From NCBI GenBank assembly GCA_025350325.1, contig JANXYB010000078.1, forward strand, positions 1-64,000: a DNA stretch of 64,000 bases. Direction: 5' to 3'. Both the position numbers and the translations under genes were made by a program. The DNA is from Acidobacteriaceae bacterium. Its GTDB lineage: Bacteria; Acidobacteriota; Terriglobia; Terriglobales; Acidobacteriaceae. This document shows, piece by piece, positions 1 to 64,000 of the stretch. The number at the start of each line of letters is the position of its first letter. The first letter of the stretch is position 1. The notes under the pieces were generated by a model. That model was not told the origin of the DNA. It ran no database searches and was given only the letters and a program-made list of their open reading frames with translations.

Positions 1-2
1 TG

Positions 3-998
3 CCGCAAAACGTCGAAGCTGGGCCGGCTGGTGCAGTTGAAGGCGAGCCAATCAGCAACGATGGCATCGCCCTGATCATTAAGAACCTCGCCACTGCACC
101 GCTTGGCATTACGGAAGATGAGAGCTTTCGAATCTCCATCGCCGGAGCACAAGAAAAGACCGCATTCTTGTATCGCAATGGAAAGTGGTACAAGCCGCGT
201 GGCACGACGGCAACGACTCACATTTTCAAACCGTCTATCGGCAAGCTACCAAATGGCGTCGACCTCACACATAGCGTTGAAAATGAACATTTCTGTTTGG
301 AGGTAATTGCAGCGCTCGGAATTGAAACAACCAAATCGCAAATTCTGAGCTTCGGAAAGCGACGCGTCTTAGTGGTGGAACGATTTGATCGGCTATGGGC
401 CGCGGATGGAAGGCTCCTTCGATTGCCCCAGGAAGATTGCTGCCAAGCACTTTCTGTCTCCCCGGTGCAAAAGTACCAATCAGACGGCGGTCCCGGCATT
501 GTGCAGATCCTTCAGTTGCTTCGCGGAAGCGACGATCCGCTCGCCGATCAGCGAGCCTTTCTAAAGGCAAACATCGTTTTCTGGCTTATAGGGGCGACAG
601 ACGGGCACGCGAAAAACTTCAGCATGTTTCTCCGGCCCGGCGGTCGTTTCCGATTGACGCCGCTGTACGATGTCATCTCGGCTCAGCCCAGTGTCGATTC
701 AAAACAATTGCTCTGGAAGAATTTTCGGCTGGCGATGTTTTTCGGAACCAAACCTCACTACGCTATGCGGCAAGTGGCGCCTCGCCATTTTTTCCAAACG
801 TCGGCCCGGGCCGGCATGGGAAAGGACATCGTACCATCGATTATTGGAGAACTGTGTGGCGAGGTGGACGTTGCTGTTAATCGAGTGAATGCAGATCTTC
901 CGTCAGGCTTTCCGGTCAAAATAGCCGATTCAATTTCGAATGGAATCAGGCGGCGCCTTCAAATCCTCGCGTCTGGTGATCAAGAACGCCGCCTGTGA
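3..998 (+). CDS. HipA-like serine/threonine kinase, 5' end outside window
   Basis: The reading frame is open from the first bases of the window, so the N-terminus is missing; about 331 residues are visible. It reads as the kinase part of a HipA-family toxin: an ATP-site segment SIAGAQEKTAF near residue 43 of the visible part, a following THIFKPS strand, the catalytic-loop motif GATDGHAKNF and the metal-binding LTPLYDV. In HipA proteins these residues phosphorylate glutamyl-tRNA synthetase or a related target, and a HipB-type antitoxin is usually encoded just upstream, which here would lie outside the window. All visible kinase motifs are intact, so there is no sign of decay. The first in-frame ATG at 168 would cut off the ATP-binding segment and is not the true start. 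Confidence 0.88.
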   Translation, partial: PQNVEAGPAGAVEGEPISNDGIALIIKNLATAPLGITEDESFRISIAGAQEKTAFLYRNGKWYKPRGTTATTHIFKPSIGKLPNGVDLTHSVENEHFCLEVIAALGIETTKSQILSFGKRRVLVVERFDRLWAADGRLLRLPQEDCCQALSVSPVQKYQSDGGPGIVQILQLLRGSDDPLADQRAFLKANIVFWLIGATDGHAKNFSMFLRPGGRFRLTPLYDVISAQPSVDSKQLLWKNFRLAMFFGTKPHYAMRQVAPRHFFQTSARAGMGKDIVPSIIGELCGEVDVAVNRVNADLPSGFPVKIADSISNGIRRRLQILASGDQERRL

Positions 999-1108
999 TT
1001 ACTTGACCGAATTTATGAATGAACGTCTTTACGACAGAACCGGAATTTACCCCAAATTCCGAGCTTTCAGCTTAATCTGCCTCAGACTCCTCGCCAACTC
1101 TCGATCGG

Positions 1109-1708
1109 CTAGTGCGCAGTTTGGGGAGGTACGACTGCCCAACCTCCGTCAGTGCCTTTTACCAGGGTGGCGGTTGCTGACCGGATGGATGAGTCGGCAG
1201 CGAACTTGGGAAAGGCTCTCATCGATTCGGGGGTGCTGGCCCATGCGGGGATGCCTTCAACCTCATAACCGTATTTGACGGTATATTGCGTGGGGTTGGA
1301 AGCATCGTTGGGGGTAGCGTTGTCGATGGCGGTGACGTTGAAGTGGCCGAAGCAGAAGTTGCCGTAACCGGGCTGATTCGGGTCGGGAGTCCAGGCGGGG
1401 TGGCCCTTGTCCGAGAGGTCGTAGATATTGACCTGCTTGGAGCCGACGAGAAAACGCTTCTTTTCCTCGGACCCACGAATGAGCAGGCCGGCATCGGTGA
1501 GCGCGTTGTAGTCGCGAATCTTTTCGTCCTTTGAGCTGTCGACCTGTGCGGGCAGCTTTATCGGTTCGGGCCAAACGCATTCGTGCCGGCCAGCGAAAGA
1601 CTTGTTGATCGCGGATTTCAGTTCCGAGTGATCGACTTGTTTCTTGCAACCGGCCGCCCATGCGATAAGCCCGATCAACACGAGTGCCAGGACGATTCTT
1701 TCACGCAT
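1109..1708 (-). CDS. putative lipoprotein of unknown function
   Basis: This encodes 199 residues with a short hydrophobic signal followed by a lipobox-like WAAGC and a charged KK, so it is probably processed by signal peptidase II and lipid-anchored. The mature part has no motif I recognise; it is polar, with several Trp and Pro residues and no further membrane segment. It is the last of a run of minus-strand genes but is separated from the GH125 gene upstream by almost 380 bases, so it probably has its own promoter. Function unknown. Confidence 0.75.
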   Translation of the reverse strand: MRERIVLALVLIGLIAWAAGCKKQVDHSELKSAINKSFAGRHECVWPEPIKLPAQVDSSKDEKIRDYNALTDAGLLIRGSEEKKRFLVGSKQVNIYDLSDKGHPAWTPDPNQPGYGNFCFGHFNVTAIDNATPNDASNPTQYTVKYGYEVEGIPAWASTPESMRAFPKFAADSSIRSATATLVKGTDGGWAVVPPQTAH

Positions 1709-2085
1709 CTCGATTCACCTCGAAGATTTGGATGCGGGAAATCGGGTTGGAACGAAGGAGCCTGATTAGGATTCAAAAAAGAGGAAAGATCCGCCCATGG
1801 CGGCGAAAGAGGAAGCGGCAGCGCGACGGACGGCGTGCGGGAAAACAGGTTTGAGCAGATTTGTGCCAACGTGAGAGCAGCAGGTTTCGCGAGTTCGCGA
1901 TTTCTCCAGTCCGCCATGTTGCTCAGCTACCGGATTATGAAAAGAGGTACTTTCCTTGGTTGCCGCTGTGATTCTCGTCAGCTTCACGACCTATCAAACG
2001 AGCTCAAAGATCGCGAAGCGTCACGAGCGACATGACCTTGTCCCTGTCGGATGAATGCTCAATTGCTCAACCCACGGGCGGCGGG
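1709..2085. other. intergenic region, nothing recognised
   Basis: The 377 bases between the lipoprotein gene and the GH125 gene contain only short overlapping frames with no family resemblance. I see no convincing hairpin followed by a T-run and no RNA gene. It presumably holds the promoter of the lipoprotein gene. Confidence 0.5.
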
Positions 2086-3531
2086 TCACAGGTGCTTTAG
2101 CACGCGCGGAAAATTGCGCGCCAGCGTCAGAATCAATTCGCCGAACAGTGTGTTAGCCCAGGCAAACCACGCGCGCGTGAATTTTGCTGGATCGTCTTTG
2201 TTGAAACTTTCGTGCATAAATCCAGTGTTCGCGTGCGTGTCCTTGAGCCAGTGAACGCATTGCAACTGCTCCCGTTCATCTGCAGTGGTGAGAGCGCGCA
2301 TGATGATGGACATAGGCCAGATCATGTCTTTGCCTATATGAGGGCCGCCCACGCCCTCAGCCGCTGAGCCACGGTAGAAGTACGGATTGTTCTCACTCAA
2401 AATAAAATTGCGCGTGGCCTGATACATGGGATCCGCGATGGTGCAGCAACCGAGATACGGCATGCCGAGCAGGCTGGGCACATTCGCATCATCCATATAG
2501 ATGGCGTTGCCAAATCCGTCAATTTCATATGCCCAGATGTCACCCGCTTGCGGATGATGACCACGAACATGCGTCTTGAGTGCCTGGGTGATTTCAGCAG
2601 CAAGACTGGCGGCTTCGCGTGCGGCAGTTGTGTCGTGCGCGATCTCAGTCAGCATCTGTTCGATCTTTAAAAGCGTGGCGACAGCGAAGAAATTGGCTGG
2701 GATATTTAATGGGTAAACGCACGCGTCATCGGACGGACGAAATCCCGAATAGATTAGGCCAATCGCCTTCGCAGGATTGCCAAGTCCGTCAAAATTCAAC
2801 GTGTCGTTTGGGCTCGCAGAGGATCGGCGAAATGAGTATGGTCCCGGCGATTTCTTGCGCTGTTGCTGCCTGAAAGTCGCGACGATCAGGTACATCGCCT
2901 TTCTCCACTGCTCATCGAAGGGCGCAGTATCCTTAGTTTCAGACCAATAGCGATGCGCCAGCCGCACGGGATAGCAGAGAGAATCCACTTCCCACTTGCG
3001 CTCGCCCACCCCGGGCTTCATCTGCGTTTCATCTGTCTTGCTCCAGGAGAGCGGCTCGGTACTTTTGAGATCTGGCATGAACGAGTTGGCATAGGGATCG
3101 GTGAGAATGCACTGCGTCTGCCGCCGCACTAAGCCATGAATGAGGCGCGCAAGTTCAGCATCAGCAGGCAGAAAACTCATGTAGGGCCAGACCTGCGCTG
3201 ACGAATCCCGCAGCCACATAGCAGGAATATCGCCGGTCACAACAATGGTGTCGGGCTTGCCGCCATTGAGAGCAAACGTCACGGTGGTGTCGAGCGTGTT
3301 GGGCAGGCAATTTGAAAAGAGCCATGCCAATTCAGGATCAGAAATCTTGGCGCTGACGGATTCGATCGCCGCATCGACAACTTTGCTACGAAACCGCCTC
3401 GTAGCAGGCAGTGGCCGCTGCGACGCAAATGAATTGGCGGCGCGAAGGACAGAGGAAGGCAACGCAGTGGCGCCGACCGCAAGAGCGGCACTGCGCATAA
3501 GGTCTCTACGAGAAAAGAATTCTGAGTGCAT
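2086..3531 (-). CDS. GH125 family glycoside hydrolase (exo-alpha-1,6-mannosidase), Tat-exported
   Basis: The 481 residues match glycoside hydrolase family 125 (formerly DUF1237) along their whole length. A twin-arginine signal (SRRDLMRSAALAVGATALP) at residues 7-25 predicts export of the folded enzyme. Family landmarks follow in order: GDIPAMWLRDSSAQ around residue 100, WAYEIDGFGNAIYMDDANVP around 340, FYRGSAAEGVGGPHIGKD around 390, and the C-terminal HESFNKDDP and TRAWFAWAN blocks. Characterised members remove non-reducing alpha-1,6-linked mannose by inversion. The ATG is preceded by GGGAGGG. It lies downstream of the acyl-modification cassette on the same strand, so it may act on the same mannose-containing glycan, but a 170-base gap leaves co-transcription uncertain. 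Confidence 0.93.
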   Translation of the reverse strand: MHSEFFSRRDLMRSAALAVGATALPSSVLRAANSFASQRPLPATRRFRSKVVDAAIESVSAKISDPELAWLFSNCLPNTLDTTVTFALNGGKPDTIVVTGDIPAMWLRDSSAQVWPYMSFLPADAELARLIHGLVRRQTQCILTDPYANSFMPDLKSTEPLSWSKTDETQMKPGVGERKWEVDSLCYPVRLAHRYWSETKDTAPFDEQWRKAMYLIVATFRQQQRKKSPGPYSFRRSSASPNDTLNFDGLGNPAKAIGLIYSGFRPSDDACVYPLNIPANFFAVATLLKIEQMLTEIAHDTTAAREAASLAAEITQALKTHVRGHHPQAGDIWAYEIDGFGNAIYMDDANVPSLLGMPYLGCCTIADPMYQATRNFILSENNPYFYRGSAAEGVGGPHIGKDMIWPMSIIMRALTTADEREQLQCVHWLKDTHANTGFMHESFNKDDPAKFTRAWFAWANTLFGELILTLARNFPRVLKHL

Positions 3532-3704
3532 GTCCTAAACCCTCCCACTTAATACGGAATGCAGGGCCGGCCGTTCACAGCGCGGTCGTTGTGTGCATAT
3601 CGATCAATCGCGTCAAATTCCGCATGGGCATCATAGCGAGGCAACTTTACTAGTTCGATGCCAGGACGAGTTCCTGCGAATGACTTGACGGGGTGTAGAT
3701 GGCG

Positions 3705-4640
3705 CTATTGAAGGGCCCGCTGAAGCCGGACATTAATGATGCGGCTAAGAGTGTTCGCGCCGGTTGAACTGAGGTGGACGTCGTCGATAAAGTTATGCGG
3801 ATTTGTCCGAAATGACGCATAATCAGCGCTGAGAAAATCGATGACTGGCCCCGCCGGTAACTTTTTGGTCATCATCGCAGTGTAGCTTTGTATTTCATCT
3901 CGATCGTACTCAAACTCCGGCTCATACATGGGATTCACAACGTAAACGATTCGGGTACCGGCGTTTTGCAGTTCCTGAACCAATGCAATATAGTCAGCCA
4001 CTGCCACGGGATCTTGAGCGATGATGACGTGCGGTCCACGCGCATGCGGTTTGGGTGTGACCTGCTGCGGAAAGGAGTGGCTGCCGTTGGGGAAAAAGCG
4101 CGACGGCTGATGCATGAATCGGCTCATGAGAATGTCGTATTCAACGCCGAGCGAACTAATCGATCCTAGTGCCTCTTCACGGCGGACGGTGTCAAAGCCA
4201 TCCTGCAAATCGTGAAACTTTGTGGTGCGAGGATAGAGGCCGACAATCGCAACCTTGAAGTGGCCGTGCGGCATAGCCTGTTCGACAAGCCGACGCTCTT
4301 CGCTGGCGTTGCCACCCTCGAGAGACTCGTTATAAAAGCGATAGCCGGAAAAATATTCCGGCAGCCAATTAACCTGAGAAGAAGCGCCGATGACGAGAGC
4401 ATCGAAGTTCGCCGGCACGTAAGCTTGGTTGAGAAGGAACTTGGCCCTGCGCTCATGGGACGATGTGATGAGGTCCCTACCATGCGGATCGCGGAATATT
4501 CCGTACACATCCATTCGCCAAGCGACCGCCGTACTTGATCCCACACACAAAAGGATTACACCCAGCGCGACAATCAGCCAATGGCGACTCTTCCGTTCGT
4601 CTTGTGTGGCGGCGGCCGTGACCGTAGATGTTGCGTTCAT
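3705..4640 (-). CDS. SGNH-like single-pass membrane protein, AlgJ/DltD-like partner of MBOAT acyltransferase
   Basis: The 311 residues begin with a short polar N-terminus and one transmembrane helix at about 22-42; the rest should lie outside the membrane. Two SGNH-hydrolase-like signatures are visible: a nucleophile-type VIGASSQ near residue 87 and a C-terminal DDVHLS resembling the DxxH dyad. Proteins of this build (AlgJ, AlgX, DltD and relatives) act with MBOAT proteins to move acyl groups onto extracytoplasmic glycans or teichoic acids. Only 14 bases separate its ATG from the stop of the MBOAT gene, supporting co-transcription and a shared pathway. The acyl group and acceptor cannot be read from the sequence. 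Confidence 0.72.
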   Translation of the reverse strand: MNATSTVTAAATQDERKSRHWLIVALGVILLCVGSSTAVAWRMDVYGIFRDPHGRDLITSSHERRAKFLLNQAYVPANFDALVIGASSQVNWLPEYFSGYRFYNESLEGGNASEERRLVEQAMPHGHFKVAIVGLYPRTTKFHDLQDGFDTVRREEALGSISSLGVEYDILMSRFMHQPSRFFPNGSHSFPQQVTPKPHARGPHVIIAQDPVAVADYIALVQELQNAGTRIVYVVNPMYEPEFEYDRDEIQSYTAMMTKKLPAGPVIDFLSADYASFRTNPHNFIDDVHLSSTGANTLSRIINVRLQRALQ

Positions 4641-4654
4641 CTTGAGTGAGCCCT

Positions 4655-6094
4655 TCAGAAGCGGAAGTACACAAACGGTGCCGGAATACTGGAATTGACA
4701 AAAACAAAACCTATCAGCGTAAGCACAACTGCATACGCGCAGTTGAGGGCTGTTGGACGAAAATCGCGCGCGAGTTGTTCCGATGATGGGCCGATAAATG
4801 CAACCAGCGTGCCGATGACTAGCGGTGGCCCGAAGATGTGAAGGCTCAGCCCTTCGATATTTAGCAACGCAAGGTTAGTAGTGGTGAACGGATGATGCGG
4901 ATTGAACAGCGCGATAGTGCGGGCCGTTGCGTGAACCACCGAGTCTGAGCCGAAATAGATAAAGGCGATCATCACCAGCGCGATGGTGAGCATCCAGGAA
5001 AAGAAGCCGGGGATGTGCGGCATTTGCTTCTTGCGCCAGACCTGGTTAATGGCGAGATAAGATCCGTGCAGTAATCCAAAGATCACGAACGTCCATGCGG
5101 GTCCATGCCAGAGGCCGGCAATGCCCATCGCCAATAGCGTTGATAAGGCAGAGAACATCAGCGTTCTCTTGGGCAATGCTTTGAGTATGGGGGTGTAGAG
5201 GTAAGTAGTGATAAACGTGGTGAGCGAAATGTGCCAGCGTTGCCAAAACTCGATAATGGACGTAGCCCGGAACGGAGCATCGAAGTTTCGGGGAATTTCA
5301 ATACCAAGCATCATCGCCGAACCAATCGCCATGTCGGAGTAGCCGCTGAAATCGAAATAGACCTGCAACATATAAGCCAGACCGAAGACCCAGCTCTCGA
5401 GCGCTGATGGATGCTGTGCCGTACTGAATCCGTACGCAGCAACGCGCGCAAATGCGTCGGCGAACACAGCCTTCTTGAACAGCCCAATAGAAAAATGAAA
5501 CACCCCACGTGCCAAGGTCGTAAAACGCGTCTCATCTTTACCACCGAAACTACCAAACTGATGGAGTATGCGTTTGGCTCGCACCAGGGGGCCTGAAATG
5601 AGATATGGGAAAAAAGTCACGAACGTGGCGTGATCAAAAAGCGTGCCCGGCGTTATCAGTCCCTCGTAACACTCCATAAGGTACATAATCTGCGTGATGG
5701 TAAAGAAGCTGATGCCAAGGGGAAAGCCAAGCGCGGGCACTTTGTATCCGCTGGGCAACGCAAAGGCTAGCATCGATGCGAAGAAGGCAAGGTACTTGAA
5801 CAGGCACAAGTAGGCTACATTCAAAACATTTCCGGCAATCAAAATTCTCTTTTTTGATGCGCCCTGAGCGCGATCAATCCCGCGAGCCAAGAGCCAATTA
5901 CCGACGATCGAAAAACTCAGGTAGACCAGGTTGAGAGGGCGCCTGTTCGAATAGAAATAAATTGAGGCAGCAAGGATAAAAAATTGGGTCGCGCGTGGCC
6001 CATGGGTCGCGCCAAATAACTTTCGCAACACAATTGACCCCACAACGACGATAGGCAGAAAAAGAAGGATGTACTCAAACGAAGCAAAGAGCAT
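4655..6094 (-). CDS. MBOAT family O-acyltransferase (AlgI/DltB-like)
   Basis: The 479 residues form a polytopic membrane protein of about ten or eleven helices with the MBOAT hallmarks: FWQRWHISLTTF around residue 290 and the catalytic-His region GLWHGPAWTFVIFGLLHG around residue 340. AlgI and DltB use these residues to pass an acyl group through the membrane to an extracytoplasmic acceptor. The neighbours give the likely chain of events: an acyl carrier protein and FkbH-like loader upstream, and an SGNH-like partner 14 bases downstream. The protein is full length for the family. Substrate specificity is not predictable from the sequence. Confidence 0.93.
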   Translation of the reverse strand: MLFASFEYILLFLPIVVVGSIVLRKLFGATHGPRATQFFILAASIYFYSNRRPLNLVYLSFSIVGNWLLARGIDRAQGASKKRILIAGNVLNVAYLCLFKYLAFFASMLAFALPSGYKVPALGFPLGISFFTITQIMYLMECYEGLITPGTLFDHATFVTFFPYLISGPLVRAKRILHQFGSFGGKDETRFTTLARGVFHFSIGLFKKAVFADAFARVAAYGFSTAQHPSALESWVFGLAYMLQVYFDFSGYSDMAIGSAMMLGIEIPRNFDAPFRATSIIEFWQRWHISLTTFITTYLYTPILKALPKRTLMFSALSTLLAMGIAGLWHGPAWTFVIFGLLHGSYLAINQVWRKKQMPHIPGFFSWMLTIALVMIAFIYFGSDSVVHATARTIALFNPHHPFTTTNLALLNIEGLSLHIFGPPLVIGTLVAFIGPSSEQLARDFRPTALNCAYAVVLTLIGFVFVNSSIPAPFVYFRF

Positions 6095-6259
6095 ATAGGA
6101 GTCGTCTCAATCCCACCTTTTTGGTTTCAAGTAGCCCTGAGTCGGCTAATCAGAGGCGCCGAACCCGTCTGTAGTTATCTGTGCCAGGATCTCCAGTTTA
6201 TAGAGCAGATCGACCGCACGACAACCCGCAGTCAAGAAGCAAAAGACGACGACAGCGGA

Positions 6260-7708
6260 CTAGACTGTTGTCGCAAGGCGCATCATCTCGCGCACGATGG
6301 GTATAAGCGTGTCGAGCGCATTGACAGATCGTTCCATCAGCAGGCCGGTAGTTTGGTCGGTGGGCAGGCGCGGGAGGCGGCTTGTGAGCACGTGGATTTG
6401 CGGCATATTTGCATTTATTTCCGCGCACAACAACTCTCCAGCGGCTTTGGCCATCGCGTATTCAATCATTCCCGGCGGCCGCGCATCAACGTACACCGAC
6501 GATGGATAATGGGCGATCAGTTTTTGCGCTGAGCTGCGAGATTTAGTCAACGCACAACACAGATCGTAAAATCCTCGGACATAAAATTGGGTGAAGTCGG
6601 CATATGTCGCAGCCGAAAACATCTCATACCGCGGCCGCGCAATTGAACTAGTGGCGAAGTAAAAAAGGTGCGTCGGCGAAACCTTCAGATTGGCGGTCTG
6701 TGCCTCCGCGGGCTGTCGAACGTCGTAGGCAAACGAAGTCGCCTTGCCTCCCCGCTTTCGAAGTGACTCCGCCAAAGATTCCGCGTCCTGCTTGCCGAGC
6801 ACGTACGAAATGACGACTTCGCCACCGCCGGTCGCGATGATTTTTGCGGTTGATTCGCCGAGGCCTCGGGACCCGCCGATGACAAGGGCTCGCATCCCGG
6901 TGAATTCGGTCGATTCAACTTGTTTCGCAATATCTTCGACCGATGCCTGCGCGACCGGCGGATGGCGCACGAATACTTCAAGGGTCCCTTCAATTGAACT
7001 CCCCTTTACGGCGATGCGCGCTTTCCGAAACCGCTCATCGTGCTGCACGACTTCGTAATGCAATCCTCTTTGTGCGGGCCCGCTTCGTAGTATCGCGTCG
7101 AGCCGTGCAAACAGCGAGTGCAGGCCCGGGCATTCCATCCCCACGATGTAGGTGCAAGCCAGCAATTCCGCTACGCATTTAGCACCGACAAACTGCGCAA
7201 GCCTTGGAAACATCGCTTGCACCGCAGCGCTGGAGTTGACGAAGGCATTGCCACGCTGACCGGGCATTTCCGCAAATGATAAGTCCCGCGCTTTGGACCG
7301 GGCAGATAAAACTGCATCGTAGGAAACGCTTGCCGACAGCGCCTGTTCGCCATATTCAAGAGCGATGGAGAGAACCGGCAAACCACGAACCTCAACCTGA
7401 GCCGCATCCGGATTAACGGGGGACTGATCCGACACGCTGAGCACTGCATCATCCCCCAGATAAGTCCAGTGCAGAAACCTCGCCTGAATTCGCTGAATTG
7501 GAGCGTCGATGCGATTGGTTGCTACGAGGCTCTCGAGAGACCAGAGCAGCGTATGTACACCATGCACCACGGGAAGCGCGGCCTGCGTTCTGCGCGCGGC
7601 TACAGGATCCATGTGCATAGGATTGCGGTCGCCAGATAGATTGGCAAATTGCTCATGCAGCGTCTGCGAGACGGTGCGCGAGGCTATGAGTATGCGCCCT
7701 TCAGACAT
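6260..7708 (-). CDS. MaoC-like dehydratase fused to short-chain dehydrogenase/reductase
   Basis: Two catalytic domains share one 482-residue chain. Residues 1 to about 130 form a hot-dog MaoC domain with the hydratase-2 signature LSGDRNPMHMDPVAA at about 23-37, which acts on acyl thioesters. From about residue 245 an SDR domain follows with the nucleotide-binding motif GGSRGLGES and the YxxxK catalytic pair in YAMAKAAGE. Between them is a region of about 110 residues that may be a second, degenerate hot-dog repeat. The fusion suggests consecutive reduction and dehydration (or the reverse) of an ACP- or CoA-bound intermediate, fitting its place between the ACP gene and the MBOAT gene. Gaps of 108 and 165 bases leave the operon structure somewhat open. 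Confidence 0.85.
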   Translation of the reverse strand: MSEGRILIASRTVSQTLHEQFANLSGDRNPMHMDPVAARRTQAALPVVHGVHTLLWSLESLVATNRIDAPIQRIQARFLHWTYLGDDAVLSVSDQSPVNPDAAQVEVRGLPVLSIALEYGEQALSASVSYDAVLSARSKARDLSFAEMPGQRGNAFVNSSAAVQAMFPRLAQFVGAKCVAELLACTYIVGMECPGLHSLFARLDAILRSGPAQRGLHYEVVQHDERFRKARIAVKGSSIEGTLEVFVRHPPVAQASVEDIAKQVESTEFTGMRALVIGGSRGLGESTAKIIATGGGEVVISYVLGKQDAESLAESLRKRGGKATSFAYDVRQPAEAQTANLKVSPTHLFYFATSSIARPRYEMFSAATYADFTQFYVRGFYDLCCALTKSRSSAQKLIAHYPSSVYVDARPPGMIEYAMAKAAGELLCAEINANMPQIHVLTSRLPRLPTDQTTGLLMERSVNALDTLIPIVREMMRLATTV

Positions 7709-7816
7709 GGATGCTCCTCATGCATGCTCCTATAGACTGTGACCACGACGCCAGATCGACTTCATGCAAATGCAATGCAGGGCGTGAATAATTGTTGTTC
7801 GCATGCATGCGCGACG

Positions 7817-8074
7817 CTATGCGTTGTTCGCCTTCTTCAGGGTGAGATCAACCAGGTCGCCTACTTCTTTTAAATCCTGCAGCTCACTCAGGCCAAAACG
7901 AATCTTGAAATGGTGTTCGATCATTTCGATGAGGGAAATATGTGCGAGTGAATCCCAGTTGCGCGTATTATTTGCGTTGGATTGGCGTGTCACGACGAGA
8001 CCAGGTATCGCCAAAGCTTCTTGAAAGATGGGCTGAAAATCAGCAAGGACAGTGTCGGGGTTCCGGGGGGGCAT
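7817..8074 (-). CDS. acyl carrier protein
   Basis: This 85-residue acidic helical protein carries the phosphopantetheine attachment motif in NWDSLAHISLI, with the modifiable Ser about halfway along the chain, and ends in a Lys-rich helix. It is a stand-alone carrier rather than fatty-acid AcpP, as judged by its divergent sequence and its place between an FkbH-like gene and a MaoC-SDR gene. FkbH-type enzymes load a glyceryl group from 1,3-bisphosphoglycerate onto dedicated ACPs, so this is the likely carrier for the cassette. The same-strand neighbours are 108 and 166 bases away. Confidence 0.92.
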   Translation of the reverse strand: MPPRNPDTVLADFQPIFQEALAIPGLVVTRQSNANNTRNWDSLAHISLIEMIEHHFKIRFGLSELQDLKEVGDLVDLTLKKANNA

Positions 8075-8240
8075 GCTTGACGCACTCCATTAAGACGGCT
8101 TTTTTCGACAACATTATGTTTGAGCGATTCAGGCATCGCTGTGGAGATCAACTCTCGGTCGTCCGATGGCATAATTCATTTCGACCCTGCCGCCGCTCCA
8201 GGATCTCCCCGCCTGCGCAACTATTGAATACTTGGTCCAG

Positions 8241-10013
8241 TCAGCGCTTGATATGCGTGTTCCTGTCAGTATATCCGGCTAAGTTGAGGGTCCAAAAGCT
8301 TGCACCTTCAGGTGCATCGGCGGCTGTACGAGCGCGCGTGAATCCGAGCCGTTCGTAATGGTCGGCGACCATCATATTCTTTTTTGTAGGTAAGTAAACG
8401 CCTTGCATAGTGCGCAGGCCCCGGTCGATCGCCGCATGGGCCAACGCATCGAGCATCGCAAGCTCCATGTCGCGCTTGAGCACGCGGCAACTCATCAGCC
8501 ATAAGTCAAGGTGAAGCACCTGGTCGGACTGCCTGCCGACAATGATTGATATGAGCCCGTTGTCGCCAAACCGGTCAGCAAGCTTTCCATAGAGCGTGAT
8601 GTGCCCGGGAGAGTCAGTCACCGCCTCCATCTCCGCTAGAGTGTAGCGTCGGGTGGTGAGGTTGTACTGGTTGGTCTTGTTAGTCAGTTGAGTGATGCGC
8701 TCCATGTAGATAGGCTTGAACGGCTCGATATCTGCTGTCATCTCAAGTGAATCTAGGTATTCGCCGTAATTTGCAAACTTCGTTTGCTGCACCGCTCGGT
8801 GCGAATTTGACGCGTAGAGAGCAGCCCGTTCAAGATCTTCTTTAGAGAGAGCGGCAGGCTCAAAATAGCGGTGGGCCTCGATGACCGATGCGAACTTTGT
8901 TACCTGATCGCCGACATTGGGGACCGCGATTCCAGGCACCTGTGCCTCTACGATGGCACGCTCTGCAGGATTGTCGTCAACGAACACAAACGATTCGACA
9001 CCGAGATTTAGCTCCTTGGCAATCTCAAGGATATTTTCATGCTTGGGCGACCAGTTGGCTTTGAAAGATGAGAAGTGCTCGAGCTTTAAAACGGATGAGG
9101 GATGTTCAAATCCCGAGCGCGCAATCTCATCATCGTTTTTTGAACACACAGCCAGCAACACTCCGCGATCGCGCAGCGCGAGGCAATACTCTTGAAACGC
9201 GGTATACGCCTCGGCAACGGGCGTTTCTCTGCCAATTTGAATCTTGTCGACGCCGTCGTCCCCGATCACCCCGCCCCACAGCGTGTTGTCAAGATCGAGC
9301 ACCAGCACCTTGCGCGACTTCCCATAGATCGCGCCGACCATCGAGCTCAACGATCGTGCCACGACAAAGTTTGCTTCCGGTGTCAGTAACACCTTGTAAG
9401 AAAAAAAACGATCCCAATCAAACCAGTTATCAAGTCCGAGCCGCGCAGAGATGCCGCAGATATCCTGAATGAGAAGTTTGGGACGCCGATTCGCTTCTGC
9501 CACGAATGCCTCGTTGAGACGCATCAAGAAGCGCGTTCGCCCTCCTGCCGCGGTTGCGTCCATATTGCCGAGCGCAGGGTAAGGCGGCAATTCAAAATTG
9601 TTTTGAATTACTTGACAGCCGATGCGGCTCTCGAGCGAATCCCAGATGTCGCGAAATCGCGAAAGCTGCGCATTGACTTGCGCAGACAAATCTGTCTCAG
9701 TTGCACCCGCCGCCAGCCTGGCAATGTTGTTGCACGAGACGTGGACATGAATGATGTCAGGACGAAAGTCGACTAGCGCCTGGGAATCGTGGACCGCGTC
9801 TTCGTAATAGCGACCATATTCCGATTGATAAAAAGTGGGAACAAAACCGTTCGACAACAGCAGCAGTTCAAGCAAGTCGACCAGTGTATTGGTAGTAGAG
9901 CCCCCTAGCACCGCAAATCTAACTGGCTGCAGATTAGGCAGCATGACGAGTTGAGCCCGCAAACTGCGTCGCTTCATTATCAAATCATCAAGAGTTAAAT
10001 TCGTCAGGTTCAT
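8241..10013 (-). CDS. FkbH-like HAD-IIIC family protein (glyceryl-ACP loading type)
   Basis: The 590 residues have three parts: an N-terminal SGNH-like segment starting with AVLGGSTTNTL, a central HAD domain with the diagnostic VLDLDNTLWGGVIGDDG around residue 240, and a C-terminal GNAT-like region with LMSCRVLKRDMELAML. This is the FkbH architecture known from polyketide clusters, where the protein dephosphorylates 1,3-bisphosphoglycerate and transfers the D-glyceryl group to an ACP; FkbH-like proteins also occur in glycan clusters. It is the first gene of the minus-strand cassette and is followed by the ACP gene. No polyketide synthase or acyl-ACP ligase is present, so the product probably goes to the MBOAT system instead. 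Confidence 0.9.
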   Translation of the reverse strand: MNLTNLTLDDLIMKRRSLRAQLVMLPNLQPVRFAVLGGSTTNTLVDLLELLLLSNGFVPTFYQSEYGRYYEDAVHDSQALVDFRPDIIHVHVSCNNIARLAAGATETDLSAQVNAQLSRFRDIWDSLESRIGCQVIQNNFELPPYPALGNMDATAAGGRTRFLMRLNEAFVAEANRRPKLLIQDICGISARLGLDNWFDWDRFFSYKVLLTPEANFVVARSLSSMVGAIYGKSRKVLVLDLDNTLWGGVIGDDGVDKIQIGRETPVAEAYTAFQEYCLALRDRGVLLAVCSKNDDEIARSGFEHPSSVLKLEHFSSFKANWSPKHENILEIAKELNLGVESFVFVDDNPAERAIVEAQVPGIAVPNVGDQVTKFASVIEAHRYFEPAALSKEDLERAALYASNSHRAVQQTKFANYGEYLDSLEMTADIEPFKPIYMERITQLTNKTNQYNLTTRRYTLAEMEAVTDSPGHITLYGKLADRFGDNGLISIIVGRQSDQVLHLDLWLMSCRVLKRDMELAMLDALAHAAIDRGLRTMQGVYLPTKKNMMVADHYERLGFTRARTAADAPEGASFWTLNLAGYTDRNTHIKR

Positions 10014-10610
10014 GTATTCAGGCGGGCCGACGCTTCGTGCAAGTTTGGTATTTGGCAGGCTCAGTGTAGCTGCCGGGATACTCTCGTCACAACCGTCGGT
10101 GCAACGACAGGGAGCGCGTCATCATTGGATGATAGCCCGTTCTAATCACAGCGGCCTTAATCGAACATACTTAGATCGAAACTGTTGGTGACGTCGTTGT
10201 ATTGTCAATTGGAGAGTGTCGAGCGCTTCGCCCTTCTGGTGATCCAGGCGTCGACAGGAGCGCGAGTGTGTGCTGATTTGGTGCGACGAATAGTTCTGGG
10301 TATTGAGGTAACAGTACTCCCAAAGTTAGGTTGGCGGATATTTCACACAGTCATCGACTTAACTTACCCATCGCGAAGACCAATATGAAAAAAATTCCAA
10401 ACACCTGGCAGTCCGTTACGTCACCCACAAAATGAACGCAGCAAGCCAATCACCGTGATCACTGCTGGTGCTTTCTGGTCCTAGCAGAATTTACGAAAGT
10501 GATACTACGACCCAGTAAATTAGCCCTTGCAAGCGCGGAATTTTTCTAAGATCGGGGCCTATCCCCACTTGGGCCGCTCTATCCTATTCCTCGTCAAGGC
10601 GGTCGCGAGG
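10014..10610. other. 597-base intergenic region, nothing recognised
   Basis: This stretch separates the FkbH-like gene from the DUF192/PilZ gene on the same strand. It is less GC-rich than the flanking genes and contains no frame with family resemblance, no tRNA and no clear terminator. It presumably contains the promoter of the FkbH cassette and the 3' end of the PilZ transcript. Confidence 0.5.
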
Positions 10611-13145
10611 TCAGAGGAAATGCTCCAATGCCTTTCTGTCGGTAAGTTTTGCAGGCAGGATGTCGCGCGTTTCCCTGTTCAGATTTTCTGGCAGCACAAA
10701 CTCGTATGCCACGCCGTCCATATCTTCCCGCACCACCCTGGCAACCACTACGATCGCGTGCCTGGGATCGCCTTCTTCTATGTCCGGCCTTTGTATGACC
10801 ATGCGAAGCACAGTTTCAGGTATCCATCTATCCTTTGTGAACAAGTAGAAACCTGACTCGCTAATGTTGGCGATTTCGTGCGGCTGTGGAGGTCCGCCAG
10901 ACCAGTAGTAGGCCACCAGACCGGGGCGCTGCTTCCGGCTGGCTCCGCGTCGCTTGGGTGAGTGTAGGTTGGCGGCCAGAACGGTGGGATCAACCCAGCG
11001 CGCAATCCTGCTCCGCAATGAAAGCTTTGCTTCTGAGGCATCAGCGAGCTTCGTTTTTGGTTCTTCTTCAACCGGGACCCGCACTACCTTTTGCTTCAGT
11101 TTCTCCGCATCTGCCTTGGCGACTTTTGTCCTGACTTTTGCTTTTTCTTTTTCGCTCCGAGACCCTCGATCTTTACCCTTCTGCTTCTCGCTTTGCTGCT
11201 CATCGAGCTTTTGGATTGCGGCCCGTAAATCAGGCGGCAGGTTGGCAGACACCGTTTGTGCGGCGGTGCTGGAAGGTCCCCCCAGCGCTCCTTCACCGAC
11301 AGTCGGTGCCTCAGTGTCAAGAGCCGGGTTGAAGAATTGACGCCGCGTCGGGGTGAAGAAATGGGGTGCTTCCGGATCATTCGGCTGCGCCACTGCCCGA
11401 TTCCTACGCGCCTTGGAATTTATCGGGATGGGAAATTTTGCTTCCGGCTCGAACTCTTCTTTGTTTGCGGACGACGCCGCGATGGCTGGAACTGATTGCG
11501 TGGTGGCCGGCAAATCATCTTTGGTATGGGCTGTGCTTGCGAATTGAGTGATGCCGGATTCTGTTGCCGCGGATTCTAAAATGCAGATCTGCGGCTGAAA
11601 AGCTGGGTCGGCCGTTGAGATGGCGGGTTCGCCTGACAAAGCCCGGTCGGTGGGCGCTGCTGCGGGTGCCGCCTGTTGCTCGACCGGCAGAGCCGCGGTC
11701 ATTTGTTTAAAGCCTGCCGACGAGCTGGATATCACTGGCTCCGCGATTATCGTTTCTGCCTGGGTAGAGGGAGATTTGATTTCAATCTTGCCCAATTCCA
11801 CTGTTGGACTACCTGAGGCAAGGGTCGCACCCCTGTCCAGAGCAGCAGCTTCGATTGTCGTGGGGGGCGCAGGCACTAATGAACTTAGGGGCATTGTCAC
11901 TGCGGGGATGGGACTCACCGGCAATACGATGCTCATGGGCTCGACCAGACGACTCCCAAACAAATCCGGCGGAGCCGGTGAACTGAGAACAGGCTGCTCA
12001 AGGGGTTCAACACTTGCGGCAGAACCCGTTAAAGCCTTGGTGTCCACCTCGGAAGCTTGAACTTCCGCGACTTTTAAGTCCTGACTCGCGCCCATCGAAG
12101 CAGCGGGCTTTAGCTCAGTCGTTTGAAGACTCGACGCATTTTCGCCGGCCGGGCCTAACTTTTCCTGAACCGATTTGCCGTCGACAGGTTCGCTAAGCCG
12201 CCATATAGGGTACTGAACCATAGTGAATTGAACATCCTGCGAAACCGGCTTCTCTGAAACAGATTGCGCAGGCAGACTAGCCGGGAAGCGCGAACGGGGC
12301 GGCGGGCCAGCAGGTAAAGCTCCAGGTTTTGCAGTTTCAAGGATCGGCTCGATAGCAGTCGGCATTGCATCGGGAAGCGCTATAGTCACTGCTTCGGTCT
12401 CAGCCGTCTCAATTCTCGGAGTGCGTTCGTACATCCCCTGATTGTGAAGCGGTTTCGTTGCAACCTCAGGCGCTGGAGCAGCCAGGACAACCGGGGTCGA
12501 TATATATGTCCCGGAGCCCGGAAACAATTCGAGCGGAGACTCCGAGTGCAACGCGTTTCTAGAATTGCTTGACTCTATCGAAATGCGAGGAGGGAGGGTC
12601 GGACTCAGTGCTGTTGTCGGCGTATCTGGTTTGACGGCGATAGCTAAGGGTCTTGGCTCAGAGGCAGCCGAAAGTGATTTGAGGACGGGTGACGTTACTT
12701 CATCACCCTCAATCTGCGGCTCCGACAACGCGACTAGAGGTACATCTACAATTGTGCTGCGATGTTCCAGGTCTTCTTTCTGACTGATCAGAAGGCTATC
12801 GCCCACAATGGTTTGCGAAGAGGAGACAGCGTGCAGAGGCAACACCAGAGCGCTCGCTGTGTCCCCTCCCACAGGAGGAAATACTCCTCCAGGAAAGATC
12901 TCGACTGCTTGGATGACATGCAAGTCCTTGCTCAGATACAGCAGATCGAAGGGGAAAAGTCTCGGTATCGTCAGGCTGCCATTGAGCGGATTTAGCCAGA
13001 TCCCCGATTTTGAATCCAACCCTAGCCCACCAATTAACAGGTCCAAAACCTTCAGCGGTTGCAGCGCGCTGTCAGCTTCCGTGACCACGAGGCTTAGAAA
13101 GCTTTCCTTGCTCGCGTTGTACACGGAAAATGTCCTGATTCCCAT
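10611..13145 (-). CDS. DUF192-like domain joined by a long Pro/Ala/Ser-rich linker to a PilZ domain
   Basis: I start at the ATG at 13145, which follows GGGGA at good spacing, rather than a TTG 111 bases upstream that has no ribosome-binding site; this gives 844 residues. The first 120 or so resemble DUF192: GIWLNPLNGSLTIPRLFPFDLLYL followed in the family by an acidic loop and a GD turn is the pattern, and the GD is visible in TIVGDSLLI. About 500 residues of low-complexity Pro/Ala/Ser/Glu-rich sequence follow, then a Lys/Glu/Arg-rich stretch, and finally a PilZ-like domain with DNA-encoded landmarks RPGLVAYYWSGG and IANISESGFYLFT. PilZ domains often bind c-di-GMP. No signal peptide is seen. 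The linker suggests a tether or interaction surface. Function unknown. Confidence 0.78.
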   Translation of the reverse strand: MGIRTFSVYNASKESFLSLVVTEADSALQPLKVLDLLIGGLGLDSKSGIWLNPLNGSLTIPRLFPFDLLYLSKDLHVIQAVEIFPGGVFPPVGGDTASALVLPLHAVSSSQTIVGDSLLISQKEDLEHRSTIVDVPLVALSEPQIEGDEVTSPVLKSLSAASEPRPLAIAVKPDTPTTALSPTLPPRISIESSNSRNALHSESPLELFPGSGTYISTPVVLAAPAPEVATKPLHNQGMYERTPRIETAETEAVTIALPDAMPTAIEPILETAKPGALPAGPPPRSRFPASLPAQSVSEKPVSQDVQFTMVQYPIWRLSEPVDGKSVQEKLGPAGENASSLQTTELKPAASMGASQDLKVAEVQASEVDTKALTGSAASVEPLEQPVLSSPAPPDLFGSRLVEPMSIVLPVSPIPAVTMPLSSLVPAPPTTIEAAALDRGATLASGSPTVELGKIEIKSPSTQAETIIAEPVISSSSAGFKQMTAALPVEQQAAPAAAPTDRALSGEPAISTADPAFQPQICILESAATESGITQFASTAHTKDDLPATTQSVPAIAASSANKEEFEPEAKFPIPINSKARRNRAVAQPNDPEAPHFFTPTRRQFFNPALDTEAPTVGEGALGGPSSTAAQTVSANLPPDLRAAIQKLDEQQSEKQKGKDRGSRSEKEKAKVRTKVAKADAEKLKQKVVRVPVEEEPKTKLADASEAKLSLRSRIARWVDPTVLAANLHSPKRRGASRKQRPGLVAYYWSGGPPQPHEIANISESGFYLFTKDRWIPETVLRMVIQRPDIEEGDPRHAIVVVARVVREDMDGVAYEFVLPENLNRETRDILPAKLTDRKALEHFL

Positions 13146-13377
13146 TCGTCCCCGTTCTTCATGCGAGCTGCTCGTTAGGATAGGACTTTTCACGAGTTCG
13201 ACACCACCGCTCCTCGCTCTCACCGGAGGAATGTGTGTAGGATCGGATTGTCTCAAATAGATTCACCATTTTCAATTGCGGGCGCGGCAAGCTGAAGGCA
13301 AAGTTTCTGTCTGACCTCCTGGCGATTGGATGCCATTGGAAGCAGAGATCTCGTCGCAAAGTTGCTTAGATGACTAT

Positions 13378-13450
13378 GGTTTCCCGTTTGGGATAGGGAC
13401 CTACAGCTTTGCAGATATTGCCGGTGAGTCTACCGGCGGTAGGCGAAACC
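13378..13450 (-). ncRNA. possible structured leader RNA upstream of the PilZ gene
   Basis: Read on the minus strand, four nested helices can form. An outer stem pairs 13445-13450 with 13378-13383 (GGTTTC/GAAACC). An inner stem pairs 13439-13443 with 13400-13404 (CCTAC/GTAGG). A 6-bp hairpin lies at 13437-13420 (GCCGGT, six-base loop, ACCGGC), and a small hairpin at 13393-13382 has the loop AAAC. A 15-base single-stranded segment containing GCAAAGC lies inside the inner stem. The element would sit in the 5' leader of the DUF192/PilZ gene, about 230 bases before its ATG. The pairing was found by eye and no family match is claimed. Confidence 0.35.
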
Positions 13451-13559
13451 TCACGATTATGACAATGCCAAGTAGCTCAATTGTTCCAGTGTCTCTAGAT
13501 ATACGTCCAATTGCGACACGGTAATCGCCTGCCAAGGCAATACGAAACGCAGCAATAAC

Positions 13560-13597
13560 GAACTGCCCGGAAACGCCATTTGCGTCCCGGGCAGTTC
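13560..13597 (-). terminator. strong hairpin downstream of the BON lipoprotein gene
   Basis: Positions 13560-13570 (GAACTGCCCGG) pair perfectly with 13587-13597, and an inner ACGC/GCGT helix can extend the stem. It begins 41 bases past the stop of the BON-domain gene. There is no clean T-run on either side, so it may be a transcript-stabilising or weak terminator hairpin rather than a canonical intrinsic terminator. Confidence 0.5.
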
Positions 13598-13637
13598 ATT
13601 TGTCTAATTGTTTCAATCTAATAACGCTCTCTTTTAG

Positions 13638-14201
13638 TTAGGAATGAGCGGTCGAATGCTTCTTCGGGTCAACTTCAATTTCATTCACGACCTGCTGTAC
13701 GTTCGGTACCCGCTTGGCTAAATCCTCGGCTTCTTTCTTCTGCTTTACCGTCTTTACCGAGCCCTTGAGAACCAGCGTGCCGTTCTTGGCCGAGAAGTGA
13801 ATGCTCTGCTCGTTGAGGTTGGTGTTGGACTTGATCGACGCCTTGTAGTTGTCTTCGATTGCGCTGTCAAGGTTCGAAGCTACCGAACCGGCCTCACTGG
13901 CTCCGGGGGGGCGGACACCAATTTCATTGGCCACGGTGTAATCCGGGGCGGCCTGCTTGGCCAGATTCTCGGCTTGTGCCTTCAGGTCTGTTGAGTCAAC
14001 ATTGCCGCTCAGAGTCATGACGCCCTTGTCCCGATCCTGAGAAATACTGACGGCGCTGAGGTTATTGCCTTTGAGGGAATCTGTAACTGCTGATTTCTCG
14101 TCAGGATGAGCCGGTTTATTGCAGCCTGCAACAGCCAACGCTCCGGCAAACACCGCCGCCGCGCTCAGCAGGAAGGCCCGCTGGGAAAGTGTATTTTTCA
14201 T
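13638..14201 (-). CDS. BON-domain lipoprotein with two BON repeats
   Basis: The 187 residues start with a signal sequence ending in the lipobox AVAGC. Two BON domains follow: residues about 36-98 (ending VANEIGVRPPG) and about 112-180 (ending VVNEIEVDPKK). Each has the characteristic central Gly (VMTLSGNV, LVLKGSVK). BON domains bind phospholipid and tether proteins to the cell envelope; OsmY and Kbp are known members, and many are stress-induced. The ATG is preceded by a strong AAGGAGG. The gene stands alone, divergent from the CoA-transferase operon. Confidence 0.88.
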   Translation of the reverse strand: MKNTLSQRAFLLSAAAVFAGALAVAGCNKPAHPDEKSAVTDSLKGNNLSAVSISQDRDKGVMTLSGNVDSTDLKAQAENLAKQAAPDYTVANEIGVRPPGASEAGSVASNLDSAIEDNYKASIKSNTNLNEQSIHFSAKNGTLVLKGSVKTVKQKKEAEDLAKRVPNVQQVVNEIEVDPKKHSTAHS

Positions 14202-14597
14202 TTATTTCCTCCTTACACACTGATAGTTAAGCAAATCACTACTGCAACTCAGATGTGACGCCCCACGGGACGGTTGTCCCTGCAGCACGCTACAAGCAGT
14301 GACACAGATGGCTCTTCTTTTGAACAAGATGAACGACGTAAGCACGATAGACGCTGCTTTCCCGACGGTGCGCGTGCCTAGATGACCATGGGCGCGCGGT
14401 ATTTAATTTCGTGATATTCCCTGTTCTAAATCTGGCAACCCAACGCCGAATCGCAGTGCCGTATTTTGGCCAGGTGACACCCATCACAGCCCCTTGCGTT
14501 GACCGAGGCGCAACATATTTCGGGCCTTGTGAGATAGCGCATGGCTTAGATCGCCCGACAGAAAAACTTTGCAGAAGAATCAAATGAGGGAATTAAG
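14202..14597. other. divergent intergenic region between BON gene and CoA-transferase operon
   Basis: This 396-base region must hold promoters for both directions. A short perfect hairpin (GGGAC, four-base loop, GTCCC) lies near 14263-14276, but no T-run follows. I recognise no RNA gene and no operator. Confidence 0.5.
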
Positions 14598-15917
14598 TTG
14601 AACTGGAAGAGAGAATTCGACGCGAAATGCAAGACAGCCGAGCAAGCGATCGAGGCAGTACGCTCCGGCGACCGGGTGTGGATACAGTCGGGTTGTGGCA
14701 CGCCTAGTCCGCTCGTAAATGCGCTGGTGGCCCGCGCCGCTGAAGTCATCGATGTCGAGATCGTGCACATGATGACGCTGGGCGCGGCAGACTACACCAA
14801 ACCCGAGTATGAAGGCCACTTTCGCCATCGCGGACTATTTTTAGGTGCCAATACGCGCGAAGCCGTGGTCGCGGGTCGAGCCGATTACACGCCGATTTTC
14901 CTGAGTGAAATTGAGGGATTGTTTGAGAGTGGGGCTCTACCGCTCGATGTAGTTCTAATGCAAGTTTCGCCGCCCGATGCGCACGGTTTTGTGAGCCTAG
15001 GCACGACGGTAGACTGCACGCTGACAGCTATACGCTGCGCCAAGGTCGTGATCGCCGAGGTAAACGACCGTATGCCGCGCACCCATGGCGATACATCTAT
15101 CCATGTCAGCCAGATCTCCTCGCTGGTCGAAACGTCGCGGCCTCTGCTTGAACTTTGTACCGAGGCTTTCTCTGAGCTTCACATGGAAGTGGCGCGCAAC
15201 GTGGCTTCCCTGATCCCTGATGGCGCCACGATCCAGACAGGCATCGGAGGAATTTCAGAGGCCGTACTTGCTTGCCTGGGCGATAAGCATGACCTCGGTA
15301 TCCATACCGAGATGTGTCCTGACGGCGTCATCGATCTGATGGAATCGGGCGTAATCAACGGGCAAAGGAAATCATTGCATCGCGGCAAGGTAGTCGCCGC
15401 ATTCGTGCTCGGAACGCGGCGGTTATTCGATTTTATCCACGAAAATGCGAGTTTCGAGTTCCGCTCAATTTCATACACCAATGATCCCTTTGTGGTGGCG
15501 CAGAACGACAAGATGGTCGCCATCAACTCAGCGCTACAGGTTGATCTCACGGGGCAGGTCTGCGCTGACTCGCTGGGAACCAAACCCTACAGCGGCTTTG
15601 GCGGGCAGATCGATTTCATTCGCGGAGCGGCGCGTTCGCACGGTGGAATTCCTATCATTGCACTGCCGTCAACCGCACTGGGTGGCACGATTTCAAGGAT
15701 TGTTCCCATGCTCGAACCGGGTGCTGGCGTAGTGACCTCGCGCGCCGATGTGCATTACGTCGTGACCGAGCACGGCATCGCCTATCTGCATGGAAAGACA
15801 CTCCGCGAACGTGCCGAGGCGCTTATCGCAATTGCCGATCCGCGCTTTCAAGCTGAGCTTGAAGATTTTGCATTGCGCTCGCACTACCTTGAGCGCAAAG
15901 CGGGCGTGTGTGCCTGA
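14598..15917 (+). CDS. acetyl-CoA hydrolase/transferase family protein (4-hydroxybutyrate CoA-transferase type)
   Basis: The start is a TTG at 14598, chosen because GAGGG sits seven bases upstream and no better start exists; this gives 439 residues. The protein matches class I CoA-transferases of the Cat1/Cat2/4-hydroxybutyrate group: an N-terminal [29 protein letters not shown] around residue 120, [14 protein letters not shown] around 205, and a C-terminal [12 protein letters not shown] and [15 protein letters not shown]. Such enzymes exchange CoA between acetyl-CoA and another carboxylic acid. Being the first gene of an operon with a branched-chain 2-oxoacid oxidoreductase and aminotransferase, it probably handles isovalerate, isobutyrate or a similar branched acid. 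This is inferred from context. Confidence 0.9.
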
Positions 15918-15946
15918 TGGAAACACCGGCCCAAGAAGGAATGAAG

Positions 15947-16246
15947 ATGATGGATACGTTAAAGCAAGACCGAGGTCTGCTGCGAATCGACGGAAATGAG
16001 TGCAAGGGCTGCGGCCTTTGCGTTGAAGCTTGCCCACCCAAAGTGATCAGCCTGAGCGACCGGCTCAATCAGTACGGCTATCGCACGGCCCTTTATGCAG
16101 GCCACGGTTGTACCGGATGCGGGATATGTTTCATGGCGTGTCCTGAGCCAGGCGCGATCACGGTACTGCGTGCCCTTAAAGCTGCTGCCGTTGCGTTAAG
16201 CGTTGGCACCGATGCGAAGGGAGCCACTGAATGCGCAAGCAACTGA
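15947..16246 (+). CDS. 2x[4Fe-4S] ferredoxin subunit of a 2-oxoacid:ferredoxin oxidoreductase
   Basis: Two complete cluster motifs are visible, [13 protein letters not shown] and [13 protein letters not shown], so the small protein binds two [4Fe-4S] clusters. It corresponds to the delta subunit of pyruvate/2-oxoisovalerate ferredoxin oxidoreductases and passes electrons from the TPP site to ferredoxin. Several in-frame ATGs lie close together (15917, 15941, 15947, 15950). I favour 15947 because AGAAGGA ends six bases before it; a start at 15917 would overlap the upstream stop. The 3' end overlaps the alpha-subunit gene by 16 bases. Confidence 0.88.
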
Positions 16247-17325
16247 TGAAGGGCAACGAAGCCGTTGTCAAGAGCGCAATCCTGGCAGGATGCCGCGCGT
16301 TCTATGGCTATCCCATCACACCCGCAAGCGAAATTACAGAAGCCGCAGCGCTGTACATGCCCCAGGCCGGCGGAGTTTTTCTCCAAGCCGAGAGCGAAGT
16401 CGCGGCGATCAACATGCTCTACGGCGCTGCGTCCGCAGGGGTACGCTGCATGACGGCATCGAGCGGTCCCGGCATCAGCCTCATGCAAGAAGGCATCAGC
16501 TACATGGCCGGCGCGGAACTGCCCTGCGTGATCGCGGATATTTCGCGCGGTGGTCCCGGCTTGGGCAATCTGGGCGCAGAGCAAGGCGATTATCACCAGG
16601 TGGTAAAGGGCGGCGGCAACGGCAACTATCGCACCATCGTGCTGGCTCCCCATTCCGTGCAGGAAATGGCCGACCTTACAGCGTTGGCTTTCGAATTGGC
16701 AGATCGCTATCGCACCCCGGTAGTGCTGCTCACCGATGGCTTCATCGGTCAAATGATGGAACCGGTTAAGTTGGCGCAAGTGGCAACCGCGCCGCAACAA
16801 CCGGCGTGGGCAGTAGCAGGCACGGCCGAGACGCGCGCCAACATGATCACCTCGCTGCACATTGGTTTCGACGATCTTGAATCACACGTCCTCGCTCTTG
16901 AAGCCAAGTATCGCCACGCCGAGCGACACGAAGTGCGTGCCGAAGAGTTTCACACCGAAGACGCCGACATTGTTCTGGTGGGATACGGCATCGTGGGACG
17001 CATTCTTAAAGCTGTGGTTGCTGAGGCGCGCGCGCAAGGGCTGCGCGTCGGCTTGTTGCGGCCCATCACGCTCTATCCATTCCCCACGCTGCATTTCCAG
17101 CGGTTGGCTGAGCAGGCTGCGGCATTCATCGTGGTCGAGATGAGTACCGGGCAGTTGATCGAGGACGTGCGTCTGGCCATCAACGGAGCACGACCCGTTG
17201 AGTTTTTCAGCCGCGTCGGCGGCAACGTTCCGTCGCATGATGAAGTACTCAAGTTTGTGCAGGAGCAGGCACGGCATTATCTGCCGGTGAGTGCGTCAGA
17301 AAAGGAGCAGGTGATCCATGTCTAG
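16231..17325 (+). CDS. 2-oxoacid:ferredoxin oxidoreductase alpha subunit (VorB/KorA type)
   Basis: The 364 residues contain the pyrimidine-binding domain of the alpha subunit, with the family signatures [12 protein letters not shown] near residue 25, [14 protein letters not shown] near 72, [18 protein letters not shown] near 108 and a second domain starting around [10 protein letters not shown] (residue 245). With the beta and gamma activities in the next gene it oxidatively decarboxylates a 2-oxoacid to an acyl-CoA with reduction of ferredoxin. The branched-chain aminotransferase in the same operon favours 2-oxoisovalerate or 4-methyl-2-oxopentanoate as substrate. It overlaps both neighbours, typical of translationally coupled subunits. 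Confidence 0.9.
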
Positions 17326-18790
17326 CGCGCCAGAATCTGAATACGCCGTAGTACACACCAAGGCAAAGGTCTTCTACGAGAGTTATGCGCGCAAAGAGGA
17401 ACTGCAACATCAGACGCACTACTGCCCAGGATGCGGCCATGGCGTGGTGCACAAGATGCTTGCCAGGGCCATCGATGATCTCGGCATCCAGGACCGCACG
17501 ATTCTGATCAGTCCGGTTGGCTGTTCAGTGTTCGCTTATTACTACTTCGACGTAGGAAATGTGCAGGCTGCCCACGGGCGCGCGCCCGCAGTTGCCACCG
17601 GAGTGAAGAGAAGCCACACGCAGAGCATCGTCATCGCCTATCAGGGCGATGGGGATCTATCGGCGATCGGTGCGGCGGAGATCCTGCACGCTGCAAACCG
17701 CGGCGAGAACATCACCGTAATCTTCGTGAACAACGCCATCTACAGCATGACTGGCGGGCAGGCGGCCCCCACAACGCTCCTCGGACAGAAGAGCACGACG
17801 ACCCCCAATGGTCGCAGCGCCGCCAACGAAGGCTATCCGCTCCGCATGAGTGAACTGCTGGCTACCCTCGATGGTCCGGTGTACATTGAGCGCGTCGGCC
17901 TTGGAGATAATAAGCAGATTGCGCAAGCCACACGCGCCATTCGCCGAGCTGTTGAAAACCAGGTGCAGGGTCTGGGCTTTTCGATGATCGAGGTGCTCGC
18001 ACCGTGCCCAACGATTTGGAAAATGACGCCTGTCGAGGCCCAGCACTGGGTGCGCGATGTGATGGAGAAGACGTATCCACTGGGCGTATGCTGCGACCGC
18101 ACTCAAGAGACACGCCCTCACCCGCTGCCTGAGGCACTACCCGCGCTTGAAGCAATACCGCAGATTCTCGGCATCGCAGACGACAATTCAGGCGCAGAGA
18201 AATTAGTCGCAATTGAAACCACGCCCGACTTAGACTTGCGCGTGCGTGTCGCGGGATTTGGCGGACAAGGGGTTTTGTTGCTCGGCGAAATATTGGCTGA
18301 GGCGGGGCTGGATGCGGGTCTCGAAGTATCGTGGCTTCCATCGTACGGACCTGAGATGCGCTCCGGCACTTCAAATTGCCACGTGCGTCTATCCAACGAT
18401 CCAATCGACTCGCCGCTCGTAACGGTGCCTGATTTCCTGGTGGCGATGAACGAACCTTCATTGCGGAAATTTGATACAAGCGTGCGACCCGGGGGATGGG
18501 TAATTTACAACGGGGATACGTTTCCTGAAGACTGCCAGCGGCAAGATGTGAACGTACTGGCGCTTCCCTTCACGCAGGCTGCGGTGGAGGTGGGCGACTT
18601 GCGCGCCGCCAACATGGTGATGCTTGGCGCACTGCTCGAGATCACCAAAGCACTGCCGCAAGCCAGCATCGACGCGGCGCTGCGACGACTGGTCAAAAAT
18701 GCAAAGTGGTTTGAGCTGGACCAGCGCGCACTCGCACGTGGCCGCGAGCTCTTTTGCCAATCGCAAAAGGAGGTATACCTTGAAGTTTGA
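17318..18790 (+). CDS. 2-oxoacid:ferredoxin oxidoreductase, fused beta (TPP) and gamma subunits
   Basis: The 490 residues fuse two normally separate subunits. Residues 1 to about 285 form the TPP-binding beta part, with [12 protein letters not shown] near residue 33, the diphosphate-binding GDGDLSAIG near 112 and [11 protein letters not shown] near 142. From about residue 307 the gamma domain begins with [16 protein letters not shown] and continues with [15 protein letters not shown]. Together with the upstream alpha and ferredoxin genes this is a complete four-function VOR/KOR complex. The gamma part ends over the start of the aminotransferase gene. Fused beta-gamma forms are known but uncommon. 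Confidence 0.9.
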
Positions 18791-19754
18791 TACAGATCGC
18801 GACTTGATTGTGTATTTCGGCGGCCAGTTCATACCGCTGCATGAGGCGCGCATTGGAATTCTGACCCATGCCCTCCATTACGGAACTGGAGTCTTCGAAG
18901 GCATTCGCGCACATTGGGACGAGAAGCAGGAGGAGTTGTTTGTGTTGCGTCCGCGGGAACACTATGAGCGATGGAAACGAAATTGCGGAATCCTCCGAAT
19001 CGACGTTCCCAAGTCGCCCGAAGAGTTGGTCGCAATAACCATCGAACTCATGCAGTTGAATAGCTTTCGCACCAACGTCTATGTGCGGCCGCTCGCCTAC
19101 AAGTCTGCGGAGCGAATAGGCGTCAGTACCGATGATCAAGATGCTTTTGCCGTGATCGCAATGCCTTTTGGCGAGTATCTGGATAGCAAAAACGGATTGC
19201 ATGCCGGCGTGAGCTCGTGGCGGCGCATCGAAGACAACGCCATTCCCGCGCGTGCCAAGATCTGCGGAGCGTACGTCAACAGTGCCCTGGCCAGCGACGA
19301 AGCGCACCAATGTGGATTTGACGAAGCAATTTTCCTCAATGAAAACGGCCACGTCGCGGAGGGCGCCACATGCAACATTTTTATGGTGCGCAATGGGCAG
19401 CTCATCACTCCCGCAGTGACCGAGAACGCGCTCGAAGGCATCACGCGCAGCACGGTGATAGAGCTGGCGCAGCGCGAACTGGGCCTCACCGTGGTCGAGC
19501 GCGCCATTGATCGCAGCGAGCTTTATGTCTGTGACGAACTGTTGTTCACCGGTACAGCGGTGGGCATCGCGCCCATCGTGCGCGTCGATCATCGCCCCGT
19601 AAAGGACGGAGAGATCGGCTGGATTACGCAGCGAATCCAGCAGTTGTATTTCGATGCTACCCGCGGACACCTGCCGGCCTACTCACACTGGCTGACGCCG
19701 GTGTACCCATCCTCAATAAGCCACCCGCAAAAGCTTGTTTCGCTGGTTGGATGA
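18780..19754 (+). CDS. ilvE: branched-chain amino acid aminotransferase (class IV, PLP)
   Basis: I place the start at the TTG at 18780 because a perfect AGGAGG lies six bases upstream; longer in-frame versions would read into the preceding gene in another frame. The 324-residue protein is a fold-type IV transaminase: HALHYGTGVFEGIRAH near the N-terminus, RPLAYKS around residue 102, the PLP-lysine segment RAKICGAYVNS near 158 and EGATCNIFMVRNG near 195. It interconverts leucine, isoleucine and valine with their 2-oxoacids. It overlaps the oxidoreductase gene by 11 bases, so the operon links these amino acids directly to acyl-CoA formation. No other ilv genes are present here. Confidence 0.92.
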   Translation: MKFDTDRDLIVYFGGQFIPLHEARIGILTHALHYGTGVFEGIRAHWDEKQEELFVLRPREHYERWKRNCGILRIDVPKSPEELVAITIELMQLNSFRTNVYVRPLAYKSAERIGVSTDDQDAFAVIAMPFGEYLDSKNGLHAGVSSWRRIEDNAIPARAKICGAYVNSALASDEAHQCGFDEAIFLNENGHVAEGATCNIFMVRNGQLITPAVTENALEGITRSTVIELAQRELGLTVVERAIDRSELYVCDELLFTGTAVGIAPIVRVDHRPVKDGEIGWITQRIQQLYFDATRGHLPAYSHWLTPVYPSSISHPQKLVSLVG

Positions 19755-19897
19755 TGTAACTAAATGCTCTTGTCGGTGCAGCGAACGGATTTGTCACCTC
19801 ATGTCTAAGCTCTGTCATGAAGCAATGGCGCATCCGCAACGGAGCGCTTTCGCTTTTACTGGAAGTGCCTTAAAGGTGGTCGCTGAGCGATATAGCC

Positions 19898-19913
19898 CTT
19901 AAGATTTGTTAAG
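19898..19913 (+). promoter_or_regulatory. TTAAG-N5-TTAAG direct repeat, putative response-regulator site
   Basis: TTAAG at 19899-19903 and again at 19909-19913 form a direct repeat with ten-base period, about 70 bases before the CpxR-like gene. The same arrangement occurs only once more in the window, before the small secreted protein gene downstream of the same two-component pair. Tandem half-sites one helical turn apart are typical of OmpR-family regulators. The half-site resembles the PmrA box, though that box has an eleven-base period. Confidence 0.5.
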
Positions 19914-19984
19914 GAGCGTCCTGCCCCTTCAGATTGTGCAAGACTTTAAGACCGTAAGCACTCTTACGCAGACTGGCGGAACGA

Positions 19985-20698
19985 ATGACTGCCGTTATGC
20001 CAAACGGAGAAAATCAGCATCAGTTATCGCTTTTACTTGTCGATGACGACGCAGAACTGTGCTGCATGATGAAGGAGTTCTTTGCCGAGGCCGGACACCA
20101 TCTCGATTGCGCGTACAACGGCCGCGACGGCCTCGCCTGCGCGCTCAACGGCTCCTACGACCTGATGATCCTCGATGTCATGCTGCCCGTTCTTGACGGA
20201 TTTGCGGCATTGAAGCAGTTACGGCGACGAAAAGACTTGCCGGTCATAATGCTGACGGCGCGGGTGCAGCAGAAGGATCGCATCCTGGGATTGGATAGCG
20301 GAGCAGACGATTACCTTCCCAAGCCTTTTGATCCCGATGAATTGCTGGCGCGGGTGCGCGCAGTTCTGCGCCGCGCAGAGTCAGTGAAGCGGCCGCAGAG
20401 CCAACCTATTCTCATTGGAAATATACAAGTGAACGCATCCACGCGCGAAGTGTGGAGCGGAGATACGCCGATCGAATTGACCGCGATGGAGTTTGACCTG
20501 CTGGAGATGTTGATGCGCGCTGCCGGACGGGTCGTGTCGCGCGATGAAATTACTGCTGCCCTGTTTGAGCGTGAGGCGACGCCATACGATCGTTTTCTCG
20601 ACGTTCACATTAGTCATCTGCGCAAAAAACTGGAAGGCGGACGTGGCTTGATACGCGCGGTACGGGGAGTGGGGTATGTCTTTACCGGAGCGAACTGA
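19985..20698 (+). CDS. OmpR-family response regulator (CpxR-like)
   Basis: The 237 residues comprise a receiver domain (about 14-125) and a winged-helix DNA-binding domain (about 142-236). The acidic pocket DDD is at residues 19-21, the phospho-acceptor Asp sits in LMILDVMLPVLDG and the conserved Lys in YLPKPFDP. The C-terminal domain has the family's FDLLEMLMRAAGRVVSR and DVHISHLRKKL. The overall pattern is closest to CpxR-type envelope-stress regulators. The sensor kinase gene starts inside its last codons. A tandem TTAAG repeat upstream suggests autoregulation. Confidence 0.93.
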   Translation: MTAVMPNGENQHQLSLLLVDDDAELCCMMKEFFAEAGHHLDCAYNGRDGLACALNGSYDLMILDVMLPVLDGFAALKQLRRRKDLPVIMLTARVQQKDRILGLDSGADDYLPKPFDPDELLARVRAVLRRAESVKRPQSQPILIGNIQVNASTREVWSGDTPIELTAMEFDLLEMLMRAAGRVVSRDEITAALFEREATPYDRFLDVHISHLRKKLEGGRGLIRAVRGVGYVFTGAN

Positions 20699-22019
20699 AC
20701 GGGTCCGCCTGAGGTCGCTCTACTTCGCTTCGTTTGTCGCGTTGTTAAGTGTGCTCGCGGTTTCGTTTCTGGCCTATCAGGCCATCTCAAAGCGCGTGCA
20801 GAAGACCACCATCGATCCCGTCTTCGATCGCGCCGATGAGGTTCAATTGCAAGGCGCGCGTGGGGCCTTGCAGGCCGGCAACAAGCAAGCGTTGGAAGAT
20901 TACGAGGCCAACCTAAACCGCATCTTCGGCGGGTCGCACTATTTGCTGGACGCGCATGGCATCGATGTTCTCACAGGCCAAGACAGGTCGGCGCTGCTTC
21001 CCGCACCCCCGAGCGTCCAGTCGCGATTTCAGCTTCAGGGTCGTTCGTTCATCACGCATCGCTCGCAGGACGGCCGCTATTGGTTTCTCGCTGTGGGCGT
21101 CGTTAATCGATCGGGCATTTGGTCGTTTCTGCCCTATTACTTCCTCGTGATCGGCGCTACCGGTGTTCTTTTTTGGCTGGCTGCCGTTGGAGTCGTAGGT
21201 CCCATTCGCCGCATCGCCGGGACCATCGCGCTGTTTGGCGAGGGCAACCTGGGTATTCGCGTCGATACCAGGCGCGAAGACGAGATTGGGCAGTTGGGGC
21301 GATCCTTCAACGACATGGCTATGCGGCTTGAGCGCTTGATTGTTAGCGAGCGCCGTCTGTTGAGCGATATTTCCCATGAACTACGTTCGCCTCTTGCACG
21401 CTTGAAGTTCGCTACCAAACTCGCGCGCACCAGTCCCGACACCAAATACGCATTGGATCGCATCGAACGCGACGTCGACCGCATTACTTCACTGGTCACC
21501 GACATTCTCGAAATAAACTTCGTCGAGGGAAGCTCCGCACTCGAAGACACTCAACTGGTGCATGTCGGCACGATCGTTGACGAAGTTGTGCAGGATGCAA
21601 CAGTCGAGGTCCAGTTTCGAGGCTGCACTATAAAGGTCGCCGGTCAAATTGCCCGACAGATTCTAGGCAATCGCGAGTTGCTGCGGAGAGCGATTGAAAA
21701 TGTGCTCCGCAATGGAATCCGCTACGCGCCTGAAAATTCCCAGATTCACCTCACGATGATGGAAGATGCAAGCCACGCGATCATTACGGTGAGGGATTTC
21801 GGGCCCGGTGTTCCAACAGAAGCCCTGACGCGGATATTCGATCCCTTCTTTCGGGTTGAGGAGGCCCGCGATGCGATGGGCGGCGGCTCGGGCCTCGGCC
21901 TGTCAATTGCGAAGCGTGCGGTGCACTTGCATCGCGGCAATATTGCCGCCGAAAACGCCCACCCGGGGCTGCGTATGCGCATCACAATTCCGTTGGCGAC
22001 GATGCCTACTTCGGGGTAA
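20676..22019 (+). CDS. sensor histidine kinase (CpxA-like)
   Basis: The 447 residues contain an N-terminal membrane helix (about 12-34), a periplasmic sensor of about 110 residues, a second helix (about 151-174), a HAMP domain, a dimerisation domain with the phospho-His in LLSDISHELRSPLARLKF and a catalytic ATPase domain with the N-box ENVLRNGIRYAP, VRDFGPGVP and GGGSGLGLSIAKR. It overlaps the regulator gene by 23 bases and is translated from an ATG after a G-rich ribosome-binding site. It should phosphorylate the CpxR-like partner in response to an envelope signal. Confidence 0.92.
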   Translation: MSLPERTERVRLRSLYFASFVALLSVLAVSFLAYQAISKRVQKTTIDPVFDRADEVQLQGARGALQAGNKQALEDYEANLNRIFGGSHYLLDAHGIDVLTGQDRSALLPAPPSVQSRFQLQGRSFITHRSQDGRYWFLAVGVVNRSGIWSFLPYYFLVIGATGVLFWLAAVGVVGPIRRIAGTIALFGEGNLGIRVDTRREDEIGQLGRSFNDMAMRLERLIVSERRLLSDISHELRSPLARLKFATKLARTSPDTKYALDRIERDVDRITSLVTDILEINFVEGSSALEDTQLVHVGTIVDEVVQDATVEVQFRGCTIKVAGQIARQILGNRELLRRAIENVLRNGIRYAPENSQIHLTMMEDASHAIITVRDFGPGVPTEALTRIFDPFFRVEEARDAMGGGSGLGLSIAKRAVHLHRGNIAAENAHPGLRMRITIPLATMPTSG

Positions 22020-22071
22020 TCGGCCAGTTGGCAACAATCAAATCGGTTCAGAAGATTCGTCTTGGCTGGCG

Positions 22072-22087
22072 CTTAAGCTTTCTTAAG
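22072..22087 (+). promoter_or_regulatory. second TTAAG-N5-TTAAG direct repeat
   Basis: TTAAG at 22073-22077 and 22083-22087, or equivalently the octamer TTAAGCTT twice with a two-base gap, forms a ten-base-period direct repeat about 80 bases before the small secreted protein gene. It matches the site before the CpxR-like regulator gene and suggests that the regulator controls this gene too. Confidence 0.5.
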
Positions 22088-22165
22088 CTTCGATTGAAAT
22101 TTTTCGTAGTGTAATCCTCGTATTGCCTCACAATCCAAATTTTCCAGGCATTCAAGGAGCTACAT

Positions 22166-22513
22166 ATGAAGCGTTTCTTTGGTTACGCATTAATGCTCAC
22201 TCTCTTAACTGCCACGACATTTGCTGCGAAGAACTCACAGTCGGTGACTCTGTCTGAAAACGTCAAGGTTGGATCGACGCAAATTTTAGCAGGCGAGTAC
22301 AAGGTGTCTTGGACGGGAAGCGGCCCCAATGTCCAAGTAACTTTGGCAAAGAGCGGAACACCCAGCGTCACCGTGGCAGCCAAGATGGTGGCAGAAAAGC
22401 ATGACCACAGGGGATTCACAGTGAATCGCATGGCCGGCGTCGACCAGCTGGAAGGCATTCAACTGCGGGACATCACCCTGGTGTTTGATAGCCCAGTTGT
22501 ATCCGGACAGTAA
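22166..22513 (+). CDS. small secreted protein of unknown function
   Basis: The 115 residues begin with a clear Sec signal (MKRFFGYALMLTLLTATTFA, cleavage probably after AxA). The mature 95 residues look like an all-beta domain rich in Ser, Val and Thr with no cysteine, and contain LAGEYKVSWTG and GIQLRDITLVFDSP. I do not recognise a named family. A strong ribosome-binding site (AAGGAGC) precedes the ATG. It lies directly downstream of the CpxR/CpxA-like pair with a matching tandem repeat in its promoter region, so it is a likely target of envelope-stress signalling. A strong intrinsic terminator lies about 90 bases past the stop. Confidence 0.8.
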   Translation: MKRFFGYALMLTLLTATTFAAKNSQSVTLSENVKVGSTQILAGEYKVSWTGSGPNVQVTLAKSGTPSVTVAAKMVAEKHDHRGFTVNRMAGVDQLEGIQLRDITLVFDSPVVSGQ

Positions 22514-22604
22514 CTTCTCAGCGCGCATTACAGTTTTCGCCCAATTAGGGGGATTGCTCGGTTGCGTATCCGATTTAACGACTTTGTTTTGACCTCCATT
22601 GAAC

Positions 22605-22640
22605 TCCCCTTCCCGGCACGATCGGAAGGGGATTTTTTTT
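22605..22640 (+). terminator. intrinsic terminator after the small secreted protein gene
   Basis: A perfect 9-bp stem (TCCCCTTCC at 22605-22613, GGAAGGGGA at 22624-22632) with a ten-base loop is followed directly by eight T residues. This is a canonical rho-independent terminator on the plus strand. Confidence 0.88.
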
Positions 22641-22721
22641 GGAAGTGCACTCTTTCGAAAGTCGGTCACCGAATGGTATATCAGCCCTGAGTGGCCGACA
22701 TCCGCAAAGCGAGCCGCGACC

Positions 22722-22750
22722 TTGGCCTTCAACCCTATTCCGCGTATACT
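22722..22750 (+). promoter_or_regulatory. putative sigma-70 promoter of rpmB
   Basis: TTGGCC at 22722-22727 and TATACT at 22745-22750 are separated by exactly 17 bases. The placement, downstream of a terminator and about 150 bases before rpmB, fits a housekeeping promoter with a long leader. Confidence 0.5.
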
Positions 22751-22897
22751 GAAGATTCGGCAAGCCGAGAGAGAATGTGCGTTTGCGCAGGCCTCGGGTC
22801 GCTCCCTGGCGCATTAAATCGCTGCCAATTGGAGCGAAACGGTCGCGCGAAATGCGGCTTCGGCGACACGAAACACAGACCAGTTTGGAGCAATACA

Positions 22898-23086
22898 ATG
22901 GCACAGACATGCGATATTTGCGGAAAAGGCCCGCAGTTTGGCAATAACATCTCTCACGCACATAACGTCACGCGTCGTCGCTGGAACGTGAACCTGCAGG
23001 CCGTCAAGGCGTTAGTCAATGGCAATGCCAAGCGCATAAGGGTATGCACTAGTTGCATCAAGAGCGGAAAAATCGCCAAGGCCTAA
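22898..23086 (+). CDS. rpmB: 50S ribosomal protein L28
   Basis: The 62-residue protein has the bL28 pattern: a CDICGKGP start, HAHNVTRRRWNVN in the middle and a C-terminal CTSCIKSGKI. The two CxxC pairs (CDIC, CTSC) make it the zinc-binding form of the protein. It is part of the large ribosomal subunit. The ATG at 22898 is preceded by GGAG at seven bases; the frame is open further upstream, but no family homology exists there. It stands alone, as is common for rpmB, with a strong terminator downstream. Confidence 0.96.
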   Translation: MAQTCDICGKGPQFGNNISHAHNVTRRRWNVNLQAVKALVNGNAKRIRVCTSCIKSGKIAKA

Positions 23087-23143
23087 CGGCCACGCGTTGA
23101 ATCAGATTTATACGATACCGCCCTCAACGAATCAGGACTGGCC

Positions 23144-23173
23144 AAAACCCCGCCCACCTCAGGACGGGGTTTT
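23144..23173. terminator. bidirectional intrinsic terminator between rpmB and the serine hydrolase gene
   Basis: AAAACCCCG at 23144-23152 pairs with CGGGGTTTT at 23165-23173 around a 12-base loop. A T-run lies at the 3' end on either strand, so it can serve rpmB on the plus strand and the convergent hydrolase gene on the minus strand. Confidence 0.8.
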
Positions 23174-23303
23174 GTTGTGGGTGTAAAGCCTGTAGCAGTT
23201 CCGGAATTGGGTGTTGACCGAAAGCACGTACTCAAGTGGCTTTTTAATCAAGAAAGCCACCCTCCACCAATTTCAAAATGTGCATCTGTATTCGGAAACG
23301 GCT

Positions 23304-24332
23304 CTAGTGACTCGTGTCCGACGGCGCGGGACAAGGCTTGGCCAGCGGATCATCCCAGCAAATGGTCGTGGCATCGAGCCCGGACGGCGACCACCGCTTG
23401 ACGATAACCTGGGCAAGTTTGCCGATGGTCTGCTCGGCCTCGTTATCCCCATTCCAACGCTGATCAACATTCCCCCAGGTAAAGGCGGCTAGCACCACGG
23501 GGCCCTCTTTGGTTGCAATGATCGCGACGTCATTTCGCACCTGGTCAAGCGCTCCAGTTTTGTTTCCGATGGCAGAGCCATGTTCACTGGTATCAAAGGA
23601 CTCGATGTAGCGCGGTATCCCGTTTCGATCCTGCTGGTTGCGGAGCATGCGCAGGATTGCTCCGCAGAGTGGACCGTCCCACGGGAGAAGGGCCGCCGAC
23701 TTATCCAGCCCGAGGCTGCAAGTGGCAAAACGCTCCATGATCGAGGCACTTTCGCGCGCCGTGGTTTTGCCCAAGCCAAAGCGCGGTTGATCGGCAGGCA
23801 TAGGCCCCTCCGCCGGCACGTAAACCTTCTTGTAGAGCACGGTCTGGCGCAGTCCGGCGGCTTGCAAGCTGGAGTTGATGTGAGCCAGTCCCAGGCGATC
23901 GATCGCCATGTTCGTAGCCGTATTGTCGCTGAGAATGACCATCAGCGTGAGAGTGTCTCGCAGGGTGAGCGCCAGCGGAACTGTGAGCTCGCCAAGTACC
24001 CCCGAACCCTGCACCTGGTTGGCTTTTGTGAGTACCAGCTTTTCATCCAGAGTGGCGTGATTGGCGCGAATCTGCTCGGCGGCATCGAGCAGCACGCCCA
24101 GCTTGATCACGGATGCAGTCTGCACGGCCAAATCCGGCTGGAAAGACGCGGCCTGCCCGGTGCGAAGATTTCGCGCATAAACTGCGACGGTGCCGTGATG
24201 TGCTGCTATGATCCGCGCCAGTTGCTGGTCGAGTTGCTGATCTTCCTGATCATGGGGCGACTGGGCCGCTGCCGTAAACAAGGCAGCGAGGGCACAAATA
24301 CCTGCGGTCAGGGGAAACCGGCGAGACGTCAT
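23304..24332 (-). CDS. class A beta-lactamase-like serine hydrolase, probably secreted
   Basis: The 342 residues start with a signal peptide (cleavage near residue 23) and then show the class A fold's active-site motifs: the nucleophile SVIK at 74-77, SDN at 135-137 and the KTG triad at 258-260. The omega-loop motif ExxLN, which carries the deacylating Glu of true class A beta-lactamases, is not visible; the region reads VPAEGPMPADQP. Without that Glu the protein may acylate on beta-lactams but turn them over poorly, or act as a peptidase or esterase. Length and motif spacing fit the family. It is a stand-alone gene. Confidence 0.85.
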   Translation of the reverse strand: MTSRRFPLTAGICALAALFTAAAQSPHDQEDQQLDQQLARIIAAHHGTVAVYARNLRTGQAASFQPDLAVQTASVIKLGVLLDAAEQIRANHATLDEKLVLTKANQVQGSGVLGELTVPLALTLRDTLTLMVILSDNTATNMAIDRLGLAHINSSLQAAGLRQTVLYKKVYVPAEGPMPADQPRFGLGKTTARESASIMERFATCSLGLDKSAALLPWDGPLCGAILRMLRNQQDRNGIPRYIESFDTSEHGSAIGNKTGALDQVRNDVAIIATKEGPVVLAAFTWGNVDQRWNGDNEAEQTIGKLAQVIVKRWSPSGLDATTICWDDPLAKPCPAPSDTSH

Positions 24333-24467
24333 GACTCCCAGATTAGCGCGGCAACTGAGCAGTCGGCGGATTATCGCCGCTCGTCCCGCCGAAATTTGCG
24401 CGTTTCTATAAGCAGCGTCGGTCGGATCGGCTGGCGCTATGAGTCGATGGATTCACTAGCCGGGCTT

Positions 24468-24896
24468 TCACGATTCCTTGTGCGTGAAGGTAAGCGACGC
24501 GGAATTGATGCAGTAGCGAAGACCGGTGGGGCGGGGCCCGTCCGGGAAGACATGGCCTAAATGCCCGCCGCAGCGCGCGCATGTAACCTCCGTGCGGCGC
24601 ATGCCAAACGAGTCGTCCACGTGCTCAACGATGGCAGTGGAGTTGGAGGGAAGCGTGAAACTTGGCCAGCCACAACCAGATTCAAATTTTGCATCGGAAT
24701 CGAATAGCAGCGTCCCGCACCCGGCGCAGTGGTAATTGCCGGTCTGCTGATTCTGAGTAAGCGCGCCCGAAAACGGACGCTCAGTACCCTTTCCGCGTAG
24801 TACGCGATACTGGTCCGGCGTCAAAACCGCGCGCCACTCGGCCTCGGTGCGGTCGACCTTGTCGGAAGCCCCTACTTTGCTGTGGTCATCGGTCAT
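24468..24896 (-). CDS. msrB: peptide-methionine (R)-S-oxide reductase
   Basis: The 142-residue protein carries every MsrB hallmark: two zinc-binding CxxC pairs (CAGC, CARC), the GCGWPSF motif, GHLGHVF and the catalytic Cys in RYCINSASL. It reduces methionine-R-sulfoxide in proteins using thioredoxin. No MsrA domain is fused. It is the first of several small minus-strand stress-related genes (RidA, OsmC), which have separate promoters judging from their gaps. Confidence 0.96.
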
Positions 24897-24965
24897 TCAA
24901 TCTCCTGAAACCGTCGTGAGCCATTGGACGCATCAGCCTCTAATGAAGATGCAATCGGATCGACA

Positions 24966-25355
24966 CTACACCTCTGCGACAAGTTCAATCTCAATCAAAA
25001 CGTCTTTTGGCAGCCGCGCAGCCTCGATGGTGGTGCGGGCGGGAGGCAACACTCCATCCGGCGCAAGAAACGCAGCGTAGACCGCATTCATCGCGGCAAA
25101 GTCATTGAAATCCTTGAGGAAGACGGTTGCTTTGACGACTTGACTGAGACTGCTGCCCGCGGCTTCGAGAATGGCTTTTAGATTCTCGAGCGCACGCTTG
25201 GTCTGCTCGGTAATGCCGCCCGCAACAACCTGTTGCGTGGCCGGGTCGAGGGCGATTTGACCTGCGGTAAAGATGAGAGTGCCCGTCCGTATGCCCTGCG
25301 AATAAGGGCCAATTGCGGCAGGCGCCCCGGGGGTAGAAATGACCGATTTACTCAT
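24966..25355 (-). CDS. RidA family protein (reactive intermediate/imine deaminase)
   Basis: The 129 residues match RidA/YjgF/UK114: VISTPGAPAAIGPYSQGI at the N-terminus, IFTAGQIALDP, and the conserved Arg region PPARTTIEAARLP near residue 105 that binds the substrate carboxylate. These proteins hydrolyse reactive 2-aminoacrylate and other enamines or imines arising from PLP enzymes. The gene lies 69 bases from msrB on the same strand. Confidence 0.95.
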   Translation of the reverse strand: MSKSVISTPGAPAAIGPYSQGIRTGTLIFTAGQIALDPATQQVVAGGITEQTKRALENLKAILEAAGSSLSQVVKATVFLKDFNDFAAMNAVYAAFLAPDGVLPPARTTIEAARLPKDVLIEIELVAEV

Positions 25356-25397
25356 ATCCCGATTGTAGCGGGGAGGTGCCGTTAATGCCCAAAGACC

Positions 25398-25808
25398 TCA
25401 GCGCCAGGACGCCAACAGCCCACCCACGATGAACAACCCCAGCAGCCAATATCCATTGTTTATCGCGAACAGGCGAAAAGGCCGGCGCTCGTAGATGCCC
25501 TGGGGTAAGCCCGGGGCTGCAAAAAAGCCAATCCATACCAGGCAGCCGATGAGGGCCCCCCAGCCGAATCCGGTAATACCCGCCCAACCAATGATGTGGG
25601 CGAGAACGAACGAGAGCACCAGATCCCCGATGAAAGACGCGACCATGCCGAGAAGCAGGCCATCTCTTTTGGTGGGATCAGGAATGATCTTAAGAGATGC
25701 CATCCAAGGCTTCGCGAATAGAGGCGGCGAATACCAAGCAGCGCCGAGAAACCACAAAATCAGCCCGGAGACCAGGATCGCCCACGGGTTCAAGTGAAGA
25801 TGAGGCAT
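25398..25808 (-). CDS. DUF1761-like small integral membrane protein
   Basis: I start at the ATG at 25808, which follows GGAGG, giving 136 residues; a longer in-frame version has a low-complexity N-terminus unlike the family. Four transmembrane helices are predicted. The first, WAILVSGLILWFLGAAWYSP, with a following FAKPWM, is the DUF1761 pattern. The family is of unknown function. It lies 42 bases upstream of the RidA gene on the same strand. Confidence 0.82.
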   Translation of the reverse strand: MPHLHLNPWAILVSGLILWFLGAAWYSPPLFAKPWMASLKIIPDPTKRDGLLLGMVASFIGDLVLSFVLAHIIGWAGITGFGWGALIGCLVWIGFFAAPGLPQGIYERRPFRLFAINNGYWLLGLFIVGGLLASWR

Positions 25809-25976
25809 AAGGACCTCCGTGAATTCAGTCCACTCTACACGAAGCAAGTAAGCCGCGCGACCGTGTCGGACCCAAACGAAAATCCCACCCGATTGGGCCC
25901 TTAGGGATGGGGCCAAAACGGATGGGATAAGGTAACAATTGCAAATGAGGCTAGTTGACTTTCACGAGGTTGCTGC

Positions 25977-26408
25977 TTAGACCAACTTGGCGTCGAGGGT
26001 GATCTCAGTGTTGTTGGCGAAAAGCTTTGAGATTGGACAGCCAGCCTTGGCGTTGTTCGCAGCCTTGTCAAAGGCCTCTTTTGAAGCGCCAGGAACGCTA
26101 GCGGTGGTGTTGAGAGCGATCTTAGTGATTGCAAATCCGCCCTCGGTCTTGGCCAGTGTCACCGCCGCACTGGTTTCAATCTTGTCGGGGGTCAGGCCGG
26201 CTTCGCCCAATTGCGCGCCCAAGGCCATGGAGAAACAGCTGGCGTGCGCCGCAGCGATTAGTTCCTCAGGAGTGGTGCCGCTGGTTGCGCCTTCAAAACG
26301 CGTCGCAAAAGAATAATTCGCGTTACTGAGCACGCCTGTTGCTGTGGAGATGGTGCCCTTGCCTTCCTTCAGTGATCCTGTCCAAACCGCACTTGCCTTG
26401 CTAGCCAT
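25977..26408 (-). CDS. OsmC family peroxiredoxin
   Basis: The start at 26408 (AAGGAGA seven bases upstream) gives 143 residues, the usual OsmC size. The two redox cysteines are in AAAHASCFSMAL and KAGCPISKLF, and the N-terminal ASKASAVWTGSLKEGKG is typical of the OsmC (rather than Ohr) branch. The enzyme reduces organic hydroperoxides. It stands alone on the minus strand. Confidence 0.94.
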   Translation of the reverse strand: MASKASAVWTGSLKEGKGTISTATGVLSNANYSFATRFEGATSGTTPEELIAAAHASCFSMALGAQLGEAGLTPDKIETSAAVTLAKTEGGFAITKIALNTTASVPGASKEAFDKAANNAKAGCPISKLFANNTEITLDAKLV

Positions 26409-26699
26409 AGAGTCTCTCCTTGGGGTTTTCAGTGGTTTAGGTGAGCTGGGGCTGCCTTGGGGAATTGAGGCGGCGTCAGCAATTCGATGTGTCGGGTTTG
26501 CCTTCATCTCATGCAGCCGACAACCCAACACTGATGTTAATCTCTCTGCCATGCTCCGACCGCGCCCAACTGCCTTCGATATCCATTCAGCGTTTGATGT
26601 CTCACAACGTGGTGCGTTGGTGCGAATGTTTTGAACTGTTATTTTCTAGTCCTCATACTTCTCTTACCGCTTCCTCAACGCGCTCACCCACGCTCAAAG

Positions 26700-27779
26700 T
26701 CACTTGAACCCTTTATCCGCATCCACTGCACCGCCGGTCTCGTTGTAACGCTCAGCCGCATCGGCGCCCAACGTAGCCGCGGGATATAGTTCCCGAGTGC
26801 GTACATCCGCTCCTCGGTGCAGGCCTGAATTCTCGCTAGTCGCAGGCGGCAAAAAAGAATGCATTACGCCCATGGCGAGTCGTGTTACCAGCGGTGAAAG
26901 GTTGCCAAACCGCGCTGCGATAAACGCATCTGGACTGATCGTGACTTCCGCGGTTCCTGAAGCAATGCCGTCGGCAATTTTGCGTGCAGCGGTGCACGCG
27001 GACGTCGAAAATCCAGGAAGATTCGCGGCCATGCTGAACCACTGATATTCGCGCGGCGCGTCCCCGGTGAAAATCGCGTTGAGATGAGATCCAGTGCGCA
27101 TCAGGCCGGGGCAAACCGTCGTCACGCGAATCCCCTTCGAGCGGGCCTCGATGGCCAGCCCTTCAGAGAATCCAACCTCGGCAAATTTGCTCGCGGTATA
27201 AGGAAGCAGATGCGGCACAGCGACCTTTCCGCCGATCGAAGTGATGTTGGCGATACTGCCTTCTCCGCGCTCCATCATCTGGGGCAAAACGGATAAAGTG
27301 CAGTGCACGGCCGAAAAGAAGTTAGTATCCATCACATCGCGGAAGTTGGCCGCGGTCTGATTTTCGAGGGGACCGACCGTAATAACACCCGCGTTATTAA
27401 TGAGCACATCGACACGGCCATAGCGGCGCGTAGCGGTCTCAATCACGCGGTTCGCGGCTTCAGCATTGCGAAGATCCGCGAGCACGGTGAAGATGTCGGC
27501 CTCGTCTCGAACCGCTCCGACCTGCAGGAGGCGGGCGCGGGCCCGATCCAATTCTTCAGCATCGCGCGCGGTCAGTACCAGTCGCGCTCCACGGCGACCA
27601 ATTTCCTCAGCTAGGGCAAGGCCCAATCCGCGCGAAGACCCGGTAATGAGGACGACTTTGCCCACAAAAAATTGCCGTCGGTTTACAGCGTTCGCGGCTA
27701 GGTAGGCGAGTCCGCCGCACAGCAGTCCTGCTCCCGTGAGCGCTGCACTCTGCACATTGCCTTTACCTTTTAAACCCAT
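26700..27779 (-). CDS. membrane-anchored short-chain dehydrogenase/reductase
   Basis: The 359 residues have an N-terminal hydrophobic segment (about 12-30) that could anchor the protein, then a Rossmann domain with LITGSSRGLGLALAEE at about 44-59, the NNAG motif, the catalytic Ser in NITSIGG and the Tyr/Lys pair in YTASKFAEV. The last 90 residues extend beyond a minimal SDR. Substrate unknown. The gene is alone between OsmC and a long intergenic region. Confidence 0.9.
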   Translation of the reverse strand: MGLKGKGNVQSAALTGAGLLCGGLAYLAANAVNRRQFFVGKVVLITGSSRGLGLALAEEIGRRGARLVLTARDAEELDRARARLLQVGAVRDEADIFTVLADLRNAEAANRVIETATRRYGRVDVLINNAGVITVGPLENQTAANFRDVMDTNFFSAVHCTLSVLPQMMERGEGSIANITSIGGKVAVPHLLPYTASKFAEVGFSEGLAIEARSKGIRVTTVCPGLMRTGSHLNAIFTGDAPREYQWFSMAANLPGFSTSACTAARKIADGIASGTAEVTISPDAFIAARFGNLSPLVTRLAMGVMHSFLPPATSENSGLHRGADVRTRELYPAATLGADAAERYNETGGAVDADKGFK

Positions 27780-28426
27780 GACGGTCTCCCAATATCCCCT
27801 AGATTCCGCGCAACAATGCCCGATCTGGCCCGGCAGAAGCCTGTAGTTCTAGCGGTTTCGATTGTCTTTCATCTCGAAGGATGGTGGGCAGGTGGGAAAG
27901 GATGGCTTGCCTGGAGAAGCGAGACCCTTGAACAGATCGCAGCGACTTTGTTATTGCAGCCGAATCATGGGTATAAACGGGACCATTGTGCCGCCTCAAG
28001 CGTACCGGCCGATTACTGGAGTAAGCGGATCGAAAACTACTCAGCTTGGTCCCCAAAAACCTTAGCGTGGCCGGGGACAGATTGATTCGATGCGATGGAG
28101 TCTGGCATAGCGTCTTGTTTTGATAGGTTTAAGCGAATAAAATGAATCGGTAGATGGTTGCCCAGCGCACCCGAAGTAATCACCTGAGTCCGCCAAACCC
28201 CCCACAATATGCTCATGGCTGGTAACCGCCTCTTTCGGTTTATTGAACACAAGGCGCTTTGCTCATACAAATCTCGCCAAAACAGGCATTTAGGGGTGAT
28301 TACGCTAGTGTCGGCTAATGGTGACGAAAAGCACTGGCCTTCTTGCACAGAAGGGCGTCAAGTCATTGAAAATAGGGCATCCAATCAAAGTTATGCTATT
28401 GCAATCCAGTTTGAAAGCGAAAGCCG
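27780..28426. other. 647-base intergenic region, nothing recognised
   Basis: It lies between the divergent SDR and GGDEF-EAL genes. Composition is less GC-rich than the coding sequence. Short frames exist on both strands, but none resembles a known protein or has a credible ribosome-binding site. I see no RNA gene and no clear inverted repeats at the ends of a mobile element. Confidence 0.5.
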
Positions 28427-30529
28427 ATGTCCGATTTGGCCCCTTTAGATACGCCTGATTTACATGCGCTGACAACGGTAGGAATTGTGCATGTCACTCC
28501 GGAGGGCAATCTCCTCCGTTGCAACACCCCATTCGCTCAGATGCTTGGTTATTCTCGGGATGAAATTAGAAATCTCACTTTTCAGCAGATTACTCATGAA
28601 AGGGATGGGACGCTTTGCGTGGAGTCCTTTCAGCGACTTTGGAAAGGCAGTTCCGACGCGGTGAGCATGGCGCTACCCTTCATCCGCAAGGACGGGAGTT
28701 TCACCTGGGCAAGACTAACCGTATCGCTGCTCCGCGACCGGGAAGGCTGGCCCTCGCATCTGCTGGCACACGTTGAAGAAACTAACGACCGTAAGGCTGC
28801 GAATGCGCACGCTCTGGCCGACACATTGCCGGTCAGCGAAGAACGTTACCGCGGCGCGTTCAAGATGAGCCCCACTAGCGTGATTATCGCTCGAGTTGGA
28901 GACGGTACGATCATTGATGCAAATCCCGCCTTCCTCGAGTCGATGGGCTTTGACTCGGACGAAGTCATAGGCCGAACATCGTTAGAACTTGGCATCTGGG
29001 CGAACGAGAACGATCGCCTCAAGATATCAAAAGCTCTGCAAGAGAACGCCGGTTGCAAGGATGTTGAAGTTCGTTTGCGACGTAAAAGTGGAGAAGTCTT
29101 TTGGGGACAAGTCTCGGCTTCGTTCGCTGAGATTGAGGATGTAGCGTGCATCGTCTCGTTTACGCGTGATATTTCTGCAGCTAAGGCGAACGAGGAAAAG
29201 ATCAAGAATCTCGCTTTCTACGACACGCTGACCGGGCTACCCAATCGGCGTTTGCTCTGGGAGCGTTTGCGCCAAGCCCTGATTGCCAGCATACGCAGCG
29301 GCAGCAAGCATGCTCTGCTGTTTGTCGATCTGGATGGATTCAAGTCGCTCAACGACACTTTCGGCCACCATATCGGTGACCTGATGCTGCAGGAGACGGC
29401 ACACCGCATCGCCAGTTGCGTGCGCGAAGTGGATACGGTTGCACGCCTTGGTGGAGACGAATTCGTAATCATCCTCGAAGACCTGAGCAAAGTTCCCGAG
29501 ATTGCGGCGGCGCAGGCTAAAATCGTCGGCGGCAAAATTCTGTCGACTATTGACCAGCCTTTCACGCTTAACGGGCGCGAATGCCATACCACCGCCAGCA
29601 TAGGTATCTCCGTTTTTGGGGGCCAAAGTGAAAGCACTAACGAAGTACTAGAGCAGGCAGATATCGCTATGTATCAGGCGAAGGCGACTGGCCGGAATGC
29701 AATGTCCTTTTTCGCGCCGACGCTGCAGGCATCGGTAGATGCCCGCGCTGCGATGGAAAAAGATCTTCGCCTGGCAATCAGTGAAAATCAGTTCTCGCTC
29801 TTTTACCAGCCTCAACTAGACAGGGGACTTACGGTGGGCGCCGAGGCACTTATTCGCTGGAAACATCCCCAGCGCGGATTGATGCCGCCGGGTGATTTTG
29901 TGCCTCTGGCAGAGGAAACGGGCCTGATTGTTTCGCTCGGGACATGGGTGCTTGAGACCGCGTGCACGCAGATCGCGGCATGGGCAAACCGTAAAGAGGA
30001 AGCGCATTTATCGGTCGCTGTGAACATCAGCGCCCGCGAATTTCGCCAACCAAAATTTGTCGAAAACGTTTTGACAATCCTGAACCGCACCGGAGCCAAT
30101 CCTAATCACCTCATGCTGGAAATCAGTGAGAACATGTTTGCGGACCACATCGACGAAATTCTCGCTAAGATGAAAAAGCTAAAAGAACATGGAGTAATGT
30201 TTACGCTTGAGGACTTTGGCACTGGCTACTCTTCGATGACTTGCCTCAAGCGCATGCCGCTTGACCAGATCAAAATCGAGCGCTCGATCGTTAGCCAGAT
30301 TCTTGCCGACCCTATCAGCGGTGCGGTGGCGCGGGCAATCATTTCCATTGGCAAGGCGATGGGTTTGTCGGTCATTGCCGAGGGTGTCGAAACTGAAGAG
30401 CAACGTGAATTCTTGGCGAACCTTGGATGCCACACCTTTCAGGGTTACTTGTTCAGTCATCCGCTGCCGTTGGCCGAGTTCAACTGGCGTCAACGCGTCG
30501 CCCCAGGTTGCACCCGCCCGCCCGTATGA
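28427..30529 (+). CDS. PAS-PAS-GGDEF-EAL cyclic di-GMP signalling protein
   Basis: The 700-residue soluble protein has two PAS domains (about 12-125 and 140-255), a diguanylate cyclase domain (about 262-430) and an EAL phosphodiesterase domain (about 440-685). The cyclase motif RLGGDEF is intact at 340-346, with an RxxD inhibitory site (REVD) five residues before GGDEF. In the EAL domain, EAL (473-475), VNIS, LEISE, EGVE (652-655) and FQG are present, but the usual DDFGTGYSS reads EDFGTGYSS (595-603) and the usual KID reads KIE (616-618). It may therefore be a cyclase with a weakened phosphodiesterase. No membrane segment is visible. It stands alone. Confidence 0.94.
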   Translation: MSDLAPLDTPDLHALTTVGIVHVTPEGNLLRCNTPFAQMLGYSRDEIRNLTFQQITHERDGTLCVESFQRLWKGSSDAVSMALPFIRKDGSFTWARLTVSLLRDREGWPSHLLAHVEETNDRKAANAHALADTLPVSEERYRGAFKMSPTSVIIARVGDGTIIDANPAFLESMGFDSDEVIGRTSLELGIWANENDRLKISKALQENAGCKDVEVRLRRKSGEVFWGQVSASFAEIEDVACIVSFTRDISAAKANEEKIKNLAFYDTLTGLPNRRLLWERLRQALIASIRSGSKHALLFVDLDGFKSLNDTFGHHIGDLMLQETAHRIASCVREVDTVARLGGDEFVIILEDLSKVPEIAAAQAKIVGGKILSTIDQPFTLNGRECHTTASIGISVFGGQSESTNEVLEQADIAMYQAKATGRNAMSFFAPTLQASVDARAAMEKDLRLAISENQFSLFYQPQLDRGLTVGAEALIRWKHPQRGLMPPGDFVPLAEETGLIVSLGTWVLETACTQIAAWANRKEEAHLSVAVNISAREFRQPKFVENVLTILNRTGANPNHLMLEISENMFADHIDEILAKMKKLKEHGVMFTLEDFGTGYSSMTCLKRMPLDQIKIERSIVSQILADPISGAVARAIISIGKAMGLSVIAEGVETEEQREFLANLGCHTFQGYLFSHPLPLAEFNWRQRVAPGCTRPPV

Positions 30530-30548
30530 AGGAGGGCCGTAACCGAGG

Positions 30549-31160
30549 TTACGCTCGTCGCTTGCGCATCACCCACGTAGTCATGCAGCGAAAATCTTGT
30601 ACGATCGTCGTTTTCAATGGATCGACCAACAGCGCATTCAATTCCTCAGTCCAATCGAGCAGCATCTCTTCATCGACTAGATACCACCGCGATCCATCGC
30701 CCACTTTGAATATGTTTCCGCCCATCTGCTCAAAATCCATTCCGATCCTCGAGCCAAGACGGCTGAATAACATACCTCCGGGCCTTAATACGCGCCACAG
30801 GCTCATCAACATTGCCTTGAAGTGCTTGTCATCCCGGGCAAAGTGGAGCACTGAATTACAGATGACCACGTCCGCAAAGTCGTCAGGAAAGGGCATGCAT
30901 TCGATGCTTCCCACTTGAAAATTTTCAGCGGGCAAACCCGTTTCGAGCGAAGCCGACAGTTGTCGTACGTGGTCAACGCCCTCGGAATCCTCGTCAAGTG
31001 CGTACACTTCGCACCGCTCGCGAAGTAGATGCACCAAATTTCTGCCATAGCCGCATCCCGCATCGAGCACCCGCATGCCTGCGCCGATATTGCCGCGTAG
31101 GATCTGGTCGAATACGTATATATCGATTTGTCCAAACTGTTCCTGCACGCTTAGCGTCAT
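30549..31160 (-). CDS. class I SAM-dependent methyltransferase
   Basis: The 203 residues contain the SAM-binding motif I VLDAGCGYGRN near residue 31, an acidic residue at the end of strand 2 (YALDEDS) and the post-motif FADVVICNSVLHFARD. The fold is the Methyltransf_11/25 type. The substrate cannot be predicted, and the neighbours give no clue. It is convergent with the GGDEF-EAL gene and divergent from the pterin dehydratase gene. Confidence 0.88.
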   Translation of the reverse strand: MTLSVQEQFGQIDIYVFDQILRGNIGAGMRVLDAGCGYGRNLVHLLRERCEVYALDEDSEGVDHVRQLSASLETGLPAENFQVGSIECMPFPDDFADVVICNSVLHFARDDKHFKAMLMSLWRVLRPGGMLFSRLGSRIGMDFEQMGGNIFKVGDGSRWYLVDEEMLLDWTEELNALLVDPLKTTIVQDFRCMTTWVMRKRRA

Positions 31161-31317
31161 GCGGCCACCAACACGGTTTTAACAGGTCCATCTGCACAAG
31201 TACACCATCCCTTCCCGGCAGATTTGCAATTGGATATAGTGGAGATGCTGGCTGCCACAGGGTACACAGACCAACTGCAACAGCAGTCCGTTCGGCGCCC
31301 GCACAGGAGGCTCAATC

Positions 31318-31596
31318 ATGCCCTCACTTTCCCCGTCTGATGTCCAATCCCGCTTGATCTCTGTACCCGATTGGGTCGTTGAATCTGGCGAGCTTGTACG
31401 CACATTCCTTTTTAAGGACTTTCGTGCGTCCATGTCTTTTGTAAATAAATTGGCTGACCTCTCCGAGCAAGCCGGCCATCATCCCGATATCGATATTCGG
31501 TATAACAAAGTGCGGCTCGCGCTGGTCACACACGACGCCGGCGGTCTCACTACAAAAGACTTCGACCTTGCCGCCGGCGCTGATAAGCTGGTTTGA
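31318..31596 (+). CDS. 4a-hydroxytetrahydrobiopterin dehydratase
   Basis: The 92 residues match pterin-4a-carbinolamine dehydratase: the active-site segment EQAGHHPDIDIRYNKVRL with the paired His residues, then LVTHDAGGLTTKDFDLA. It dehydrates 4a-hydroxytetrahydropterin formed by aromatic amino-acid hydroxylases; in bacteria lacking those enzymes it may serve molybdopterin metabolism. No hydroxylase gene is next to it. Confidence 0.95.
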   Translation: MPSLSPSDVQSRLISVPDWVVESGELVRTFLFKDFRASMSFVNKLADLSEQAGHHPDIDIRYNKVRLALVTHDAGGLTTKDFDLAAGADKLV

Positions 31597-31666
31597 ATCA
31601 GTTTGAAGCAGCCTCTCTTGGCTGGTCAGCGTCGCCTGCGCACCTTTGCTGGGCCTTAGTAATCGT

Positions 31667-31695
31667 TTGACCTCAGATCAGCACGCAGCTATATT
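31667..31695 (+). promoter_or_regulatory. near-consensus sigma-70 promoter of the cys operon
   Basis: TTGACC at 31667-31672 and TATATT at 31690-31695 are separated by exactly 17 bases; each hexamer differs from consensus at one position. Transcription would start around 31701-31703, at or within two bases of the ATG of the Cys-rich leader frame, so that frame would be translated from a leaderless message. Confidence 0.75.
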
Positions 31696-31702
31696 AAGCA
31701 AC

Positions 31703-31771
31703 ATGAGTCTCTGTTCCATGCCGGCCACCTGTTGCGCATGTCGTTATGCGCCGCGCCGGAATATGGGATAA
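31703..31771 (+). CDS. 22-residue Cys-rich leader peptide upstream of cysD
   Basis: The reading frame encodes MSLCSMPATCCACRYAPRRN followed by MG and a TAA stop. Four of 22 codons are Cys (TGT, TGT, TGC, TGT), three of them in the run CCAC at 31730-31741. It begins at or next to the predicted transcription start and has no Shine-Dalgarno sequence. An intrinsic terminator lies 30 bases past its stop and cysD another 28 bases further. This is the layout of a cysteine-responsive transcription attenuator. In mycobacteria, leaderless polycysteine frames of this kind are known regulators of sulfur genes (established). That this one works likewise is an inference. Confidence 0.65.
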   Translation: MSLCSMPATCCACRYAPRRNMG

Positions 31772-31801
31772 GCAACTTCTAATTCAGCATCTCCCATACA
31801 C

Positions 31802-31836
31802 CCCGCGCCGCAGACTATCTGCCACGCGGGTTTTTT
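31802..31836 (+). terminator. intrinsic terminator in the cysD leader (putative attenuator)
   Basis: CCCGCG at 31802-31807 pairs with CGCGGG at 31825-31830, with an inner stem GCAGA/TCTGC (31810-31814, 31818-31822) around the loop CTA, followed by six T residues at 31831-31836. It lies between the Cys-rich leader frame and cysD. The octamer CCGCGCCG occurs both in its 5' arm (31803-31810) and at the end of the leader frame (31751-31758), so the 3' arm could pair with either copy. Confidence 0.85.
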
Positions 31837-31863
31837 ATTGTCCGAGACACACCTGAGGAGTAC

Positions 31864-32778
31864 ATGACCGCAACTGCAACCGATCGCCTTACGCACATGC
31901 AGTTACTTGAGGCCGAGAGCATTCACATCTTCCGCGAAGTGGCCTCTGAATTCGAGAACCCGGTGATGCTCTACTCCATCGGCAAAGATTCTTCGGTCAT
32001 GCTGCGCCTCGCGCAAAAGGCGTTCTACCCCTCGCCGATTCCGTTTCCGCTGCTCCACGTCGACACCGGTTACAAGTTCGCCGAGATGCTTGAGTTTCGC
32101 GACCGCTACACGGCTGAACTCGGCGTGAAGCTCATCGTGTGGCGCAATGAAGAGGCTCTTGCTGACGGCGCCAACCCAATCAAGCTCGGTACTCAGCGCT
32201 GTTGTGGCTTGTTGAAGACGCAGGCGCTGCTGGATGCTCTGCGCGACCATCATTTCGATGCGGCCTTTGGCGGCGCGCGGCGCGACGAGGAAAAGTCTCG
32301 CGCCAAGGAGCGCATCTTTTCCTTCCGCGATAGTGCAGGGCAATGGGACCCGAAAAATCAGCGCCCTGAGTTGTGGAACCTCTTCAATGGCCGCATCGGT
32401 CCTAACGAAAGCATTCGCGTTTTCCCGCTCTCCAATTGGACAGAGCTTGACGTCTGGCACTACATCCATCTCGAAAAAATTCCCATCGTGCCGCTGTACT
32501 TTGCTAAGCCGCGCCGCATGCTGGTGCGTGGCGATGCCCTTATCCCGGTGGAGCAGCCATTTGTGCAGGGCCTGCCTGGCGAAGAGCAATGGGTCAAGTG
32601 CCGCCTCCGGTCGCTCGGTTGCAGCCCGTGCACCGGCGCGATTCGCTCCGATGCTGACACCGTCCCCAAAATCATTGACGAGCTGATGGGCATGCGCAAT
32701 TCCGAACGCGCCAATCGAGTCATCGACCACGATCAGGATGGCTCAATGGAAATTAAAAAGCGGGAGGGCTACTTCTGA
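31864..32778 (+). CDS. cysD: sulfate adenylyltransferase subunit 2
   Basis: The 304 residues match CysD: the PP-loop [17 protein letters not shown] near residue 40, [29 protein letters not shown] near 142 and the C-terminal SLGCSPCTG and EGYF end. With CysN it forms ATP sulfurylase, making APS from sulfate and ATP. The ATG lies only three bases after GAGGAG. The gene is preceded by the Cys-rich leader and terminator, and its stop overlaps the cysN start (TGATG). Confidence 0.97.
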
Positions 32779-34439
32779 TGATCTTCGCTTCAGAGGATTC
32801 GATCGCAACCGCACAGGATTTGGCGTCGAATGAAGCCACCGCCCGCGCCGAGGAGCGCCTCGAGGCTGAACTTGGCAAAGACTTACTGCGATTCAGCACG
32901 GCAGGCAGTGTCGACGACGGCAAGTCAACGCTTATCGGCCGGTTGCTTTACGACTCGCAAAATGTCTACGACGATCACGTGCGTGCGGTTACGCGCAATG
33001 CGACCATCGACTTCGCCCAACTCACCGACGGCCTGCGCGCAGAGCGTGAACAGGGAATCACCATCGACGTTGCCTATCGCTACTTCTCCACGCCCAAGCG
33101 TAAATTCATCATCGCCGACACTCCCGGACACGAGCAGTACACACGCAACATGGCTACCGGCGCATCCACCGCCGACGTGGCCATAGTGCTTGTCGATGCA
33201 CGCAAAGGCATTCTGGATCAGACTCGGCGTCACGCCTGCATCGCGGCACTGCTCGGCATTCCCATCGTCCTCGCCGCCATCAACAAGATGGATCTGGTGG
33301 ACTTTTCGCAAGAGGTTTTCGATCGCTATCATCGCGATCTGCAGGCACTCGCCCGTCAACTTGAGATTCCTGAACTCATCGCCGTGCCGGTCAGCGCTAT
33401 CGACGGCGATAACGTCGTTCATCGCAGCCAGCGCATGCCCTGGTACGACGGGCCAAGTCTCCTCGAGCTACTTGAAACCGTTCCACTCGCTATCGACCGT
33501 TCAAATGCCGGGTTTCGTCTCCCCGTGCAGCGGGTGATGCGCCCTAATCAGGATTTTCGCGGATTCGCCGGTCAGATAACCGCAGGGACCGTGCATCCCG
33601 GCGACGAAATACTGGCGCTACCGTCTGGACGTCGCACCCGTGTTCGTTCCATCACTACGTGGGATGGCGATCTCGACGTTGCACGCGCTCCGCAATCGGT
33701 CGTCCTAACACTCGAGGATGAAATCGACCTCAGTCGCGGGGACATGATCGCTGCGGTGGCCGCCGCGCCGCTTAAGACCACGCATTTTGAAGCTACCGTA
33801 GTCTGGATGCACTCAACACCTCTGCGACCCGGCGCTACGTATTTCCTCAAGCACACCAGCCAGACCGTGCGCGCACGCGTTGTAGAAATTCGATCGCGCA
33901 TTCGCGTCGAGCATCTCGAGCAACACCCGGCCCAGCAGCTTGCTCTCAACGACATCGGTCAGGTCGTCATCGAGACCAGCCGCCCGATTCTCGCGGATTT
34001 ATACCGGGACAGTCGCGCCACCGGCAGCCTCATTCTCATCGACCCCACCGACAACACCACAGCCGGTGCGGGCATGATCCGCAACATTACGGATAGAGAG
34101 GCAGGCAATCTAGATCGTGCAACCCGCGGGTTGCTTGTCATCGGCAATCGCGCTGAGCTTGCATTGCAACTCGAACAATCGTTGCTGCAGTCTGGTGCCC
34201 TGGTTCTTCGCACGCATGTCCCGACTTCGCCGGCACTCGTGGCCATCGCGCATCTCGGCGCTCTGGTGCTGATTGAGAGTGACAGTGCAGAGCCCATTAC
34301 GTTTACCGCTGTCCGCGGCGCAGATACCACTCCTCGTGAACTCGCCTTCGATAAGCCTGACGAAATCTTCAATGAAGTGCAACGCCTCGGAACAATTCCG
34401 ACTGGAGAGGATGACAATGACAACGGCCTCGGCATCTGA
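32778..34439 (+). CDS. cysN: sulfate adenylyltransferase subunit 1 with extra C-terminal domain
   Basis: The first 435 or so of 553 residues are a normal CysN: the G1 motif GSVDDGKST near 43, the G3 motif DTPGHEQY near 114, the G4 NKMD near 170, then two beta-barrel domains. It hydrolyses GTP to drive APS synthesis by CysD. The final 117 residues go beyond normal CysN length. Their start (GLLVIGNRAELALQLEQSLL) has the helical pattern of the APS-kinase N-terminus found in CysNC fusions but lacks the GxxxxGKS/T P-loop, so it looks like a decayed CysC domain. The gene overlaps cysD and cysH. Confidence 0.93.
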   Translation: MIFASEDSIATAQDLASNEATARAEERLEAELGKDLLRFSTAGSVDDGKSTLIGRLLYDSQNVYDDHVRAVTRNATIDFAQLTDGLRAEREQGITIDVAYRYFSTPKRKFIIADTPGHEQYTRNMATGASTADVAIVLVDARKGILDQTRRHACIAALLGIPIVLAAINKMDLVDFSQEVFDRYHRDLQALARQLEIPELIAVPVSAIDGDNVVHRSQRMPWYDGPSLLELLETVPLAIDRSNAGFRLPVQRVMRPNQDFRGFAGQITAGTVHPGDEILALPSGRRTRVRSITTWDGDLDVARAPQSVVLTLEDEIDLSRGDMIAAVAAAPLKTTHFEATVVWMHSTPLRPGATYFLKHTSQTVRARVVEIRSRIRVEHLEQHPAQQLALNDIGQVVIETSRPILADLYRDSRATGSLILIDPTDNTTAGAGMIRNITDREAGNLDRATRGLLVIGNRAELALQLEQSLLQSGALVLRTHVPTSPALVAIAHLGALVLIESDSAEPITFTAVRGADTTPRELAFDKPDEIFNEVQRLGTIPTGEDDNDNGLGI

Positions 34440-35097
34440 ACAATTCGTAGTCACCGCCACCGAGTTCCTCCGCAATCGTCTTGCGCGCGAAGACAATGTC
34501 TGTGTCACCAGCAGCTTCCAGGCTGAAGACATGGTTGTCGTGCATATGGTTCGCGCCATCCTGCCGCGCGTTCCAGTGCTCTTTCTCGAAACCGGTTACC
34601 ACTTTCCCGAGACCATAACCTATCGCAACCAGGCGGTTGCTGATTGGAATTTGAATCTCATCGTGGTCAATCCGGAACGTACCGTGGCCGAACAGGAAGC
34701 TGAATTCGGCATTCTCAATCAGACTGCTCCCGACCGCTGCTGCGCCCTGCGCAAGGTCGAGCCGCTGTTTCGTTCTCTCGCGCCCTACAGCGTATGGCTT
34801 ACAGGCCTACGCCGCGAGCAATCCAAATCGCGCGCCAACCTGCAGGTGGAAGATGCCTTTACCCTCCCCACTGGACAGACCCTTGCCAAGTTGAGCCCGC
34901 TCGCCGAGTGGAAAACGAGCGACGTCTTCAGCTACGCCGAGGCAAACGCCATTCCCCTGCTGCCGCTTTACGAGCAGGGATACACCAGCATCGGCTGCGC
35001 ACCATGCACCAGCCTTCCCTTTGATCCCGATGATCCGCGCTCGGGGCGCTGGTCTGGCCGCAAGCTGGAATGCGGAATTCACCTGCAGGCAACGTAG
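34417..35097 (+). CDS. cysH: assimilatory adenylyl-sulfate (APS) reductase, CysH family
   Basis: I start at the ATG at 34417 (GGAGAGG six bases upstream), giving 226 residues. The [4Fe-4S] cysteine pairs typical of APS reductases, CC in PDRCCALRK and CxxC in GCAPCTSLP, are both present, along with the catalytic ECGIH at the C-terminus. Such enzymes reduce APS directly to sulfite with thioredoxin, so no functional APS kinase is required; this fits the loss of the kinase P-loop in the cysN tail. It overlaps cysN by 23 bases. Confidence 0.93.
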   Translation: MTTASASEQFVVTATEFLRNRLAREDNVCVTSSFQAEDMVVVHMVRAILPRVPVLFLETGYHFPETITYRNQAVADWNLNLIVVNPERTVAEQEAEFGILNQTAPDRCCALRKVEPLFRSLAPYSVWLTGLRREQSKSRANLQVEDAFTLPTGQTLAKLSPLAEWKTSDVFSYAEANAIPLLPLYEQGYTSIGCAPCTSLPFDPDDPRSGRWSGRKLECGIHLQAT

Positions 35098-35111
35098 CGC
35101 CGGAGATGCAA

Positions 35112-35864
35112 ATGGAACTGCTCTTGGGATTTGTCATTGGGGCTCTGATCGCGATGACCGGCGTAGGCGCCGGCAGCATCGTAGCTCCGTTGCTGATCCT
35201 TTTTCTCAAAGTGCCGGTCGACGCAGCCGTCGGCACGGCCCTGGCTTACTCGGCCGCGGTCAAGCTGGTGATCGTTCCCATTCAAATGGCACGGCATCAG
35301 GTCATTTGGCGCACTCTCGCGGTCATGCTTTCGACGGGCATTCCAGGTGTGGTTCTTGGCTCAATCATCTTTCGCCGCGTGGTGCGCAATCACGGCAACA
35401 CACTCTGGCTCTATCTCGCATTGGGAGCGATGATCGCGATACCTTCCGCATGGCATATCTATCGTCATTTCCGGCCCTCGCCTGTGCGGGCGTCGCGACG
35501 AAGCCGCCCTAAATGGCTCGCAGCCGCAATGTTCCCAGTCGGAGCGGAGGTGGGCTTCTCGTCATCGGGAGCGGGCGCGCTTGGCACCATTGCGCTGCTC
35601 GGGCTTACGCCGCTTGAGCCGCTGCAGATCGTCGGTACCGATCTGGCCTTCGGTTTGTGTCTGTCCCTCATCGGCGGCACTATGCACCTTAAAAATAGTG
35701 GCATGGATAATCATCTGTTGTTTAATTTGATTGCCGGCGGCATTCTCGGTGCTCTTGCCGGCGTGGCTCTCGCCTCTAGAATTCCCGCGCGTGCCATGCG
35801 CCTTGCACTTTCGCTCTGGCTGTTTACCATGGGCATTCAGCTTTGCTTTGAGGCACTGCTGTAG
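35112..35864 (+). CDS. TauE/SafE family sulfite/sulfonate transporter
   Basis: From the ATG at 35112 (GGAG six bases upstream) the protein has 250 residues and about eight transmembrane helices in the two-repeat TauE/SafE pattern. The start LLLGFVIGALIAMTGVGAGS and the second-repeat ALGTIALLGLTPLEPLQIVG are characteristic. Members move sulfite, sulfonates or sulfoacetate. Its place 14 bases after cysH suggests export of excess sulfite or import of a sulfur anion; direction is not evident from the sequence. Confidence 0.9.
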   Translation: MELLLGFVIGALIAMTGVGAGSIVAPLLILFLKVPVDAAVGTALAYSAAVKLVIVPIQMARHQVIWRTLAVMLSTGIPGVVLGSIIFRRVVRNHGNTLWLYLALGAMIAIPSAWHIYRHFRPSPVRASRRSRPKWLAAAMFPVGAEVGFSSSGAGALGTIALLGLTPLEPLQIVGTDLAFGLCLSLIGGTMHLKNSGMDNHLLFNLIAGGILGALAGVALASRIPARAMRLALSLWLFTMGIQLCFEALL

Positions 35865-35952
35865 GCCATGGCGCTTGCCATTGTCGTGCCGGGCTGGCGA
35901 TACTGCTTTAGGTACCTTTTCGGGCCGCATCTTTTTCAAAAGCGAGAATCAG

Positions 35953-36771
35953 TTGGAACGTGAGATATACACAGCACGCTTGGCACGTAAGACGTGCATC
36001 TCTGAATCGTCACAATGTTTTCATTTTGAATTTGCTATCGATCAGCTAGAGAGCTTTCCCTATTCCGCTGGCCAGTTCGTTTCCGCCGTCGCTGAAGATG
36101 TGAATGGGAAGCAGCAGACCCGAGCCTACTCCATCGCTTCAGCGGCCAGTGTCAACCAGTTCGATATGTGCGTGAACCGGGTCGAAGGCGGCTTCTTTTC
36201 CAATCACCTTGCCGATCTGCCGGATCTGCCCGTCGGCGGCACCATTCGAATTCATGGACCGCACGGCCATTTCATTCTGCGCCAACCCATCAGCGACTCC
36301 ATCTTTATATCCACTGGAACCGGCGTCGCACCCATGCGCGGCTTTGCGCAGTGGCTCTTCCCCGAAACCGGGCCCGATGCTGGACTGGATCGCAGCGAAG
36401 GAAAAGATATTTGGATGGTCTTCGGCACGCGTCACGAAAGTGAACTCTACTACCAGGACGAATTTGAGGCACTCGCCGAACGCAAATCCAATTTTCACTA
36501 CCTCCCCACCCTCAGCCGCGCGAGCGACAGTTGGAAAGGCCTGCGCGGATACGTGCAGGACCACGTTGCAAAGATTGTCGAGGAGCGCGCTGCGCGACTG
36601 GGCATATCTCTGCCCGTGCCACCGCCCGATCCGGCGATTCCGCCCTCAGAATTGCGATTCGATATTTATGCCTATATTTGCGGTCTGAATAACATGGTCG
36701 CTGGCGTGCGCGAAAAATTAGCGAGCTACGGCTGGCATCGTAAGCAGATCATCTTCGAACGTTACGACTGA
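35953..36771 (+). CDS. ferredoxin-NADP reductase-like FAD/NAD(P)-binding oxidoreductase
   Basis: I choose the TTG at 35953, since homology starts at once (EREIYTARLARK) and upstream in-frame sequence overlaps the transporter gene; this gives 272 residues. FAD-binding RAYSIASA and GGFFSNHL are followed by an NADP-binding GTGVAPMRGFAQW and the CGLNNMVAGV segment, ending in ERYD as in bacterial FNRs. In the sulfur operon it may supply reduced ferredoxin to a sulfite reductase, which is not encoded in this window. An upstream TTG at 35881 is an alternative start. Confidence 0.85.
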   Translation: MEREIYTARLARKTCISESSQCFHFEFAIDQLESFPYSAGQFVSAVAEDVNGKQQTRAYSIASAASVNQFDMCVNRVEGGFFSNHLADLPDLPVGGTIRIHGPHGHFILRQPISDSIFISTGTGVAPMRGFAQWLFPETGPDAGLDRSEGKDIWMVFGTRHESELYYQDEFEALAERKSNFHYLPTLSRASDSWKGLRGYVQDHVAKIVEERAARLGISLPVPPPDPAIPPSELRFDIYAYICGLNNMVAGVREKLASYGWHRKQIIFERYD

Positions 36772-36829
36772 CCAACCAATGCGCCGCGCGAACTCATAGA
36801 CTGCACCGCTGACGAAAAGGCAGCCCGGG

Positions 36830-37969
36830 TTATGGTTTCCCGTTCGCGTAGTTGGGCACCTTCGACGTCACACCGCGCAAAAAGAATTCGCGCACCAGGT
36901 TTGTTCCTGCACTGCCCGCTGTCTCGATGAGTCCATTCATCAGGGTCAAAGTCAGCCCGCGGTTGCCCTCGGGGTAGTAAAGATTCGAGAGCGCTCCCGC
37001 GGAAAAATTTCCCATTATGTGCGCATAACTCGGCTGCCAGCGCCCATTGTCGCCCCGCGCTATGACCGAAGCGCTGATCGCATAGAGCGCCCTGTGGCGG
37101 GTAGTTCCGGAACCCATATAGAAGTAGCGCGGATCCTGTCGAAACAACGCCGGGAACACCGCGCTTCCCAGCATGCGACCCGAAACCTGGTTGGTGTAAG
37201 CCGCGCCGAAGCGCTTCAGATAGCCCGTGGCGCCGAATCCATACTCGGGAAACACTTTGTAAATCTGCTCCGCGCCCGCTACTCCCGCCGCTCCCGCAAA
37301 CGACATCGGATCAATGATGGCGCGAAAGGCAAGATGAAATTTCTGCTTCGCTCCCATCGGCGCAGCACTCCAGTCATAAGTGCTGTAGAAGTTTGGAAAG
37401 ACGCCGAACACGCGTTGCTCGATAGCGATTGACACCTGCTGCTGCGCCAGTTGCTCGCGGTCTCCACTCACCGTCACCGATGAGGTCGTCGCGGCCACAG
37501 GCAACACCACCTGCGAAACAATGAGCGAGTCGCCAGAGCGAAGAGCAACATCGCTTGAAACGTACGTTCCCATTCCCTCCGCGCTGACCGTCAAGCGGAA
37601 CGACCCTGCCGGGACCTCGTTGAACGTAAACTCACCGTTGCTGCCCGATTGCATCGTGCGCATCTCGGCTCCATTGCGACTGCGCAGCACCACCTTTGCG
37701 CCCTCGACCACACCCCCATTGGGGTCGATGACCGTGCCTGAAACTGTGCCCGACCCCTTTTGCGGCGCTGGCTCAGCTGCCTCCAACTCTGCGGCTGGCA
37801 CAAGACCCGGCGCATCCGGCAAAGCTTCAACACTAGCCACGGTTGTCGGTTGTTGGGCAGTCAGCTTGAGCGGCATAGCGCACAGCGCGATAACCATCAA
37901 TGCGTAGGCCGGCCCAAGCATCCCAACCCGCCCTATGCTTTCTGAACACCTCCGAACCTTCTCTTTCAT
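36830..37969 (-). CDS. secreted protein with carboxypeptidase-like regulatory domain
   Basis: Started at the ATG at 37969 behind GGAGAG, the protein has 379 residues. A signal peptide is visible (about 13-39, ending LKLTAQQ). Residues about 70-160 form a carboxypeptidase-regulatory-like beta-sandwich: GTVSGTVIDPNGGVVEGAKV, then GEFTFNEVPAGSFRLTVSAEG. This domain is abundant in Acidobacteria, often in TonB-dependent proteins. The remaining 200 residues, with PRYFYMGSGTTRHRALYAIS and repeated aromatic turns, may be a beta-rich outer-membrane region but lack a TonB plug. Function unknown. Confidence 0.75.
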   Translation of the reverse strand: MKEKVRRCSESIGRVGMLGPAYALMVIALCAMPLKLTAQQPTTVASVEALPDAPGLVPAAELEAAEPAPQKGSGTVSGTVIDPNGGVVEGAKVVLRSRNGAEMRTMQSGSNGEFTFNEVPAGSFRLTVSAEGMGTYVSSDVALRSGDSLIVSQVVLPVAATTSSVTVSGDREQLAQQQVSIAIEQRVFGVFPNFYSTYDWSAAPMGAKQKFHLAFRAIIDPMSFAGAAGVAGAEQIYKVFPEYGFGATGYLKRFGAAYTNQVSGRMLGSAVFPALFRQDPRYFYMGSGTTRHRALYAISASVIARGDNGRWQPSYAHIMGNFSAGALSNLYYPEGNRGLTLTLMNGLIETAGSAGTNLVREFFLRGVTSKVPNYANGKP

Positions 37970-38483
37970 GCATTTGCTCTCCGAGGTCGAAGCCTTGCAG
38001 CCTTTACTTGAGTCGCGCGGGGCAGACTCTCCCTTCGTAACTTGAGTTGCAATCCTTAGAAACGAATTTTGCAGAATAGCTCCACCATAGATATAGAAGG
38101 ACACACGATCTCCTCGAGCGCTCGTTCCGCGAGCAAGTAGTTAGACAAGCATTGGTTCTCTTCCGGGCCATTGCGTATCGCGCCCCGGCACTCGATGGAC
38201 GTTTGCTTTCACGCGCTGTAATAGGTCTATGCATGACGTTTCCGTCATAAACATGCGGCGCTCTTGGAACCCCCCGCGCCGCCCGCCCCGTACGCATTCA
38301 ATCGCTCCTTGCTTAGAGGCCGTGCGATGAATTGAGGATGGCCAGCTAAAGCTTTTCGCCTGGCCACGCTTCACCGCAGCATCAGTCTGGCCTCAATTAT
38401 TGCGTCGCACGCACCGCTGTAGATTAGCGAGGAAGTGCGTGGATGTTTGCTGGGTGGTGCAGTGGGGGTTCGAAAAGCCGACG
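37970..38483. other. 514-base intergenic region, nothing recognised
   Basis: This lies between the start of the carboxypeptidase-regulatory-domain gene and the end of the LytTR regulator gene, both on the minus strand. A short GCTCG/CGAGC hairpin near 38119-38133 has no T-run. No RNA gene or credible frame is seen. Confidence 0.5.
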
Positions 38484-39320
38484 CTAGAGATTGAAGAGGT
38501 CTCTCAATCGCTTAGTCTGCGCGCGGCTTACGGGAATTTCCGTTTGCTTCTTGTCATTCATGCGCAACTGGTAGCTCGACTTAAACCACGGCACAACCTC
38601 GCGAATGTGGTTGATGTTCACCACAAATCCACGATGCGCGCGCCAAAAAAGTGCCGGGTCGAGTAGTTCGAGCAATTCTTCCAGAGTGCGGCATTTCGAG
38701 TGGCCCTCGAAGCTCTGCGTCACCACGCTAATCACACCCTGATCAATCGCCGCGAAGCAAATGTCTGCCTGATCGACAAGCAATAGGCGACTCTGGGCCT
38801 GCACGATGAGCCGGGCCGGCTGGGTGCCCCGCGCAGTGCCCTGCGGTTGCTTAAGCAGTTGCAGTAGAGCGCCTAGCTGCGACTCTATTGGCGAATCAGC
38901 CATCCCTCCTGCACCACCATTACCCCCGTTCATACGTCCCCGCACGCGTTCCAACGCCTGCTGAACGCGTATGTGGTCGAACGGCTTCAGCAGGTAATCG
39001 ACGGCATTCACATCAAAGGCGCGCACCGCGTACTGGTCGTAAGCTGTAGCGAAGACGAATTGGGGCAGCGTCCACGGTTCTGTTTCCTGCTGCGCGCGAT
39101 GGCGATCCATCAATCGCTGAATCACCGCAAACCCGTCGAGGCCCGGCATCTGCACATCGAGAAACACTAGGTCGGGATGGTGCTCCTCGATCAAGTCCAC
39201 GGCTTCAATACCATTCGCGCCCTGTGCCACTACGTCGACGTCGCCCACCGATTCGAGCAGAAACAGCAGTTCCTCGCGGGCCAGTTGTTCGTCATCGATG
39301 ATGAGGGCAGAAATGTTCAT
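38484..39320 (-). CDS. LytTR-family response regulator
   Basis: The 278 residues have a receiver domain (about 3-125; phospho-acceptor Asp in LVFLDVQMPGLDG, Lys in YLLKPFDH) and a C-terminal LytTR DNA-binding domain (about 170-276; FWRAHRGFVVNINHI and KQTEIPVSR). A Gly-rich linker of about 12 residues joins them. LytTR regulators usually pair with a LytS-type kinase; none is adjacent, so the partner is elsewhere. A zinc-ribbon membrane protein gene lies upstream on the same strand. Confidence 0.94.
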   Translation of the reverse strand: MNISALIIDDEQLAREELLFLLESVGDVDVVAQGANGIEAVDLIEEHHPDLVFLDVQMPGLDGFAVIQRLMDRHRAQQETEPWTLPQFVFATAYDQYAVRAFDVNAVDYLLKPFDHIRVQQALERVRGRMNGGNGGAGGMADSPIESQLGALLQLLKQPQGTARGTQPARLIVQAQSRLLLVDQADICFAAIDQGVISVVTQSFEGHSKCRTLEELLELLDPALFWRAHRGFVVNINHIREVVPWFKSSYQLRMNDKKQTEIPVSRAQTKRLRDLFNL

Positions 39321-39422
39321 GGGCCGGAAGACTGATTGTAGGAAGGGGAAGCGAGCCCGGTCAATGTGTGCTGCTTTCGCCAGTCCAACTGGCGACCGGC
39401 GAGAGCACCGCCGGATCTCTGA

Positions 39423-39947
39423 CTATTCGCCGAGCACGCGCAGCCGCGTCGGCATTTGATCTCGCGATAATTCGTGCCCACAGCGGGTGCAGAATTGATC
39501 TGACGCGCGCACCGTGCTGAAGCAGTTGCCGCAGCTAGCACTCAGTTGATAAGCGCACTGCGGGCAAAAATGGAAATCGCTTTGTACATGTGTGGCGCAG
39601 GCAGGGCAGCGCGAAACCAATGGCGCCCGCAGCAGGAAATAGAGAACTGCTCCAATCCCTCCTGGCATGACTAAACAGATCAACATCCAGAACCGCGAAC
39701 TCATGGCTCTGCGCGGTGCGTCCTTGCTGACGAAGCCCACCATTAGAAAATAGAGAGCCGCCACCAGGCCCCACGAAAGGTTTAAGTAGATGCGCAGCCC
39801 CAGCGGCGGTATATGGTGCTGCGTCTGCGGAAAGACCAGCCAGAAATAGTATTCAACCAACACGAATACCGCGGCGGCAGCCATGATCGACCACACCGGT
39901 ATCAGCCGTGTGTCTTCATTGGCATCGATGGATTCTGGATCGCGCAT
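39423..39947 (-). CDS. membrane protein with C-terminal double zinc ribbon
   Basis: Three transmembrane helices (about 22-40, 52-70 and 84-106) are followed by a soluble tail with four Cys pairs (CPAC, CPQC, CGNC, CTRC), a double zinc ribbon. The third helix (MLICLVMPGGIGAVLYFLL) is like the PLDc_N membrane segment. Such zinc ribbons bind metal structurally and may mediate protein contacts. Function unknown; it lies 102 bases upstream of the LytTR regulator gene, so they may be co-transcribed. Confidence 0.78.
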   Translation of the reverse strand: MRDPESIDANEDTRLIPVWSIMAAAAVFVLVEYYFWLVFPQTQHHIPPLGLRIYLNLSWGLVAALYFLMVGFVSKDAPRRAMSSRFWMLICLVMPGGIGAVLYFLLRAPLVSRCPACATHVQSDFHFCPQCAYQLSASCGNCFSTVRASDQFCTRCGHELSRDQMPTRLRVLGE

Positions 39948-40099
39948 TATGCATTCCCTCCCTCGGAGGGCTCCTAAAAATAGCGGAACTTATTCACTAT
40001 TGAGAGGACGGAATGCTGGATGAGGAAGTTGCGTGTAGTGGTGACTCTTTGCGATTTTGCTAAAAAGACGCGTCAAGCAATGCCGCTCAGGTCATCAGC

Positions 40100-40480
40100 C
40101 TAGGAGCGTCGTCGCAACCAGCCGGCCAGCAGCGCCGACGCCAACAGCGCGGTACTGAAAAAGAAACTCCATACGCTCAGTTGGCTGACGAGGCTGGTCA
40201 GGTGCTCCTCTTCGATCAAGCTATCGGCCACCCACCACACTGGCGGCCCGACTACGAAAAACACCAGCAACGTTGCAGCCAGAGCCATTGCACGAATTCT
40301 TTTGCGGCCAGCCCGCTGCTCCTGCATCACGCCCAGCGAAGCCATTATGACGCGGCGCGTGCGATGGGCTACGGCGCGCTCGCGGTCGGCACCACACTCT
40401 TTATCATCGGAAAAGCAAGAGGAATTCGTGGCTGGGTCTTGCTCGCGGACCTTGCTGGAGGCAGGCCCTGGACTCTTCAC
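40100..40480 (-). CDS. small membrane protein coupled to ECF sigma factor
   Basis: The start codon overlaps the stop of the sigma factor gene (ATGA), so the two are probably translated together. The 126 residues have a polar N-terminal half of about 65 residues and two transmembrane helices (about 65-85 and 99-119). The position is where an anti-sigma factor would be expected, but no HxxxCxxC zinc anti-sigma motif is present. Calling it an anti-sigma factor would be inference from position only. Confidence 0.65.
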
Positions 40481-41130
40481 ACCGTCTCCCGGCGGATCTG
40501 CGACTGCTCGAGACGCGGCTTGATCGCAGCCATCCCGCGGTAGAGTCTTGATTTGACGGTAGACAGTGGAGCCCGCGTCACCTTGGCAATTTCGTCCAGA
40601 GATAACTCTTCGTGAAAGCGCAACACCAACACTTCGCGGTACAAAGTATCAAGCGACAGTAACGCCTGCGAAATCCGTTCCCGGTCCTCGACATTAGAGA
40701 ATCGATCGAACGGTGTTGGGTCGTCATCGGCAACCTCAAACGTCATCGCCCGGTCTTCGTCGTTGCCTACCTCAAACAGTTCATCGAGGCTCGACATGGT
40801 GCGCTTGCGCCGCTGATCGATTACGAGGTTGCGAGCGATCGTGAACAGCCACGTCTCAAACCGGGCCTTGCCGTTGAATTGGCCACCTCGGGTGAGGACA
40901 CGCATCCAGACTTCCTGGAACATGTCTTCGGCCATTTCGCGGTTGCCGCTCAAAAACAGTAGATAACGCAATAGGCGGTGCTGGTAGCGCACAATCAACT
41001 GATCCAAAAGCCCTGCGTCCTGCCGCTTGAGACCCTCCGAAATAGCAAGGCTCTCCTGCCGAACCTGTTCCTCGGCTTGCGTGGCGGAGTTAGGAGCGAA
41101 AAGCGAGCGAATGGCCGCAACAGTACTCAT
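40477..41130 (-). CDS. ECF-type RNA polymerase sigma factor
   Basis: The 217 residues contain sigma region 2 ([49 protein letters not shown]) and region 4 ([23 protein letters not shown] and [11 protein letters not shown]). There is no region 3, so it is a group 4 (ECF) factor. The downstream gene overlaps by four bases and encodes a small membrane protein that could control it. Confidence 0.94.
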
Positions 41131-41452
41131 CTTGCTTAATTAGACGACAAAAGTGCATGTGAAGCCTCAAAACCTTCGTCTTTCGTTTGAAATACATCAA
41201 TTTTCCGGATAAAAGATAGTATCCGACGCAAAATCTTGCCGGAGAACAGCCGCTACGCCTTCCGGGCTCGCCCACGCGGCGGTAGATGGATGAGCAGAGA
41301 CCTACGCGCTCCGACGACGGTCTTAAACTCGGCGCGCGATCAATCGTGCATGGCCCCGCATCTAACACCCGACCTGCCGCCGGCTGCGAAAAATGATACC
41401 AATGCGATCAATCTAGTCACTGTGCACTGACTAGAACTAAAATCGCTTCTGC
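41131..41452. other. divergent intergenic region upstream of the sigma factor gene
   Basis: The 322 bases contain the promoters of the ECF sigma gene and the opposite secreted-protein gene. The sigma-proximal 100 bases are AT-rich. I could not identify a convincing ECF-type promoter or any RNA gene. Confidence 0.45.
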
Positions 41453-42115
41453 ATGCACCGGAACAATTTTGATCGCTTCTTTTTAGTGGTGATGCTCTCG
41501 CTGATCGCTTGCCTTGTCGCGTCTTCACAGCAGGCCGCTCCCGGCATCTCCGTGCCTGACTATGGAACCGTGTGGCTCCTTAACTCGCCCTCCGATAGCA
41601 AGAATTTAATCCAATTGAAGGACGTGGCTACCAAACTGAACGTCCATCGCGGCGCGAACTTCGGTCGCCAAATGACTTGGCCCATCACTACCAAAGCAAA
41701 ACAGACCGTCGAAATCCCCGGCACCGCCGCAACCGTTCGCATCTCTGAAACCACCGCACCTGTCCTGCTGGTACGCGACATCATGCGGGAAAATGACGCA
41801 GCAACTCTGGCCGTGGCTACTCCCGCATCTGATCAGGGATGGAAGCCGGCCATCCTTCACTTGAAGGCCGGCAAAGGCGTGCGCCTGGTTGACACGCTGT
41901 CCCTCTCACTGTTCACCGGTCACCACAGCCGCGAATCCAACACCATCGAGTTCAACTCGGAACGCATCAACGGAACTCCCTGGGTTCGAATCACAGTGGC
42001 CCGGACGCTCGAACCCGGCGAATACGCATTTACTTGGATTCCAGAGGCGGCTAACGCCTCAGCAACCGTGGTTTACGACTTCGGCGTCGGCCCCGCGCCC
42101 GATGTAAAGAAGTAG
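41453..42115 (+). CDS. secreted protein of unknown function
   Basis: The 220 residues start with a signal peptide (hydrophobic core about 9-25, ending VASSQQA). The mature part looks beta-rich, with a repeated pattern of short hydrophobic strands, no cysteines and no motif I recognise. It contains a Pro-Gly-Glu turn (LEPGEYAFTW) of the kind seen in beta-sandwich domains. It lies 75 bases upstream of rlmB on the same strand. Confidence 0.72.
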   Translation: MHRNNFDRFFLVVMLSLIACLVASSQQAAPGISVPDYGTVWLLNSPSDSKNLIQLKDVATKLNVHRGANFGRQMTWPITTKAKQTVEIPGTAATVRISETTAPVLLVRDIMRENDAATLAVATPASDQGWKPAILHLKAGKGVRLVDTLSLSLFTGHHSRESNTIEFNSERINGTPWVRITVARTLEPGEYAFTWIPEAANASATVVYDFGVGPAPDVKK

Positions 42116-42189
42116 CACAGCCACGGGACACAACACGACGATCTTGGCTCCATTCTCTTCATTTCCGCCCCACCGTCTAAACTACCCAG

Positions 42190-43014
42190 ATGGAAGTTCT
42201 CTATGGCGTGCATCCGGTCGAAGAGGCACTCAAGGCCGGCCGCAGGCGTTTCGACCACGTGATAGTAGCCAGCGAGCGAGACGACGACCGCCTCTCCCGC
42301 CTCGTCTCCGCATGCCGCCTGGCCGGTGTCCGCGTACGACAGGAAGCCCGCGAGCAACTCACGCAGGTCGCCGGAACTGCGGCCCACCAGGGTGTGGTCG
42401 CTTTCGTACACGGCCAGCCGTCTCTCTCCATTGAAGATTTGTTCACCGCGCCCATATCCCAGTCGGCCCAGCCTGAGGCACGTCTCGTCCTCGCCCTCGA
42501 TGGCGTAGAGGATCCGCAAAATCTAGGCGCCCTGCTGCGCGTAGCCGACGGAGCGGGCGTGGACGGCATCGTGCTTACCGAGCGCCGTGCGGCCCCCCTG
42601 AGCCCGGTTGCGGTTAAAGCCAGCGCCGGCGCCTCAGAGCACCTCCGCATCGCCCGCGTCGTCAACCTAGTACGCGCCCTTGAAGACCTCAAGCGCCACA
42701 ATCTATGGATCATCGGCCTCGACGAACGCGGAACCTCCGACTATGACCAGTTCGACTTCACCGGCGACTGCGTGCTTGTGCTCGGCCGCGAAGGAGCGGG
42801 CCTCCACGACCTGGTCAGCCGCACCTGCGATCACCTGCTGCGTATTCCCATGGCAGGCGGCGTGAGTTCCCTCAACGTTTCCGCAGCCGGGGCGGTCGTG
42901 CTCTACGAAGCCTTCCGCCAACGGCGCCTCAAGGCAGGCCGGGCAGTCGGTTCGGGAAGCATCGGAGCCGCAAAAGCGTCTAAACCCAAGGCACAGAAAG
43001 GCCTTGGTTCATGA
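42190..43014 (+). CDS. rlmB: 23S rRNA (guanosine-2'-O)-methyltransferase, TrmH/SpoU family
   Basis: The 274 residues contain an N-terminal substrate-binding domain (YGVHPVEEALKAGR, HQGVVAFV) and the SPOUT catalytic domain with DGVEDPQNLGALLRVADGAG, LVLGREGAGL and the knot motif IPMAGGVSSLNVSAAGAV. RlmB methylates the 2'-O of G2251 (E. coli numbering); another TrmH-family site cannot be fully excluded. A Lys/Ala-rich tail ends at an ATGA overlap with the next gene. Confidence 0.92.
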   Translation: MEVLYGVHPVEEALKAGRRRFDHVIVASERDDDRLSRLVSACRLAGVRVRQEAREQLTQVAGTAAHQGVVAFVHGQPSLSIEDLFTAPISQSAQPEARLVLALDGVEDPQNLGALLRVADGAGVDGIVLTERRAAPLSPVAVKASAGASEHLRIARVVNLVRALEDLKRHNLWIIGLDERGTSDYDQFDFTGDCVLVLGREGAGLHDLVSRTCDHLLRIPMAGGVSSLNVSAAGAVVLYEAFRQRRLKAGRAVGSGSIGAAKASKPKAQKGLGS

Positions 43015-44987
43015 CGTTTTCGCTCTCCCGGCTTCTACCCGCAGCGGCCCTGCTGGCCGCGCTCTCCGCATCTTTTTGGGCAGCGGCCCAGACTAACCCC
43101 GCGCCGCCGCAATCCTCTAACCAGACGGCGCCAACCGCCCAGCCCGCACCGGCCGCCCAGCCGGCAATTATGCCTACCGGCAAAGTCATCTTCTCCCGCT
43201 CTTACGACGACAACGGCAAAACCACAACTACCGCTCCTCCCGCAATCCAAATGGCCGCTGCCCCTTCCGTTGCGGACGCCGATCGCCAGGCCATAACCTT
43301 CACCGACTTCGACATGGACGTGCGCCTGCGCACTGGCGACCACCAGATAGCCGTGCGCGCACTCATCACCGTCCGTAACACCGGCAAGATCGCGCTGCCC
43401 AAAATTCCCTTACAAATATCGTCCACTTTGAATTGGGATCGCATTCGCGCCGCCGGCCGCGACATGTCGTTTGTCGTCGCCACTCTCAATTCCGATGCCG
43501 ATCACACCGGGCAGCTCCACGAGGCAGCTGTTTCGCTCAACGAGCCTCTGGCTCCCGGCGCTACCGTTCAGTTCGACGTCACCTACTCCGGCACCATTCC
43601 CGTCTCTTCACAGCGTCTGCTCATGCTTGGAACCCCCTCCGAAGCTGCCCTGCACTCTGACTGGGACCAGATCAGCCCTGAGTTCACCGGTCTGCGCGGT
43701 TTCGGCAACGTAGTCTGGTATCCCGCCTCGAGCGTTCCCGTCGTCCTCGGCGACGGTGCGCGCCTGTTCGATGAGATCGGCACCCACAAACTCCACCTTT
43801 CCGGCGCGACCTTCCGCCTGCGCCTCACCGTGGAATTCCCGCACGGCCAACCGCCGACCATCACCCTCATCAATGGCCAGCCCTGCCCGCTCACCGTCAC
43901 CGACGCGGCAGCCCTCAACGCCGATGTGCCCGGCGTTGCGACATGCGCCTCTGCACCCTTGCCGCTCAGCTTTGACGCGCCGAGCCTTTTCGTGGCCGTG
44001 CGCAAGGCTCATTCCGGTGCCAACATAACCGGCTTCACCACGCCTGAGAACGAAGTGGCCGTCCAGAGTTGGCTCGCCTCCGCTGCCGCTGTCACGCCGT
44101 TCATCGACCGTTGGCTTGGCCCCCACCCCAGCGCCCAACTCACGCTTCTCGACCTCTCCGATCCCGACGATGCTCCCTTTGAAACCGGCGCAATGATGGC
44201 GATCAGCCTGCGCGAGTCCACCCCGCAACAGCAGCAAAACGTGCTCGCTCACGCCCTTACCCACGCCTTTCTGACTGCACCTTCTATTCACGCTCCCCCG
44301 TGGCTTAACGAGGGCGTGGCCTTCTTCATTGGCACGCTCTGGGCAGAGAAGCAGCAGGGCAGGCCCCAGGCTCTCGCCATGCTTGAGGGCGGCCGTTCGG
44401 CTCTCGCATTCGCCGAGCCCGCGAGCCCCGGAGAGAGCGCGGGCCAACCGCTCGACGCCGCTATCTCACCTTCCTATTACCGCGCAAAGGCGGCCTATAT
44501 TTTCTGGATGCTCCGCGACCTTGCCGGCGACGAAGCTCTCTCCGCCGCCCTCCGCGCCGACCCATCCAGCGCCACAGGGGCGGACACTTCAGCTTCCGCG
44601 CGCTTCAGCAACCTGCTGCGCAAGGGAGATGGCCACCGCGACCTATCCTGGTTTTTTTCCGATTGGATCGATGCCGACAAGGGCCTGCCCGATCTCACCA
44701 TCGACAAGGTATTTCCCAACGCGGTTCAGTCCGGCAACTGGCTCGTCTCCGTCACGGTTTCAAATGCCGGATACGCCGCTGCCGAAGTTCCCGTGTCGGT
44801 GCGGTCGGCCACAAACACTACCAGCGAACGCATTCTCATCCCTGCGCGCGGCACCATCACTCACCGACTCTTGGTCCAAGGCAAACCTACCGAGGTGCAG
44901 CTCAACGACGGCATCGTCCCCGAAACGCAGGCCAGCGTCCACATCACCCACCTCGACCAGCCTGCCGACCAGCCGCCTCCGCAGTAA
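43011..44987 (+). CDS. M1/M61-like metallopeptidase relative with disrupted HExxH
   Basis: The 658 residues begin with a signal peptide (about 5-26) and a Pro/Ala/Gln-rich stretch. Beta-sandwich N-terminal regions follow, then a gluzincin-like domain. The zinc motif reads HALTH at 414-418, with the WLNEGVAFF segment (E434) 15 residues later as in this superfamily. The catalytic Glu of HExxH is replaced by Ala, confirmed by the codons CAC GCC CTT ACC CAC. The protein is therefore probably inactive as a peptidase but may still bind metal or peptides. A C-terminal beta-sandwich (about 560-650) follows. It starts in an ATGA overlap with rlmB. Confidence 0.78.
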   Translation: MTFSLSRLLPAAALLAALSASFWAAAQTNPAPPQSSNQTAPTAQPAPAAQPAIMPTGKVIFSRSYDDNGKTTTTAPPAIQMAAAPSVADADRQAITFTDFDMDVRLRTGDHQIAVRALITVRNTGKIALPKIPLQISSTLNWDRIRAAGRDMSFVVATLNSDADHTGQLHEAAVSLNEPLAPGATVQFDVTYSGTIPVSSQRLLMLGTPSEAALHSDWDQISPEFTGLRGFGNVVWYPASSVPVVLGDGARLFDEIGTHKLHLSGATFRLRLTVEFPHGQPPTITLINGQPCPLTVTDAAALNADVPGVATCASAPLPLSFDAPSLFVAVRKAHSGANITGFTTPENEVAVQSWLASAAAVTPFIDRWLGPHPSAQLTLLDLSDPDDAPFETGAMMAISLRESTPQQQQNVLAHALTHAFLTAPSIHAPPWLNEGVAFFIGTLWAEKQQGRPQALAMLEGGRSALAFAEPASPGESAGQPLDAAISPSYYRAKAAYIFWMLRDLAGDEALSAALRADPSSATGADTSASARFSNLLRKGDGHRDLSWFFSDWIDADKGLPDLTIDKVFPNAVQSGNWLVSVTVSNAGYAAAEVPVSVRSATNTTSERILIPARGTITHRLLVQGKPTEVQLNDGIVPETQASVHITHLDQPADQPPPQ

Positions 44988-45073
44988 TACTTGCTCGCGT
45001 GGAAAGTCTCAATCATCCCCTCAACCCAAAGTCTGATGCGCATCTTCCTCTTCCCTGCGACGATTGCCGGACG

Positions 45074-46498
45074 ATGCACAGCGAACGGCAATCCGGGCGG
45101 CAAATGGGCGTGTGGGCCGCCACCGCGGTCGTCACCGGTGAAGCCATTTCGCTCGGCATCTTCCTCACCCCCGCAGCTATGGCGCGCTCTCTTGGTTCGC
45201 CCGCCCTGCTCGCGGCTGTCTGGTGCGGCATGGCGGTCATCACGCTCGCCGGAGCCCTGTGCTTTACCGAACTCGCCATCCGCAATCCCCAAGACGGCGG
45301 CGAGTACCTGTATCTCCGTCGCGGATTCGGCCCGCGCGTGGCCTTTCTTTATGGATGGATGGCCGCAATCGTCATGTATCCCGGTGTGGCCGCGGCCCTC
45401 TGCGTCGGCATTGTCCCCTATGTTCAATCGCTGATGAGAGTTTCTCCAGCCATCGCCGCAACGCTGCCTGCCGCCATCCTGATCGGCCTCGGCGCGCTCA
45501 ACTATTGCGGCACGCGTCTATCGAGCGGAGGGATGACCACGCTCAACTGGCTCAAGATTCCCGTACTCGTATCACTCGTAGGATGGGCTCTCCTTTCAGG
45601 CCACGCCACACTGGCAAATCTCGCACCGCTCACAGTCCGTCGCACCGGATCTGGCCCGCTCATCGCAGCCGTCGCGGGAGCCGCAATCAGCGCCTTCTTC
45701 TGCTTCGGAGGCTGGTGGGAAGCAGGAAAAATTGCCGGCCAGGTGCGCAATCCTCAGCGCAACCTTCCGGTTGCGTTTTCAGGGGGCGTCCTCATCGTCA
45801 CCGCGCTCTACCTGCTGGTCAGCTTCGCCTTCGTTGCCGTCGTTCCCATGCAGCAGATCCAATCGAACACCGCGTTCGTCGCGCAATTTGGGCAGGCGCT
45901 TTTTGGATCGGCAGGGGTCCGAGTCCTTTCTGCCTGCGTGGTGTTGAGCGTGCTTGGCGGACTGATGGTCATCAGCATGGCCGTGCCGCGTGTCACCTAC
46001 GCCTTGGCTCGAAGTGAATCCGAAAGTGAATTGCCACGCGAATCCGCAACCATATCCAGACGTGCATCGAACGGCAAAGAACCGACCCCGACGCGTGTGC
46101 TCGCCGCCTTCGGCCGTCTCCATCCCCGGTTTCAAACCCCAGCCAACGCCGTACTTCTTCAAACCGGCATGGCATTGCTTGTCCTTAGCCTCGGCGCCTT
46201 CGATCGCATTCTCGCATTCATCATCTTTTCTGCCGTGGTGTTTTTAGCCCTGACCGTTGCCACACTCTTCCGCGTCATCCCGCCGGTCCGTCGCTGGTGG
46301 TTTCCGATCGCGCCCATCGTCTTTCTATGCGGCAGCGGAATCCTTGCCGCCATGCTCCTCATGCACAGCCCCGGCCCTTCACTCGTGGGCGCCGTGATTG
46401 TCCTGCTTGGACTCCCCGCCCGCTGGCTGCTGGTCCGCGCCAACGGCCCAGCGGGAACGACCGTTCGCGAGTCCTCTACCGAACCTATCTCGCCATGA
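45074..46498 (+). CDS. APC superfamily amino acid permease
   Basis: From the ATG at 45074 the protein has 474 residues and about 12 transmembrane helices. The first helix shows the APC signature GEAISLGIFLTPAAMARSLG, and later FFCFGGWWEAGKIAGQVRNPQRNLP matches the helix 6 to 7 region. A charged cytoplasmic loop (SESESELPRESA) interrupts the second half. The family carries amino acids or polyamines; the substrate is not evident. The frame is open far upstream, but that part overlaps the peptidase-like gene. Confidence 0.88.
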   Translation: MHSERQSGRQMGVWAATAVVTGEAISLGIFLTPAAMARSLGSPALLAAVWCGMAVITLAGALCFTELAIRNPQDGGEYLYLRRGFGPRVAFLYGWMAAIVMYPGVAAALCVGIVPYVQSLMRVSPAIAATLPAAILIGLGALNYCGTRLSSGGMTTLNWLKIPVLVSLVGWALLSGHATLANLAPLTVRRTGSGPLIAAVAGAAISAFFCFGGWWEAGKIAGQVRNPQRNLPVAFSGGVLIVTALYLLVSFAFVAVVPMQQIQSNTAFVAQFGQALFGSAGVRVLSACVVLSVLGGLMVISMAVPRVTYALARSESESELPRESATISRRASNGKEPTPTRVLAAFGRLHPRFQTPANAVLLQTGMALLVLSLGAFDRILAFIIFSAVVFLALTVATLFRVIPPVRRWWFPIAPIVFLCGSGILAAMLLMHSPGPSLVGAVIVLLGLPARWLLVRANGPAGTTVRESSTEPISP

Positions 46499-46518
46499 CC
46501 AATCACTCTGCCGTCGTC

Positions 46519-46580
46519 CCGGTCCTTAGTCCCTAGTCTTTAGTGCCTAACCCCTGACTCTTGGTCCCCTGGTCCCTGCC
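46519..46580. repeat. degenerate C/T-rich short tandem repeat
   Basis: About 60 bases contain six or more imperfect copies of an 8-11-base unit with the core (C/T)T(A/G)GTCCCT. A related stretch (CTGGTCCCTAGCC) lies at about 47274-47286, just before the second AhpD-like gene. It is not coding and not a recognisable operator. Confidence 0.45.
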
Positions 46581-46601
46581 CTGCTCACTGGAGAAAACCC
46601 A

Positions 46602-47189
46602 ATGCCCCATATCGCCCTTCCCCCCGGCCACATCGGTATTCGCGGTCCCATGGCTTTCCGCCCCGAAACGGCGCGCCCGCTCAACGATCTTGTCGAAATT
46701 CTGCTCACCGGCCCCAGCACTCTTAGCAAAGGGGAACGCGAACTCATCGCTGCCTACGTCTCCAGCCGCAACTGCACGCACTTTTGCGCCAGCATTCACG
46801 GCGCTATCGCCGCAGCGCATCTGGGCGGCGACGAAGCCCTGGTCAAGCAGGTCAAGACCGACTTCACCCATGCCGACATCAGCCCCAAGCTCAAAACCCT
46901 GCTCGCCATCGCCGGTAAGGTTCAACAGGATGGCAAACTTGTGACCACCTCCGATGTTGAAGCCGCGCGCAAGCACGGCGCGACCGATCTTGAAATTCAC
47001 GACACCGTGCTGATCGCCGCCGCCTTCTGCATGTACAACCGCTATGTCGACGGCCTCGATACCGATCAGCCCGACGATGAAGCGCTCTACCGCGAACGCG
47101 GCCGCAACGTAGCCCGCAATGGCTATGTAACTACGAGCAAAGAATACTTAGGCGAAAACGCCAGCGCCACTGCCCATTTAAGTGCGTGA
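46602..47189 (+). CDS. AhpD-like/carboxymuconolactone decarboxylase family protein, first of a tandem pair
   Basis: The 195 residues match the CMD/AhpD family: a helical bundle with the redox motif in SSRNCTHFCASIHGA (CxxxC) at about 54-68. Members of the alkylhydroperoxidase branch reduce peroxides or act in disulfide exchange. It lacks the catalytic residues needed for lactone decarboxylation. A close paralogue (over half identical) follows about 120 bases downstream. GGAGA precedes the ATG. Confidence 0.85.
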   Translation: MPHIALPPGHIGIRGPMAFRPETARPLNDLVEILLTGPSTLSKGERELIAAYVSSRNCTHFCASIHGAIAAAHLGGDEALVKQVKTDFTHADISPKLKTLLAIAGKVQQDGKLVTTSDVEAARKHGATDLEIHDTVLIAAAFCMYNRYVDGLDTDQPDDEALYRERGRNVARNGYVTTSKEYLGENASATAHLSA

Positions 47190-47306
47190 AACAATGACCA
47201 ACGCGAGTGCCGCACCCTTTCCGCATTGCGCAAAGGGTGGGAAAGCACAAGCTTCAATCGACCCATAACTTCCTGGTCCCTAGCCTCTATCGTTGAGGAG
47301 TTCCCC

Positions 47307-47864
47307 ATGCCGCACATCAATCTTCCCGAAGGCATACCCGGCATCAGCGCCGCATTCGCCTTTCGCCCCGAGACCGCCAAGCCTATGCGCGCATTGGCGC
47401 ACATCCTTCTTCACGAACCCAACACCCTCACCCCCGGCGAGCGCGAACTCATCGCGACCTACGTCTCCTCGCGCAACTGCACCACGTTTTGCGCACTGAG
47501 CCACGGAGCCGCCGCAGCCAATCATCTTGGCGATGCCACAATTGTTGAAAAGGTGAAGGCCGACTTCCTTACCGCGCCGGTCAGTCCCAAGCTCAAATCA
47601 CTCTTGGTCATTGCAGGAAAAGTGCAGCAGGACGGCAAGCTAGTCACCAAGAGCGACGTAGCAGCCGCGCGGCAGCAGGGCGCCACCGACCGCGAAATTC
47701 ACGATACGGTGCTGATCGCTGCCGCCTTCTCGATGTACAACCGCTACGTCGACGGCCTCGGCACCTGGCAGCCCAGTGACCCGGCGATGTACGAGCAAAT
47801 GGGCAAGCATCTCGCTGAAGAGGGCTACAACCCTCCGTCGATGCGCTCGCCCACAAACGCCTAA
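47307..47864 (+). CDS. AhpD-like/carboxymuconolactone decarboxylase family protein, second of a tandem pair
   Basis: The start at 47307 follows GAGGAG at six bases and gives 185 residues. It is clearly a duplicate of the preceding gene: both share the same N-terminal MPHI pattern, GERELIA-TYVSSRNC, SPKLKSLLVIAGKVQQDGK and the NRYVDGL segment. The redox motif CTTFC is retained (SSRNCTTFCALSHGA), so both copies may be active. The duplication is old, as synonymous and terminal sequences have diverged. Confidence 0.85.
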   Translation: MPHINLPEGIPGISAAFAFRPETAKPMRALAHILLHEPNTLTPGERELIATYVSSRNCTTFCALSHGAAAANHLGDATIVEKVKADFLTAPVSPKLKSLLVIAGKVQQDGKLVTKSDVAAARQQGATDREIHDTVLIAAAFSMYNRYVDGLGTWQPSDPAMYEQMGKHLAEEGYNPPSMRSPTNA

Positions 47865-47897
47865 ACCGCCCCAATGATGCGCAAAGAGTCGCCGCGG

Positions 47898-49436
47898 CTA
47901 TTCGTCCTTCTTTGCGTTGCGCGCCTTCACTTTGAACCAGATGGGTGTCCCCTGAAATCCGAAAGCCCCGCGTATCTGGTTTTCCAAAAACCGCTCAAAC
48001 GAGAAATGCAGCTTGATGTCGCGGTCTGTGAACAGCACAAAGGTAGGCGGCGCCACCGCAGCCTGCGTCATGTAGAAGATGCGTATCCGCTTGGCCATCG
48101 GCACCGGTGCGCGCTGAAAGTCGATCTTGTCGAGGAAGCGATTCATCTGCCCCGTCGTCACGCGCTTGCGCCGCTCTGCAGCCACTGCCTTGACCTCGTT
48201 GAGTACACGGCCTAGTCCGGTTCCTTCCAATGCCGAAAGAAAAATCACCGGCGCATAATGCAGGTACTTCAACACCGTGCGCAATTGTTTCTCAAAAATT
48301 TCCCGGTCCGCTGCGGGCTTGCCGTCGGTGCGCCCCGTGGTGACCGCATCCCACTTGTTCACCAGGATGATCACACTGCGTCCGCTCTCGTGCGCATAGC
48401 CACCAATGGTGGCATCTGCCGCCGTCACGCCCTCGGCCGCATCTATTACGAGCAATGCCACGTCGGCTGCTTCAAGGTGCCGCCGGGCCATCACCACGCT
48501 CATCTTTTCAGCCATCAAGTGCGTCTTGCCCTTGCGTCGAATGCCGGCCGTATCGACAAACCGAAACTGCTGCCCTTCGAATTCAACTACTTCGTCAACC
48601 GCGTCGCGCGTGGTGCCCGGTACCGGCGAAACGATGGCTCGCGAGGTCCCCGTCAATGCATTCAGCAGAGTGGACTTGCCAACATTAGGCCGTCCGATAA
48701 TCGCTACCGATGTCTCATGCTGTTCAAACTCGCCGTGGGTACGATGCAGCGGACGACCTTCTTCGCCCACCTCGTCGTAAGTCGCTCCCGGAGCCACCGG
48801 GCCGCCCTCCGAGATCTCGTCTTCTTCTGCCTGTTCGTCCTCAGATTCCTGGGCTTCGTCGGCCTCTTCGTCCGGCAGCGGAGCCGGTATCGCGTCTGCA
48901 ATCCCATCCAGAAGCTCGCCGATGCCCAGCCCGTGTTCCGAGCTGATCGGGAACACGTTCTTGAGCCCTAGCTGGCGAAAATTCTCCGCGGCGTAGGCCA
49001 TCGCCTCGCCCTCAACCTTGTTCACCGCCAGGAAAACCGGTTTGTGCCCGTGCAGCAGCAAGCGCACCAAGTCGTAGTCGGGGCTGGCCAACTCTGTCCG
49101 CGCATCGACGACTAGAATCAGGGCCTCTGCCTCTTCGAGCGCGACCTTGGCCTGGGCGTAAATCTCCGTTGGAATCAGCTCCGGATCATCGGGAACAATG
49201 CCCCCCGTATCTACCAGCCGGTAGCGCCGGCCGAGCCACTCAAATTCACCGTAAATGCGGTCGCGGGTTATGCCTGGCTCGTCGCCGACAATGGAGCGGC
49301 GGCTTTTGGTAAGCCGGTTAAACAACGTAGATTTGCCCACGTTAGGACGACCCACAATCGCTACCAGCGGCAGCGTTTCCGCACCAGGTTGAGAGGGTAT
49401 AACCGATCTGCGATACGTAGGCAAAGTACTCTCCAA
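47898..49436 (-). CDS. der: ribosome biogenesis GTPase Der (EngA)
   Basis: The 512-residue protein has two GTPase domains, each starting GRPNVGKSTL (near 29 and 249), with DTGG and DTAG G3 motifs and NKxD G4 motifs, followed by a KH-like domain. An acidic linker of about 45 residues rich in Glu and Asp separates the G domains and is longer than in E. coli Der. Der is needed for 50S subunit assembly. The gene is convergent with the AhpD-like pair. Confidence 0.96.
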   Translation of the reverse strand: MESTLPTYRRSVIPSQPGAETLPLVAIVGRPNVGKSTLFNRLTKSRRSIVGDEPGITRDRIYGEFEWLGRRYRLVDTGGIVPDDPELIPTEIYAQAKVALEEAEALILVVDARTELASPDYDLVRLLLHGHKPVFLAVNKVEGEAMAYAAENFRQLGLKNVFPISSEHGLGIGELLDGIADAIPAPLPDEEADEAQESEDEQAEEDEISEGGPVAPGATYDEVGEEGRPLHRTHGEFEQHETSVAIIGRPNVGKSTLLNALTGTSRAIVSPVPGTTRDAVDEVVEFEGQQFRFVDTAGIRRKGKTHLMAEKMSVVMARRHLEAADVALLVIDAAEGVTAADATIGGYAHESGRSVIILVNKWDAVTTGRTDGKPAADREIFEKQLRTVLKYLHYAPVIFLSALEGTGLGRVLNEVKAVAAERRKRVTTGQMNRFLDKIDFQRAPVPMAKRIRIFYMTQAAVAPPTFVLFTDRDIKLHFSFERFLENQIRGAFGFQGTPIWFKVKARNAKKDE

Positions 49437-49551
49437 ACTGTAGAACGCGCCGCTCCCATCAGCGATTCAAGCTTCAGAGCGGCTCTCTCAGTCTACCTTC
49501 CCCCGGGTTTAGCCGTTTCGTCACTATGATGGAAGCAGTACTTCGGCCCTC

Positions 49552-51567
49552 ATGCCTCCCACTGAAACCACAACCCGCACCCTGCCTAGCCTGCACGAGT
49601 TCTTTGCCCCCGGCGGCATCCTGGCGCGTTCGTCGCTGCCGTACGAATACCGCCCCGGCCAGCTTGAAATGGCCAAGGCCGTCGAGCGTGCCCTCAGCGA
49701 GCGCCGCCATCTCATCGTCGAAGCCGGCACCGGCACCGGCAAGACCCTGGCCTACCTGCTGCCCGCCCTGCGCACCGGCCAGCGCGTCATCGTCTCCACG
49801 GGAACCAAGGCGCTTCAAGACCAACTCTACTTTCGCGATATCCCCTTTCTAGAAACGCTGCTCGGCAGCCTGCGCGTCTGCTATATGAAAGGTCGCGCCA
49901 ACTATCTTTGCCGCCACAAGCTGGCCGCTCTAAGCACGCAACCGATCCTGTCTGGCCTCGAAGAAATCGATCAGTACCACCAGATTGCCGAGTGGGAAAA
50001 GATCACCGAGACCGGCGACCGTTCCGAGCTATCCGGCATGCCGGAGTCGAGCGCGCTGTGGCACAAGCTCGACGCGCGCAGTGAGAATTGCCTGGGCTCG
50101 ACCTGCCCCGACTACCGCCGCTGCTTCATCACCGAGATGCGGCGCAATGCCCTCGAATCAGACATCATCATCGTCAACCACCACCTCTTTTTTGCCGACC
50201 TCTCCGTCAAGCAGGAGGCGGCAGGCGCGCCCGATGTTGGCATCCTTCCTGAGGCTGCGGCCGTTATCTTCGACGAGGCCCACGAATTGGAGGACGTAGC
50301 CTCAAGCTACTTCGGGCTCTCTGTCTCGAACATCCGCTTTGAAGAGCTGGCGCGCGACACCGACACGCTTTTGCGCGGTAAAGAGGGAGCCCACAAGCTG
50401 CCCGCCGCCACTCAACAACTCCGCGACCGTGCGCGCATGTTTTTTGCCGGCCTGCCCATGGCGGGTGATGGCCGCCAGCCTTTTCTAGATCGCGAAGAAT
50501 TCCTCGAAAGCTCGGGCGATTTATACATGGCCGTCCGCGCCACCCTTCGCCTGCTTGAGGCGGAGATGGATCAGCTCACCGGCGTCGACGAAGCCCAGGG
50601 CCTGCGCAAACGCACCACCCGCCTGCGTACCGAGCTTGAATTTCTGCTTGAATCAAACGCCAGCAACATGGTCTATTGGCTTGAGCGCCGCATGTCCGGC
50701 GTGCCGCAGGATCGGTCCGCAACCACCCGCGGCGTAAGCCTCCGGTCGCAATCCCGCACCACGTTCCTGCAGGCCACGCCCATCGACGTCTCCCAATTGC
50801 TGTCGGAAATGGTCTTTGAAACCATCCCCACCGTTGTGCTCACCTCCGCTACGCTGACCGTGCAAGGCGGGTTTGAACACATGCGCAAGCGCGTTGGCCT
50901 TACTGAAGCCCGCGAACTCGTCGTCCCATCCCATTTCCGCTATGGCGAACAGGCCTTGCTCTACCTGCCGCCCAACATGCCCGACCCGCGCGAACCCGAT
51001 TTCCCCGAAGCCGCCGCGACCTGTATTCGCCGCGTACTTGAGATCACTCGGGGCCGCGCCTTTTGCCTCTTCACCAGCTACGCGCAGATGCGCGATCTCT
51101 ACGAACGCCTGTTACCGGTGCTCGACTATCCCATCCTGCTGCACGGCACCGCGCCCCGCAAGGCTCTGCTTGAACAGTTCCGCAGCACCCCCAACGCCGT
51201 GCTCTTTGGTACCGCCAGTTTCTGGCAAGGGGTCGACGTGCAAGGCGAAGCGCTGAGTTGCGTCATCATCGATCGCCTGCCCTTTGCCGTGCCCAGCGAC
51301 CCCGTCGTGCAAGCCCGCATGAAGGCCATTGAAGAAGCCGGCGGCAAACCCTTCTTCGACTACCAGGTGCCCGCCGCCGTGCTCACTCTCAAGCAAGGAT
51401 TTGGCCGCCTCATCCGATCCCTCGAAGACCGCGGCGTACTGGTCCTGCTCGACAACCGCATCCGCACCAAGAGATACGGCCAGACATTCCTGGCCAGCCT
51501 CCCGCCCTACCGCATGACGACGACCATCACAGATGTTGAAGCGTTCTTTGAAACGACGGTTACATAG
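49552..51567 (+). CDS. ATP-dependent DNA helicase of the DinG/XPD (Rad3) family
   Basis: The 671 residues contain Walker A EAGTGTGKTLAYLL near residue 61, a DEAH box (FDEAHELED) and the C-terminal motifs FGTASFWQGVDVQGEALS and QGFGRLIRS. Cysteines in YLC, NCLGSTC and RRC between motifs I and II fit the [4Fe-4S] cluster of XPD/DinG enzymes. These enzymes unwind DNA 5' to 3', acting in repair and removal of R-loops. No exonuclease domain is fused. YoaA is the closest E. coli relative by architecture. No ribosome-binding site is clear at the chosen ATG. Confidence 0.92.
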   Translation: MPPTETTTRTLPSLHEFFAPGGILARSSLPYEYRPGQLEMAKAVERALSERRHLIVEAGTGTGKTLAYLLPALRTGQRVIVSTGTKALQDQLYFRDIPFLETLLGSLRVCYMKGRANYLCRHKLAALSTQPILSGLEEIDQYHQIAEWEKITETGDRSELSGMPESSALWHKLDARSENCLGSTCPDYRRCFITEMRRNALESDIIIVNHHLFFADLSVKQEAAGAPDVGILPEAAAVIFDEAHELEDVASSYFGLSVSNIRFEELARDTDTLLRGKEGAHKLPAATQQLRDRARMFFAGLPMAGDGRQPFLDREEFLESSGDLYMAVRATLRLLEAEMDQLTGVDEAQGLRKRTTRLRTELEFLLESNASNMVYWLERRMSGVPQDRSATTRGVSLRSQSRTTFLQATPIDVSQLLSEMVFETIPTVVLTSATLTVQGGFEHMRKRVGLTEARELVVPSHFRYGEQALLYLPPNMPDPREPDFPEAAATCIRRVLEITRGRAFCLFTSYAQMRDLYERLLPVLDYPILLHGTAPRKALLEQFRSTPNAVLFGTASFWQGVDVQGEALSCVIIDRLPFAVPSDPVVQARMKAIEEAGGKPFFDYQVPAAVLTLKQGFGRLIRSLEDRGVLVLLDNRIRTKRYGQTFLASLPPYRMTTTITDVEAFFETTVT

Positions 51568-51771
51568 CCAGTCGAAAGGCTATGGTTTTTCATCCTCAGC
51601 GAAACACTTTCAGCGCACTTAATCCGCCGTAAGGTGAGCTTTGAGATGGCAAAAAATGCACGCGTCCATTAAGAACGTGTGGATTAACCTCAATGAGTGA
51701 CTCGGCCCTGGATTCGCCAATCGACATTCCTGCCATGCTAACCTGAACGCGCACTTTTTCGGAGACGACCC

Positions 51772-52179
51772 ATGCGCTACAACCGTTCTGTTCCCCCTTG
51801 CCAGGTGATTCCCGTCCTCCGTTATCCCGACCCCGGCGTAGCGGCGGAATGGCTCGGAAAGGCCTTCGGCTTCACTGTGCGGTTGCGGATTGCGAATCAC
51901 CGGATTCAAATGCGCGCCGGCGAGGGTTGCTTTACCATCGGCGAGGGCAACATAGTTCCGAACCATTCGAGTGCCGTGCAGGTACGCATCGAGAATGCGC
52001 TGAGTCACTGTGAGCGCGCGCGAATTGCGGGCGCCAAAATCCTGACCGAGCCGAAGGATCAGATGTACGGCGAGCGCCAATACGAAGCCGAGGATTTTTA
52101 CGGTCATAGGTGGAATTTCACTGAGACTATCGCTGATGTGGAACCTGAGAGTTATGGCGGCACCTCCGTGAACATCTGA
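51772..52179 (+). CDS. VOC (glyoxalase/bleomycin resistance) family protein
   Basis: The 135 residues show the beta-alpha-beta-beta-beta repeat of the VOC superfamily: VIPVLRYPDPGVAAEWLGKAFG at the start, and a C-terminal GERQYEAEDFYGHRWNFTET with the metal-ligand Glu. Members range from glyoxalase I to antibiotic-binding proteins; this one cannot be assigned further. The gene stands alone. Confidence 0.9.
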   Translation: MRYNRSVPPCQVIPVLRYPDPGVAAEWLGKAFGFTVRLRIANHRIQMRAGEGCFTIGEGNIVPNHSSAVQVRIENALSHCERARIAGAKILTEPKDQMYGERQYEAEDFYGHRWNFTETIADVEPESYGGTSVNI

Positions 52180-52681
52180 GGTTCATTTGTAGCAAGCAAC
52201 GACTCATTCCTGGGGATCGCGAGATGCTGTCATTTAGCGGATAAGGCCGAGGCACTCAGCGAGAACTTTGGCTAGAAGACCTCGGTCTTCTCCGTCCGAA
52301 CGCATCACCGTAAGCACCGGGCAAAAAACTCAAATAACCTCTCCGTCCTGTCCCCATAAACTAAGACTGGCACCCGCCCGACCATTCCTCTTTCGCCTCA
52401 GCCCACTCCGGCAAGCAGCCCTTCGAAATGATCGACCTTGCCTACGATCCGCAGACCTGCGGCCCGATCATGCGTTTGCAGCAAACTCATGGCGCAGACT
52501 TTCACCCGGACGTACGCCTCCCGCAACCGTAATCGTGGTCCCCAGGGTCGAGAGGAAGACAATCGATTCAGTCTCCTGCACATTGGCCTAAATTCAGGGT
52601 ATTGCCAGAGTCAAAAAGCACAAATTGCGAGCCTTTTCGAGCGCAGCCAGAATCCTTGAGCCGCCGCAAACATCTGAGAGA
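52180..52681. other. 502-base intergenic region, only a 34-codon frame of doubtful nature
   Basis: The only thing resembling protein is a short frame at 52428-52532 (starting MIDLAYDPQTCGP) without a ribosome-binding site. It could be a relic. I see no RNA gene. The region upstream of the TolC-like gene should contain its promoter. Confidence 0.4.
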
Positions 52682-54175
52682 ATGAAGGTAGTGAGACAAG
52701 TGATACATGTTGGGTTGCAGGGGTTGAAGACGCCGGCGGGGTTCGCGATGTGCATATTAGTGAGCGCGGCCTCGGTACTCGGTGCCCAGACGATCAACCC
52801 ATCTTCGTCCGCGGCCAACCCGTCTTCGGCCGCCAATCCTTTTTATGGCAGCGTTACTTCTCATCCAGCAAGCGCCGAAGCGTTGCGCCTCTCGCTCGAC
52901 GATGCAGTGCGGCGCGGCCTTGAAAACAACCTTGGCCTTAAGGAAGCCGAGAGCGGCGAAAAGCTTTATCAGGGGGAAAAGAACGAGGCACTGCAGCAGT
53001 TTTTGCCCACGATCAACCTGAGTGGCGGGACGGGGGTTTTTGAGCACAACCTCGCAGCGCAGGGATTTGGTCCCGGCGTTTTTAAAAAGTTTGGTGCAAT
53101 TTTCCCCGGAGGTATCCCGTCGGGCCTTTCTCTGATAACAAAAGACGACCTGACACAAGGACAGCTTTCATTCAATCAGACGCTCTTCTCCGGGCCCGTG
53201 ATCGCTGGATGGAGGGCTGCCGGCGCCGCGCAGCGCTCTGCTCATTTCGCAAAGATGTCGGCGCGCGGAGAGGTAGTTCAGCAGGTGGCGACGGCCTATC
53301 TGCATGCGATCGCAGCCGCGAGTGAAGTGGACAATGCCGCAGCGCAGGAAGCGGCAGACCGCCTGCTGTTAGAGCATGCCCATGCCGCACACGAGGCAGG
53401 CACCGTTTCTAATCTCGATGAGCTGAGAGCGCGCGTACAACTGCAGGCACAACAGCAAGCCCTGATCGCCGCTCAGAATGCGCTCGAGAAGGATTTGATT
53501 CTGCTTAAGCGGGAAATAGGTCTGGACTCCGGGCAGAAAATAATACTCAGCGATCCCGCGCCTTACAGCGATCTTGCCACCCAAACACCGGAAGAAGTTA
53601 GAGCCGTGGCTTACAAGAACCGCCAGGATTACCAGAATCTTCAAAACCAGGTGGTCGAGTTGCAAGCGGTGCACTCGGCCTATCGCAGCCAGCGTTTGCC
53701 TAGCCTGCGCTTCAGCGGCTATTACGGAGTAGATCAAGTAAACGGCGCAGGCAGCCACGGGGTTTTCGCGGCCGTGGGCACGTTGAATGTACCGATCTTT
53801 CGCGAGGCCGGTTTGCGTGGGGCCTCAAATGCGGCTGCCGCGCAATTGAGTGCCGCAGGTTCGCAGCTCGAAGATCTTCGCGGACGCATTGATCAGCAAG
53901 TACGATCCTCGATTCTCGATGTCGATGCATCGGCCAGATTGATTGAGGTGGCGCGGTCTAATGTTGAACTGGCGACGCGTGCTCTGAGCGATGAAACGGA
54001 TCGCGTGAACGCCGGCGTTGATGACAATCTACCGCTAGTCACTGCGCAAGCAACGCTTGCATCCGCCCAGAGTAACCTGGTTGAAAGTCTTTACCGATAC
54101 AACCTCGCGAAATTAGCACTGGCTCGCTCGGCGGGAATCATCGAGCAGCAATACCGCGTGTACCTCGGTCGCTGA
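52682..54175 (+). CDS. TolC-family outer-membrane efflux protein
   Basis: I start at the ATG at 52682, giving 497 residues with a signal peptide (hydrophobic core about 22-36, ending LGAQ). The rest is the OEP fold: two repeats of long amphipathic helices (LRLSLDDAVRRGLENNLGL; VVQQVATAYLHAIAAASEVDN) and a second half starting near FSGYYGVDQVN. It should form a trimeric channel for efflux. No membrane-fusion protein or inner-membrane pump is adjacent, so its partner is encoded elsewhere. Confidence 0.9.
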   Translation: MKVVRQVIHVGLQGLKTPAGFAMCILVSAASVLGAQTINPSSSAANPSSAANPFYGSVTSHPASAEALRLSLDDAVRRGLENNLGLKEAESGEKLYQGEKNEALQQFLPTINLSGGTGVFEHNLAAQGFGPGVFKKFGAIFPGGIPSGLSLITKDDLTQGQLSFNQTLFSGPVIAGWRAAGAAQRSAHFAKMSARGEVVQQVATAYLHAIAAASEVDNAAAQEAADRLLLEHAHAAHEAGTVSNLDELRARVQLQAQQQALIAAQNALEKDLILLKREIGLDSGQKIILSDPAPYSDLATQTPEEVRAVAYKNRQDYQNLQNQVVELQAVHSAYRSQRLPSLRFSGYYGVDQVNGAGSHGVFAAVGTLNVPIFREAGLRGASNAAAAQLSAAGSQLEDLRGRIDQQVRSSILDVDASARLIEVARSNVELATRALSDETDRVNAGVDDNLPLVTAQATLASAQSNLVESLYRYNLAKLALARSAGIIEQQYRVYLGR

Positions 54176-54244
54176 TCGCTCAATTCACCAGTCGTCGCAA
54201 CCCCTACGACGGGGTCTCCGCGGGGCATTGCTCGGCACCCTCAC

Positions 54245-54823
54245 CTAGTTGGCGGACGCCAAGCTGCCGGCCAGGGTGAGATCCAAATCTACTTCCTTGG
54301 CAACCTTAGCAATGAAGATGCTCGGATCCTTTAATCCCCACTGAACGTAGGGTACGGTGAAGTGCGTCTTGGCTCGCAGAGCGCTTCCCTCAATGTGAAT
54401 CTGCATTGGGACGGTAAGATCATGGGGAGTGCCGTGCAGCGTGAATACTCCTGAAACCTGGATCGTTGAATCCCCTATGGCCGTGATGGTTCCCTGATAG
54501 CTCTTCGGCACGAAAGATATGTCGGTATAGTGCGCCACGTCGAGCACGTCGTTGTGCATCTTTTTATCGCGGTTCTTGTCACCGCTGTCTCCGCTGACGG
54601 CAGACACAACCACAGAACCGGAAATTGTTTGTGCAGTGCGATCGAAGTTGATCGTTCCACTCTGCACGTGAAACGTTCCATCTACGTGATGCATGTTCCC
54701 CCCCAGTGCAAACGCTATCTGGCTCGTATTAGGGTTCACGGTGAAGGTCTGATGCTGGGCAGATGCGCCCAAAATTAAGACGAACGATAAAGCAGCTACG
54801 GCAAAGGGAACGAAGCGTTTCAT
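54245..54823 (-). CDS. YceI family periplasmic isoprenoid-binding-type protein
   Basis: The 192 residues begin with a signal peptide (ending GASAQ) and match the YceI lipocalin-like barrel: FTVNPNTSQIAFALGG, SGDKNRDKKMHNDVLDVAHY and GVFTLHGTPHDLTVPM. Characterised members bind long polyisoprenoids such as octaprenyl chains in the barrel (established). Here it is the last gene of an operon that begins with a polyprenyl synthase, 14 bases after the membrane cytochrome fusion, so it may carry an isoprenoid or quinone in the periplasm. That role is inferred. Confidence 0.93.
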   Translation of the reverse strand: MKRFVPFAVAALSFVLILGASAQHQTFTVNPNTSQIAFALGGNMHHVDGTFHVQSGTINFDRTAQTISGSVVVSAVSGDSGDKNRDKKMHNDVLDVAHYTDISFVPKSYQGTITAIGDSTIQVSGVFTLHGTPHDLTVPMQIHIEGSALRAKTHFTVPYVQWGLKDPSIFIAKVAKEVDLDLTLAGSLASAN

Positions 54824-54837
54824 AGTTTCTCCTAAAA

Positions 54838-56748
54838 TTATTTGCTCGCTACGGATTGCGCATGAGGCGCATTAGGTTTCTGCAAAATATAGAGGCTAAT
54901 GGAAGCCAAATCCTGGTCGCTTAGATATTCGTGGCCGGCCATGTCAGTACCGGGCATACCGAATTTCGAAATTTGAGCCAACCGATCCATTCGTGCCGAA
55001 GCGGATATCGCTGGCAGAGAATCCTGATACGGGCCGGCGGTCAAATCGGAGGGTAGCTTCTTAAAATCCGCCTGCCAGGCAGAGCGCGTGCGTCCTTCAC
55101 TGCTGTGGCACGTAGTGCAATAGCGAGTGTACAGTCGTTCCCCGTTTGTCGCGTTGGCATTGGCTATCGCGTTAGAAGAGAGATGCCACTGCTGCTCGGC
55201 GGCAACGTGCTGCGCAATGCCTGGACCATGCAAGCTCGATAGATATGCAACCAGATCGTTGCCTCTTTGATCTCGAAACAGAAACGCGAACGACGGCATG
55301 ACCGATGCCCCGCTGACCTCAGCTGGGTTATAGAAATGCGCCTTCAGCCATAACGGAGAGCGACGTCCACCAACCTGCGCCAAATCTGGCCCCTGGCGGC
55401 GATTACCTATAAGAGGTGGGCGTTGACGATGTAGATCATCAAGGCTCTCGACCGGTCCCCACATCAATACATCGGCTGTGTTGGGGCGAACATATTGCGA
55501 GTGACAATTGATGCAGCCCTCGGAGATGTACACCAACCTGCCGCGCTCGACCGCGTAGGGCAATGCAGCGACCGGCCTGCCGGGCTGAAGGCGATAAACG
55601 AGTAGCGCAATCAGCAGCACGGCTGCTGCCAGGACTAGTTCGCGAGCTCGGGTGCGAAACATGGTGATCAGCGCAGGCAGCAAGACAACTGCTCCGGCGC
55701 CAACGACGAAGGTCGGAGGAACATGACCAAGATTCTGTCCCATGCCGATGCCTAGCGCAGAACCGCCCCACCCCGCGACGGCATAGATCCAACCTGCCCG
55801 GCGGCCGCGCTCATCGAGCGATGATGAGGGCGATAGCAATGAGGGATACGCAACCAGCGCGACCGAGTAGAGAGACACGCCGATTGGATAAAGTACCGAC
55901 GCGGGTAATGCGCGCGCCGGATCGAGCAATAACAGACATGCAAACCCCAGCGCGAGAAACGCCAGCGAAAGTACGAACTTGAGACCGCGACGACTCAGCA
56001 GCCACACGCTGGTCAGCGCCGCGCCCAGGTGCAGTAATCCATTCGCCCAAAGATGCAGGGCACCCTGCCACGTTCCTGCTTTTAGAATGGCAGTGTTTTG
56101 GATGATAAAAAATGCGGCAGAGTCGAGCCAGACGAGCGCAGCAAAACAAGCGACGACGAGTACAAAGGAAACCTCAGTTTGAGGAACAATTGCCTTGACG
56201 GCGGGTTGTGCATCCAAACGAAAGAATGTGATGGCGATGGCCGCGCAGCAGAGCAACCCGGCGCATGCTGCCTGCACCTGCGGAGACGCCGCAAATATTG
56301 AAGGTACATTGCACAACAGATAGCCGAGTCCGGTGCCGAGGCCCACTTTAAAGAGTGCGTGCTGTTCGCCGGTCCAAGTCGTGAGATGAGTCACCAGCGT
56401 GACGGTAAGCAGACCTAATCCCCCGCCAATCAGAAGCGCGACCGCAAGGCTTGCGATAACGTTCAGAGGTAGCAACGACAGAAATGCGGCGATGCCGCCT
56501 GCAGCGAAACCAAGACGCAGGCGCAGCGATGGCGAGAAACAAAACTTCACGCGGGGAGTGAGAAGGCTCAGTAATATTCCGCCCGCAGCCATCGCGCCCA
56601 TCACGGCTTTGAGGTGCCCGCCTGCGATTCCCAGTGCACCTAGCCTGTTGATAAAAGCAAACTGCGCGAAAATCAAGAAGAAGACATAAGTGATCGCCAC
56701 AAGGCATGTGCCTTGCCATCCCGAGTGGCGCAATCTACCGTGCCGCAT
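54838..56748 (-). CDS. polytopic membrane domain fused to CcoO-like and CcoP-like cytochrome c domains
   Basis: The 636 residues begin with about 380 residues of transmembrane helices (about 11-12), MFS-like in pattern. From about 395 a CcoO-type cytochrome domain follows: haem site EGCINCHSQYVRP, GPDLAQVGGRRSP, and AHFYNPAEVSGASVMPSF with the axial Met. A second c-type haem domain with CTTCHSSEG and a Met-containing GMPGTDMAGHEYL ends the protein. CcoO normally has one N-terminal helix, so fusion to a transporter-like domain is unusual. It overlaps the upstream membrane-protein gene by 14 bases and lies in the CcoN-like operon. It probably passes electrons at the periplasmic face. Confidence 0.83.
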   Translation of the reverse strand: MRHGRLRHSGWQGTCLVAITYVFFLIFAQFAFINRLGALGIAGGHLKAVMGAMAAGGILLSLLTPRVKFCFSPSLRLRLGFAAGGIAAFLSLLPLNVIASLAVALLIGGGLGLLTVTLVTHLTTWTGEQHALFKVGLGTGLGYLLCNVPSIFAASPQVQAACAGLLCCAAIAITFFRLDAQPAVKAIVPQTEVSFVLVVACFAALVWLDSAAFFIIQNTAILKAGTWQGALHLWANGLLHLGAALTSVWLLSRRGLKFVLSLAFLALGFACLLLLDPARALPASVLYPIGVSLYSVALVAYPSLLSPSSSLDERGRRAGWIYAVAGWGGSALGIGMGQNLGHVPPTFVVGAGAVVLLPALITMFRTRARELVLAAAVLLIALLVYRLQPGRPVAALPYAVERGRLVYISEGCINCHSQYVRPNTADVLMWGPVESLDDLHRQRPPLIGNRRQGPDLAQVGGRRSPLWLKAHFYNPAEVSGASVMPSFAFLFRDQRGNDLVAYLSSLHGPGIAQHVAAEQQWHLSSNAIANANATNGERLYTRYCTTCHSSEGRTRSAWQADFKKLPSDLTAGPYQDSLPAISASARMDRLAQISKFGMPGTDMAGHEYLSDQDLASISLYILQKPNAPHAQSVASK

Positions 56749-57145
56749 CGGTCAACCAGCCTTTGCGCAATCCTATGGCTTGAATCAGCGTGAAAGCTCC
56801 ATCGAACGCTGCGACACCGAGCCAGCCAAAGTCAAGCGTTGCGGCGATCACTGCAGAGACAACAAAGATGGCCACCGCGCTGCGTGTAATCGCGGTGAGC
56901 AACCACACGGTTTGAAGCTTGGATATTTGACTGCCGCAGTAGACGAGCCACGCACCATACAAGCAGGCCAGGCCGACAGAGAGTACAAACGCGCCGATGA
57001 ATGACAAGTACGGGCTGGCAGCGGCGGGCGCATGAATACGCATCATGCGCAAAGTCAATTCCGGCGCAACAATGAGCAAAGCTCCGGTCGAAGCGTCAGA
57101 CAAGCCCGTCAGTAATTGATAGCCAAACAGCACGGGATGTCTCAC
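56735..57145 (-). CDS. small four-helix membrane protein in the CcoN-like operon
   Basis: The GTG at 57145 overlaps the preceding stop (GTGA), and this start gives 136 residues; a longer in-frame version reads into the CcoN-like gene. Four transmembrane helices are predicted with few charged residues between them. I do not recognise a family. Its position between the CcoN-like gene and the cytochrome fusion gene, with overlap on both sides, suggests it is a subunit of the same complex. Confidence 0.7.
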   Translation of the reverse strand: MRHPVLFGYQLLTGLSDASTGALLIVAPELTLRMMRIHAPAAASPYLSFIGAFVLSVGLACLYGAWLVYCGSQISKLQTVWLLTAITRSAVAIFVVSAVIAATLDFGWLGVAAFDGAFTLIQAIGLRKGWLTDAAR

Positions 57146-58479
57146 GCTCTCACCTCGCCAACGACTTCTGTGCGAAGTACGGTGAATGCGCGCAGCGATT
57201 GCGAGGCGGCGACAAGCCACTCAAGCGACGCGGCCAGCATGAGCAAGCCAGTAAGCAAGCGCAGTACGTAAATCACATTTCGCGCAAGGCTTGGCACGAT
57301 GGTGAAGGCAGGCTCAGACCCTTCAATCCACCCTGCGCCGAACATCAGCACAACGTATGCGAGCACGCTCCAGTTCCACACATGAAATGACCAGCGTCGA
57401 GTGAAAATCCATCCGTGCTCTCCCAGCAACTGCACCATAAACACAATCAGCAAAGCGGTCACGAATCCCGCGACAGCCACCAGCGAATGTCCAACTAACC
57501 CGTCTGTGAACTTAAAGTGGTCGAGGACCCCGGGAAGAAACATTATCCAGCCAGACACGACAAGGAAACCCCACCACCACAGCAGCGCCGTGCGCCAACT
57601 ACGCGTGTTGGCGTGCCACTCAAATGAGTTGTAGTAAGCCGGTATCAAAACAAGCCAGATCAACAGGCTACCGAGGCTGAGATACTGCGAAGGCCTGTGG
57701 TGGCTCACCTCCGCACTACCAAGAACCACGCACAGCATAGCTTCGGCGACAAACACGGTGAGTGAAGCGGCGAGGGGCCAAGAGTGATGCAATTTGCGGC
57801 GTGCGATTCCAAATGGGACGACCAGCAGGATCGCCACCACCGCAAGAGACGATTCAAGTTGGCTCTCGCCAGTCGGGCCGCCCGAGTCTGGATTAATGGC
57901 TGGATAAATTCCTGGGCTAGACGCGATATAAAGAGCAAACGGGACCAGCAAAAGAAGTAACAAACCAACGACCTTTGCCGCGCGTGTGCTCCAACCGGCA
58001 TGGATGTCGGACGTCCATGTGCGAACTAGAGAATGCGCGAGCAAGAACCATAGCGCGATCATGGCGAGCGGAAAGGCGACGCGCGCGTAACCAGACCAAT
58101 CGAGAAACAACTTTCCGCTTGAATTACCCCCGAGCCAAGTGAGCGAGCCCGCAAAGAGCGCCGCCGACCAGGTCCATAAGACTGGTCGACACCAAGCGGT
58201 TGTCGCGCCTCGATCAGCCCCATAAATATGAAACAGAAACGCGACCATCGGCAGGCTGCACCATCCATACAGCAGGATGTTGATGTGCACCATAATCCAG
58301 CGACCGTAGGTCCATTCGCTGAGCCACGGATTGAGACCTGGCAACAACAGCAGAGTGGCAATCATGACACCGATCGCGTTACCAATCACCAGCCATAGCA
58401 GCGCGTGCCATGCTGCACTCAAAAGAGCGCTCGGGCGCGGTTCGGAATCGATGAGCACCTCAGACGGGCGCAGGCTCAT
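57142..58479 (-). CDS. divergent CcoN-like haem-copper oxidase subunit I homologue
   Basis: From the ATG at 58479 behind GGGAGGA, the protein has 445 residues and about 12 helices. Parts resemble CcoN: MVHINILLYGWCSLP (His65, aligning with the low-spin haem ligand), VSHHRPSQYLSLGSLL (His260-His261, aligning with the CuB pair) and HFKFTDGLVGHSLVAVAG (His331, aligning with the haem b3 ligand). In that last block CcoN reads GHxH, but here GHSL, so the second His is lost, and I see no His in the helix that should carry the first CuB ligand. It may be a haem-binding electron-transfer subunit rather than an oxygen reductase. The alignment is from memory. Confidence 0.72.
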   Translation of the reverse strand: MSLRPSEVLIDSEPRPSALLSAAWHALLWLVIGNAIGVMIATLLLLPGLNPWLSEWTYGRWIMVHINILLYGWCSLPMVAFLFHIYGADRGATTAWCRPVLWTWSAALFAGSLTWLGGNSSGKLFLDWSGYARVAFPLAMIALWFLLAHSLVRTWTSDIHAGWSTRAAKVVGLLLLLLVPFALYIASSPGIYPAINPDSGGPTGESQLESSLAVVAILLVVPFGIARRKLHHSWPLAASLTVFVAEAMLCVVLGSAEVSHHRPSQYLSLGSLLIWLVLIPAYYNSFEWHANTRSWRTALLWWWGFLVVSGWIMFLPGVLDHFKFTDGLVGHSLVAVAGFVTALLIVFMVQLLGEHGWIFTRRWSFHVWNWSVLAYVVLMFGAGWIEGSEPAFTIVPSLARNVIYVLRLLTGLLMLAASLEWLVAASQSLRAFTVLRTEVVGEVRA

Positions 58480-59167
58480 AGATCCTCCCGTCATGCATTT
58501 CGAGCAGCCGGTCGCATCGATCGGCTAATCCGCGATCATGCGTGGCCATCAACAAAGTTACGCCTTCAGTAGCGGCTACATCGAGCAAAAGTTGAAAAAC
58601 GATGGCGCTAGTCCCTTCGTCCAGCGATCCCGTGGGCTCATCGGCAAGCAGAATTTTCGGCCGGTTCATCAGGGCACGACAGAGCGCCGTGCGTTGCCGT
58701 TCGCCTCCAGACAATTTTTGAATGCGCTGCCCGAGACGATGAGTCAATCCGGTGCGCTCGGTCAGCTCATGCAGGCGCCTGCGAGCAACGCGCCTATCTG
58801 TCCCGGCGGCTACTGAAGGAATCAGGCAATTCTCTTCTAGAGTGAGATCGGGAATCAGGTTATGAAGTTGAAAGACGAAACCGACTTCATGGCGCAGCAA
58901 GCGCAACAAATCACGCTGCCGATTGACTTCAATATTGTTTACAAAAATGCGGCCCCGCTCAGGCTCGTCTAACCCGCCAAACAGATGCAGCAACGTACTC
59001 TTGCCACAGCCGGAAGGGCCGCAGAGCGCAACGGTTTCACCTGCGGTCGCGGTGAAATCAATTCCTTTTAAAACTGCGATGGCACCGTCATCGTAGCTCT
59101 TCCACACGTCTTCAGCGCGAAGAACGATGGGACCGTGCGTACTGGGTGGGGGCGTAAGCGTGCTCAT
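58460..59167 (-). CDS. ABC transporter ATP-binding protein (LolD/MacB type)
   Basis: The 235 residues have Walker A GPSGCGKSTLLHL near residue 49, the Q-loop FQLHNL, the signature LSGGERQRTAL and Walker B ILLADEPTGSLDEGT. The sequence type is LolD/MacB-like, which drives lipoprotein release or mechanotransmission across the envelope. It overlaps the permease gene by ATGA and the CcoN-like gene by 20 bases, so it belongs to the operon. Confidence 0.94.
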   Translation of the reverse strand: MSTLTPPPSTHGPIVLRAEDVWKSYDDGAIAVLKGIDFTATAGETVALCGPSGCGKSTLLHLFGGLDEPERGRIFVNNIEVNRQRDLLRLLRHEVGFVFQLHNLIPDLTLEENCLIPSVAAGTDRRVARRRLHELTERTGLTHRLGQRIQKLSGGERQRTALCRALMNRPKILLADEPTGSLDEGTSAIVFQLLLDVAATEGVTLLMATHDRGLADRCDRLLEMHDGRIYEPAPV

Positions 59168-60273
59168 TCGAAGCGGAGCGCCTCCACCGCACGAACGCGC
59201 ACCGCATACATCGCCGGATAGAGCGCGCCGGCAACGCCGGTAAGCAGAGCGAGTATCGCAACAAGGAACATCACCGCTGGATGGATTGTCGCATCAACGT
59301 ACCCATCGAGCGCGGGAACCAATTTGAGCGCGAACAAAGCCACGGTGCCGATAAGCAACCCCGCAATTGCGCCGAACGCTGAGACAAGCGAAGATTCGCC
59401 AAAAATCATTCCGGCAACCTGCATGTTTGAGAACCCGTTGACGCGCAGGATTGCGATTTCTCGGATACGCGTGAATACCGACATGATCATCGTATTGGCG
59501 ACGCCAAGTCCGCCCAAGATCAACCCGCAGCCACCCACAGCCCACGCCGTGGCTTTCAATATTTTGAATTGCGAATAGGAGCGGGAGAATTCCGCATTTT
59601 CTAGGCCGATCAGGTTTGGATAAGCCTGTTTGACCCTTGCTTTGAAGGCCGCCGCATCTTCTTTGTGGCGCAGCTTGATGGTGATAACCGAGGATCCCTC
59701 TTTGTGGAAAAATTTTTGCGCTGCGCCGAGCGGCATGAAGACACCGCCATCTTCAAATCCGTTGGCGGTCTTGAGAATGCCGATGACGTGAAACGTTCCG
59801 TGACCGATAGGCACATAACTGTCGACTTTCGCACTCAGAAATTCAGCGGCGCGGGAGCCGAGAACTACATCGTCGCTGTTGCGAGCGAAGCGAGTGCGAT
59901 CGCCAGAGATCCACGTAGCGTTGCGGATGCGTGCATCTTCCGGCGTAACCCCGAAGCAAGTGATGATGGGGTGGTCGGCACTCGAAACGATTCCAAAAAG
60001 GACGGGGTCAGCGTGAGAAACCATTGCCCACCCAGCGACCTCAGACGCTACCGATGGGGGAACATTGCTGAAGAAAAGATCAGATACGTTTCGCTCGAAG
60101 ACGATAATTTCGCTGTCGCTAGAAAGTATTCCTGAGAACATGCCAATGGCGCCCTGCAGAATCGTAACGACAGTGAGCATTGCGGCCACACTGAATGCAA
60201 TACCTGCGATGCTGATGAACGATCGAATCCGGTGGCGGCGCAGATTGGTGAGGATCAACTTAAAAAAGATCAT
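59164..60273 (-). CDS. ABC transporter permease (MacB/FtsX type)
   Basis: The start at 60273 is an ATG that overlaps the synthase stop (ATGA); it gives 369 residues. One N-terminal helix (about 16-40) is followed by a periplasmic MacB-PCD-like domain of about 190 residues and three C-terminal helices, the FtsX layout. Landmarks include GIAFSVAAMLTVVTI and the conserved GVANTMIMSVFTRIREIAIL. With the adjacent ATPase it forms a type VII ABC machine. No membrane-fusion protein gene is adjacent. Confidence 0.92.
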   Translation of the reverse strand: MIFFKLILTNLRRHRIRSFISIAGIAFSVAAMLTVVTILQGAIGMFSGILSSDSEIIVFERNVSDLFFSNVPPSVASEVAGWAMVSHADPVLFGIVSSADHPIITCFGVTPEDARIRNATWISGDRTRFARNSDDVVLGSRAAEFLSAKVDSYVPIGHGTFHVIGILKTANGFEDGGVFMPLGAAQKFFHKEGSSVITIKLRHKEDAAAFKARVKQAYPNLIGLENAEFSRSYSQFKILKATAWAVGGCGLILGGLGVANTMIMSVFTRIREIAILRVNGFSNMQVAGMIFGESSLVSAFGAIAGLLIGTVALFALKLVPALDGYVDATIHPAVMFLVAILALLTGVAGALYPAMYAVRVRAVEALRFE

Positions 60274-61277
60274 GACCGCTCTCGAGTGCACAACTCCGCC
60301 GTCAATTCGCAGGCATTTTCAGTTACCTGGCTCAGCTCGCCTTGCAAATCGCTCCGTAGTTTTAAAAGAAATGACAATGCCGGCCTCTTAATGAGCAGCC
60401 CCCGCAGAGTTCTGTCGCCAAGACGCATCAGGCGTTCGAGCCGCACCACAGCCCCATTGATTCCAATGGCGGCGGCAATGTTGGGGCGGTCGAGCTCAAG
60501 ATCGCGCGAGGCTGTCTTTCCCGTTTCAGTGGCGCTCTGCAGAATGTCTTTGAGGTCGTCGACGATTTGATAGCCAAGACCCCAGCAAGCAGCGATGCGC
60601 TCAAGCAGTTGCTGCTCCCGTGGCGCAGCGTCGCTAAGCAGCGCGGGCAATACCAGTGTGAGGCGAATCAGCGAAACGGTCTTGCCTTGCGCAATGCGCT
60701 CTGTCGATTCAAGACTGTGCGGCAATTGCGAATAGTGAAGGTCGAGGCTCTGTCCGTTCAGTAGTCCGCCCACGCCAAGACGCTGTTCTAGATAGGCCAT
60801 CCCTTGCAGCTGCGCCTCTTTACTGCATCCCATGAGAGCTTGCCACGTGAGCGCGTAAGCGCGATTTACAAGCGCTAGGGCGGCTAAAATCGCCGATGCT
60901 TCTCCGTGCTCGACGTGGACGCATGTCTTGCCACGACGTTCAACTGCATCATCCATGCATGGCAGATCATCGAAGATGAGCGAAGCCGTATGAAAATATT
61001 CGAGAGCGATGGCGAGATTATAAGCGTGCTCTGTCGCAAGCCCATATGCTGCTGCCACACGCACCACCATGCGGGGTCGCACCATGCTTCCAGGATTGTC
61101 CAGCACATGCCGCAAAGCTTCTTCAAAGCCGGGGTCGATACGCGCCGGCAATGGCAACGTGCTGCGAAAGGCCTCTTCTAACGCAACCGTATTCAACTCG
61201 TTCAAGTCGGGATCCGTTTGCACTCTTGCCCTCGTGGCGCGCAGGTCCTCAATTGAGATTGGTGCGAGGAACGTCAT
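60270..61277 (-). CDS. polyprenyl (farnesyl/geranylgeranyl) diphosphate synthase family protein
   Basis: I choose the ATG at 61277 (335 residues); a GTG 66 bases upstream is possible, but neither has a clear ribosome-binding site. The first Asp-rich motif DDLPCMDD and the second DDLKD are both intact, as are GQSLDL and GKTVSLIRL, so the enzyme should condense isopentenyl diphosphate with an allylic diphosphate. The chain length is not certain. It is the first gene of a seven-gene overlapping operon that ends in a YceI-type protein, divergent from a two-component pair. Confidence 0.9.
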   Translation of the reverse strand: MTFLAPISIEDLRATRARVQTDPDLNELNTVALEEAFRSTLPLPARIDPGFEEALRHVLDNPGSMVRPRMVVRVAAAYGLATEHAYNLAIALEYFHTASLIFDDLPCMDDAVERRGKTCVHVEHGEASAILAALALVNRAYALTWQALMGCSKEAQLQGMAYLEQRLGVGGLLNGQSLDLHYSQLPHSLESTERIAQGKTVSLIRLTLVLPALLSDAAPREQQLLERIAACWGLGYQIVDDLKDILQSATETGKTASRDLELDRPNIAAAIGINGAVVRLERLMRLGDRTLRGLLIKRPALSFLLKLRSDLQGELSQVTENACELTAELCTRERS

Positions 61278-61572
61278 ATTGGTAGGGCTAACTCGCTGCC
61301 CCGCATATAGGTAAGACGCGCCGCCTATCCCGTTTGGGAGCACTCAACTTAGTTAAACTGAATGACGTTTCGTTCATCTTTGGAGATAAATTGAATGTCG
61401 GCAAAGCTAGTAAATATACATTAATATCAGTGTATTAGATGGGGAGCAGAGAAAGCCCCTCTTAGTATGACGATAAGTTGTCAGCCCTTCGTGTCATTAC
61501 TTTTGCGTTTTCGAAATGATGCCGAATTGATGTTACAAAGCATTCCCGGTCGGATGCACTAATATTCCACTC
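61278..61572. other. divergent promoter region between the isoprenoid/CcoN-like operon and a two-component pair
   Basis: The 295 bases are distinctly AT-rich (for example AAATATACATTAATATCAGT near 61411-61430), as expected of a regulatory region serving both strands. An imperfect palindrome (ATGACGTTTCGTTCAT) lies near 61361-61376. No tandem TTAAG repeat is found here. Confidence 0.5.
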
Positions 61573-62250
61573 ATGCGAGTACTCCTGGTCGAAGACGAAC
61601 ACGATATTCAAGCCTTTTTGCGCCGCTCGCTTGAGGAAGCGGGATACCAGGTTGACATCGCATCCGATGGCAAGACTGCCGAGCGCTTGGCTGTCGAAAC
61701 AACCCACGATATTTTGATCGTCGACCTGGGGCTGCCCGATCAGGACGGCATCAGCTTGATTTTGAAACTGAGAAAGATAGGCATCGACGCCCCCGTGCTT
61801 ATCCTGTCGGCGCGGCGCTCAGTTGACGATCGTGTACGCGGCCTTGAGCAAGGCGGCGATGACTACCTGACCAAGCCATTCGCTTTGGCAGAGTTATTAG
61901 CGCGGTTGCGCAATCTGCTCAAGCGAAACAGCCCTCAAAGCAACGAGACAACCAAAATAAAAGTGCTCGACCTTGAATTGGATTTGTTACGGCGTGAGGC
62001 GATTCGCTCCGGCGAGCCTTTGCAACTGACACCCCAGGAGTTTGTGCTTTTGGAATACCTGTGCAGAAATGCAGGACGCGTCGTAACCCGTTCGATGATT
62101 CTCGAGCAGGTATGGGGCATGCGCATCCAGCCAGATACCAACGTGGTAGATGTACACATTTACCGGCTGCGCGGAAAGGTGGACGGCAAAGGCCAGCATC
62201 CAATGATTCGAACGCTGCGTGGAGTGGGCTATGTCCTCAAAGACCGCTAA
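61573..62250 (+). CDS. OmpR-family response regulator (QseB/PmrA-like)
   Basis: The 225 residues form a receiver domain (DE at 8-9, phospho-acceptor in LIVDLGLPDQDG, Lys in YLTKPFALAEL) and a winged-helix domain (FVLLEYLCRNAGRVVTR, TNVVDVHIYRLRGKVDG). The next gene encodes its kinase, starting within its last codons. The pair is transcribed away from the CcoN-like/isoprenoid operon and may regulate it. Confidence 0.93.
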   Translation: MRVLLVEDEHDIQAFLRRSLEEAGYQVDIASDGKTAERLAVETTHDILIVDLGLPDQDGISLILKLRKIGIDAPVLILSARRSVDDRVRGLEQGGDDYLTKPFALAELLARLRNLLKRNSPQSNETTKIKVLDLELDLLRREAIRSGEPLQLTPQEFVLLEYLCRNAGRVVTRSMILEQVWGMRIQPDTNVVDVHIYRLRGKVDGKGQHPMIRTLRGVGYVLKDR

Positions 62251-63667
62251 GCCGGTGATGCACAGCGCCGCATGGCGCATTTCGCTCTGGGCGACGCTGG
62301 CTTACGCCTGCGGCACAATGCTGGTCTTCCTTTCTCTTCATCAATTTGTCGAGAACGATATCCAGCGCCGAAGCGATGCCTGGCTCGCCGGCGAGGTCGA
62401 AGTGCTCGGCGACGTAGCCGCACGCACGCCCAAAGATGCGCTCTACGGCACAGTGGTTGGTGAAGTTGCGGAGCTGGCCAGCAAGGAAGTCCCCAACAAA
62501 ATGCGGTCGGAGAGCAGCGCTAACGATTCGGTCTTCTTTTTGCAGGTTGGCAGCGACGGTGGTACGCGGCTCTGGGCCGGTCGGGGCAGGGTCGAGCCAT
62601 ATTTAGCCGCTATCCGAAAGATCGTGATCATCCCCGACCACCCCTCCGATCTACAGGTGGAAGGCTTGCAAATTCCGTTCCGCGTAGCCGCATTGAGAAT
62701 GGGGGATGGCAGCCGCATTTACCTCGGGCTTTCTGAACGCGATCAATTGCGCGTGCTTCGGAATCTGAATCTGCGTTTCTTTTTCGTTTGGGCGCTGCTG
62801 GTCCTGCTCGGTTTTGCAATTGTCTTCTATACAACGAAGCGCATGCTGAGTTATGTTCGCGAGATCAGTGAAGCGGCTTCGAGGATTGGGCACTCCGAAA
62901 TGAATGCCAGAGTACCTACCAACGTACGCAATGACGAAGTGGGTCATCTTGCGCGCACCCTTAATGGCATGCTCGATCGCATTGAGAATTCCATGCATCA
63001 ACTGCACACCATCACCGACGCCCTGGCACATGATTTGCGCAGTCCGCTTACGGCGATTCGGGGCAAGCTTGAGATGTCGTTATCGGCCGCAACCCATGGG
63101 GAGCAAGCCGAACCCATCGTGTCCGCAATCGACGAGCTTGATCGGCTGACGGAATTTCTTAACGCCTCATTGGACGTGGCAGAGGCCAGGGCGGACGCAC
63201 TGCGCCTCTCGCGCAGCGAAATCGATCTCGATGAATTGCTGCGGGTGATGATCGATCTCTATGAGCCGTCGATGTCAGAAAAAGGCTTGCAGGTTCGTCT
63301 GCATAGCGGTGGGGATATATCCATAGATGCCGACGCAGCGCTGATTCACCGTATGATTGCGAACCTTTTTGACAATGAACTCAAGCATCTGCCTGCCTCA
63401 TGCACCGTGACGCTGCACCTTGAGTCGCGGGATGGCGTCGCTGTGCTTTCACTTGAAGATGACGGCCCGGGATTTGCACCCGAGGTCAGTGCCAGCCTTT
63501 TTGAACGGCGCGTCAAGGGAAAAGATTCGAGTGGACACGGGCTGGGTCTCGCCTTTGTCGATGCGGTGGTGCGCGCTCATGGGGGGACGGTAACGGCTAC
63601 GAATCGCGAAGCCCGCGGCGCGCGCATTGAACTCACCCTTCCCTTAGTGCCGGCGCGTGTAATGTAA
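62231..63667 (+). CDS. sensor histidine kinase
   Basis: I start at the ATG at 62231 (GGAG six bases upstream), giving 478 residues. Two transmembrane helices (about 17-38 and 178-200) flank a periplasmic sensor of about 135 residues. A HAMP domain, the H-box ALAHDLRSPLTAIR, an N-box-like LFDNELKH and the ATP lid motifs DDGPGFAP and GHGLGLAFV follow. It overlaps the response regulator gene by 20 bases. The signal is unknown. Confidence 0.93.
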   Translation: MSSKTAKPVMHSAAWRISLWATLAYACGTMLVFLSLHQFVENDIQRRSDAWLAGEVEVLGDVAARTPKDALYGTVVGEVAELASKEVPNKMRSESSANDSVFFLQVGSDGGTRLWAGRGRVEPYLAAIRKIVIIPDHPSDLQVEGLQIPFRVAALRMGDGSRIYLGLSERDQLRVLRNLNLRFFFVWALLVLLGFAIVFYTTKRMLSYVREISEAASRIGHSEMNARVPTNVRNDEVGHLARTLNGMLDRIENSMHQLHTITDALAHDLRSPLTAIRGKLEMSLSAATHGEQAEPIVSAIDELDRLTEFLNASLDVAEARADALRLSRSEIDLDELLRVMIDLYEPSMSEKGLQVRLHSGGDISIDADAALIHRMIANLFDNELKHLPASCTVTLHLESRDGVAVLSLEDDGPGFAPEVSASLFERRVKGKDSSGHGLGLAFVDAVVRAHGGTVTATNREARGARIELTLPLVPARVM

Positions 63668-63685
63668 TAGTTAGGGGCGTAACGG

Positions 63686-64000
63686 ATGGCTGGCAAGCTC
63701 AGCATTAAGTACTACGTAGAACCGGATGCTGCGGCGTTGGCCCGCCGGACAGCAAACTATTTTGTCGAGATGATTCAAGAGGCGGTCGCGCGCAACGGTC
63801 AGGCGCGCATCGCGATCAGCGGCGGGTCGACGCCCAAGGCGGCTTTTCAATTGCTGGCCGATCCTAATCAGCCGTGGCGCTCGCGCATGCCTTGGGACAA
63901 ATTGGACATTTACTGGGTCGACGAACGCTGCGTTCCGCCGGACGATGCCGACAGCAATTACCGCATGACGCGCGAAACTCTACTTAATAGTGTGCCGTTG
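63686..64000 (+). CDS. pgl: 6-phosphogluconolactonase, 3' end outside window
   Basis: The frame is open from the ATG at 63686 to the window end; 105 residues are visible. The sequence follows the DevB-type lactonase: IAISGGSTPKAAFQLLAD, then DKLDIYWVDERCVPPDDADSNY. The enzyme hydrolyses 6-phosphogluconolactone in the oxidative pentose phosphate pathway. It lies 18 bases after the histidine kinase gene. Confidence 0.93.
   Translation, partial: MAGKLSIKYYVEPDAAALARRTANYFVEMIQEAVARNGQARIAISGGSTPKAAFQLLADPNQPWRSRMPWDKLDIYWVDERCVPPDDADSNYRMTRETLLNSVPL

Follow-up and report, generated by a model that had tools for sequence, protein, structure and literature searches.

Between a promoter and cysD in this Acidobacteriaceae genome lies a short reading frame rich in cysteine codons, and the question that it raises is whether its translation reports the supply of charged tRNA-Cys to the genes downstream. 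The initial annotation of the window, by which we mean the whole stretch of 64,000 nucleotides that was analysed, proposed a leaderless Cys leader and an attenuator upstream of cysD. This proposal is supported by the conservation of the arrangement in relatives, and we regard it as highly probable that the locus is a ribosome-mediated transcription attenuator sensing charged tRNA-Cys. By direct reading, all parts of the candidate attenuator are present in the order promoter, ATG, 22-codon Cys frame, 30-base gap, intrinsic terminator and cysDNH, at the following positions:

31667..31695, + strand: promoter TTGACC-17-TATATT (TTGACC 31667-31672, TATATT 31690-31695)
31703..31771, + strand: putative leaderless Cys leader frame MSLCSMPATCCACRYAPRRNMG with its stop codon; Cys codons at 31712, 31730, 31733 and 31739
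31746..31768, + strand: leader tail (region 2), by folding prediction the partner of region 3
31792..31814, + strand: region 3, the TCCCATA flank and the terminator 5' arm (folding prediction)
31802..31836, + strand: intrinsic terminator; its hairpin (31802-31830) is CCCGCG..CGCGGG enclosing an inner stem, and a T tract follows
31855..31860, + strand: GAGGAG, the Shine-Dalgarno-like sequence of cysD
31864..32778, + strand: cysD, sulfate adenylyltransferase small subunit (NCBIfam CysD match)
32778..34439, + strand: cysN, sulfate adenylyltransferase large subunit, with a C-terminal extension
34417..35097, + strand: cysH, (P)APS reductase, start picked inside a longer open frame
35070..35864, + strand: TauE/SafE permease
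35914..36771, + strand: FAD/NAD-binding oxidoreductase, start approximate

The same reading confirms what had been claimed of the promoter, with its 17-base spacer and an ATG (31703) seven bases after the -10, and of the 22-codon frame, with four Cys codons (codons 4, 10, 11 and 13) and a stop 30 bases before the terminator. Taken singly the parts are unremarkable, with two promoters found in 4 kb against 2.3 expected and one terminator against 4.1 expected; it is their combination and its conservation that carry weight. When a TTGAC box, a -10, a start codon 4-13 bases after the -10 and a short frame are required, with no demand for Cys, one site is found on both strands of the 64-kb window, and it is the leader. 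Admitting any TTG box and demanding Cys yields one additional site (27757, - strand). The leader RNA folds with a z of -2.78 relative to shuffles. No Rfam family matched the window or the leader region, the latter searched at a permissive threshold, and six leader peptides had no match in NCBIfam or Pfam.

The closest named relatives of this cysD are those of Acidobacterium sp. S8 (86%), an Acidobacteriaceae MAG (85%) and Granulicella sp. (82%). Because a Shine-Dalgarno-like GAGGAG precedes it, cysD itself is not leaderless. Judging from the overlap, the TauE/SafE permease gene is probably part of the cysDNH operon, and the oxidoreductase gene is perhaps the operon's last. The CysN profile match stops near residue 443 of the 553 residues of CysN, leaving about 110 residues beyond it (window 34108-34436); this extension showed no match to the CysC kinase part of the fused CysN/CysC model, and is perhaps a degenerate kinase.

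A loose rule, asking for a short frame upstream of cysD that holds three or more Cys, two of them adjacent (CC), finds a Cys frame at 91 of 125 distinct cysD loci and at 70 of the 85 loci of the family set, window included, leaving 15 of the 85 without one. The set of 125 was obtained from 130 loci by removing five duplicates; it holds 124 acidobacterial loci and one from a Victivallales MAG (L026), which has no Cys frame upstream of cysD. L006 and L024 have short upstreams, L038, whose match starts at a contig end, was dropped, and five cysD rows with 56-58% identity were left out. By the same rule a frame is found at 6 of 39 non-acidobacterial cysD loci, and on the other strand at 30 of the 125. 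Some of the 91 frames are chance, and the other-strand matches are partly real, belonging to divergent genes with a leader and promoter of their own, several with a hairpin and T tract. With at least four Cys per eight codons there are 59 leaders upstream of cysD versus 10 on the other strand. ATP-sulfurylase loci can be ruled out as regular carriers, with three weak matches upstream of 26 genes by the loose rule and none upstream of the 26 by a strict rule. In a phylum sample consisting of the loci returned with sequence (18 new), other classes have a clear leader at three of ten loci (L193, L196 and L200, all of one family) and a poor one at two of ten, and neither of two loci from another family in the same class has a clear leader. 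MAGs with clear leaders include a gp6 MAG (L016), L017, L018 and L056.

Comparison of the cysD leaders in related genomes, a check that the initial annotation had suggested, bears it out in that the Cys run is kept while the peptides otherwise diverge quickly. In a same-genus relative whose cysD is 90% identical, the leader is MSLCSMSAVCCACCCAPRRTMG, set against MSLCSMPATCCACRYAPRRNMG in the window; by eye, all four window Cys are Cys in this relative, one encoded by TGC versus TGT. Searched with a peptide profile of ten leaders, just 8 of 80 family genomes gave a match, two of these being spurious on reading, which indicates that leader peptides diverge fast while the Cys run, promoter and hairpin remain. 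Such a pattern is what would be expected of an attenuator leader. An excess of change at third positions is absent from 14 gap-free leaders (0.29/0.31/0.32) and was dropped as a proof of translation. The Cys codons of the 59 dense leaders are mostly TGT (288 TGT, 110 TGC), contrary to the window's cysD, cysN and cysH, which prefer TGC (9 to 3); a rarer codon may sharpen stalling, or the bases may serve the RNA fold.

The start of the frame was examined in the 59 dense-Cys leaders (at least four Cys per eight codons), a set outside which the window's own leader, with its three per eight, falls. To avoid a promoter-biased choice of start, the best TTGAC box ahead of the Cys run was located, and the ATG or GTG that came next was taken as the start. 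A TTGAC box is found upstream in 26 of the 59 leaders, compared with 5 of 59 other-strand chance windows, and in 25 of these 26 the first ATG or GTG lies 5-11 bases past the -10, in frame and with no stop codon before the Cys run. Applied without the Cys demand, the promoter and start rule finds 29 frames upstream of cysD, every one with at least three Cys, as do all 11 frames found on the other strand of the cysD upstreams; TGY triplets in the 29 frames are distributed 188/50/22 over frames 0/+1/+2. Control loci totalling 381 kb (26 ATP-sulfurylase, 39 non-acidobacterial cysD and 9 other loci of the window's genome) give four frames by this rule, none of them Cys-rich. Leaderless genes were predicted at an average of 13.3% in three Acidobacteria genomes, according to the figures given in PMC3160421.

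We define a terminator as a hairpin with an energy of -8 kcal/mol or lower and a T-rich tract after it. One is present in 44 of the 91 loci with a Cys frame, window included, compared with 10 on the reverse strand and 5 in shuffled stretches. It is missing by this definition in the other 47, among which visual inspection does show a hairpin with a T-rich tract at, for instance, L002, L003 and L108. The window's hairpin has a predicted energy of -17.6 kcal/mol and is followed by six T from 31831. After exclusion of L023, a wrong hairpin call, 43 loci entered the pairing tests, and in these a span of 22-55 nt (median 34) separates the leader stop from the hairpin.

Against the terminator 5' arm and the flank upstream of it, the leader tail forms stronger pairing than its shuffled versions (mean z -1.60, 20 of 43 at p<=0.05), and own pairs of tail and 5' arm reach -17.7 kcal/mol versus -14.3 for random re-pairing (p 1e-4), with the same result in a subset of 32 less similar loci. 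A separate set of 15 leaders upstream of a reductase gene agrees (mean z -1.86; own versus random p 1e-4), although all these p values are optimistic because the loci are related. In the window itself the pairing of tail and region 3 amounts to -19.8 kcal/mol (p 0.025 in one shuffle run and 0.035 in another). Complementarity beyond both shuffles and re-pairing points to the leader tail and 5' arm as a trp-type antiterminator. The initial annotation had drawn a different partner. The identical octamer that it described, CCGCGCCG, is indeed found at 31751 and 31803, but its pairing with the terminator 3' arm is rejected for the cysD loci by shuffles (mean z +0.15, 0 of 43 at p<=0.05) and by random re-pairing, than which it is weaker (p 0.995). 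The 15 reductase leaders lean toward that earlier pairing, with a 3'-arm mean z of -0.51 and three below -1.8. The TATGGGA (31762)/TCCCATA (31792) stem, which had been offered as a further conformer, is present and lies within the enriched pairing; it does so together with the CGCG of the octamer.

We propose that these parts would act as follows. Transcription would start on the A of ATG 31703 or on a base adjoining it, and with a start at the ATG the ribosome would load on the 5' end and follow the RNA polymerase. With ample Cys-tRNA it would reach the stop codon (31769) and cover the tail (31746-31768), the terminator (31802-31836) would form, and transcription would end before cysD. With Cys-tRNA scarce, the ribosome would wait at Cys codons 10-13 and leave the tail free to pair with the flank and 5' arm as these emerge, so that the polymerase would read into cysDNH.

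Folding with and without a ribosome, another comparison that had been suggested at the outset, gives a mixed picture. Taking 13 bases from the first A-site base onward as covered, and the nascent RNA as far as the terminator loop, the predicted number of tail/region 3 pairs is 16.8 with the A site on Cys10 (31730; MFE -24.9) and 16.5 with it on Cys11 (31733; MFE -23.7), about nine of the expected pairs in these two states being with the 5' arm itself; it is 13.0 with the A site on Cys13. With the ribosome at the stop codon it is 0, and the base stem of the terminator has a probability of 0.99. Stalled and stop states thus differ in nascent RNA. However, tail and region 3 also pair there with no ribosome (14.6 pairs), and the model therefore explains an untranslated leader poorly; in the full RNA with no ribosome the leader folds on itself and the terminator forms (0.99). 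At equilibrium the terminator wins even with the ribosome at the Cys codons, its probability in the full RNA of the window still being 0.71-0.95, and over 44 loci the median is 0.875, with 10 below 0.5, one of them the wrong hairpin call. Equilibrium switching did not discriminate, and was counted against the model. Since the terminator is favored at equilibrium, antitermination would have to be kinetic, depending on folding order and polymerase speed, and we consider this preference the main weakness of the computed mechanism.

The window's genome holds two further Cys leader modules, both missed by the initial annotation:

G000:C74, about 33.2 kb (L232, L243): second leader MHGCPCCRRCMPLRAHR, hairpin GCCCGCG..CGCGGGC, before a sulfite/nitrite reductase family gene
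G000:C74:79547-79612 (L274): third leader MALCPTPTICCACCRAPRRSCG, TTGACC-17-TATAGT, hairpin and T tract

The reductase gene is the only PF01077 gene found in the genome, and all its NCBIfam matches lie below their cut-offs; it may well encode a sulfite reductase. The gene downstream of the third leader encodes an outer-membrane beta-barrel protein that carries a CarboxypepD_reg domain, and the tail/arm pairing of this leader is strong (p 0.002); that of the second leader is not significant (p 0.31). No Cys leader frame was found in this genome upstream of eight PALP-family genes (of ten matches) or of the sulfate transporter. A first pattern search of the genome was discarded, having missed the known leader and given 5 forward and 3 reverse matches versus 4 and 1 in a reversed control.

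Across the family, the reductase occurs at 62 places in 60 of 100 genomes. Of the 30 places with sequence, 22 have a Cys frame upstream and 3 on the other strand. The reductase matches L254 and L265 look false; the strict rule does find good leaders at L252 and L265. For the pairing set, L254 (inside a coding region) and L265 (a poor candidate) were left out, and 15 of 20 had a terminator as defined above. Over 1.05 Mb of loci the strict rule finds 62 distinct leaders, the window's included: 31 precede cysD, 15 lie upstream of cysD on the opposite strand, 14 precede the reductase, and one each precedes a 1-Cys peroxiredoxin (L257 239, + strand) and a YeiH-type transporter (L268 114, + strand). 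Because these loci were chosen for cysD or the reductase, the count does not measure the background of the rule, which can be gauged, to a limited extent, from the window together with the control loci (381 kb). Single cases of a leader also precede a TauE permease (L017 2709, - strand) and cysH (L287).

Genes divergent from cysD have leaderless Cys leaders of their own at L001 2663 (- strand), L090 2733 (+ strand), L091, L109, L110 and others, and several of them encode Oar-like outer-membrane proteins (two checked). Among the opposite-strand genes of the strict rule, two that were checked are beta-barrel/CarboxypepD_reg proteins and one is TauE; the remaining ones either were assigned from their N-terminal residues or sit at the edge of a contig or locus, and three of the leaders (L102, L105 and L180) stand about 0.7-1.1 kb from cysD. 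That receptor genes carry their own Cys leaders suggests that Oar-like outer-membrane receptors take up sulfur compounds.

Certain lineages depart from the full module. In one leader family, ...CC(R/C)LSNIFDGC... (L007, L008, L010, L012, L111, L116, L118-L120, L122, L123, L126, L131 and L134), GACGGGTG is invariant at the leader end and CACCC lies downstream; there is only a weak terminator-like hairpin, except in L126, which has a strong terminator. Other Cys-leader lineages have no terminator hairpin as defined here, and the output of lineages that lack one may be Rho-dependent or translational. A CTATNGACA-like element stands by the cysD start in 8 of 51 loci without a leader (L004, L009, L013, L015, L019, L020, L033 and L069) and in 0 of 74 with one, the pattern having been chosen after looking; it is possibly an operator for a transcription factor doing the same job.

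We think it likely that the Acidobacteriaceae and some other Acidobacteriota have a cysteine regulon free of transcription factors, in which a portable module (TTGAC promoter, leaderless Cys frame and antiterminator/terminator) has been copied before genes for sulfate activation, (P)APS reductase, sulfite reductase, outer-membrane receptors, TauE/YeiH transporters and peroxiredoxin, and in which lineages that lost the terminator switched output.

Three other explanations have to be set against transcription attenuation. The hairpin could be minor and the stalled ribosome could instead free the Shine-Dalgarno sequence of cysD, which would be translation attenuation as in mycobacteria, where leaderless Cys frames act on translation of the downstream gene (as described in passages of PMC9031893). 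This would accommodate the 47 of 91 loci that lack a terminator, and the full-length MFE of the window does pair CUCCCA (31791-31796) with UGAGGAG (31854-31860) of cysD. We nevertheless regard it as unlikely, given the terminator in the other 44, which in 43 of them keeps its short distance from the leader stop, and the covariation of the leader tail with the terminator 5' arm. That a constitutive terminator or RNA hairpin lies by a chance Cys-rich frame, with no sensing at all, draws on the commonness of the single parts and is hardly credible: chance would not account for the conservation, the in-frame start by the promoter and the co-evolution, nor for the recurrence of the module before sulfite/nitrite reductase, cysH and outer-membrane protein genes.

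Cys-rich upstream frames have also been described for copper, and the nascent peptide might sense a metal or the thiol redox state in place of Cys-tRNA. The leaders are very Cys-rich, with up to 12 Cys, a 1-Cys peroxiredoxin gene of one relative is preceded by such a leader, and a redox role has been speculated for mycobacterial Cys frames (in the part of PMC4633059 that deals with them). Yet the peptides diverge quickly and have little in common beyond the Cys run, which fits codon sensing better than a binding site, and the majority of the observed targets are sulfate-assimilation genes; sensing by the peptide is accordingly a very improbable reading. If transcription attenuation by charged tRNA-Cys is correct, it provides a mechanism for sulfur assimilation in a widespread soil phylum and ties leaderless translation to transcription attenuation for cysteine. 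Sulfur-related genes would then be predictable from leaders alone, and the lineages would form a natural series in which the sensor, the Cys codons, is constant while the output seems to vary.

Among known systems, leaderless Cys frames occur in mycobacteria (PMC4633059, in part), where Canestrari et al. 2020, as cited in PMC9031893 and PMC13236596, described cysteine-responsive translation attenuators, and Cys leaders lacking terminators were predicted in Mycobacterium, Propionibacterium acnes and Bifidobacterium (in the predictions of PMC1262725). The likeness to the mycobacterial polycysteine attenuators lies in a leaderless short frame, neighboring Cys codons and a place at the 5' end of sulfur or cysteine operons, and here, judging by promoter geometry, a putative leaderless Cys-run frame precedes cysteine genes. 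The mycobacterial attenuators, as these sources portray them, are cysteine-responsive with translational output and no terminator, whereas the window, in another phylum, combines an intrinsic terminator with a co-evolving antiterminator, and a terminator is found in 44 of the 91 loci. The uORFC-8-2 motif, a predicted Cys attenuator with a terminator before cysS in Rhodobacterales, shares an upstream frame with tandem Cys codons and an intrinsic terminator, with readthrough on Cys-tRNA shortage proposed; as outlined in PMC8632094, it is one sequence family of Rhodobacterales at cysS (cysteinyl-tRNA synthetase), to which the window, with cysD in Acidobacteriaceae, does not belong. In Streptomyces lividans, trpL2 and ilvL are also leaderless leader peptides with attenuator structures (sections of PMC8079986), and differ from the window in sensed amino acid, phylum and targets. 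A 2010 survey, in its remarks on phyla such as Acidobacteria, found almost no function for attenuators there (PMC2965389), and none of the matches listed in the open-licence literature describes a cysteine attenuator from Acidobacteriota. Every component has a precedent in other systems; what appears to be new, as far as we know, is their combination, its occurrence in this phylum and the apparent regulon.

The trp/his-type transcription attenuators of enterobacteria work by a logic of 1:2, 2:3 and 3:4 pairing. The window resembles them in this logic and differs in the sensed amino acid, the phylum and the targets: it has a leader frame rich in codons for the end product, an intrinsic terminator, and pairing between the tail and the 5' arm. 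The window probably holds a cysteine attenuator that has a leaderless leader and follows trp-type logic, and, counting this one, its genome carries at least three modules of this kind.
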